A stretch of DNA of 35,171 bases from Clostridia bacterium (GTDB lineage: Bacteria; Bacillota; Thermoanaerobacteria; Thermoanaerobacterales; Thermoanaerobacteraceae), in contig DULG01000003.1 of assembly GCA_012840485.1 (NCBI GenBank), forward strand, positions 1 through 35,171, read 5' to 3'. Shown in pieces: positions 1-35,171 of the stretch; the first letter of the stretch is position 1, and each line of letters starts with the position of its first letter. The notes beneath the pieces were generated by a model. That model saw nothing but the letters and a program-made list of their open reading frames with translations, was not told where the DNA came from and searched no databases. The translations under genes and the position numbers were made by a program.

Positions 1-24
1 AAAGTCACACTTATTTGTGCTTGA
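1..24 (+). CDS. sdaAB: Probable 3' end of L-serine dehydratase beta subunit (partial)
   Basis: Only the last seven codons lie in the window (K-V-T-L-I-C-A, then TGA at 22-24). A short hydrophobic strand like this is how the C-terminal ACT domain of SdaAB proteins usually ends, and the next gene is the alpha subunit, which normally follows sdaAB. Both points are inference from context; seven residues cannot identify a gene on their own. Confidence 0.35.
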   Translation, partial: KVTLICA

Positions 25-184
25 GAAGATATTCTACACATGTTAAAATGCGGACTTGAGTCCAATGAGTGGTAGAAATAATTCCACTCCCTCCTCCGTG
101 CTTTGTAGTATATCTATATATTTTAAAAAAATTATATCGAAAATATCGCTCAATAGCATACTTTCATTACAATTTGTGCTTGAG
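13..184. repeat. 13-bp direct repeats flanking a 146-bp insert before sdaAA
   Basis: The 13-mer ATTTGTGCTTGAG occurs at 13-25 and again at 172-184. The first copy covers the probable sdaAB stop codon; the second lies directly before the sdaAA ribosome binding site. The 146 bases between contain two short hairpins (GGACT/AGTCC near 53-64 and GAGTGG/CCACTC near 67-89) and an AT-rich right half. No terminal inverted repeats or ORF were seen. It reads as a small insertion or duplication that separated two genes once about 25 bases apart. Confidence 0.6.
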
Positions 185-208
185 CAAAGCGAAAGGATGT
201 GAGTTAAA

Positions 209-1102
209 ATGTATCAGTATAATCATGGGTATGAACTATTAGAGCTTACTAAAAAGTTTAATTTGCCAATATCACAAGTTGTAATGCTGGAAGAGCAAGA
301 AAGAACAGGTGAAGACCTTGATACAATTTTTCAAAAAATGAAGAATAACCTAAAGGTTATGAGAGAAGCCATTAATAAGGGATTAACTGAGGATTTAAAA
401 TCAGTAAGTGGTTTATCAGGTGGAGATGCAAAAAAACTATATGAAAGAATAATCATTGGCAATACTCTTTCTTGTGAGACAATGGCAAAAGCTGCTGCTT
501 CTGCTCTTGCAGTGACAGAAGTAAATGCTTCTATGGGTAAAATTGTTGCTGCTCCTACTGCAGGTTCCAGTGGAGTTATTCCGGGAGCTCTTATTACGGT
601 AGCGAGAAAATTTGGCAAAAGTGATGATGATATGACAAGAGCTCTTTTCACTGCTTCCGGCATAGGTATTATAATAGCTAAAAATGCTACTTTATCTGGA
701 GCTGAGGGGGGATGTCAAGCAGAAGTAGGTTCTGCTTCAGCGATGGCTGCAGCAGCTTTAGTAGAACTTATGGGGGGAACTCCAGAACAATGTTTGACAG
801 CAGCTTCTTTTGCTATAATGGATTTGCTAGGGCTTGTATGCGACCCAGTTGCAGGGTTGGTAGAAATCCCTTGTGAAAAGAGAAATGCCCTTGGGGTGCT
901 TAATGCTATGATATGCGCTGATTTTGCAATAGCAGGAATGGACAGTGTCATACCCTTTGACGAAGTGGTAGAAGCTATGTATAAAGTAGGGAAAGCTATA
1001 CCTTACGCTTTAAGGGAAACGGCAGAAGGGGGACTTGCAAAGACTCCTACAGGGATAAGGCTTAAGAAAGAGATATTTGAAAAAGTTGAACGGGGGGATT
1101 AA
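209..1102 (+). CDS. sdaAA: L-serine dehydratase, iron-sulfur-dependent, alpha subunit
   Basis: SdaAA is the catalytic half of the two-subunit [4Fe-4S] L-serine ammonia-lyase, which converts L-serine to pyruvate and ammonia in the cytoplasm. The 297-residue product has the usual length. It shows the family signature GSSGVIPGAL (about residues 117-126) and three conserved cysteines expected to hold the cluster: C169 in GGCQAE, C211 in LVCDPVAG and C222 in IPCEKRN. The ATG at 209 follows AAAGGATGTGAG, which decides the start. The gene sits just after a probable sdaAB end, and its stop is 1 base from the pepF start, so pepF is probably co-transcribed. The cluster is oxygen-labile in this family, in keeping with an anaerobe. 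Confidence 0.95.
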   Translation: MYQYNHGYELLELTKKFNLPISQVVMLEEQERTGEDLDTIFQKMKNNLKVMREAINKGLTEDLKSVSGLSGGDAKKLYERIIIGNTLSCETMAKAAASALAVTEVNASMGKIVAAPTAGSSGVIPGALITVARKFGKSDDDMTRALFTASGIGIIIAKNATLSGAEGGCQAEVGSASAMAAAALVELMGGTPEQCLTAASFAIMDLLGLVCDPVAGLVEIPCEKRNALGVLNAMICADFAIAGMDSVIPFDEVVEAMYKVGKAIPYALRETAEGGLAKTPTGIRLKKEIFEKVERGD

Positions 1103-1103
1103 A

Positions 1104-2894
1104 GTGGAGGTTTTAAAAGATAGAAGCGAAATTGAAGATAAGTATAAATGGCGACTTGAGGATATATATGAAAATGAGAATTTGTGGGAAGAAGACTATA
1201 ACAAGACAAAAGAGCTTTTAAAAGAGATTGTAAAGTTTAAAGGCAAAATTAATACTTCAAGAATTTTATTAGAGGTACTAAAACTTAATGACCAAATTGG
1301 GATGACAGCCAGCAAAATTTTTGCCTATGCCCGTATGAGAAGAGACGAAGATAATACTAATCCCAAATATCAAGCTTTGACTGACAAGGCCATGAGACTC
1401 AATATTGAAGTTATGAGTGCTACTTCTTTTATAGCTCCAGAAATTTTATCCATTGATACACAAAAATTAATGGAAATGATAGAAGAATTAGAAGAATTAA
1501 AGATTTATAAGCAATATCTTGAAGATTTAATTAGGTTTAAACCTCATGTACTTTCATCGGAAGAAGAAAAAATATTAGCAGAAGCAGAAACATTGGCAGA
1601 ATCTGTTTCAAATGTATATACTATGTTGAATAATGCTGATATGAGATTCCCCACTATTAAAGATGAAGAAGGTAAAGAAGTAGAAGTGACTCATGGCAAT
1701 TTTGTACGCTTCATGCAGAGTAAAGACAGAAACGTCAGAAAAGCCGCATTTAACGCCATGTATGACACATACAAAAAATTTATAAATACTTTTGCTTCTA
1801 CAATGGCGGGGAATGTAAAGAAAGATATTTTCTACGCTAAAACACGGAAATATAATTCTTCATTGGAAGCCTCACTATTTGAAGACAATGTTAGTGTAGA
1901 AGTTTACAACAATCTTATAGAGACAGTACATAGTAGACTTGATGTATTACATAGATATGTAAGGCTTAAAAAGAAGCTTTTAGGTTTAGATGAGCTTCAC
2001 ATGTATGACTTGTATGTGCCCTTGATACAGGAATATGATAAGAAATTTACATATGAAGAAGCAATTAACCTCGTCCTAGAAGGACTACAACCGTTAGGAG
2101 ATGAATACATAAATTTACTAAGGAAAGGATTTAATTCTCGTTGGGTGGACGTATATGAAAATCGAGGAAAAACTTCTGGAGCTTATTCATGGGGAACTTA
2201 TGGTACTCACCCTTATGTACTTTTAAACTATCAGGGCAAATTAAATGATGTATTTACAATTGCCCATGAAATGGGACATTCTCTGCATACCTATTACTCA
2301 AATGCGACCCAGCCCTATGTGTACGCAGGTTATAAGATTTTTGTGGCAGAAGTAGCTTCTACCTGCAATGAAGCTATACTTATGAATTATCTTTTAAAAA
2401 ATTCTAAAGATGAAAAAGAAAAACTTTATCTTTTGAACCACTTCTTTGAGGAATTTAGAGGGACAGTCTATCGGCAAGTTATGTTTGCTGAGTTTGAAAA
2501 ACTCATACACGAAATGGCAGAGAGAGGAGAACCTCTTACAGCAGAAGTGTTAAACAAAAAATATTATGAATTAAATAAGTTCTATTATGGAGATGACATA
2601 GTGGTTGATGAAGGAATAAGCTATGAGTGGGCGAGAATCCCTCATTTTTATAGAAATTTCTATGTCTATAAATATGCTACTGGATTTTCTGCGGCAATAG
2701 CTATTTCTCAGATGATATTAAATGAGGGGGAAAAAGCTGTAGAAAGGTATAAGGAATTTTTAAAGAGCGGAAGCTCTGATTATCCCTTAAACCTTTTAAA
2801 GAAGGCAGGAGTGGATTTAACTACGCCAAAACCAGTAAATGAAGCTTTGGATGTTTTTGAAAAATTGCTTGATGAGTTTGAAAAAATACTATAA
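1104..2894 (+). CDS. pepF: Oligoendopeptidase F (M3B zinc metallopeptidase)
   Basis: PepF cleaves short peptides (roughly 7-17 residues) in the cytoplasm. The 596-residue product has the usual family length. An N-terminal helical domain (about 1-200) precedes the peptidase M3 domain with the zinc motif HEMGH inside FTIAHEMGHSLHTYYS (near residues 382-397) and a downstream glutamate-rich EVASTCNEA that supplies the third ligand in this family. I chose the GTG at 1104 because GGGGGG at 1092-1097 is correctly spaced and the alignment-like start EVLKDRSEIEDKYKW is typical; the frame stays open up to a TTG at 1077 inside sdaAA. A rho-independent terminator follows at 2901. The tight link to sdaAA suggests shared use in amino-acid catabolism. 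Confidence 0.94.
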   Translation: MEVLKDRSEIEDKYKWRLEDIYENENLWEEDYNKTKELLKEIVKFKGKINTSRILLEVLKLNDQIGMTASKIFAYARMRRDEDNTNPKYQALTDKAMRLNIEVMSATSFIAPEILSIDTQKLMEMIEELEELKIYKQYLEDLIRFKPHVLSSEEEKILAEAETLAESVSNVYTMLNNADMRFPTIKDEEGKEVEVTHGNFVRFMQSKDRNVRKAAFNAMYDTYKKFINTFASTMAGNVKKDIFYAKTRKYNSSLEASLFEDNVSVEVYNNLIETVHSRLDVLHRYVRLKKKLLGLDELHMYDLYVPLIQEYDKKFTYEEAINLVLEGLQPLGDEYINLLRKGFNSRWVDVYENRGKTSGAYSWGTYGTHPYVLLNYQGKLNDVFTIAHEMGHSLHTYYSNATQPYVYAGYKIFVAEVASTCNEAILMNYLLKNSKDEKEKLYLLNHFFEEFRGTVYRQVMFAEFEKLIHEMAERGEPLTAEVLNKKYYELNKFYYGDDIVVDEGISYEWARIPHFYRNFYVYKYATGFSAAIAISQMILNEGEKAVERYKEFLKSGSSDYPLNLLKKAGVDLTTPKPVNEALDVFEKLLDEFEKIL

Positions 2895-2900
2895 TGAATC

Positions 2901-2932
2901 AAAAGGGCAGTAAAAGAGACTGTCCTTTTTTC
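2901..2932 (+). terminator. Rho-independent terminator after pepF
   Basis: The stem AAAGGGCAGT / ACTGTCCTTT has one G-U pair and a loop of about 8 bases, and is followed by a run of T. Confidence 0.85.
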
Positions 2933-2949
2933 TAAACAAAAGTTCAAAC

Positions 2950-3020
2950 GCTGGGGACGGTTCCCTCCGTCCGATTTCAACTTAAAATTCAGATAAAAGG
3001 AACCGTCCCCTTTGTCTGAA
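2950..3020. repeat. REP-like inverted repeat element
   Basis: A perfect 12-bp inverted repeat, GGGGACGGTTCC at 2953-2964 and GGAACCGTCCCC at 2999-3010, encloses 34 bases. The right arm also sits in a local hairpin (TTCAGA...TCTGAA). This GC-rich motif stands out from the AT-rich surroundings. Similar GGGGACGGTTCC palindromes are scattered in many clostridial genomes and are often linked to REP-associated tyrosine transposases; that link is from general knowledge, and no transposase is present here. Confidence 0.7.
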
Positions 3021-3045
3021 AATAAAAAAGTGTGAGGTGTGAACT

Positions 3046-4116
3046 TTGGATTTTATAACAGTCGATTTAAAAGAAAGGTCTTATCCTATATATTTTGCCT
3101 ATGATTCTTTTGATAAATTAGGAGAAATAGTAAAGAGACATGTAAGAAGTAGTAAAACATTTATAATAACTGATTCTAATGTTTATCCTTTGTATTTTAA
3201 AAAACTCAATGAAAGTCTTAAAAAAAGTCGTTTTGATGTGTCATATGAAGTTATTCCTGCAGGGGAAACAAGTAAAACAATGGAAATGGCACAAAGGCTT
3301 CTTGAAAAAGCTTATGACTATGGACTTTTAAGAGACAGTTCAGTCATAGCTCTTGGAGGAGGCGTTGTAGGAGACATAGCGGGTTTTGTGGCAGCAACTT
3401 ACATGAGGGGAATAGACTTTGTGCAAATTCCTACGACTTTGTTGGCGCAGGTTGATAGCAGTGTAGGGGGCAAAGTAGCAGTTAATCTAAAAAAAGGCAA
3501 AAACATAATAGGAGCTTTTCATCAACCTAAAATGGTATATATAGACACCGCCGTTTTAAATACATTAGATAAAAGAGAAATACTTGGGGGGCTATCTGAA
3601 ATAATTAAATATGGTATTATATGGGATTTTAGTTTATTTGAGTATATTGAAAGCAACATTTATGAAATTTTAGATTTAAAAGAAGATAAATTAAGGCATA
3701 TAATCAAAAAATCTTGCGAAATAAAAGGGAAAATCGTATCTCTTGATGAAAAAGAAGAAAACCTGCGTTCAATATTGAATTTTGGCCACACAATAGGACA
3801 TGCCATTGAAGCTTTAACAGGTTATGAAAGGTATATTCACGGTGAAGCTGTTGCTATAGGTATGGTATACGCTTGTAAACTTGCATTAAATTTAGGATAT
3901 ATTGATGAAAAATATTTTGAAAGAATTTTTTCTTTAATACAAAGAACAGGATTACCTACAGATTATGAGGATTTGCACAAAGAAGACATCGTAGAGGCTA
4001 TAAAACTTGATAAAAAGAGTAGAGAAGGCAAAATAAATTTTGTTATTCCTCGTGGTTTAGGAAAAGCTGAAGTTACGACTGTTAAAGAGGAAGAAATCTT
4101 AAAAGTTTTAAAATAA
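3046..4116 (+). CDS. aroB: 3-dehydroquinate synthase
   Basis: AroB converts DAHP to 3-dehydroquinate, the second step of the shikimate pathway, using NAD and a divalent metal. The product is 356 residues, as usual. It shows the NAD-binding GGGVVGDIAGFVA, the PTTLLAQVDSSVGGK segment, and the metal ligands expected in SEIIKYG (Glu), GHTIGHAIE (His) and IHGEAVAIGM (His). The start is TTG at 3046, supported by GTGAGGTG just upstream; no ATG is close. The gene stands alone between the REP-like element and a terminator at 4115, separate from the pheA-aroA block that it serves. Confidence 0.96.
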   Translation: MDFITVDLKERSYPIYFAYDSFDKLGEIVKRHVRSSKTFIITDSNVYPLYFKKLNESLKKSRFDVSYEVIPAGETSKTMEMAQRLLEKAYDYGLLRDSSVIALGGGVVGDIAGFVAATYMRGIDFVQIPTTLLAQVDSSVGGKVAVNLKKGKNIIGAFHQPKMVYIDTAVLNTLDKREILGGLSEIIKYGIIWDFSLFEYIESNIYEILDLKEDKLRHIIKKSCEIKGKIVSLDEKEENLRSILNFGHTIGHAIEALTGYERYIHGEAVAIGMVYACKLALNLGYIDEKYFERIFSLIQRTGLPTDYEDLHKEDIVEAIKLDKKSREGKINFVIPRGLGKAEVTTVKEEEILKVLK

Positions 4117-4135
4117 GCGGGTAACCGCTTTTTTC
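4115..4135 (+). terminator. Rho-independent terminator after aroB
   Basis: The compact hairpin AAGCGG-GTAA-CCGCTT is followed by six T; it begins inside the aroB stop codon. Confidence 0.85.
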
Positions 4136-4167
4136 TTTATCTTTTTTAGACTTTATGAAAAATTTAC

Positions 4168-4196
4168 TTGACTTTACTTATGCAGAGTATTAAAAT
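4168..4196 (+). promoter_or_regulatory. SigA-type promoter of the pheA-aroF-tyrA-aroA operon
   Basis: TTGACT (4168-4173) and TAAAAT (4191-4196) are separated by 17 bases. The leader to the pheA ATG is short, and no T-box or attenuator was seen in it. Confidence 0.65.
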
Positions 4197-4230
4197 ATCA
4201 CCAATATTATAAATTGCAAGGGGGTGTTGG

Positions 4231-5055
4231 ATGAAAATTGGTTATTTAGGGCCTAAAGGAACATTTTCTGAAGAAGCTGTTATAAAATACACACAATGTG
4301 TTGAAAATTGTGAAGTTGTAGAGTTTAACACCATTCCGGAAGTTATAAATTGTATAAGCAATAGCTTATGCGAAGAGGCAGTAATTCCTATTGAAAACTC
4401 TATTGAAGGTTCTGTAAATATTGCCGTAGATATGCTGATAAACGACGCAAATGGGATAATGATAAAAGGAGAAGTGATAATACCTATTTCCCATTGTTTG
4501 ATTACGGATGCTCCAGTTGAATTTAAGGATGTACATTGTATACTTTCTCATCAACAGGCAATTGCTCAGTGCAGGGAATATATATCTAAAAAATTTCCAA
4601 ATGCGGAAGTAAAAGCTACAGACAGTACTGCCCAAGCAGTTTTAGGTGTTAAATCTAAACCTGGAGTAGTGGCTATAGGTCCTGAAAGAGCAGCTGTTAT
4701 TTACGGTATGAGAATTATTGATAGGGACATACAAGATGTAAAAGAAAATTATACAAGGTTTTTGGTCCTTTCTCAAAAGGACGAGGTTGTCACAGGGGAA
4801 GACAAGACATCAATAGTCTTTTCTGTTCCAAATGTTCCAGGCAGTTTATATAACGCTTTAGGGGTTTTGGCCAACAAAAAAATCAATATGACAAAAATAG
4901 AATCTCGACCTTCAAGGAAAAAACTTGGGGAATATGTTTTTTGGGTGGACATTGAGGGGCATAGAGAAGATGAAATAGTAAAGAGTGCCTTAGAGGAGTT
5001 AAAAGGTAGAACGGATTTTTTAAAAGTATTAGGTTCATATCCTAAATTTAAGTAG
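4231..5055 (+). CDS. pheA: Prephenate dehydratase
   Basis: This monofunctional enzyme decarboxylates and dehydrates prephenate to phenylpyruvate, on the way to phenylalanine. The 274-residue product has the catalytic domain first (GPKGTFSEEA at the start, ENYTRF near residue 172 with the catalytic Thr) and then an ACT regulatory domain with GSLYNALG and the ESRPS motif, which bind phenylalanine in this family and give feedback inhibition. There is no chorismate mutase domain. The start ATG follows AAGGGGGTGTTGG. It is the first gene of an operon with aroF 24 bases downstream. Confidence 0.95.
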   Translation: MKIGYLGPKGTFSEEAVIKYTQCVENCEVVEFNTIPEVINCISNSLCEEAVIPIENSIEGSVNIAVDMLINDANGIMIKGEVIIPISHCLITDAPVEFKDVHCILSHQQAIAQCREYISKKFPNAEVKATDSTAQAVLGVKSKPGVVAIGPERAAVIYGMRIIDRDIQDVKENYTRFLVLSQKDEVVTGEDKTSIVFSVPNVPGSLYNALGVLANKKINMTKIESRPSRKKLGEYVFWVDIEGHREDEIVKSALEELKGRTDFLKVLGSYPKFK

Positions 5056-5079
5056 AACGGTAGAATGGAGGAATTGAAA

Positions 5080-6096
5080 ATGGTAATTGTTATGAATATT
5101 GATGCCACTGATAAGCAAATCTCTGATATTACAAGTCTTTTAACATCTCTTGGTTTAGGTTACCACATTTCAAAAGGTGAAGAAAAAATAGTCATAGGTG
5201 TTATAGGTGATAAGAAAAAATTAGAAGGTAAGGCTGTAGAAATGATGGAGGGAGTAGAAAAAATCATTCCTATTGTGGAGCCTTACAAACTTGCTAGCAA
5301 GATATTTAAACCAGAGCCAACTGTGGTAAAAGTAGAAGACATCGAAATTGGTGGAAGCAACATAGTTATAATGGCGGGCCCTTGTGCGGTAGAAAGCAGA
5401 GAACAACTCTTTGAAAGTGCTATGGCTGTTAAAAAAGCGGGAGCTCAATTTTTAAGAGGAGGGGCATTTAAACCGAGAACATCACCTTACTCCTTCCAAG
5501 GACTTGAAGAAGAAGGCTTAAAGATGCTAAAAGAAGCCAAAGAAGTTACTGGACTTAAGATTGTTACAGAAGTTATGGATGTGCATTCAGTTGAACTAGT
5601 GGCGGAATATGCTGATGTTATACAAATAGGTACAAGAAATATGCAAAATTTTCCATTACTTAAAGCAGTAGGTAGAATCAATAAGCCTGTTTTATTAAAA
5701 AGAGGACTTGCGGCAACATTAGAAGAGTGGTTAAGTGCTGCGGAGTATATCCTAAGCGAGGGTAATAAAGACGTCATCCTATGTGAAAGAGGGATAAGGA
5801 CGTTTGAAACTTATACGCGAAATACTTTGGATTTAAGTGCAGTCCCAGCCATAAAAAAGTTGAGCCATTTGCCTATAGTTGTTGATCCCAGTCACGGCAC
5901 TGGGAAATGGCACCTTGTAGCTCCTATGGCTAAAGCTGCTATAGCGGCAGGAGCCGATGGCCTCATTATTGAGGTACATCCAGACCCTAAAAATGCATTA
6001 TCTGATGGGGCTCAATCCCTTACCCCTGAAAATTTTGAGACTTTGTGTCAAGACATAAAGATTATCGCTAAAGCAGTAGGGCGTGATTTTGTATGA
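5080..6096 (+). CDS. aroF: 3-deoxy-7-phosphoheptulonate (DAHP) synthase, type I beta with N-terminal ferredoxin-like domain
   Basis: DAHP synthase condenses phosphoenolpyruvate and erythrose 4-phosphate, the entry step of the shikimate pathway. From the ATG at 5080 the protein is 338 residues, the length of the well-studied Thermotoga maritima enzyme. Residues 1 to about 70 form a ferredoxin-like regulatory domain that in this subclass gives tyrosine inhibition. The barrel follows with [24 protein letters not shown] and DPSHGTG, covering metal and phosphate ligands. An ATG at 5065 is in frame, but GGAGG at 5067-5071 is a good ribosome binding site for 5080. The TGA overlaps the tyrA ATG (ATGA). 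Confidence 0.95.
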
Positions 6097-6935
6097 TAAA
6101 AAATGCGGTTATTGTAGGATTGGGTCTTATAGGGGGATCAATGGCAAAAGCATTAAAAAAACACACAGATATAGACATTATTGGTGTTGATATAAATAGA
6201 GACAGTTTACACAAAGCGTTTGAAGAGGGAGTAATTTCTTATGGCGTGACACACCTTGATTTTCAAGTAGATGCTGATGTGGTTTTTATATGCACGCCTG
6301 TTGGAAAAGTTCTTGAAAAGACTAAAAATATACTTCCTTATTTAAAAAAAGGTTGCATTGTAACTGACGTTGGAAGTACAAAAAAAGTTATAATGGAAGA
6401 AGTGCAAAAATTTTTGCCCGATGAAATTTTTTTCATCGGGGGCCATCCTATGGCTGGCACAGAGAAGGCAGGTTATGATAACGCTGATGCAGATTTATTT
6501 GTCAACTCTAATTATTTGTTGACACCTTTTGATAATGTAAAGGAAGATGTTTTAGATTTATTTATAAATGAAGTAATAATAAAAATAGGTGCAAAACCGG
6601 TAATAATGGATTATAATAAACACGATGCCATTGTCGGAATAATAAGTCATGTACCTCATATTCTTTCTGCTACCCTTACGAATTTTGCTCATGACAAATG
6701 CAGTGAAGCATTTAAATACGCAGCTGGTGGGTTTAAAGATACTACGCGAATTGCCTTGTCTCAGACTGAAATATGGAAAGACATAATTTGTACAAACAAA
6801 GAAGTTATTTTGGAGTTACTAAAAAATTACAGGGAAGTCCTAAGTGACTTTATTTGTTACTTAGAAAATGACGATATTGACGCCATACAAAAGTTTCTTG
6901 AAGATGCAAGAAAATATCGAAACACTATAACTTGA
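6093..6935 (+). CDS. tyrA: Prephenate dehydrogenase
   Basis: TyrA oxidatively decarboxylates prephenate to 4-hydroxyphenylpyruvate, the tyrosine branch. The 280-residue product begins with a Rossmann fold ([13 protein letters not shown], residues 9-21), followed by [12 protein letters not shown] and the helical domain with SHVPHILSA and KDTTRIA. No C-terminal ACT domain is present, so feedback control by tyrosine would have to lie elsewhere, plausibly in the AroF regulatory domain. The ATG overlaps the aroF stop by four bases, which indicates translational coupling; aroA starts 9 bases after its stop. Confidence 0.95.
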
Positions 6936-6944
6936 GGTGTTGTT

Positions 6945-8216
6945 ATGGATATTGAAGTTAAAAAGAAAAGATTTTTAAAAGGTATTATCTCAGTCCCTGG
7001 AGACAAGTCAATATCCCATAGGGCTGTAATGATTGGGTCAATTGCAGAAGGGATTACAGAAATTGAAAATTTTCTTTTAGGAGAAGATTGTATATCTACT
7101 ATTAATTGTATGAAGAATTTAGGAGTTGACATTGAATTAAAAGGGACAAATGTTAAAGTTCATGGAAAAGGGCTTTATTTAAATAAAAGCGAAAAAATCC
7201 TTGATGTAGGAAATTCGGGTACTACCATTAGGCTTTTGATGGGTATTCTTGCTGGTCAAAAGTTTGAGACAATGCTTACAGGCGATGATTCTATAAAGAG
7301 ACGCCCAATGGGAAGAGTGATAACTCCTCTTAGTATGATGGGAGCGAAAATAGAAGCAAGAGAAGGAAATTTTGCACCTCTTACGGTTTTTGGAAACAAA
7401 CTTAAAGGCATATATTACAAAATGCCAATTGCCAGTGCACAGGTTAAGTCCAGCATAATGCTGGCAAGCCTTTACGCTGATGATAAAACGACTATCGAAG
7501 AACCCTACCCTTCAAGAAATCACACGGAACTTATGTTTAGTTCTTTTGGTGCTAAAGTGGATGTAAATAACACAAAAATAACCTGTTATCCTGGTTACGA
7601 ATTACAAGGGCAGAAAGTTATTGTACCGGGGGATATATCGTCAGCAGCATATTTTATTGTTGCTGCAACTCTCGTTTCAAATTCGGAGGTTACTATAAAA
7701 AATGTAAATGTAAATCATACAAGAACTGGTATTATCGATGTGATAAAAGAGATGGGAGGAGACATTGTTTTAACAAATGAAAGAACTATAAACAATGAAA
7801 AAGTAGCGGATATAACAGTTAAGACTTCACGACTAAAAGGAATTGAAATTGGAGGAAGTCTTATTCCAAGGCTTATTGATGAAATTCCAGTAATAGCAGT
7901 TGCAGCAGTCTTCGCAGAAGGGAAAACAGTGATAAAAGATGCCGAGGAGTTAAAAGTAAAAGAAAGCAATAGAATAAATACAATCACTTCCGAATTAAAG
8001 AAAATGGGAGCAAAGATTTTTGAAACAGAAGATGGGATGATTATAGAAGGGACGGGTTTTTTAAGAGGAACTACAGTGGAAAGTTACAACGACCACAGGA
8101 TTGCTATGTCTTTATGGGTTGCTGGACTTATTGCAGAAGGAAAAACTAAGATAAAAAATGCTGAATGTGTAAATATTTCATATCCAGATTTTTATAAAAC
8201 CTTTGATATGCTATAA
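6945..8216 (+). CDS. aroA: 3-phosphoshikimate 1-carboxyvinyltransferase (EPSP synthase)
   Basis: EPSP synthase transfers the enolpyruvyl group of PEP to shikimate 3-phosphate. The 423-residue product has the usual length and carries GDKSISHRA near the N-terminus (substrate lysine and arginine), [25 protein letters not shown] and YNDHRIAMS. The GNSGTTIR form, with an Ala/Gly pattern unlike the plant-type enzymes, is closer to the Firmicute class II enzymes; that subclass call is tentative. GAGGTGTT precedes the ATG. The response regulator starts 18 bases downstream with no terminator between, so the two-component genes are probably in the same transcript. Confidence 0.96.
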
Positions 8217-8234
8217 TATCATTGGTGATGAATA

Positions 8235-8924
8235 ATGAAAGAAAAGATACTTATCATAGAGGATGAAAAACACATAGCCCGTTTTTTACAATTGGAGTTT
8301 GAACATGAAGGATATACCGTCACTGTGACTTACGATGGACCTTCTGGCTTAAAGGAGGCATTAGAAGGAGATTATGACCTTGTGCTTTTGGACATAATGC
8401 TTCCGGGGATTGATGGATTTGAAGTTTTAAAAAAAATAAGGGAACATTCTGATATACCTGTTATAATGCTTACTGCCAAATACGAAGTAAAAGACAAAGT
8501 GGAAGGACTTGACATTGGAGCTGATGACTACGTGACAAAACCCTTTTCTATAGAAGAGCTTTTTGCAAGAGTGAGGGCTGCTTTGAGAAAGAAAAAGCCG
8601 CATCTTAAAAAAGATGTGTTAAGATATAGTGACATTACTATGGATTTGACAACTCATGAAGTAAGAAGATCGGGTATAAAAATTGAACTCACAAAAAAAG
8701 AATTTGACCTTTTAGAATATTTGATTAAAAATGCAAATATAGCGCTAACAAGGGAAAAAATTCTTGAGTGCGTATGGGGCTATGATTATTATGGAGATAC
8801 TAACATAGTGGATGTATATATAAGGTATTTAAGAAGCAAAATTGACGACCCTTTTGACCGGAAGTTAATCCACACCATAAGAGGAGTGGGGTACACTTTG
8901 AAGGAGGATAAAGATGAAGATTAA
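8235..8924 (+). CDS. Two-component response regulator, OmpR/PhoB family
   Basis: The 229-residue protein has a receiver domain with the acidic pair E9-D10, phosphoacceptor D53 in LLDIMLPG, the T in MLTAKYE and the K in TKPFSIEEL. A winged-helix DNA-binding domain follows (about 130-225; LTKKEFDLLEYL, VDVYIRYLRSKID, IRGVGYTL). It is close to the CopR/ArlR type, but the stimulus cannot be read from sequence. The stop overlaps the start of the kinase gene by 11 bases, so the two are translationally coupled. It follows aroA directly, with no separate promoter evident in the 18-base gap. Confidence 0.94.
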   Translation: MKEKILIIEDEKHIARFLQLEFEHEGYTVTVTYDGPSGLKEALEGDYDLVLLDIMLPGIDGFEVLKKIREHSDIPVIMLTAKYEVKDKVEGLDIGADDYVTKPFSIEELFARVRAALRKKKPHLKKDVLRYSDITMDLTTHEVRRSGIKIELTKKEFDLLEYLIKNANIALTREKILECVWGYDYYGDTNIVDVYIRYLRSKIDDPFDRKLIHTIRGVGYTLKEDKDED

Positions 8925-10287
8925 GCTGTGGCCCCGCCGCATAACTTTAAGGATAGCTCTTCTTTATTCTGTAGTTTTTTCAGTAATACTGGTTGTGCTT
9001 AATGCTTCTGTGCTTTACGGTTTAAAATATTATCTGATATACCAAGCAATGGACCAAGTAACAAGCCAGGCAGAGGCTATAAAAAGTAAACTGGGAGAAA
9101 TAAAAGGTGACGTCAATTTATCTGAAAAAGATTTGATTTTTTCAAGTATACCACATGAGAATATTTATACAAAAATATTTGATGAAAAAGGTAATGTCAT
9201 TTATTCTTCTAAAAGATTAGAAAAAATTAATATTCCTCACGATTTAAACATAGATATTCCTATTAAGATTGACAAATATGATAAGGATTTGACATACATC
9301 AATACCATTTTTAAAAGTAATGATAAAGTTTTCTATATCCAAGTTATAAAAGACATGGAAAGTGAATATTTGTTTTTGAAATTACTTTTTATTTTGATGT
9401 TTTTTGCAGATGCAGCAGGAATTTTATTTTCCTTTATTGCAGGATATTTTGTTACAAAGAGGGCTTTAAAACCTGTAGATTATATGACAAAAGAAGTAAG
9501 AGAGATAGATGCCTATGGGTTAAATAAAAGACTTAAAATATATGGAGAAGACGATGAACTTACAAGATTGGCAAAAACCTTTAATGACATGCTAGATAGG
9601 TTGGAAGACTCTTTTAAAAGGCAGAACATGTTTGTTTCTGATGCTTCTCACGAGCTTAGAACCCCAATTTCTGTAATAAAAGGGTATATTGACATGTTGG
9701 ATAGATGGGGAAAAGAGGACAAAGCCGTATTGCAAGAGGCTATAGAGGCGATTAAAAGAGAAACGTTAGACATGGAGCATCTCATTGAAAGACTCCTTTT
9801 GTTGGCAAAAGGAGATAATAAGTCGATAAAGTTAAATAAGGAAGAGTTTAATTTAAAGGATGTAATAAAAGAAGTTGCAGAGGAAATAAAAATGTTAAAT
9901 GAAAACAAAAATATAGTTGTGAAAGGACAAAATGACATAAATATAACGGCTGACAAAAAACTCATTAAAGAGCTTATAAGGATATTTTTAGACAATGCAG
10001 CAAAATACACTTCTTTAGATGGTAATATAGAAATTGATGTGGGGAAGGATAATTCAAAAGCCCATATAAAAATTAAAGATGATGGCATAGGTATACCACA
10101 AGAAGATATTCCACATATTTTTGATAGGTTTTACAGGGTAGACAAAGCGAGAGCCAAGGAGACAGGTGGGGCAGGATTGGGATTAGCTATTGCTAAGTGG
10201 ACTATTGAGGAGCACAAAGGAAGTGTCACTGTAAAAAGTGAAGTAGGGAAAGGTAGTGAATTTACCATAACATTACCTTTAAGGTAA
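8914..10287 (+). CDS. Sensor histidine kinase (HAMP, HisKA, HATPase_c)
   Basis: This is the membrane partner of the upstream regulator, 457 residues. The first membrane segment lies at about 13-36, then an extracytoplasmic sensor region of about 115 residues, the second membrane segment at about 152-178, a HAMP linker, and the HisKA domain with phospho-acceptor H246 in SHELRTP. The ATPase domain shows an N box (FLDNAAKY), DDGIGIP, a DRFYR segment and GGAGLGLAI. All key catalytic residues are present, so it should be active. The sensor region has no cysteine cluster or recognisable ligand fold. A terminator overlaps the 3' end. Confidence 0.94.
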   Translation: MKIKLWPRRITLRIALLYSVVFSVILVVLNASVLYGLKYYLIYQAMDQVTSQAEAIKSKLGEIKGDVNLSEKDLIFSSIPHENIYTKIFDEKGNVIYSSKRLEKINIPHDLNIDIPIKIDKYDKDLTYINTIFKSNDKVFYIQVIKDMESEYLFLKLLFILMFFADAAGILFSFIAGYFVTKRALKPVDYMTKEVREIDAYGLNKRLKIYGEDDELTRLAKTFNDMLDRLEDSFKRQNMFVSDASHELRTPISVIKGYIDMLDRWGKEDKAVLQEAIEAIKRETLDMEHLIERLLLLAKGDNKSIKLNKEEFNLKDVIKEVAEEIKMLNENKNIVVKGQNDINITADKKLIKELIRIFLDNAAKYTSLDGNIEIDVGKDNSKAHIKIKDDGIGIPQEDIPHIFDRFYRVDKARAKETGGAGLGLAIAKWTIEEHKGSVTVKSEVGKGSEFTITLPLR

Positions 10288-10298
10288 TGTTATTTTTT
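10268..10298 (+). terminator. Rho-independent terminator overlapping the kinase stop codon
   Basis: The stem AACATTACC / GGTAATGTT is followed by TATTTTTTT. The left arm is still coding for the last residues of the kinase. Confidence 0.85.
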
Positions 10299-10313
10299 TA
10301 GTGAACTTTGCTC

Positions 10314-10362
10314 TTGAAATCCTATATATTGTGTGGTATTATAATAATACAACAATATATAG
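10314..10362 (+). promoter_or_regulatory. Promoter with a 41-bp hyphenated palindrome before the zinc-ribbon gene
   Basis: The arms CTATATATTGT (10322-10332) and ACAATATATAG (10352-10362) are perfect complements; inside them GTATTAT (10336-10342) and ATAATAC (10344-10350) pair as well. A -35-like TTGAAA (10314) and -10-like TATTAT or TATAAT (10337-10345) lie in or beside it. The right arm ends directly at the AGAGGTG ribosome binding site. As DNA it could be an operator; as RNA it could hide or protect the start region. Confidence 0.6.
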
Positions 10363-10373
10363 AGGTGATTGAA

Positions 10374-10532
10374 ATGAAAAACCAAGTAGCGGAGGATAAA
10401 AAACAGCTAAAAGAAAATAAAGCTGATCAAAATAATGTAAATGTGTTTACATGTCCGGATTGCGGTGCTAAATTGGTTCATGAGGGAGGTTGTGTTTTCT
10501 GCCCTTTCTGTGGCTACAGTGAGTGCCAGTAA
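10374..10532 (+). CDS. Small zinc-ribbon protein
   Basis: The product is 52 residues. A charged, lysine-rich N-terminal half (1-20) is followed by a single treble-like zinc ribbon with CPDCG (residues 27-31) and CPFCG (43-47), enough for one four-cysteine zinc site, and the protein ends in C51-Q. I chose the ATG at 10374 because AGAGGTG is properly spaced; the open frame extends upstream to 10308 through the promoter and is unlikely to be used. No partner domain is present. Role unknown; small ribbons of this type bind nucleic acids or act as metal-dependent adaptors, but nothing here decides that. It stands alone between a terminator and the c-di-AMP riboswitch. Confidence 0.8.
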   Translation: MKNQVAEDKKQLKENKADQNNVNVFTCPDCGAKLVHEGGCVFCPFCGYSECQ

Positions 10533-10558
10533 GTACCTATCTTTCCACCAGTTTAATA

Positions 10559-10587
10559 TGGACACAAGTTAAATATCCGGCTATAAT
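10559..10587 (+). promoter_or_regulatory. Promoter driving the riboswitch-LysM hydrolase transcript
   Basis: TGGACA (10559-10564) and TATAAT (10582-10587) are 17 bases apart, placing the start shortly before the riboswitch. Confidence 0.6.
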
Positions 10588-10597
10588 TTAGTTAAAA

Positions 10598-10704
10598 ATA
10601 TGCCGAATCCCCGATAAGGGGTACGGGGGAACTAAATTGGGGTGAATCCACTTTTGTGGTAGGGTGTCCCTAACCCGAACCCGGCAACTAACCTCGGAGG
10701 CAAA
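10598..10704 (+). ncRNA. Cyclic di-AMP riboswitch (ydaO-yuaA class)
   Basis: The leader has the conserved blocks of this class in order: CCGAATCC, GGGGTACGGGGGAAC, TTGGGGTGAATCC, a variable hairpin (CCACTTTTGTGG), TAGGGTG, CCCGAACCCGGC and CTAACCTCGGAGGC. These riboswitches sense c-di-AMP and usually switch the gene off when it is high; they commonly precede cell-wall hydrolase and potassium transport genes. Here it lies immediately before the ribosome binding site of a LysM hydrolase. I see no clear terminator between aptamer and gene, so control may act on translation. Confidence 0.9.
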
Positions 10705-10716
10705 AGGGGGAACAAC

Positions 10717-11520
10717 ATGTTTAATATTTGCATCAAGGTCAAACCTCTCATCGCATCAGTTATAGCCGGATTGTTTATTTCCCAATCAGTATTTGCCGCA
10801 ACTTACACAGTTAAACCCGGCGATACCTTATGGGGTATAAGTCAAAAATACGGGACTACCTACACAAAATTAATGGCTTTAAACGGACTTCAAAATACAA
10901 TAATATATCCAGGGCAAGTTTTACAAGTGCCGGGCAGTGATAACACATATGTTGTCCAAAAAGGTGACAGCTTGTACTTAATTGCTTTAAAATACGGTAT
11001 TACTGTTGATATGCTCAAATCTGCAAACGAATACAAAAGCGACATAATATATCCTGGACAAGTCTTTATTATACCCCGTGATACTTCTTCTAATAGAACA
11101 TATCAGGATGTCAGCAGAGGTTCTATTGAAAGGAGTGTAATACCCTACACAAAAGAGGAATTTGACCTCCTTGCGCGACTTGTTACCGCGGAAGCAGATG
11201 GAGAACCCTACCAGGCTAAAGTAGCAGTTGCGGCTGTAGTAATAAACAGAGTTAAAAGTGGTATTTTCCCTAATACTATAAAAGACGTGATATATCAAGT
11301 CGATGCATACGGAAATTACCAATTTACTCCTGTGTTAAATGGGTGGATAAATAGACCTGCCTCAGCTGACGCTATAAGTGCAGCAAGAGATGCGTTAAGT
11401 GGTGTTGACCCAACAAACGGAGCCTTGTATTATTTTGACCAAAGTTCTACTAATGCGTGGTTGTGGTCACTTCCTATAGCGGCAAGAATAGGCAATATGG
11501 TTTTCTGTTACGGCAGGTAA
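10717..11520 (+). CDS. Secreted cell wall hydrolase with two LysM domains and a SleB-like catalytic domain
   Basis: The 267-residue protein has a signal peptide (hydrophobic about 10-27, ending in FAA). LysM repeat 1 spans about residues 29-73 (YTVKPGDTLWGISQKYG) and repeat 2 about 75-119 (YVVQKGDSLYLIALKYG), for binding peptidoglycan. A hydrolase_2/SleB domain fills 140-267; its catalytic glutamate is expected in TAEADGEPY. SleB enzymes are spore-cortex lytic transglycosylases and CwlJ/SleB relatives also act on vegetative wall, so a role in cortex or wall turnover is likely but not resolved. The ATG follows AAAAGGGGGAAC, next to a c-di-AMP riboswitch, which ties wall hydrolysis to that second messenger. 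Confidence 0.92.
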   Translation: MFNICIKVKPLIASVIAGLFISQSVFAATYTVKPGDTLWGISQKYGTTYTKLMALNGLQNTIIYPGQVLQVPGSDNTYVVQKGDSLYLIALKYGITVDMLKSANEYKSDIIYPGQVFIIPRDTSSNRTYQDVSRGSIERSVIPYTKEEFDLLARLVTAEADGEPYQAKVAVAAVVINRVKSGIFPNTIKDVIYQVDAYGNYQFTPVLNGWINRPASADAISAARDALSGVDPTNGALYYFDQSSTNAWLWSLPIAARIGNMVFCYGR

Positions 11521-11536
11521 AACTTCCGATGAGAGG

Positions 11537-11580
11537 GTCAAAAACGGGTACAATATAAGTAATAAGTACCCGTTTTTGAC
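11537..11580. terminator. Bidirectional terminator between converging genes
   Basis: A perfect 15-bp stem, GTCAAAAACGGGTAC / GTACCCGTTTTTGAC, has A-rich and T-rich arms and lies exactly between the LysM hydrolase and the minus-strand Gdt1 gene. Confidence 0.85.
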
Positions 11581-12141
11581 TTAGAAAAACAATTTATACA
11601 AAGTAGAAAGGCCAAAGGCGATGAATATGAAAGAAGATAGATATTTTAAGTATTGAGAGGGAATTTTTTTATTGAAATAGATACCTACAATTATTCCTAA
11701 TATATCTGCTAAAAATATCCCCAGAGTAGTACCTATTAATATGTACAGAGGACTGTTATATGATGCAGTCAAAGCTATAGCAGCCAATTGCGTTTTGTCT
11801 CCAAATTCTGATAGTACATATGTACTTATAATAGTTGCAACAGGACCATATTTTGAATTTTTTATTTTTTCCTGTTTTGTTTCTTTCTCTATTAAAGTTG
11901 AAATTCCAAAAAACAAAAATAATAAAGCAGCTAAAAATTTTATATAAAAAATGGGAATGTATTCGGTGATATACGAACCAAATATCACAGCAATACCATT
12001 GTTTATTAAGGCTGCGATAAATATACTTATAAGAACAGTCCTTACTTTAAAAAGAGTAGCAAAGGCCATTGACATGAGCTGTGACTTATCTCCTATCTCA
12101 GAAGTAAAGATAAGGACAAATGATGTGACAAGTGCCTCCAT
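11581..12141 (-). CDS. Gdt1/UPF0016 family divalent cation transporter (probable manganese exporter)
   Basis: The protein has 186 residues and six predicted membrane segments arranged as two homologous halves. Each half carries the family motif E-x-G-D-(K/R)-(S/T): SEIGDKSQ near residue 14 and SEFGDKTQ near residue 111. UPF0016/Gdt1 proteins (TMEM165 in humans, MneA in Vibrio) move Mn2+ or Ca2+ across membranes. The manganese riboswitch upstream on the same strand points to Mn2+ export under excess manganese. The ATG at 12141 is preceded by GGGGAGGCAATAAA. A bidirectional terminator lies at the 3' end. Confidence 0.92.
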   Translation of the reverse strand: MEALVTSFVLIFTSEIGDKSQLMSMAFATLFKVRTVLISIFIAALINNGIAVIFGSYITEYIPIFYIKFLAALLFLFFGISTLIEKETKQEKIKNSKYGPVATIISTYVLSEFGDKTQLAAIALTASYNSPLYILIGTTLGIFLADILGIIVGIYFNKKIPSQYLKYLSSFIFIAFGLSTLYKLFF

Positions 12142-12181
12142 TTTATTGCCTCCCCAACTATTATATTTGCAAATAAATTAG

Positions 12182-12220
12182 GACCTTTACATAATATGTA
12201 AAACATATTATGTAAAGGTC
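12182..12220 (-). terminator. Expression-platform hairpin of the manganese riboswitch
   Basis: A near-perfect 17-bp stem (GACCTTTACATAATATG with its complement) has a TTTTA-type loop. Its 5' arm contains the CCTTTAC that also closes helix P1 of the aptamer, so P1 and this hairpin exclude one another. Only a weak U tract follows on the minus strand. Confidence 0.75.
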
Positions 12221-12300
12221 TCGTTCTTTAAGGTAAAGCCAGGGTTTCCCGATATGTTGACTTTACCACATATAAGCTATGCGAACTACTCCCCTTTACT
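12212..12300 (-). ncRNA. yybP-ykoY manganese riboswitch
   Basis: Read on the minus strand, the leader contains AAAGGGGAGTAG, AGTCAACAT, GGGAAACCCTGGCTTTA and GAACGAGACCTTTAC, the diagnostic segments of the yybP-ykoY aptamer. P1 is GTAAAGG with CCTTTAC. The class binds Mn2+ and turns on manganese exporters such as UPF0016, TerC and P-type ATPases. Binding should hold P1 together and prevent the competing hairpin at 12182-12220, so expression rises with manganese. The mechanism is inferred from the class. Confidence 0.92.
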
Positions 12301-12306
12301 TAATAT

Positions 12307-12335
12307 ATTGTAAAAAATTTATCATAAAATGTCAA
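12307..12335 (-). promoter_or_regulatory. Promoter of the manganese riboswitch-gdt1 transcript
   Basis: On the minus strand TTGACA (12335-12330) and TACAAT (12312-12307) are separated by 17 bases, just upstream of the aptamer. Confidence 0.7.
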
Positions 12336-12588
12336 TTTATTTGATTGTAACATGTGTACCAAAACTTTGGAGGTTGCTGACATAGTTATATTTTTTCTAG
12401 ACTAAAATTTTACACACATTGTTGTAACCTTTTCAAAAAAGTGCTATTTTAAAATTGTGAGAAATTTTGGAGGTAGCAACAGTTGAAAATAATAATGCAA
12501 AAAGATATAATTTTGAAAGATATATGATCTCAGTAGAAGAACATTAATAAATTTGGAAAAAGAAGGATAAGAATTTATAAGTAAGAAG
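12336..12588. other. Gap left of the tnpB relic, no intact gene
   Basis: About 250 AT-rich bases hold no gene that I can support. The core TTTGGAGGTNGC occurs twice, at 12366-12377 and 12466-12477, exactly 100 bases apart and each followed by an ACA-containing stretch. These may be leftover ribosome-binding and start regions of a duplicated or decayed orf, or element-end motifs; I cannot tell which. Confidence 0.4.
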
Positions 12589-13089
12589 GTGCCAAAAGTG
12601 GTAACAATCCAAGCTAAACTTGTTTTTGATAAGGAAGAGGATAAACAGGTAGTATTAAATTTAATGAAAAGATGGTCTTCCTGCATGAGGTATGCATACA
12701 ATAGGCTTTTAGAAAGCTTAGAGAGAAACACACTAAAAAGAGACCTCCAAGGAACTTTTGATTTAAACTCAAGGTATGTAGACGATGCAATAATGAAAGC
12801 AAAAAGCACTTTAGAGGCTAAAAAACAAAGGGAAGAAAGGAGATTTCTCAGGGAAGAAATCCAGGAGAATAAGAAATAATTTTAGCTACAAATCGCTTTT
12901 GAAAGAGATCAAGGTTTTAGCATGGCGGAGAGGAATAGAAGTTATAGAAATTAACCCAGCATATACATCGGTAATAGGGATGCTGTAGCGGTGGTAACAC
13001 CACTCTCCCCTGAGAAGGCACCAAGAGACTTCTCTGTCCTTAAGATATTGTTAATTCAAGGCAAGTGGGGAGACCGGGGATTGGCGTAA
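12589..13089 (+). pseudogene. tnpB: Decayed IS605/IS1341-type tnpB (OrfB), deleted and frameshifted
   Basis: Three reading frames carry parts of one TnpB. Frame 1 (12589-12879, GTG start after AAGAAGG) gives an N-terminus with KRWSSCMRYAYNRLLE and SRYVDDAIMKA. Frame 2 (12878-12988) resumes far downstream in the family with AWRRGIEVIEINPAYTSVIG, close to the RuvC-like core. Frame 3 (about 12973-13089) continues with NRDAVAVVTPLSPEKAPRDF and ends in TAA at 13087. Intact TnpB is about 400-500 residues, so the middle of the gene, including most of the nuclease domain, is lost. TnpB is an RNA-guided nuclease of IS200/IS605 elements. No tnpA is nearby. Confidence 0.85.
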
Positions 13090-13215
13090 GTTCCTGCTTT
13101 TTGGGGCAGGGGCTATGGTTGCCTCAAATACCGCCTGCTGGGGCTGAGGCAATCTGAAAGGCGGACTATAAATACCCCAGCCGTCTGAACTGGAGAGTTT
13201 GTCACAGTTTAGATG
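13090..13215 (+). ncRNA. Candidate omega-RNA scaffold / right end of the tnpB element
   Basis: The stretch after the tnpB stop is clearly more GC-rich than its surroundings and is rich in paired segments: the hairpin CCTGC (13093) / GCAGG (13106), and three interleaved pairs in the order A-B-C-A'-B'-C': GGTTGCCTC (13117) with GAGGCAATC (13146), CCGCCT (13131) with AGGCGG (13159), GCTGGGG (13137) with CCCCAGC (13175). In IS605 elements the guide RNA scaffold of TnpB is encoded at this place. The identity is inferred from position and structure, not from a match to a known omega RNA. Confidence 0.5.
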
Positions 13216-13228
13216 ACCAGGTGATTGT

Positions 13229-13954
13229 ATGTACCTAGTAAACTATACTTCTGATGACTTTCAAAAGAACTTGCAAAAATCAGATATAGTTATAATTCCT
13301 GTGGGCTCTGTTGAGGCTCATGGATATCACCTTCCTTTGGGAACCGATATTTTTTCGCCTAGACTTTTTTGTGAAATGATTGAAAGAAAAATTGGCGATT
13401 ATGTGTGGATTGCACCTGAGATACCTTATGGGCAAAGTTACGACTTATCTGTCTACCCTGGTACAATTCATGTGCTCTCACAAATACTGGCAGAATACAT
13501 ATATGCAGTCGGCAAAAGCTTATATGAAAATGGACTTAAAAAGCTTATATTTTTAAACGGACACGGAGGGAATATAAATGCTCTCAATCTTGCCAGTGAA
13601 AAGCTAGTCCAACTTGGAATGGTAGTTTTAACAATAAATTGGTGGCTGGACTTTACAAAGGAAATACTTACTATTACACAAGGTCAAGGCCATGCAGGAG
13701 AAGATGAAACTTCTGCCATTTTATATTACGATGAAAGACTTGTTCAAATGGATAAAGCGACAAAAAATTTAAAAAAGCCTCTTTATAGGGTTTACTTTAA
13801 AGACAGAGGAAAAGTACTTTATGAAAATGCCATGTCTGGAGACGCTACTCTTGCAACAAAAGAAAAAGGTGAAAAAATTTTTCAATTATTAACAGACAAA
13901 ATTATAAAGATAATCCTCGATATCCGCGCAGGAAGGTATTTTGTAGAGGAATAA
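13229..13954 (+). CDS. Creatininase-family metal-dependent amidohydrolase
   Basis: The 241-residue protein belongs to the creatininase fold (creatinine amidohydrolase, MftE, ArfB and relatives). It keeps the metal-ligand motifs PVGSVEAHGYHLPLGTD near the start (Glu, His, Asp), GHGGNINAL near residue 111 and GHAGEDETS near residue 153. Members cut C-N bonds in small cyclic or peptide substrates; the substrate here is not evident and no cofactor-maturation genes are nearby, so a MftE-like role is not supported. AGGTGATT precedes the ATG. Its whole leader is the RNA-like right end of the tnpB relic. A strong terminator follows at 13966. Confidence 0.85.
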   Translation: MYLVNYTSDDFQKNLQKSDIVIIPVGSVEAHGYHLPLGTDIFSPRLFCEMIERKIGDYVWIAPEIPYGQSYDLSVYPGTIHVLSQILAEYIYAVGKSLYENGLKKLIFLNGHGGNINALNLASEKLVQLGMVVLTINWWLDFTKEILTITQGQGHAGEDETSAILYYDERLVQMDKATKNLKKPLYRVYFKDRGKVLYENAMSGDATLATKEKGEKIFQLLTDKIIKIILDIRAGRYFVEE

Positions 13955-13965
13955 GGGAAAATCAT

Positions 13966-14015
13966 AGAACTCCTAATATATAAAGATGAATTATGTATTA
14001 GGAGTTCTTAATTTA
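13966..14015 (+). terminator. Terminator after the creatininase-family gene
   Basis: A perfect 13-bp stem, AGAACTCCTAATA / TATTAGGAGTTCT, has a loop of about 17 bases and a T-rich 3' side. Confidence 0.7.
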
Positions 14016-14150
14016 TACTTTAGCGTAACTTAAGTTGATGAAAAAGATCGTTATAAAATGATTATACGACTTAATGTCAAAAATAGACATGACAAAAAGG
14101 CTATGATAATATAAAAAAGAAAATAGAGCTGTGAGACAATAATAAGATGA

Positions 14151-14279
14151 AAAGCTAAAGTTAATGGTGTGGAAGGCTATAAAATGATGAAAGTTTTTGA
14201 TATTGAAAGAAATGATGAATGCCTTTGTAGAAGTGGAAAAAAGTATAAGATGTTGTATGACAAAGGTAGAAGAAATTAA
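14151..14279 (+). pseudogene. SEC-C motif protein relic
   Basis: The open frame gives KVNGVEGYK-MMKVFDIERNDECLCRSGKKYK before a stop at 14277; an ATG lies at 14184 without a good ribosome binding site. RNDECLCRSGKKYK is a clear relative of the SEC-C zinc motif (RNDPCPCGSGKKYKKCC), but the second cysteine pair is missing (MLYDKG instead of KxCCG). A +1 frameshift near 14262 would continue with KVEEIKRKAF, so this looks like the frameshifted tail of a lost gene. SEC-C motifs occur at the C-terminus of SecA and of many small proteins. Confidence 0.6.
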
Positions 14280-14284
14280 AAGGA

Positions 14285-14312
14285 AAGCCTTTAAGGCTTG
14301 TTTTGTTTTTTT
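14285..14312 (+). terminator. Terminator after the SEC-C relic
   Basis: The short palindrome AAGCCTTTAAGGCTT is followed by GTTTTGTTTTTTT. It suggests that the relic was once the end of a transcribed unit. Confidence 0.55.
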
Positions 14313-14345
14313 GAAATTTTTTTGTTTGTCAATTGCATTTTTTCA

Positions 14346-14374
14346 TTGTGTGTTTATTTTTTTTGTGATATAAT
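14346..14374 (+). promoter_or_regulatory. Probable promoter of the beta-helix protein gene
   Basis: TTGTGT (14346-14351) and TATAAT (14369-14374) are 17 bases apart; the -35 box is weak. Confidence 0.5.
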
Positions 14375-14427
14375 AGAAACAAGTATTATAAGCTGGTATA
14401 AAGATTAAGTGATATGAGGTGGAAGTT

Positions 14428-14982
14428 ATGATTAGAGAGGATATATTTGGAAATTTTCCACAAATTACACATACAGCTTATGTAGATAATACGGCAATTT
14501 TGATTGGAAACATTGTGGTGGGGGAGAATGTGTACATAGGACCTAATGTTGTCATCAGGGCGGATGAAGTTGATGAAAATTATAAAGTTGGGCAAATTAT
14601 TATAAATGATGGGGTTAGTATTTATGATGGAGTGAACATAAACACAATAGGCTCTTCAAAGATTGAAATAGGGAAAGATGCAATTATTTCCAATGGGGTG
14701 ATAATAAAAGGAGAATGTTATATTGGGAATTACTGTAATATAAATATGAAGAGCATAATTTTTAATTCTTCTATTGGAGATAACTCCTACGTAGGGATAA
14801 ATGCTATCTTGGAAAATATAAAATTAGGAGAAGGCATGATGGTGGAGTCTGGGAACATTTTAAATGAAAACAATGTAACTTTGTTGGCAAAACCCATCTC
14901 AAAAGAAAAAATTGATGTAATTTACAAGATGAGCTCAGCAAATAAAATTCTGGTAAATGGATACAAGTTAATAGGGTATTGA
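14428..14982 (+). CDS. Left-handed beta-helix protein of the gamma-carbonic anhydrase/CcmM type, without zinc ligands
   Basis: The 184-residue product is made of hexapeptide repeats (AILIGNIVVGENVYIGPN and so on) and follows the gamma-carbonic anhydrase pattern: AYVDNTA, VVIRADE at 41-47, then a second coil block and a short helical C-terminus. The three zinc histidines of the family, in VxIHG and xxxHGxxIHGP, are replaced: N72 (VNINT), N89 and K94 (ISNGVIIKGE). Only one histidine (H15) is in the protein, far from the site. A carbonic anhydrase activity is therefore unlikely; a scaffold or acyl-transferase-like role is possible. I took ATG 14428 over GTG 14419 because GAGGTGG is spaced for it. 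The stop abuts that of the convergent gene. Confidence 0.82.
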   Translation: MIREDIFGNFPQITHTAYVDNTAILIGNIVVGENVYIGPNVVIRADEVDENYKVGQIIINDGVSIYDGVNINTIGSSKIEIGKDAIISNGVIIKGECYIGNYCNINMKSIIFNSSIGDNSYVGINAILENIKLGEGMMVESGNILNENNVTLLAKPISKEKIDVIYKMSSANKILVNGYKLIGY

Positions 14983-16335
14983 TTATTTTTCCTTTTTCAA
15001 AAGCCTCCAAGCTGTTTTATCAATAAGATGTTTATTGGAGGTAGTAGCGGTAGATAAGTATATTGTGTCAAGATCGATATTTACAGGGATAGTTATATAG
15101 ACTATTCCATTTTTTATATGAGCATTTCCTTCTGTGTTGATTAATTTTCCATTTATAACTTTTGCGCTTATTCTTGCAACTTCTTTATGTTCTTTAAATA
15201 ATATGCCATAAAGGTTATATTCATAAGTCGGTTTTGCAGCTTGTCTACACTTTATCGCTACGTGGAGATTGTTATTTTGTGTATATACATATACTGCTGT
15301 TATATCCATACTTCCATTTTCATAATCTCTAAAATTATCATATTCTGGGTCTATTATCACTTTGTAATCTTCAAATCTGCGGTTTTTATTGTATTTTTTC
15401 AATATGCCGTCTTCATATAATCCATACAGCTCTGTTTTTCTGTCAAAGGCCAATAAAAAGTCCTTCATGACTTTTATTTGAGTTTTATATATCATTATAG
15501 TTTTTCCTTTTTTCTTAATATCTGTTTTTGTAAGAGGATAAAGATGCCACTTTGTTCCTGTCTTCAAAAGATTTTGAGGAGGATTTAGATTTAATTGAGG
15601 GTGTTTCCCAAAGGGCAAAGGCCAATCTGTGCGGTGAACAATGTATAAAAATTGCGGTATATTTTCTTTTTCCAGCAAATATAAAGTGTATTTTACAAAG
15701 CTGTTTGTCGCCCAATGGTCAGGATGCAATTCGTTTGGATAAGGATACACAACAAGTGTGGGATTGTATTCTTTTATGATTTTTTTTAAATCTTTTACCA
15801 TGTTTTCTCCTTTGTATTCTACTTTTTTAGTGTAGGAATTGTTATAAGGGCTTGATATTTTTTTAGTGCCCAAACTTTTATAGGGCTTATTCCAATATTG
15901 CCACCACAAATACGCTAAACCTTTGTCAGGATATCCTAAAAAGATTATATTTTCCTCATTAACTCCTAGGTATTTTAAAGCAGAGATGGTCTCTTTTTGC
16001 CTGTCATGTCCTAGACGCAAAAAATCTTTTCGCTTAGGTTCAAGTGTATCATAATTTTCTATAACTGCTCTTTTAAAGGAGTCTCCGTTAGTCATTACTA
16101 CGACTTTTACTTCACCGCCATATCTAATGGTGTCTTGAATCAAGCCTGCAGAAGCCAATGTTTCATCGTCAGGGTGAGGAGCAAAAACCAACACTTTTTG
16201 ATAAATCTTAAGGGTTGGATAAAGTTTTTTGACAGGGATTTTGCTTTCATAGTTATAAGTTTTTAATTCTAGTCCTGCAAAGGCTATAAAAATTATTAGA
16301 ACAGTTATTGCAATGTATTTTATTTTTTTATTCAT
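14983..16335 (-). CDS. Membrane-anchored or secreted PIG-L family (LmbE-like) N-acetyl-sugar deacetylase
   Basis: The 450-residue protein starts with an uncleaved-type signal or anchor (about 5-24). The PIG-L zinc deacetylase domain (about 45-265) has FAPHPDDETLASAG with the catalytic Asp and zinc His/Asp, and ELHPDHW with the third ligand. Family members remove acetyl groups from GlcNAc-containing molecules. A beta-rich C-terminal region of about 150 residues (from about 300) is not recognised and may bind substrate. The gene diverges from a ROK repressor and nagB, with two operator-like palindromes between, so the substrate is probably an amino sugar outside the membrane; that is inference. 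AAGGTG precedes the ATG. Confidence 0.85.
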   Translation of the reverse strand: MNKKIKYIAITVLIIFIAFAGLELKTYNYESKIPVKKLYPTLKIYQKVLVFAPHPDDETLASAGLIQDTIRYGGEVKVVVMTNGDSFKRAVIENYDTLEPKRKDFLRLGHDRQKETISALKYLGVNEENIIFLGYPDKGLAYLWWQYWNKPYKSLGTKKISSPYNNSYTKKVEYKGENMVKDLKKIIKEYNPTLVVYPYPNELHPDHWATNSFVKYTLYLLEKENIPQFLYIVHRTDWPLPFGKHPQLNLNPPQNLLKTGTKWHLYPLTKTDIKKKGKTIMIYKTQIKVMKDFLLAFDRKTELYGLYEDGILKKYNKNRRFEDYKVIIDPEYDNFRDYENGSMDITAVYVYTQNNNLHVAIKCRQAAKPTYEYNLYGILFKEHKEVARISAKVINGKLINTEGNAHIKNGIVYITIPVNIDLDTIYLSTATTSNKHLIDKTAWRLLKKEK

Positions 16336-16377
16336 TACTTAGCACCTTCTTTGTAGTTGTAGTTTCAAAATTTATTA

Positions 16378-16407
16378 TTTACATTTTTCAAATTATTATG
16401 GTATAAT
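16378..16407 (+). promoter_or_regulatory. Promoter of the ROK regulator-nagB operon
   Basis: TTTACA (16378-16383) and TATAAT (16402-16407) are 18 bases apart. Both operator-like palindromes lie just downstream, where a bound repressor would block initiation. Confidence 0.65.
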
Positions 16408-16418
16408 AAATATAGAAA

Positions 16419-16473
16419 AATGTTCGGTTACCGAACTAATTTTTTTAAAGGATTAGTTCAGTTAGAGAACTAA
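16419..16473. promoter_or_regulatory. Two operator-like palindromes in the divergent intergenic region
   Basis: Site 1 (16419-16439) contains GTTCGGTTACCGAAC and continues to GAACTAA; site 2 (16453-16473) is TTAGTTC-N7-GAACTAA. Both are 21 bp with the shared half-site GAACTAA, and their centres are 34 bases apart, about three helical turns. The position between the PIG-L gene and the ROK gene fits binding by the ROK repressor itself. Confidence 0.7.
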
Positions 16474-16486
16474 TGGGGGCGGGATA

Positions 16487-17629
16487 TTGAAAGATTATAC
16501 TAAAGGCACTTCGGGGTTGATTAAGAATATAAATAAAGCTAATGTCTTAGATGTTATTAAAAAAATGCAGCCTATATCGAGAATAGAAGTTTCTAAAGTT
16601 TTAAAAATGAGCAAATCTACTATTTCTGCTATTGTAGATGAGCTAATTGAGGAAGGACTGGTAGTAGAAAATGGTTATGGTGAAAAGGGGACAGTAGGGA
16701 GAAAGCCCATACAGCTTTCTTTTAATCCTAACGCTAAGTTTGTCGTAGGAATGAGTGTGGAGTCTTCTAACACGATAGGAATTTTGACTAACATGGAAGG
16801 AAAAATTTTAAAAAAGATAAAATGGCAAACTGGCATTAAAGAACAAGCTTTTAATGGGATTGTAAATGGGATAAAAGAACTGATTGAAAGGGGAAAAAAT
16901 GTAATAGGAATTGGTGTTGGTCTTCCAGGAATTACAAATATACAAACAGGAGTTGTGGATGCGCCGGGATTGAAATGGAATAATTTTGAATTGAAGAAAA
17001 GGTTGAGAGAAATATTTAATTATAACATCTACGTTGACAACAGTGTAAATTATGCTGCGCTAGGAGAGAGATGGATTGGTTGTTGCCGCGATATAGAGAA
17101 TTTTGTGCTGATAAATATAGGAAATGGCGTAGGTTCGGGGATATACGTAAATGGTAAATTATTGAGAGGTAATGCTTATACTGCAGGAGAAGTAGGTTAT
17201 ATGGCTACAGGAGATGATGTTTTTGAAAATACCTATTCTTATGAGGACTATGGTTATTTTGAAAGGAAAACTTCTTTGTCTGCTTTAGTTAAATCAGTTT
17301 CTAGGAGTTTGCCTTATATAGACACTATAGAAGATGTAGTAAAAGGATATAAAGAACAAAATCCTATTTGTGTACAAGCTGTATCTCAATTTATTAAAAA
17401 TTTAAGCATGGGTATTGCCAATATTGTAAGTATTTTAAACCCAGAAGCAATAATAATTGGAGGAGACATCCTAAACTATGAAATTGATATACGCCAGGAG
17501 TTAAAGGAGAAAGTGAAAAGGATTGTGCCTTTTGATTTTGACATTAAAGTAGCTCAACTTGGTGAAGATGCTTCTGCTATTGGGGCGGTAGCCGATGTGC
17601 TTTTAAAGACAAATAATTTATTATTATGA
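16487..17629 (+). CDS. ROK-family transcriptional repressor (NagC/XylR type)
   Basis: The 380-residue protein has an N-terminal winged helix (about 15-75; QPISRIEVSKVLKMSKSTISAIV) followed by the ROK sugar-binding fold (GIGVGLPGI, NIGNGVGSGIYVNG, AIIIGGDIL). The zinc motif CxCGxxGC usual in the ROK core is missing: the GEVGYMATGDDVFEN region has no cysteines, and the usual GEIGH histidine is Y. The kinase-type Asp in ENDxNxAAL is Ser (VDNSVNYAAL), so it should not phosphorylate sugars. The start is TTG at 16487 after GGGGGCGGG. nagB follows after 12 bases, so the likely effector is an amino sugar or its phosphate. Confidence 0.88.
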   Translation: MKDYTKGTSGLIKNINKANVLDVIKKMQPISRIEVSKVLKMSKSTISAIVDELIEEGLVVENGYGEKGTVGRKPIQLSFNPNAKFVVGMSVESSNTIGILTNMEGKILKKIKWQTGIKEQAFNGIVNGIKELIERGKNVIGIGVGLPGITNIQTGVVDAPGLKWNNFELKKRLREIFNYNIYVDNSVNYAALGERWIGCCRDIENFVLINIGNGVGSGIYVNGKLLRGNAYTAGEVGYMATGDDVFENTYSYEDYGYFERKTSLSALVKSVSRSLPYIDTIEDVVKGYKEQNPICVQAVSQFIKNLSMGIANIVSILNPEAIIIGGDILNYEIDIRQELKEKVKRIVPFDFDIKVAQLGEDASAIGAVADVLLKTNNLLL

Positions 17630-17641
17630 GGAGGGCAGGAA

Positions 17642-18403
17642 ATGAGAGTAATAATCACAGTGGACTATGATGAGATGAGTAAAAGAGCAGCAGAGATTGT
17701 GAAAAAGCAAATCAAAGAAAAGCCGGATACTATTTTAGGGCTTGCGACGGGTTCTACCCCTTTGGGGATGTATAAGTATTTGATTGAGATGTATAAAAAA
17801 GGGGAAATTGATTTTTCAAACGTTGTTACTTTCAATTTAGATGAGTACATTGGTCTATCTCCAGATCATCCCCAAAGCTATCATTATTTCATGTATGAGA
17901 ATTTTTTCAATCACATCAATATTAAAAAACAGAATATTTACATTCCCAATGGAGTAGCAGAGGATTTAGAGGAAGAATGTAAAAGGTACGAAGAGGAGAT
18001 AGAAAAAGCGGGAGGGATTGATTTACAGATACTGGGGATTGGTGTAAATGGGCATATAGGCTTTAACGAGCCGGATGAAAGTATAGATACAAAAACCCAT
18101 GTGGTTGCTTTGACTGAAGAGACAATAGATGCTAATAAAAGGTTTTTTAAAAGTGCTGATGAGGTACCAAGAAAGGCTATTACCATGGGTTTGGGAAGTA
18201 TTATGAAAGCGAAAAAGATTATTCTTTTGGCTTCTGGGAAAAATAAAGCAAAAGCGATAAAAGAAACGATAAAAGGGAAATTGACTACAAATGTACCTTC
18301 TACAGTTTTAGCATTGCACCCTGATGTGACTATAATAATTGACAAAGAGGCTGCTTCACTTATACCTGATGAGGATTTAAAAGAAATAGAAATAATTGCT
18401 TAA
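17642..18403 (+). CDS. nagB: Glucosamine-6-phosphate deaminase
   Basis: NagB converts glucosamine 6-phosphate to fructose 6-phosphate and ammonia, feeding amino sugars into glycolysis. The 253-residue product is full length and carries [11 protein letters not shown] (phosphate binding), the catalytic Asp in NLDEYIGL, and [13 protein letters not shown] with the catalytic His. GAGGAGGGCAGG precedes the ATG. It shares an operon with the ROK repressor and ends at a terminator. No nagA lies in the window; the divergent PIG-L deacetylase may supply deacetylated sugar instead, which is inference. Confidence 0.96.
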
Positions 18404-18425
18404 TAGGCGAAAGCCTATTTTTTTA
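18402..18425 (+). terminator. Rho-independent terminator after nagB
   Basis: AATAGGC-GAAA-GCCTATT is followed by TTTTTTATTT. Confidence 0.88.
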
Positions 18426-18512
18426 TTTAGCAAGATTTTGTAATTGAGATATAATATAATTGTCAGGGGAAAATAGGTTATAAAAGGTGCTACTTTAAAG
18501 GAGAGATAAGCT

Positions 18513-19856
18513 ATGATAAAGGTGATGATGGAAGGATTTAAATTATATAACCATAATAAATGGCCTCGTGAAAAAATAATGGAATATAGCAGTAAGCGTA
18601 TGAGAGAAATGATAAAACACGCCTATACTTTCAGCAAATTTTATAAAACCCTCTATAAAGGTGCAGGGATAAAATATGAAAACCTGGATAATATTCCTAT
18701 TGGAGAATTGCCTGTGATAGATAAAGAAATGGTTAGAAATAATTTTTTTGATATAGTTACTGATTCTATCTCTCACAGAGAGATAGAAATGGCAATGAAA
18801 AATAGTGAATTAATGGTGAGGATAGGAAAATATATCCTTGTTCATACTTCTGGGAGCACAGGCAATCCTTGCAATTTTCTGTATGATATAGATGCTTTGG
18901 ATATGATAGAAGCCAATATGGTTCGGATAAGCTTGGGGGGTAAAAAGGAAATCGGATGGAGTGATTTCCCTATAAAGGTATTGTACGTAGCTTCTGTAGG
19001 TAGCGGTTATGCTTCTACTGTACTTGCCATGAATGGAATTAAAAAATATCGGGCTAAAAGTATGGTATTAAACGCTGCCGACCCTCTTGATACCTGGAAA
19101 GATAAAATTAAAAATTTTAATCCTAATTATTTGGCAGGTTATCCTTCCTGTGTAAAAATACTGGCAGACATGCAGCAAAGAGGTGAAATAAATATAAAGC
19201 CTAAAAAAATAATTACAGGAGGAGAACCTTTAAGTAAAGAAGTCTCCAGTTATTTAAGCTCTGTTTTTGATGCTGACGTAATAGATTATTATGGCTGTAC
19301 AGAATCAATATTTTTAGGTATGGGAACTAGCAGGTATGAAGGTATGTATCTCATGGATGATATGAATTATGTGGAAGTTGATGAGTTTGGCAGGCTAATC
19401 ATAACTCCATTGTATAACAAAATTTTTCCTCTTATCCGTTATCGACTGAATGATGTGGTAGAAGGATTTGATAGAGAATATAAAGGTCCTTTACCTTATA
19501 CTCATATTAAAAGAGTGATAGGAAGAGAAGAAGAGATGATGTGGTTTAAAAATGAAAATGGTGATAAGGACTTTCTTCATCCTCTTTTCATTGATGACCT
19601 TGAAGTTGAAGGAATAAAAGAATACCAGTTTGTCCAGACAAGTGATGAAAGCCTTATATTGAACTGTGTCAAACTACCTAATGCCGGTGAAGATGTTGAA
19701 GAAGAAATCAAGAGACAACTTGACCAATTTTTGAGTAAAAAGAAGCTTAGAAATGTAAAATACAAAATACATTTCAAGGAGATGCTTCAGATTGATAAAA
19801 AAACGGGAAAAGTGAAAATGGTTATAGATACTACGACAAAAAATGATTGTTATTAG
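18513..19856 (+). CDS. PaaK/CapK-like adenylate-forming ligase
   Basis: The 447-residue protein follows the phenylacetate-CoA ligase pattern: N-terminal helix block RMREMIKHAYTFSKFYK, the P-loop-like HTSGSTGNP (about 111-119), GGEPLSKEV, YYGCTESIFLG with the adenine-site Tyr/Glu, an LIRYRLNDVV segment with the Asp of the hinge, and the C-terminal lysine in KKTGKVKMV. Such enzymes make acyl-adenylates and usually acyl-CoA. The substrate is not evident and no aromatic-catabolic, indolepyruvate or surface polysaccharide genes are adjacent. AAAGGAG precedes the ATG; a TATAAT at 18450 is a probable -10. It appears monocistronic. Confidence 0.85.
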   Translation: MIKVMMEGFKLYNHNKWPREKIMEYSSKRMREMIKHAYTFSKFYKTLYKGAGIKYENLDNIPIGELPVIDKEMVRNNFFDIVTDSISHREIEMAMKNSELMVRIGKYILVHTSGSTGNPCNFLYDIDALDMIEANMVRISLGGKKEIGWSDFPIKVLYVASVGSGYASTVLAMNGIKKYRAKSMVLNAADPLDTWKDKIKNFNPNYLAGYPSCVKILADMQQRGEINIKPKKIITGGEPLSKEVSSYLSSVFDADVIDYYGCTESIFLGMGTSRYEGMYLMDDMNYVEVDEFGRLIITPLYNKIFPLIRYRLNDVVEGFDREYKGPLPYTHIKRVIGREEEMMWFKNENGDKDFLHPLFIDDLEVEGIKEYQFVQTSDESLILNCVKLPNAGEDVEEEIKRQLDQFLSKKKLRNVKYKIHFKEMLQIDKKTGKVKMVIDTTTKNDCY

Positions 19857-19921
19857 CCTCTGAAGTCACTGATGCAAGCAGTATAAGAGGTTGGCAATTT
19901 ACAAAATTTTGATATATCCTG

Positions 19922-19950
19922 TTGTGTTATCTGCAAAGTTGTAATATAAT
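19922..19950 (+). promoter_or_regulatory. Promoter of the ccdA-tlpA pair
   Basis: TTGTGT (19922-19927) and TATAAT (19945-19950) are 17 bases apart, upstream of a very strong GGGGAGGGAGGTG ribosome binding site. Confidence 0.55.
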
Positions 19951-19989
19951 ATTTAATGGTTATACCCTATAGGGGAGGGAGGTGTAGAT

Positions 19990-20646
19990 GTGCCAATTTA
20001 CACTGCATTTTTAGCAGGAATTGTTTCTTTTTTATCACCCTGTGTTTTGCCTTTAATTCCCGCTTATGTGTCATATATTTTCGGAAATAAAAAGAATAAT
20101 TTAATAAATTTGTTTCTCTTTGTTTTGGGATTTAGCATAGTGTTTGTTTTAATGGGGGCGACTGCAAGCCAACTAGGAAAGCTTTTTTTAGCCTATAAAG
20201 ACATTTTTAGGAAAGTAAGTGGGATAATAATTGTGCTTTTTGGACTTCAAATGACTGGGATTTTTAGACCACTATTTTTAAATAAAGAAGTCAAATTAAT
20301 AGATATGGAAAAGGTACAGACCGGTTATATAGGGTCATTAGTATTGGGTATAACTTTTGCAGCAGGATGGACACCTTGTGTAGGTCCAATTCTCGCTTCG
20401 ATATTGTTGTATGCTGGGTCAGTCAGTACTTTAAGTGTAGGCGTGATATTGCTTTTTGCATATTCTATGGGGCTTGGCATACCTTTTATAGTTACAGCCT
20501 TATTGATTGACAAGTTTAAAAGTATGTATAAAAGGATTAACAAAATATTGCCTTATATTGAGGTAATAAGTGGGGTTATTCTCATAATATTTGGAGTTCT
20601 TTTATATTTTAACATGCTAATCAAGATAAGTGGATATTTTTATTAA
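19990..20646 (+). CDS. ccdA: CcdA-like thiol-disulfide transporter
   Basis: The 218-residue membrane protein has six predicted helices in two halves, each with a family PC motif: SPCVLPLIPAY near residue 16 and TPCVGPIL near residue 129. The two cysteines in these motifs carry reducing power from cytoplasmic thioredoxin across the membrane. The partner is the membrane-anchored thioredoxin encoded 12 bases downstream. The start is GTG at 19990 after GGGAGGGAGGTG. In sporeformers such pairs serve cytochrome c maturation (ResA) or cortex synthesis (StoA). No cytochrome genes are in view, so the target is open. Confidence 0.92.
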   Translation: MPIYTAFLAGIVSFLSPCVLPLIPAYVSYIFGNKKNNLINLFLFVLGFSIVFVLMGATASQLGKLFLAYKDIFRKVSGIIIVLFGLQMTGIFRPLFLNKEVKLIDMEKVQTGYIGSLVLGITFAAGWTPCVGPILASILLYAGSVSTLSVGVILLFAYSMGLGIPFIVTALLIDKFKSMYKRINKILPYIEVISGVILIIFGVLLYFNMLIKISGYFY

Positions 20647-20658
20647 GAGGTGGTTAGT

Positions 20659-21267
20659 GTGAAAAATAAAAATCTAATTTTTACTATAATTGCTGTGATA
20701 GTTATAGGGGCACTTATTTTCGTCTTAAATAATTACACAAAAAGTGCTCAACCTTCCCCTTCTCAAGTGACAGAAAATAATACTCCTAGCAATAATGAAG
20801 GTCAAAATACAAGTTCAAATGCAACTGAGAAAAGTGAGCCTAAGATAGGGAATCAAGTAGGAGATATAGCACCAGATTTTACTCTACAAGATATAAACGG
20901 GAATACAGTAACTTTGTCAAGTTTAAGAGGAAAAAAAGTTATACTAAACTTTTGGGCAACAACTTGTCCTTATTGCAAAATTGAAATGCCAGCTTTAAAT
21001 CAGTTTATAAAAGGCCATAAAGATGATACGGTTTTACTTGCGATAGACTTGGGTGAAAGCCCATCAAAAGTAAAGCAGTATTTAGAAGGGAAAGGATATG
21101 AATTTACTGTGCTACTGGATACTGACTTAAGTACTATTTACGATTATCAAGTTCAGTTTATACCTATGTCTTATTTTATAGATAAAAACGGGGTCATAAG
21201 GGCAATTAGCAATGGGGCTATGACATATGACGAAATTGAAGAGTATTATAAATCAATTTCTCAATAA
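20659..21267 (+). CDS. Membrane-anchored TlpA/ResA-like thioredoxin
   Basis: The 202-residue protein has an N-terminal membrane anchor (about 5-24), a Ser/Asn/Thr-rich linker (about 28-65) and a thioredoxin domain of the AhpC/TSA-Redoxin type with FTLQDINGN, the active site WATTCPYCKIEMP (CPYC) and the cis-proline region FIPMSYFID. It should act outside the membrane as a reductase fed by the CcdA encoded just upstream. I preferred GTG 20659, spaced from AAGAGGTGG, to GTG 20650, which lies inside that site. A tandem heptamer and a strong terminator follow. Confidence 0.92.
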   Translation: MKNKNLIFTIIAVIVIGALIFVLNNYTKSAQPSPSQVTENNTPSNNEGQNTSSNATEKSEPKIGNQVGDIAPDFTLQDINGNTVTLSSLRGKKVILNFWATTCPYCKIEMPALNQFIKGHKDDTVLLAIDLGESPSKVKQYLEGKGYEFTVLLDTDLSTIYDYQVQFIPMSYFIDKNGVIRAISNGAMTYDEIEEYYKSISQ

Positions 21268-21276
21268 AAAATAATC

Positions 21277-21318
21277 AATAAACAATAAACAATAAACAAT
21301 AAACAATAAACAATAAAC
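21277..21318. repeat. Tandem heptamer AATAAAC, six copies
   Basis: Six perfect copies of AATAAAC run from 21277 to 21318, between the thioredoxin stop codon and the shared terminator. The copy number could vary by slippage. No function is evident. Confidence 0.9.
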
Positions 21319-21320
21319 AA

Positions 21321-21355
21321 AAAAGAGTATCTCCAGAATTAAGAGATACTCTTTT
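21321..21355. terminator. Bidirectional terminator between converging genes
   Basis: A 13-bp stem, AAAAGAGTATCTC / GAGATACTCTTTT, has A-rich and T-rich flanks and serves both the thioredoxin gene and the decarboxylase gene. Confidence 0.88.
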
Positions 21356-21358
21356 CAT

Positions 21359-22846
21359 TTATGCTATTACGTTTAAAACTTGTCGATCATTTACTACTTT
21401 TATATAATTTACTTCTGGGTCTTCAGTACCTTGTATGCTTAAGTTTGCTTCTTTCATTTTGTCTACATATTCTATGATTTCTAGTGTTATTCTTTCACCA
21501 GGACAAAGTACTGGAATACCTGGAGGATAAGCCATTAAAAATTCTGCGCTTATCTGCCCTATACTTTCCCTTAAAGGTACTGCAACAGTGGAGGAGTTAA
21601 AAGCATATCTTGGTGATACTACTTGTTCTGGTATTTCTGGTATATCTATGGGTTTCGCTATTTCAATATTTTCATTGTATAATTCATCGCTTATTTCTCT
21701 TAAAGCCCTTAAGAGATAATCGACTTTTTCCATTGTATCACCAATAGAGAATACACATAAAACATTATACATATCTGATAGTTCAGGTTGTATATAATAT
21801 CTTTCTGCCAATATTCTCTCTAACTGATGGCCGCTTATTCCAAGGCCTTTAGCTGTTATTGTAACTTTTGTGGGGTCAAAGTCATAAGCACCATCTCGTC
21901 CCACAATTTCTTCACCAAAGCAGTATAGTCCTTTAATTTTATTTATTTCTCTTCTAGCATATTCTGCTAATTCTATTGTTTTATCTAATAACTCTTTTCC
22001 TTCAGTAGCCATTTGCATTCTTGCAACGTCTAGAGAGGCTAGCAATATATATGAAGGGCTAGTGGTTTGGAGCAAGCTCATCACTTGCTTTACCCTATTA
22101 ATATCAATCCTATCTCCTCTAACATGAAGCATTGAGCTCTGCGTCATTGAGCCAATAATCTTATGGGTGCTCTGTGCACAGATATCGGCTCCTGCTTCCA
22201 TCGCTGAAATAGGCAATTTTTCGTTAAATTTAAGGTGTGGTCCGTGAGCTTCATCCACCATGAGTATAGCGCCATAATCATGAACAATTTCAGCAATTTT
22301 TACTATGTCTGTAGACACTCCATAATAAGTCGGATTTATTATCAAAACTGCTTTCGCATCTGGATGCTCTTTTAAAGTTTTTTCAACAGTTTCTGGTGTT
22401 ACATTTAGAGCGACGCCAATATTTTTATCAATTTCTGGCTGCATATAAATAGGTATGGCACCACTTAATATGATTCCAGAAGTCACAGACTTATGAATGT
22501 TTCTAGGGACGATAATTTTTTCTTCTTCTCCCATAACACTTAAAATCATTGCTTGAATTGCACCAGATGTTCCGTGTATAGAGAAAAAAGTAGCGTCGGC
22601 ACCAAAAGCTTCTGCTGCTAATTCTTGGGCATACTTAATTGGTCCAGTAGGTTTGTGCAAACTATCTACCTGCTGAAACACTGTTACATCCATTGACAAT
22701 ACATTTTTGCCCACAAAGTCCAAGAACTTTTTTGCCATTCCCACACCTTTTTTATGGCCTGGCACGTGAAAAGGTATAGTATTGTTATTTACATATTCCA
22801 TTAAGGCATCAAATAAAGGGGTTTGAGTTTGATCTAACTTTTTCAA
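21359..22846 (-). CDS. speA: PLP-dependent Orn/Lys/Arg decarboxylase, short form (SpeA-like)
   Basis: The protein belongs to the aminotransferase-fold arginine/lysine/ornithine decarboxylases of Firmicutes, about 495 residues. It has FHVPGHKKG near the N-terminus, SIHGTSGA, VDEAHGPHLKF with the PLP Asp/His, the PLP lysine in STHKIIGSMTQSS, and the C-terminal domain with YPPGIPVLCPGE. B. subtilis SpeA of this form makes agmatine for spermidine synthesis; whether arginine, lysine or ornithine is used cannot be settled from the sequence. I set the start at TTG 22846, nine bases after AAGGTG; an in-frame GTG at 22858 lies inside the ribosome binding site. The long leader carries a hairpin. Confidence 0.9.
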   Translation of the reverse strand: MKKLDQTQTPLFDALMEYVNNNTIPFHVPGHKKGVGMAKKFLDFVGKNVLSMDVTVFQQVDSLHKPTGPIKYAQELAAEAFGADATFFSIHGTSGAIQAMILSVMGEEEKIIVPRNIHKSVTSGIILSGAIPIYMQPEIDKNIGVALNVTPETVEKTLKEHPDAKAVLIINPTYYGVSTDIVKIAEIVHDYGAILMVDEAHGPHLKFNEKLPISAMEAGADICAQSTHKIIGSMTQSSMLHVRGDRIDINRVKQVMSLLQTTSPSYILLASLDVARMQMATEGKELLDKTIELAEYARREINKIKGLYCFGEEIVGRDGAYDFDPTKVTITAKGLGISGHQLERILAERYYIQPELSDMYNVLCVFSIGDTMEKVDYLLRALREISDELYNENIEIAKPIDIPEIPEQVVSPRYAFNSSTVAVPLRESIGQISAEFLMAYPPGIPVLCPGERITLEIIEYVDKMKEANLSIQGTEDPEVNYIKVVNDRQVLNVIA

Positions 22847-22877
22847 CTCACTTAACACCTTCTTTCATAAGTTTTGG

Positions 22878-22950
22878 CTCAGAATAAAAGCCTAAAACCT
22901 TGATATAGGTAATTCAAGGATATAGGCTTTTGCAGAGCTTAGCTTTCCCT
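22878..22950 (-). promoter_or_regulatory. Structured 5' leader of the decarboxylase mRNA
   Basis: On the minus strand a long hairpin is built from GCTC / GAGC, AAAAGCCTA / TAGGCTTTT and CCTTGA / TCAAGG, with small internal loops, and ends 20-30 bases before the start. It could act as an attenuator or a ligand-binding leader. I do not recognise it as any riboswitch class. Confidence 0.55.
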
Positions 22951-22967
22951 AAAAATAATTTCAATTC

Positions 22968-22996
22968 ATTATAAGATATATTGTTTCAAATTTCAA
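22968..22996 (-). promoter_or_regulatory. Promoter of the decarboxylase gene
   Basis: On the minus strand TTGAAA (22996-22991) and TATAAT (22973-22968) are 17 bases apart, leaving a leader of about 115 bases. Confidence 0.65.
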
Positions 22997-23229
22997 TAAT
23001 AAGTTTGCTATGATTTAAAAAATTTTTAGAGAAATTTCAAACTGCTAATCTAGCTTTAATTACACTATACTATATAGTATGAGAAAAACCCTGAAATGTC
23101 AAATACATTTTATTGAAGGATAGGTTTACAAGATAATTTTTTATTTGCGATTTTTACAATATGGATTATAATAATAGACAAATCAATGCAAACTTACCAA
23201 CAAACATTATAATGCAATGAGGTGTTGAA

Positions 23230-25704
23230 ATGTTTAACAAAGATGCAATGGAAAAAATAAAAAGTTCGGTTGTTGAAAAATTAAGAAATATGAATTTTGA
23301 TATAACAGAAAATTTAATAAAGGAAATAGATGAGTTACTTGTAGAAGCAGAAAGCTTGATAGACTATAAAGTACAGCAGGAAATATATGATAATTTTAAA
23401 ATAGACCAAAAAGAAAATAGAATAATTCTTAATGAAAAAGATTATCTGCTTGGCAAATATATTGTTAAAAGTTTGCAAAAAGCAGAATATATAGTTTTGG
23501 CAATTATTACTTTAGGAGAGAGGGTAGATAAAAGGATAAGCGATTATTTTTCTTGTGGCGATTATACAAAAGGACTAATTTTAGATACTATTGCAGGAGT
23601 TGTTCTTGAAAATTTGACAATAAATTTTTGGAATGGTTTAAAAGAAAATGCGCAAAAATACGGGAAAGGTATTACAGAAATTTTTTATCCAGGAAGCAAA
23701 TGGGATATAAAAAATCAAGCTGTTATTTTCAAAGTTGTCAATGCTTCAAGAATTGGAGTTAGTATCAATGAAAGTTTTATGATGACTCCTGAAAAAACGG
23801 TATCCTTTGTGTGTGGCATTGGAAAAGACTTAAAAAGCTGCGTCATGGGAACTAGTTGTGATGATTGTGAAATGGAAAATTGCGTTTACAGAAAATCTTC
23901 TGCAACCAAAGCCTATAATGTAACTGTTCATTTTAATGGAGAGACTAAAATGATTGCAGCAAAAGAAGGGGAAAATCTCTTTCGCCTTCTTGTCAAAAAT
24001 GGAATTTACCTTTCTAATTCCTGTGGTGGCAATCGCATTTGCGGTAAATGCAAAGTTATTTTAGGAGAAAAAAGCAATATATCCTCTGAAGAAGCGTATT
24101 TTCTGACACAAAAAGAAAGAGAAGAAAATGTCCGCCTTGCTTGTTTTGTTAATATTGACAGGGATTTAGAAGTTACTGTGCTTTATTATGAAGAAAAAGC
24201 CAATATATTGACAACGGAAAAAAGCTCTTTAGATGTTTCGTTAAATAGTCGAATTAAAAAATATGTAGTGGAGGTTTCTCCTCATACTTTAGAGGACCAA
24301 AGGGATTATGTAAAAAAGGTTTGTGATTTACTTGGAGGCAAAATAAAAATTTCTTTGAGTTTGGTTGGGATGCTTCCTCAAACTTTAGAACAACATGACT
24401 ACAAAGTAAGTTGTGCGGTGAGAAAAAATGAATTGATTTCTGTGGAAGACAAAGCTTTAAATGATAAGAATTTTGGCATAGCTTTGGACGTAGGTACAAC
24501 AACTATTGCTGCCTACTTGTATGATTTAAATCTGGGCAAACAAATAGATGTGTATTCCTGTTTAAATCCTCAAAGGGTTTTTGGGGCAGATGTAATATCA
24601 CGGATAAACTATACTATCACTGAGCCTTTAGGGCTATATAAAATGCACTCCGCTTTGATAGATAAAATAAATGAAATAATTGAGAGATTTAGTCAAAAAA
24701 ATTCTATCAGCAGGAATAATATATATGAGATTGTGGCTGTAGGTAATCCTACTATGATACATTTTCTTTTAAATATACCATGTAAACACATAGCCGTGTC
24801 TCCTTATGTGCCAACTTTTACGTCAAAAATGGAAATAAAGGCAAAAGAAATAGGGGTAAATATAAACAAAGAGGGCTATGTAATTACATTGCCACTGGTG
24901 TCTTCTTATGTAGGAGCAGATATTGTAGCATCTATTTTGGCAAGCAAAATAGATAAATATCAAGAATTGTGCTTGCTTGTAGACATAGGAACAAATGGAG
25001 AAATGGTATTGGGAAATAAATATAACCTCGTGGCTTCGTCGGCAGCCGCGGGGCCTGCTTTTGAAGGTGCTGGAATAACTTTTGGAGTAAATGGCATAGA
25101 AGGGGCTATTGACCATGTAGATTTTGGTAAAAGACCTTTTTATACTACAATAGGTGATAAAAAGGCTAAAGGGATATGCGGTTCTGGCATTATAGATATC
25201 ATTTCTGAACTTTTAAAATACGGGATTATCGACAGTACTGGAAGATTTTTGCCTAAAGAAGAAGTTAAAAATTTGCCTATTGACATCGCGCAAAAGATAA
25301 CAGTTTACAAAGATGAGCCAGCATTTTTAATAGAAAATGGTATTTATGTAACTCAAAAAGATATAAGACAAATACAATTGGCAAAGGGGGCAATAATTGC
25401 AGGTATTAATATTATGATAAAAGAAATGGGTATAGATGTGAATGATATAAAAAAAGTATTTTTAGCAGGAGGCTTTGGAAATTATATTTTTCCACCAAGT
25501 GCAATCACAATTGGGCTTTTGCCAAAAGAGTTTGAAGGAAAAATTATTCAAATAGGTAATAGTGCTGGGATTGGGGCAATAATGGCATTGCTTTCTGACA
25601 AAGAATTAGAAAGAGCCACACAACTACAGAAAAAAATAAAGTATATAGAACTTTCTACTCACAAGGATTTTCAGCATGAATATATAAAAGGAATGTACTT
25701 TTAG
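23230..25704 (+). CDS. RACo-like corrinoid-protein reductive activator fused to a MetH-activation domain
   Basis: The 824-residue protein has three parts. Residues 1 to about 220 resemble the B12-dependent methionine synthase activation domain (AdoMet-binding): YPGSKWDIKNQ, SRIGVSINESFMMTPEKTVSF, and a cysteine group CDDCEMENC. Residues about 225-325 are a plant-type [2Fe-2S] ferredoxin with C265, C271, C274 and C305 (SCGGNRICGKC, ACF). The rest is the RACo-type region ending in an ASKHA ATPase domain (ALDVGTTTIAA at 418-428, LVDIGTNGEMVLG, AGGFGNYI). RACo proteins reduce inactive Co(II) corrinoid proteins at the cost of ATP. The fusion suggests a dedicated reactivator of methionine synthase. 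AGGTGTTG precedes the ATG; an ATPase gene follows after 28 bases. Confidence 0.88.
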   Translation: MFNKDAMEKIKSSVVEKLRNMNFDITENLIKEIDELLVEAESLIDYKVQQEIYDNFKIDQKENRIILNEKDYLLGKYIVKSLQKAEYIVLAIITLGERVDKRISDYFSCGDYTKGLILDTIAGVVLENLTINFWNGLKENAQKYGKGITEIFYPGSKWDIKNQAVIFKVVNASRIGVSINESFMMTPEKTVSFVCGIGKDLKSCVMGTSCDDCEMENCVYRKSSATKAYNVTVHFNGETKMIAAKEGENLFRLLVKNGIYLSNSCGGNRICGKCKVILGEKSNISSEEAYFLTQKEREENVRLACFVNIDRDLEVTVLYYEEKANILTTEKSSLDVSLNSRIKKYVVEVSPHTLEDQRDYVKKVCDLLGGKIKISLSLVGMLPQTLEQHDYKVSCAVRKNELISVEDKALNDKNFGIALDVGTTTIAAYLYDLNLGKQIDVYSCLNPQRVFGADVISRINYTITEPLGLYKMHSALIDKINEIIERFSQKNSISRNNIYEIVAVGNPTMIHFLLNIPCKHIAVSPYVPTFTSKMEIKAKEIGVNINKEGYVITLPLVSSYVGADIVASILASKIDKYQELCLLVDIGTNGEMVLGNKYNLVASSAAAGPAFEGAGITFGVNGIEGAIDHVDFGKRPFYTTIGDKKAKGICGSGIIDIISELLKYGIIDSTGRFLPKEEVKNLPIDIAQKITVYKDEPAFLIENGIYVTQKDIRQIQLAKGAIIAGINIMIKEMGIDVNDIKKVFLAGGFGNYIFPPSAITIGLLPKEFEGKIIQIGNSAGIGAIMALLSDKELERATQLQKKIKYIELSTHKDFQHEYIKGMYF

Positions 25705-25732
25705 GTATAATCAACAGTAGAGGTGTTTGTAT

Positions 25733-27433
25733 ATGACAAAAGAGGACCTTAAGAAAAAACTTGCCAAAATAGATGGGAAGGGATATAAAGCTTACGAAGA
25801 TCTTCAAGGTGAATATGTGTTTGAAAAATTTACACTATGTATTGACCACGTCCAGGGAGATCCTTTTGCGCCTCCTTCCAGAATAAGGCTTAAAGTGCCT
25901 CAAAGTATAGCCGGCTTTGAAGTTTCCATGTATAACAAACCTTCAAGGCAGGTTGCTTTAGAAGATTTTTTAACAAGGGCTGTTTTTGAGGTTATTAAAA
26001 AATTGCCATCTGTTAAAGGTACAGGACACAGTGGTGATATTTACATAGACAAAGGTGGCCAACAAATAATCAAAAGAAGTGCAATGGTAGTTAGTAAAGA
26101 TTATGTAGAGGCGAGATTAAGCATAGGTCTTCCTGCTTTTGGCAGACGCATAAATAGTAGTGGAGCCCAAAGAATACTTTTTGAATTTTTACCTCAAATT
26201 GTAGAAGAAGCTCTTTTAAAAAAGAGTCTAAATGTAAGGGATATATGGTTATGGGTGGAGACAGCAGAAGATCAGGATTATCTTAGAAGCAAGTTAAAAG
26301 AGAGAGGGCTTGTGGCTTTTGTTGCCGATGGATCAATACTTCCTAGAGAAAGCGGTATAAGCGACAAACCCCTCAAGGGTGACAATGTGGTGCCATTTGA
26401 ATCTCCAGCCAGTTTAAGAGCAGAGCTTCAACTTCCTAACCGTGGAAAAATAACGGGCATGGGAATACCACAAGGCGTTACACTTATTGTTGGTGGAGGC
26501 TATCACGGTAAGTCTACGTTATTACAGGCTGTTCAAAAAGGAGTATATAACCATATACCAGGTGATGGCAGAGAGTTTGTTATAACTGTAGCTGATGCAG
26601 TAAAAATAAGAGCGGAGGATGGCCGAAGGATAGAAAAAGTAGACATAAGCCCTTTTATAAACAATCTGCCCAATAAAATAGATACTACAAGGTTTTCTAC
26701 CGAAAATGCCAGTGGTAGCACATCACAGGCTGCAAATATCATCGAAGCAATAGAAATAGGCACAAGTTTACTGCTTTTGGATGAAGATACTTCGGCTACT
26801 AATTTTATGATAAGGGATACACGAATGCAAAAGCTAATTGCCAAAGAAGAAGAGCCTATAACTCCTTTTATTGATAGAGTGAAACAGTTGTATAAAGATA
26901 ATGGCATATCTACAATTTTAGTTATGGGAGGCAGTGGGGATTATTTTGATGTTGCTGATTGTGTAATTAAAATGCATAACTACAGGCCGTATGATGTTAC
27001 GCAACAGGCAAAAAAAATTGCAAAAGAATTTAAAACCAATAGACAAGTTGAAGGGAATGTTGCGCCTGTAGTTATAAATCCAAGAATACCTCTTAAAAAG
27101 GGGCTTGAAATAAAAGGCAAAAAGATAAAATCAAAGGGCGAAGATACTATTAAATTTGGATACCAAGAGATTGAATTGAATTATGTAGAACAATTAGTAG
27201 ACAGAAGTCAAACAAACGCTATTGGGGAAATAATACGATATATGGCTGACAGATATGTGGATGAAAGAAGTAGTATAAAAGAAATATTAGAAAAAGTATA
27301 TCGTGACATAAATATCAAAGGACTTGACGTAATATCGCCTTTTTATGGTAAACATCCTGGTAATTTAGCTTTGCCCAGGCTTCAGGAAATAGCTGCTGCA
27401 TTAAATAGATTGCGAAGCTTTACTGTAAAATAA
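25733..27433 (+). CDS. Predicted ATPase of the ABC class (ABC_ATPase/MRB1590-like)
   Basis: The 566-residue soluble protein is not a transporter component. It has a long N-terminal region (about 1-215; HVQGDPFAPPSRIRLKVP), a Walker A variant GGGYHGKSTLLQAV, the segment TENASGSTSQAANIIEAIE in the place of the ABC signature, Walker B LLLLDEDTSATNF and a C-terminal domain (about 440-566). This is the conserved pattern of a widespread family of unknown role; the trypanosome member MRB1590 binds RNA. The ATG at 25733 is spaced from AGAGGTG; an in-frame TTG at 25727 is less likely. Being 28 bases behind the RACo-like gene, it is probably co-transcribed, but no functional link is known to me. Confidence 0.9.
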   Translation: MTKEDLKKKLAKIDGKGYKAYEDLQGEYVFEKFTLCIDHVQGDPFAPPSRIRLKVPQSIAGFEVSMYNKPSRQVALEDFLTRAVFEVIKKLPSVKGTGHSGDIYIDKGGQQIIKRSAMVVSKDYVEARLSIGLPAFGRRINSSGAQRILFEFLPQIVEEALLKKSLNVRDIWLWVETAEDQDYLRSKLKERGLVAFVADGSILPRESGISDKPLKGDNVVPFESPASLRAELQLPNRGKITGMGIPQGVTLIVGGGYHGKSTLLQAVQKGVYNHIPGDGREFVITVADAVKIRAEDGRRIEKVDISPFINNLPNKIDTTRFSTENASGSTSQAANIIEAIEIGTSLLLLDEDTSATNFMIRDTRMQKLIAKEEEPITPFIDRVKQLYKDNGISTILVMGGSGDYFDVADCVIKMHNYRPYDVTQQAKKIAKEFKTNRQVEGNVAPVVINPRIPLKKGLEIKGKKIKSKGEDTIKFGYQEIELNYVEQLVDRSQTNAIGEIIRYMADRYVDERSSIKEILEKVYRDINIKGLDVISPFYGKHPGNLALPRLQEIAAALNRLRSFTVK

Positions 27434-27439
27434 AAATAA

Positions 27440-27476
27440 CCTTCTCAGCAACACCGGACTCGCTCGAGGAGGTTAA
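27440..27476 (-). terminator. Hairpin after tRNA-Leu, possible terminator for both sides
   Basis: AACCTTCTC (from 27440) pairs with GAGGAGGTT with one G-U pair on the plus strand, or one mismatch on the minus strand. On the minus strand TTATTTTTATTTTA follows, fitting a terminator of the tRNA transcript. Confidence 0.55.
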
Positions 27477-27501
27477 TCCGCTAAAATACTTTATTTTTAA
27501 C

Positions 27502-27590
<89 letters not shown>

Positions 27591-27669
27591 AACTGCTACA
27601 TGTGATATAATACCACAGGTTCATAAAAATTTCAATACCTTTATTGCATTTTTGGTTAAGAAATTTATA

Positions 27670-28141
27670 TTATGGGTTATTATTTATTCTAGTAAATTCT
27701 CCTGTTTCATCTGTTATTTTTGGATACCATACTCCATAATGGTCTGTTATCCACCATTCGCTTTTATTAGGAACTTGTTTAAGAGTATGGTTCCCAATAA
27801 CCTATAGTGGAATCTTGAAGGTTATTGTCAAAGTAAGCTGACCGTTAATTTTTACAGATAAGTTAGAGACATTTTCAGGATATTGTAAAAATAATTTTTT
27901 ACCATATAAATTTGTTCAATATTTAGATTATAGAGTAAAGAATAAGATTTTTTGAATTATATAAAATCTCCTCAAAAGGTATGGTAAGTTGTTTTGTATA
28001 TGATGTTATACTATTAAAAAGAGTATAGTCAATTACATATTCGGAAGGCCAAAGTCCTGTGATAGAATCACTATCTTTAATATTGCCGATTTTAAGTTCA
28101 AATTTGGTATCTTTAGGTATGTTTACTGCCATAAAGGACAT
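27670..28141 (-). pseudogene. Decayed gene for an unidentified protein
   Basis: Minus-strand fragments read as parts of one protein. The first frame (28141 to 27923) starts MSFMAVNIPKDTKFEL and stops after LYSII. A second frame gives NLYGKKLFLQYPENVSN through QLTLTITFKIPL to an in-frame TAG, and then VIGNHTLKQVPNKSEWW to INNNP-stop at 27670. At least one frameshift and one nonsense codon interrupt it. There is no ribosome binding site or signal peptide at the 28141 ATG, so the 5' end is probably lost too. The beta-rich, aromatic C-terminus resembles an extracytoplasmic protein; the family is unknown. Confidence 0.55.
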
Positions 28142-28193
28142 TGGATAATATAATTTTCTCTAACAACTTTAAATCTTATTCGACATTATTTTT

Positions 28194-28261
28194 AAAAATC
28201 CTTCTTATTCCCAATATAGAAAAATTATTTATAGGGATTTTTTAAAAAAAGAAGGATTTTT
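28194..28261. terminator. Long hairpin, likely bidirectional terminator
   Basis: A perfect 13-bp stem, AAAAATCCTTCTT (28194-28206) / AAGAAGGATTTTT (28249-28261), has a shorter inner TCCC / GGGA pair. Both arms end in A/T runs. Confidence 0.6.
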
Positions 28262-28404
28262 GCAAATAAATGTAGAATATAAAAAGCATGGGATAACTTG
28301 TTTAATAAAGTATTTTAAATATATTTCGATATAAAAGTAAAGGAAAAGTAATAGAATATGCTGATTTTTAGCATAAAAACAGAGAGAGTGGGGGAAAAAT
28401 AGTA

Positions 28405-30456
28405 ATGAAAAACAAAAAATTATTCATTTTTTTCATTTCCTTAATTTTAATTATATCTTTGACCAATCCTACAGACGCTGCTACAATATTGAAATATGGA
28501 ATGCAAAGCCCAGAGGTGAAAAAACTACAGGAAAATCTAAATAAGGCTGGCTATTTTGTTACAGCAAATCCAACTGATTATTTTGGGAGAGCTACTTTAA
28601 ATGCTGTTATCCGTTTGCAAAAAGATTACAATTTAGTGGCTGATGGGATTTACGGGCCTTTAACTGAAAAGGCACTTATGGATAAATTAAACTCCCTTTC
28701 TTCCTCCAACTCTGCTTCTTCTACTCCGCAAAATTCCGGTACTGAGGGACAGCCTTCTCTTGTGATGACAAGGGTATTGAAATATGGATGCCAAGGAGAA
28801 GATGTAAAAACTCTGCAGCATATATTGAATAATTTAGGGTTTGATGTTGGTTCTGCGGATGGCATATTTGGGAAAAGAACACAGGAAGGGGTGGTACAAT
28901 TTCAAAAAGCGAATGGGTTAATAACTGATGGAGTTGTGGGACCTATTACGCAAAAAGCCCTTTACATGAAATTGAATGCTAATTTGCCTTCAAGAGGAGA
29001 GACAGAAAGAAATGTTCAGCAAAATCCTACTGATATCGAGCAAAATCGGCTACCATTTACAAAAATATTACAATATGGAATACAAGGGGAAGAGGTAAGA
29101 TTATTACAAACTCTGTTAAAAGAAATAGGTTATTATGACAGAGATATTACGGGAATTTATGATGACTACACCTTAAATTCGGTATTAGATTTTCAAAAAT
29201 ATTATTCCTTAGAAACCGATGGGATTGTTGGCACAAAGACATTGGCTAAAATATTGGAACTTGACAATCAGGTAAAAGCTATAAAAAGCTTTTATGTACA
29301 AGGCAAAGGTGGATACGGACATGGCGTAGGTATGACACAATTTGGTGCAAAAGGCATGGCGGAACAAGGGTTTAAGTATGAGGATATAATCAAGTATTAT
29401 TATGAGGGGGTAAGTATAGAAAAACGTGATACAGAAGAGATAAACCTCAAAGTAAGGATTACCTTGGATCCTGTAAATTCTGAAGTGAGGATTACCAGTG
29501 ACAAACCTTATTTATTAGAATACACGGTTAAAGATAAGGAAACAGGGCAAGAACTGATAAATAACCTTCCATGTTCAGCCAATTCAATAACAATTTTTAA
29601 GTATGAAGAGGGTAATATTGCATTTTTAAATGATAAAATAATTAATGATAATCTTCAAGCTTCTGATAGCAATGCTTCGACGGTGAAAAAAATAATTAGC
29701 AAGAATTTTGTCAGAGTAATACCGACTGAAACAGGAATATTGTCTTATATGAATCAAGATAAATCGCTGCCCTATGAAGGAGAATTTAGAATATATTCGG
29801 ATAATACTTCTAATGCGCTATTTTTGGTAAATGTATTGCCATTAGAAAAATACCTAAGAGGTGTAATACCTTTGGAGATGTCTCCTTCTTCTCCGGAAGA
29901 AGCATTAAAAGCTCAAATATTAGCGGCTCGAACCTACGCATTGTTGAGAGTTAGTGATAAAAATATTTATGATATTTCTGACTCTAATTTATCTCAAGTA
30001 TATAAGGGGCTTTCTGTAGTCAACGATAAAATAGATAAGCTTATAGAAGCTACAAAAGGAGAAGTTGTAGTTTATGGAGGAAACTTGGCTAATACGGTTT
30101 ATAGTGCTTCAGCAGGAGGATATACGGTGGATGCAGGCTTTGCATGGAATAGTGACAACAGTCGTTATCCTTATTTAAAAGGCAAACCGGACCCTTATGA
30201 TACTTCCAAATATGCTACCTATTGGTGGAATGTAAGTATCACAAAAGATCAACTATCAGCAGCGTATCCTCAAATAGGAGTTGTATTGAATATAGAGATT
30301 ACAAACAAGATGTTTGATAGGCCTGTAGAACTTAAAATCACAGGGACAAGAGGTTGTATTGTAGTAAAAGAGAAGGATTTTAGAGATGAGATAGAAAAAA
30401 TTATTGGTCAGAAAGTATTTTTATCCGAGTATTATGTTATTAATTTACAAAACTAA
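28405..30456 (+). CDS. Secreted SpoIID/LytB-type protein with three peptidoglycan-binding domains and rearranged SpoIID order
   Basis: The 683-residue protein has a signal peptide (about 1-26) and three PG_binding_1 domains (about 30-93, 125-187 and 215-275; each with LKYG/LQYG...VxxLQ and DGxxGxxT). A SpoIID-like region fills the rest. SpoIID is the spore lytic transglycosylase that trims denuded glycan during engulfment. The catalytic-type Glu is E491 in GVIPLEMSP. The GHGVGMTQFGAKGMA segment (H306 onward), which ends canonical SpoIID, here comes before the catalytic part. The ATG has a distant GTGGGGG. It is alone, ended by a terminator. A wall-remodelling role is likely; sporulation timing is inferred. 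Confidence 0.88.
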   Translation: MKNKKLFIFFISLILIISLTNPTDAATILKYGMQSPEVKKLQENLNKAGYFVTANPTDYFGRATLNAVIRLQKDYNLVADGIYGPLTEKALMDKLNSLSSSNSASSTPQNSGTEGQPSLVMTRVLKYGCQGEDVKTLQHILNNLGFDVGSADGIFGKRTQEGVVQFQKANGLITDGVVGPITQKALYMKLNANLPSRGETERNVQQNPTDIEQNRLPFTKILQYGIQGEEVRLLQTLLKEIGYYDRDITGIYDDYTLNSVLDFQKYYSLETDGIVGTKTLAKILELDNQVKAIKSFYVQGKGGYGHGVGMTQFGAKGMAEQGFKYEDIIKYYYEGVSIEKRDTEEINLKVRITLDPVNSEVRITSDKPYLLEYTVKDKETGQELINNLPCSANSITIFKYEEGNIAFLNDKIINDNLQASDSNASTVKKIISKNFVRVIPTETGILSYMNQDKSLPYEGEFRIYSDNTSNALFLVNVLPLEKYLRGVIPLEMSPSSPEEALKAQILAARTYALLRVSDKNIYDISDSNLSQVYKGLSVVNDKIDKLIEATKGEVVVYGGNLANTVYSASAGGYTVDAGFAWNSDNSRYPYLKGKPDPYDTSKYATYWWNVSITKDQLSAAYPQIGVVLNIEITNKMFDRPVELKITGTRGCIVVKEKDFRDEIEKIIGQKVFLSEYYVINLQN

Positions 30457-30466
30457 TTGAGATAAA

Positions 30467-30500
30467 GAAACTTCTTCTAAGAGGGGTTTCAGTTTTTTTT
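30467..30500 (+). terminator. Rho-independent terminator after the SpoIID-like gene
   Basis: GAAACTTCT / AGAGGGGTTTC (two G-U pairs) is followed by AGTTTTTTTT. Confidence 0.8.
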
Positions 30501-30569
30501 AATAACCGATTGCTTTTTATCTAAAAATAAAATATATTATAATTACAAAAGTTTTAGGCGGGTGATGTT

Positions 30570-31805
30570 ATGGAAGAACTTCAAAAGGATAAAGAACGAA
30601 CTATTTTAGTAGGAATTATTTCAACTGCGGAAGACGAAGAAAGCATGGAAGAATTAAGAGAACTTGCATTGACTGCTGGAGCTGAAGTAGTAGGAATATT
30701 GACACAGAAGAAAAAAACAATGAATAAAGCTCATTATATTGGAAAAGGGAAATTAGAGGAATTAAAATTTTTTATTGAAAACCAACAAGCAGATTTAGTA
30801 ATTGTGAATGATGAACTTACTGGGACTCAAATCAAAAATTTAGAAGATTTTTTAAAGGTAAAAGTTATTGACAGGACAAATCTTATTCTTGATATATTTG
30901 CCAAAAGGGCAAAGTCAAAAGAAGGAATGTTACAGGTAGAATTGGCGCAATTAAAATATCGCCTGCCACGTCTTATAGGTCTTGGTGGACAACTTTCAAG
31001 ATTAGGGGGTGGAATAGGGACGAGAGGTCCTGGCGAGACAAAATTAGAAACGGACAGAAGACATATAAAAAATCGGATAAAGGCAATAGAAGAAAAGCTC
31101 AAAGAAATAGAAAAACATAGAAATTTGCAAAGAGAAAGGCGCAAAAAAAACCGGATTCCTGTAGTAGTTATAGTGGGTTATACAAATGCTGGTAAATCTA
31201 CCCTGTTGAATGTTCTGACCGAGGCAGAGGTGTATGTAGAGGATAAACTATTTGCTACTCTTGATCCGACTGCCAGAAGGCTTGTTTTGCCCTCCGGCAG
31301 GGAAGTGGTTTTAATCGATACAGTAGGTTTTATTAGGAAATTGCCTCATGAATTGGTCGAGGCTTTTAAATCCACTTTAGAAGAGGTTAAATACGCAGAT
31401 TTATTGCTTCATGTAATTGATGTGAATTCTACTGACATAGAAGAAAAGATAAAAGTTGTCGAAAAAGTTCTTTCAGATTTAGGTGCTATTAATACTCCAC
31501 GGATAAATGTTTTTAATAAAATTGACCTTTTAGAGGTAGTGCCGAAAGGAAATGAAAATGAGGTTTATATATCTGCTAAAAACAAAATAGGACTAGAGGA
31601 TCTTTTACAAGCAATAGAAAAAGAAATTTTTAAAGAGGCAGAAATAGTAAATTTTCTACTGCCTTATGACAAAACCAAAGAATATACTTATTTAAAAGAA
31701 AGGACAAAAATAGTTAGAGAAGATTACAGCGAAAAAGGAATGATAATAAAAGCAGAGGTTCAAAAAGAAATAAAAGAAAGATTTAAAGATTTTATTATCG
31801 CTTAA
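30570..31805 (+). CDS. hflX: Ribosome-associated GTPase HflX
   Basis: HflX is a GTPase that binds the 50S subunit and can split stalled ribosomes under stress. The 411-residue product shows the N-terminal HflX domain (ILTQKKKTMNKAHYIGKGK), the glycine-rich loop GGQLSRLGGGIGTRGPGE, and the G motifs GYTNAGKSTLL (G1), DPTARR (switch I), DTVGFIRKLP (G3) and FNKIDLL (G4). GCGGGTGATG precedes the ATG. Its last 11 bases overlap the 3' end of the convergent DUF3189 gene. There is no adjacent hfq in the window. Confidence 0.96.
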   Translation: MEELQKDKERTILVGIISTAEDEESMEELRELALTAGAEVVGILTQKKKTMNKAHYIGKGKLEELKFFIENQQADLVIVNDELTGTQIKNLEDFLKVKVIDRTNLILDIFAKRAKSKEGMLQVELAQLKYRLPRLIGLGGQLSRLGGGIGTRGPGETKLETDRRHIKNRIKAIEEKLKEIEKHRNLQRERRKKNRIPVVVIVGYTNAGKSTLLNVLTEAEVYVEDKLFATLDPTARRLVLPSGREVVLIDTVGFIRKLPHELVEAFKSTLEEVKYADLLLHVIDVNSTDIEEKIKVVEKVLSDLGAINTPRINVFNKIDLLEVVPKGNENEVYISAKNKIGLEDLLQAIEKEIFKEAEIVNFLLPYDKTKEYTYLKERTKIVREDYSEKGMIIKAEVQKEIKERFKDFIIA

Positions 31806-32277
31806 TAGCATTGTACTCTGCTTTTTCTTGAGCTTTTACATTTTTAACTATTTGAACAACTTTTTTATACGCTTTTTGTGTGCCATATATTACTAAAGGA
31901 CGTCCTACTACAGGAAATTTTAGAGCAATAGAAGTAAATCCACCTATTTTCATAATCCAATTTGTAGCAGCTGTTGTATCTACCAAAATCAAACCTTCAT
32001 TTGTATTAAAAATATGATAATAAAAATCTTTTAAGGCTAGTTCGATTAATTTTTTAGCATTTTTTACGCCCATGGAATACACATTATTGCCGTATTCATC
32101 GGTGCCAATAAGGACAATATGCCCTGGATCGTTTTGACCGTTTAACTTATCAAACAAAGGTATGTTTTCGATCTCCTCGCGAGATGGTATTTTTCCCATT
32201 GGCAGTTTTCCAGTATGTATATATGCTGCTATTACTGAAGTGTGGGTGCCGCCATAACAATGGTAAATTATATACAT
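31795..32277 (-). CDS. DUF3189 family protein
   Basis: The 160-residue cytoplasmic protein has the N-terminal YHCYGGTHTSVIAAYIHTG, with a GGTHTS motif that may bind a ligand, IPSREEIENIPLFD, and the segment GTDEYGNNVYSMGVKNAKK typical of DUF3189. The family is restricted mainly to clostridial and related Firmicutes and has no proven function; that taxonomic note is from memory. It converges on hflX with an 11-base overlap of the coding ends. GGAGAGTTTGTAA is upstream of the ATG. No partner is evident. Confidence 0.8.
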   Translation of the reverse strand: MYIIYHCYGGTHTSVIAAYIHTGKLPMGKIPSREEIENIPLFDKLNGQNDPGHIVLIGTDEYGNNVYSMGVKNAKKLIELALKDFYYHIFNTNEGLILVDTTAATNWIMKIGGFTSIALKFPVVGRPLVIYGTQKAYKKVVQIVKNVKAQEKAEYNAIKR

Positions 32278-32498
32278 TTACAAACTCTCCTTCCTTGCTT
32301 TGTACATTAAATATTTTTTATAATTTAAAAATTTTTATGCTGGCAATTTAGTTTTTTAATGGGAAAATTGAATTTTGATGTATAATTATGGTTGTACGTG
32401 AAAAAATAAAAATGATAAAATTAAAAATTCAAGAAGGAATTTAAGAGTTTTTAAAGAATATTATAATAAGAGAAAAAATAAAATTAGGGGGCTTGGAA

Positions 32499-32927
32499 AT
32501 GTTAATAAGAGATTGCGCGGGAGGAGTTGTATTCAAAGGAGACAGTGTATTTATCCTCAAAAATGAGAAGGGGGAGTGGGTGTTACCCAAAGGGGTTATT
32601 AGAAATAATGAATTGCCTATTGATGTGGCCATAAGGAGAGTCTGTGCTGAAACAGGTCTTAAATCTGTTGAAGTCCTTTCTACTGCTGGTGAAACCAGCT
32701 ACGAATTCTATTCTGTCACCCGTCAACGTCCTGTCTTTAATAAAATCACTTGGTATCTCATGACTACTGATGAAGGAGAATTTAATATTAGCAAAGAAGA
32801 TGGCTTTGTAGAGGGGGGTTTTTATCCTATTGACAAGGCTTTGGAGATGATTACCTACAGTCAAGATAAATCACTTGTAAACGTTTCTTATTTTAAATAT
32901 AAGACGTTGACGAAGGCTTTAGCATAA
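32499..32927 (+). CDS. Nudix-fold protein with degenerate Nudix box
   Basis: The 142-residue protein has the MutT/Nudix fold: RDCAGGVVFKGD at the start, WVLPKG leading into the Nudix box at residues 32-54. Compared with G-x5-E-x7-R-E-U-x-E-E-x-G-U, it keeps G32, E38, R46, E51 and G53, but the RE glutamate is R47 and the first Glu of EE is A50. These two residues normally hold the catalytic Mg2+, so hydrolysis may be lost or weak. I chose ATG 32499, spaced from AGGGGGC; an in-frame TTG is at 32493. A terminator follows. It may be a binding or regulatory Nudix homologue. Confidence 0.85.
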   Translation: MLIRDCAGGVVFKGDSVFILKNEKGEWVLPKGVIRNNELPIDVAIRRVCAETGLKSVEVLSTAGETSYEFYSVTRQRPVFNKITWYLMTTDEGEFNISKEDGFVEGGFYPIDKALEMITYSQDKSLVNVSYFKYKTLTKALA

Positions 32928-32943
32928 AGTAAAGAACTTTGAT

Positions 32944-32968
32944 AAAGCCGGCGACGGCTTTATTTTTT
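32944..32968 (+). terminator. Rho-independent terminator after the Nudix gene
   Basis: AAAGCCG-GCGA-CGGCTTT is followed by ATTTTTT. Confidence 0.88.
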
Positions 32969-33005
32969 GGTTACGATTTGTTATAATTACAAAAGGGGTG
33001 CTATT

Positions 33006-33650
33006 TTGGACAAAAGTTATAAAACTTTGTATGACTATGGGATAGCAGAAATTGAAATAAAGCGATCAAGATTTATTGGACATGCTAAACCAGTTTCATC
33101 GGAAGAAGAGGCAATAAAATTTATAGAAGAAATTAGATCAAAGCATAGAATGGCTACTCATAATGTTTATGCCTATACAATTGGAGAAAATGATGAAATT
33201 CAGCGTTTTAGCGATGATAGGGAACCTTCTGGTACAGCGGGTATCCCTGTGTTGAATGTAATAAAGAAAGAAGAGTTAAAAAATGTTGCTATAGTGGTCA
33301 CAAGATATTTTGGGGGAATACTATTAGGAGCTGGGGGTTTAGTCAGAGCATATACTAAAGGAGCAAAGGTAGCAATTGAAGCTGCTGGGATAGTCGAAAA
33401 AATACCTGCCCAAAAAGTGTCTCTTATTTTTGATTATACTTTGTTCGGTAAACTGCAAAATGAGCTTTTAAAAAAGGGTTACTACATAAAAAACATTTCT
33501 TATACTGATAAAGTTTCTATAATATTACATATTGAAAAGGAATGTCTTTCTGATTTTCAAGATTTTATAAATGAATTGACAAATAAAAAATGCGACATAG
33601 AAATTGGCGAAGATGTTTATCTTTTAAAGAGGAATAATAGTTACATATAG
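33006..33650 (+). CDS. YigZ/IMPACT family protein
   Basis: The 214-residue protein has the UPF0029 N-terminal domain with KRSRFIGHAKPVSSEEEA, FSDDREPSGTAGIPVL and VVTRYFGGILLGAGGLVRAY (about 95-114), followed by a smaller ferredoxin-like C-terminal domain (about 135-205). The eukaryotic relative IMPACT regulates translation through GCN2; the bacterial role is not settled. The start is TTG at 33006 behind AAAAGGGGTG; the frame extends to 32967 but through the upstream terminator, so a longer product is unlikely. Confidence 0.92.
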   Translation: MDKSYKTLYDYGIAEIEIKRSRFIGHAKPVSSEEEAIKFIEEIRSKHRMATHNVYAYTIGENDEIQRFSDDREPSGTAGIPVLNVIKKEELKNVAIVVTRYFGGILLGAGGLVRAYTKGAKVAIEAAGIVEKIPAQKVSLIFDYTLFGKLQNELLKKGYYIKNISYTDKVSIILHIEKECLSDFQDFINELTNKKCDIEIGEDVYLLKRNNSYI

Positions 33651-33744
33651 CAAACACCTTACCCATTTGTATTTATTTTATTGAATTTTATAATAAAGAA
33701 GGGTTGGGGATGCATTTGAGTCTTTAAACTTAGGAGGTAAAAAT

Positions 33745-34149
33745 ATGGAATATTCCTATATAGATTATGTAGAAGAGGCTATGAAAAGAAAAATATGGGC
33801 GGTAGTAGGTGCTCTTCCTAGAGAGACTAAATATGGCTATCAAATTTATCACACTCTTAAATTAAATGGTTATACGGCTTATCCTGTCAATCCTAAATTT
33901 CGCGAAATAGATGGAGACCCTTGCTATGAATCTTTATCCAGTTTGCCTGTAATTCCAGAAGTAGTGGATATGGTGGTTCCTCCTAATAGAGGTGGGCAAT
34001 ATGTAGAGGAAGCGGCAAAATTGGAGGTAGAGTTTATTTGGTTTCAACCAGGAGCAGAAAGTGAAGAATTAATAGAGAAGGCTAAAAGTTTAGGTTTAAA
34101 GGTTATTTACAACACCTGTATCATGTTGGAAACTGATAAAAAGAAATAA
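33745..34149 (+). CDS. CoA-binding domain protein (YccU-like)
   Basis: The 134-residue protein is a single Rossmann-like CoA-binding domain: IWAVVGALPRETKYGYQIY near residues 17-35, GYTAYPVNPKF, DMVVPPNRGGQYVEEAA, WFQPGAESEELIEKA and NTCIMLE at the end. It resembles the CoA-binding part of succinyl-CoA synthetase alpha, without a catalytic domain. Stand-alone members may sense or bind CoA esters; the function is unknown. GGAGGTAAAAAT precedes the ATG. A strong bidirectional terminator follows at the stop codon. Confidence 0.9.
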   Translation: MEYSYIDYVEEAMKRKIWAVVGALPRETKYGYQIYHTLKLNGYTAYPVNPKFREIDGDPCYESLSSLPVIPEVVDMVVPPNRGGQYVEEAAKLEVEFIWFQPGAESEELIEKAKSLGLKVIYNTCIMLETDKKK

Positions 34150-34172
34150 GAGGAGGCTTTCTCCTCTTATTT
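34144..34172. terminator. Bidirectional terminator between converging genes
   Basis: A perfect 12-bp stem, AAATAAGAGGAG / CTCCTCTTATTT, overlaps the stop of the CoA-binding gene and ends next to the minus-strand half-transporter. Confidence 0.88.
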
Positions 34173-34174
34173 AA

Positions 34175-34531
34175 CTATTTACGAGGCTTTGAAAAAATTT
34201 CATATACCCCTATGCAAAACAAAAAAATAGCAAATATTTTTTTTAATATAAAGGCTTTTGTAATTGCTGCTACCATGGCACCTATAAGGCTTCCTATAAT
34301 TCCTCCAATTATAATGAAGGCTATTATTTTATATACTATATTCTTGCTTTTGAAGTGGTATATTAAAGCTATTATTGCTGCAGGAATGAAAGAAAGCAAG
34401 TTAACGCTTTGTGCAATATGTTGTTCAATTCCAATAAAAATAGTTAAAGCAGGTATGAGAATTGTACCTCCTCCAATTCCCATGCCTCCAATGATTCCCG
34501 TAAGAAGCCCTATTACAAATAGTTTCATCAT
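34175..34531 (-). CDS. Half-size TauE/SafE family membrane protein, second gene of a pair
   Basis: The product is about 118 residues with four predicted membrane helices. It carries the family signature once: GIIGGMGIGGGTILIPAL near the start and SVNLLSFIPAAIIAL in the middle. Normal TauE/SafE (TSUP) transporters are about 250-residue proteins with two such halves. I set the start at the ATG overlapping the upstream stop (ATGA); a GTG six bases earlier (34537) and an ATG three bases later are alternatives. It is translationally coupled to the other half. The family exports or imports sulfite, sulfoacetate and related anions; a link to the divergent cysteine synthase is suggestive. Confidence 0.87.
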   Translation of the reverse strand: MMKLFVIGLLTGIIGGMGIGGGTILIPALTIFIGIEQHIAQSVNLLSFIPAAIIALIYHFKSKNIVYKIIAFIIIGGIIGSLIGAMVAAITKAFILKKIFAIFLFCIGVYEIFSKPRK

Positions 34532-34881
34532 ATCCACATCCTGATGGCCGCAATTATTAGTATTATTCCAAAAATCTTTCTTAACAGTGGGATGGAAAGT
34601 TTATTGAGGAAGTATGCCCCAATTATTCCGCCTAAGGTACTTCCTATAGCTATGTTAATGGTTAGGGGAATATTGACAACTTTATTTTCCCAATATACAA
34701 AAGCACTGACTAAAGTTATGGGAAGTATAATTGAGATTGCAGTAGCATGGGCTTTATGGTCTTCTATGCCAAGCAAAAACACCAGTGCAAGGACTACTAG
34801 AGTGCCCCCTCCTGCACCTAAGAGTCCATTTATAATACCAGTTATGAGGCCTATAGATAAAAGTTTCAGCTTATCAGCCAT
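34528..34881 (-). CDS. Half-size TauE/SafE family membrane protein, first gene of a pair
   Basis: The 117-residue product has four predicted membrane helices and the signature GIINGLLGAGGGTLVVLAL at about residues 14-32, followed by HAKATAI-like HATAISIILPITLVSAF. It is the counterpart of the N-terminal half of a TSUP transporter, and the next gene, overlapping its stop, supplies the second half. Neither is obviously truncated: both begin with good starts and keep complete four-helix units. AAAAGGTGATAAA precedes the ATG. The gene diverges from cysK. Confidence 0.87.
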   Translation of the reverse strand: MADKLKLLSIGLITGIINGLLGAGGGTLVVLALVFLLGIEDHKAHATAISIILPITLVSAFVYWENKVVNIPLTINIAIGSTLGGIIGAYFLNKLSIPLLRKIFGIILIIAAIRMWI

Positions 34882-34947
34882 TTTATCACCTTTTACAGTT
34901 TGATACTATTATTTTTTTCTCTAAACTCTTTTGATATTCTAAATTCC

Positions 34948-34977
34948 TTGACATAGCCAGAATATAAAGTTTAAAAT
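34948..34977 (+). promoter_or_regulatory. Promoter of cysK
   Basis: A consensus TTGACA (34948-34953) is followed 17-18 bases later by TTAAAA/TAAAAT (34971-34977). Confidence 0.6.
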
Positions 34978-34978
34978 T

Positions 34979-34995
34979 TTTATAGTATCTATAAA
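34979..34995. promoter_or_regulatory. Operator-like palindrome in the cysK leader
   Basis: TTTATAG-TAT-CTATAAA is a perfect inverted repeat next to the -10 box and likely start point of cysK. A regulator such as a CymR/Rrf2-type repressor would be expected for sulfur genes, but which protein binds is not shown. Confidence 0.45.
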
Positions 34996-35009
34996 TGGAG
35001 GTAAATTTT

Positions 35010-35171
35010 ATGATTGCCAAAAATGTTTTTGAATTGATTGGAAGAACGCCAGTAGTTAAGTTAAATAAAATTGTGGAGAAAGAATGGGCGGAAATTTATT
35101 TAAAATTAGAATTTTTTAATCCTGGAGGCAGCGTTAAAGATAGGGTAGCTTTTTCCATGATAGAAAAGGCA
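35010..35171 (+). CDS. cysK: Cysteine synthase (O-acetylserine sulfhydrylase), 5' part
   Basis: The first 54 codons are in the window; the gene runs off the end. [13 protein letters not shown] and the PLP-lysine motif NPGGSVKDR (K43) are diagnostic of the cysteine synthase/cystathionine beta-synthase family, which uses PLP to join sulfide to O-acetylserine. CysK and CysM cannot be told apart from this part. GGAGGTAAATTTT precedes the ATG. The split TSUP transporter pair lies on the opposite strand upstream, and a palindrome overlaps the promoter region. Confidence 0.9.

Follow-up and report, generated by a model that had tools for sequence, protein, structure and literature searches.

An 824-residue protein in which a methionine-synthase (MetH) activation-domain fold is joined to a RACo-type corrinoid activator is encoded by Thermoanaerobacter, a heat-loving anaerobe, and probably serves as the ATP-dependent reductive activator of the truncated MetH of the same cell. 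Its activation-type domain would dock on MetH, methyl-folate would remethylate the cofactor and AdoMet would probably not be used. The gene lies in a stretch of 35,171 nucleotides (the window), and the positions given below refer to the forward strand of this window unless stated otherwise.

The fused gene occupies positions 23230–25704 as a single open frame with an ATG start, and a sequence resembling a ribosome-binding site, GAGGTG, was read just 5′ of it at 23219–23224. A frame or assembly artefact was ruled out, since the open frame is uninterrupted in all 20 genomes of the family and a split form also exists. Four Pfam matches lie above their cut-offs: Fer2 (residues 234–305), RACo_linker (residues 335–408; 24232–24453), Raco_middle (residues 415–576; 24472–24957; 3.7e-59), which carries DVGTTT at residues 420–425, and RACo_C_ter (residues 579–823; 24964–25698; 7.2e-80), which corresponds to the C-terminal ASKHA domain and is also evident in the structure model. 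From Pfam, conservation and the structure model, the complete 2Fe–2S ferredoxin domain spans residues 234–322 (23929–24195). The initial annotation had placed an intact ferredoxin and an ASKHA domain in the chain; both are present, with the ligands C265, C271, C274 and C305 at exactly the positions named and invariant across 26 relatives. The best NCBIfam model for the protein is AcsV (NF040756), which scores 426.9 bits where 800 are required, and the protein is therefore a relative of RACo rather than AcsV itself. An AcsV acting on CFeSP was ruled out for this genome on the basis of this score and of a search in which no CFeSP was found over the cut-off, the model matching only MetH below threshold.

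No riboswitch was found before the fused gene at the gathering threshold. An open reading frame of 568 amino acids at 25727–27433 (forward strand) starts 22 bp past the fused gene; no NCBIfam model matches it strongly, its product resembles an ABC-class P-loop ATPase, and it may form an operon with the fused gene. Elsewhere in the window, a c-di-AMP riboswitch (10591–10717, forward strand, 93.8 bits) lies directly 5′ of a 267-residue open reading frame starting at 10717, and a tRNA gene is located at 27505–27590 on the reverse strand (56.2 bits).

The assignment of the N-terminal part (residues 1–198, about 200 in all; 23230–23823) required evidence beyond Pfam, because the Met_synt_B12 model (PF02965) scored 20.4 bits by hmmscan against a curated score of 25; a value of 25.5 bits was obtained in the genome search, in which neighbouring stretches were counted, and the curated score is reached by the relatives at loci L030, L132 and L133. 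Comparison of the N-terminal part with TM0269 (PDB entry 1j6r) using phmmer gave an E-value of 1.7e-4, and a profile of 60 relatives matched 1j6r with an E-value of 3.4e-34, as well as the Thermus and E. coli MetH activation domains of known structure. A structure model of this part (pLDDT 92.5) has TM0269 as its top structural match (Z 19.5 over 186 residues at 2.4 Å), followed only by solved MetH activation domains, such that 1j6r, 8ssd, 1msk and 6bm5 span Z 14–19.5 and the next unrelated fold drops to Z 7.0. In the full-length model, RACo (Z 44.5), TM0269 (Z 19.0) and 2Fe–2S ferredoxins each match a stretch of their own. The N-terminal domain is thus of the methionine-synthase activation-domain fold, and the fusion of such a fold with a RACo-type activator in one chain, as initially annotated, is confirmed by Pfam, profile and structure model together.

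The end of the activation domain carries a CxxCx4-5C motif, conserved to 90% or more across 60 domains, both fused and stand-alone, and absent from E. coli MetH and TM0269. In the fused protein it takes the form CxxCx4C, with C210, C213 and C218 (23857–23883), and may be a metal or Fe–S site, although the model is of low confidence there. C204 was ruled out as a fourth ligand of this motif, as it is not conserved in relatives.

The genome (2.65 Mb, rated 100% complete) offers few other partners. Whether its MetH carries an activation domain of its own had been set beforehand as a check on the proposal: the sole MetH is a protein of 807 amino acids that ends after the B12 domain and lacks an activation domain, consisting only of S-methyl_trans, Pterin_bind, B12-binding_2 and B12-binding (the homocysteine, folate, cap and cobalamin domains). 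Its gene adjoins metF downstream of a SAM riboswitch. The fused protein is both the sole Met_synt_B12 match and the sole RACo match of the genome; no second activation domain and no MetE were found elsewhere in it. Since none of these, nor a CFeSP, was found, MetH is the likely target of the fusion; a cell with such a truncated MetH needs a reactivator, and the fused protein is the only candidate visible in the genome. Truncated MetH and the fusion occur together in all 20 genomes of the family.

The mechanism that we propose comprises four steps. The N-terminal activation-type domain would dock on the cobalamin domain of MetH, as the activation domain does in cis elsewhere; in the reactivation state of MetH, this domain lies over the cobalamin domain (PMC10567725). 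The ferredoxin domain would then accept an electron from a low-potential donor, and ATP hydrolysis by the ASKHA domain would drive the step from Co(II) to Co(I), in the manner of RACo and of the O-demethylase activating enzyme, whose ATP-driven corrinoid reduction has been measured (PMC6739815). Finally, methyltetrahydrofolate would remethylate Co(I) at the folate domain of MetH, probably without the use of AdoMet.

It had initially been suggested that one chain performs both the reduction and, coupled to it, the methylation of MetH by AdoMet; this coupling was not supported. Two residues of the solved activation domain contact AdoMet, Arg1134 by binding the ribose and Tyr1139 by stacking on the adenine (PMC1282579), and the human variant P1173L impairs reductive methylation, its neighbour R1172 contacting AdoMet in a model (PMC12272874). 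At the place of this RxxPGY motif the fused protein reads I-F-Y-P-G-(gap)-S-K-W (residues 151–158; 23680–23703), so that Ile151 stands at the equivalent of Arg1134 and a one-residue gap at that of Tyr1139. Of the AdoMet contacts, which also include Asp946 and Glu1101, the comparison of relatives covered these two residues. All 41 dereplicated MetH-linked domains with no RACo nearby retain the pair, whereas none of the 31 RACo-linked domains retains both, in a count for which the flanks of some loci were only 1.5 kb; Tyr is missing from every RACo-linked domain, while Arg is present in some. Furthermore, 33 of the 41 genomes bearing the motif are without any RACo, and all ten genomes with a domain in another context that lacks the intact motif have a RACo elsewhere. 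When the motif columns were excluded from the tree, this difference mapped to a single change; either motif state may be the older one, and the pattern points to two old subfamilies, one AdoMet-type and one RACo-associated, rather than to repeated parallel loss. The link between motif and RACo is consequently not independent evidence for lost AdoMet use, and the contrast of 41/41 with 0/31 was dropped as strong independent support: one change on the tree suffices for it, and Fisher p-values overstate it.

From the residues at these positions, AdoMet binding by the N-terminal domain is doubtful after the loss of two contacts, yet possible. A protein in which this domain still binds AdoMet through altered contacts, and couples ATP-driven reduction to AdoMet methylation of MetH, would share its fold with AdoMet-binding activation domains, including TM0269, and the PG of the motif and the C-terminal strand motif are indeed retained in the fused domain, as is Arg in some relatives. 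Such coupling is nevertheless unlikely, given the two missing equivalents and the pattern of Tyr across the RACo-linked and MetH-linked domains. Energetics also argue against it. The reduction of Co(II) alone is uphill, which is why E. coli requires AdoMet; an ATP-driven reductant would have no need for AdoMet as a thermodynamic pull, and replacement of that pull by ATP would fit the degraded motif. ATP-driven reduction followed by remethylation with methyl-folate remains the preferred reading for the fused protein. For the subfamily as a whole, it is quite possible, and is put forward here tentatively, that an activation domain without AdoMet binding, whether given up or never possessed, became a docking adaptor that passes corrinoid proteins, MetH included, to an ATP-driven electron pump, MetH being reactivated by ATP and methyl-folate instead of AdoMet.

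Gene neighbourhoods bear on the choice of target. Every one of the 20 family genomes has the fusion, as does one of the two genomes from the sister family; the other has the same parts as two adjacent genes. One family further out in the class, RACo is stand-alone, MetH is in separate pieces and there is no Met_synt_B12 match. Across the phylum, an activation domain is present in 196 of 398 genomes, mostly as a stand-alone gene, and in the loci that were read metH is usually the immediate neighbour of such a gene. Another family also has the fusion (L132 and L133), and two genomes (L130 and L131) carry a shorter, divergent fusion with the same domain composition, separated by 4 bp from the metH gene that follows. 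In genome G234 (L148), the activation-domain gene, metH and the RACo gene form a run in which the reading frames overlap, a natural counterpart of the fusion in three genes, and a split run of activation-domain and RACo genes occurs in L030. These runs and fusions link the three parts in function in several lineages.

Fused or split copies are also found beside MtaC-type corrinoid proteins, in one case with a UroD-type methyltransferase (L094, L095, L096, L154 and L155), T. wiegelii and the sister family being among those with such neighbours; taken as a whole, the activators are therefore not confined to MetH. These copies would suit a general activator of any MtaC- or MetH-type protein, for which MetH is merely the partner left in this genome. 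However, MetH is the sole B12-binding_2 protein here, the divergent fusions stand directly upstream of metH, and L098, a locus with Wood–Ljungdahl-type genes, keeps a separate RACo beside those genes in addition to a fused gene, which suggests a division of labour; a general role for the present protein is accordingly judged rather improbable. That MetH is reactivated otherwise, by flavodoxin or low-potential ferredoxin directly, and that the fusion activates some unrecognised corrinoid enzyme is very improbable: in its favour, this genus keeps the fused gene apart from metH and the genome has three further weak B12-binding matches, but all three lack a B12-binding_2 domain, and no second activation domain was found in the genome. 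Activation of MetH remains the favoured assignment.

Two further observations concern these neighbourhoods. At L094 (genome G009, Thermoanaerobacter wiegelii, 2132000–2150000), two further, broken copies of the activation-domain–RACo gene flank the genes for a corrinoid protein and a UroD-family methyltransferase, and a transposase gene is located nearby. In addition, a distinct activation-domain subfamily reads PGHSYW where the AdoMet motif would stand (L154, L155, L156, L158 and L161); some members lie beside RACo and corrinoid-protein genes, and the subfamily, easily misnamed as methionine-synthase activation domains, probably belongs to methyltransferase systems.

The papers that were searched contain no description of the fusion, of the metH gene run or of the split between activation domains with the AdoMet motif and those linked to RACo. 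The initial statement that no experimental description was known therefore holds for the fusion, but it does not extend to RamA-like reactivators of MetH, for which fitness evidence exists (PMC5764234); the function itself is not new. Textbook reactivation of MetH relies on AdoMet chemistry, and a fusion that is driven by ATP and has a degraded motif would, if correct, represent a second energetic solution, with ATP instead of AdoMet, and would show the role of the activation domain when it is not methylating. It would also fill a gap in the methionine synthesis of industrial thermophiles. The motif pattern suggests a candidate rule for annotation, in which the presence of RxxPGY denotes an AdoMet-type activator and its absence together with RACo an ATP-type activator.

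Four known systems can be compared with the fused protein. The O-demethylase activating enzyme of Acetobacterium dehalogenans reduces Co(II) with ATP through an Fe–S domain, as the fusion would; it serves the corrinoid proteins of O-demethylase, and the description consulted mentions no activation domain (PMC6739815). RamA-like (DUF4445) proteins were inferred to be MetH reactivators from mutant fitness in Phaeobacter and Desulfovibrio, where they are cofit with methionine synthase (Price 2018, PMC5764234). As with the fusion, a RACo-type protein is paired there with a methionine synthase that lacks an activation domain; in Phaeobacter, no PF02965 member was found, so that the domain is absent rather than fused as here (PMC5764234). 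RACo itself, the activator of CFeSP (PDB entries 3zyy and 4c1n), shares the Fer2, linker, middle and ASKHA domains with the fusion, with 35% identity to 3zyy over the structurally aligned part (Z 44.5), but lacks an N-terminal activation domain, and its target, CFeSP, was not found in the genome of the fusion. TM0269, the stand-alone MetH activator of Thermotoga maritima (1j6r), has the fold of the N-terminus of the fusion, and both accompany a truncated MetH. It is reportedly AdoMet-dependent and keeps RISPGYGD, with neither a RACo part nor CxxCx4C, whereas the fusion combines an altered motif with a RACo part and the Cys motif.
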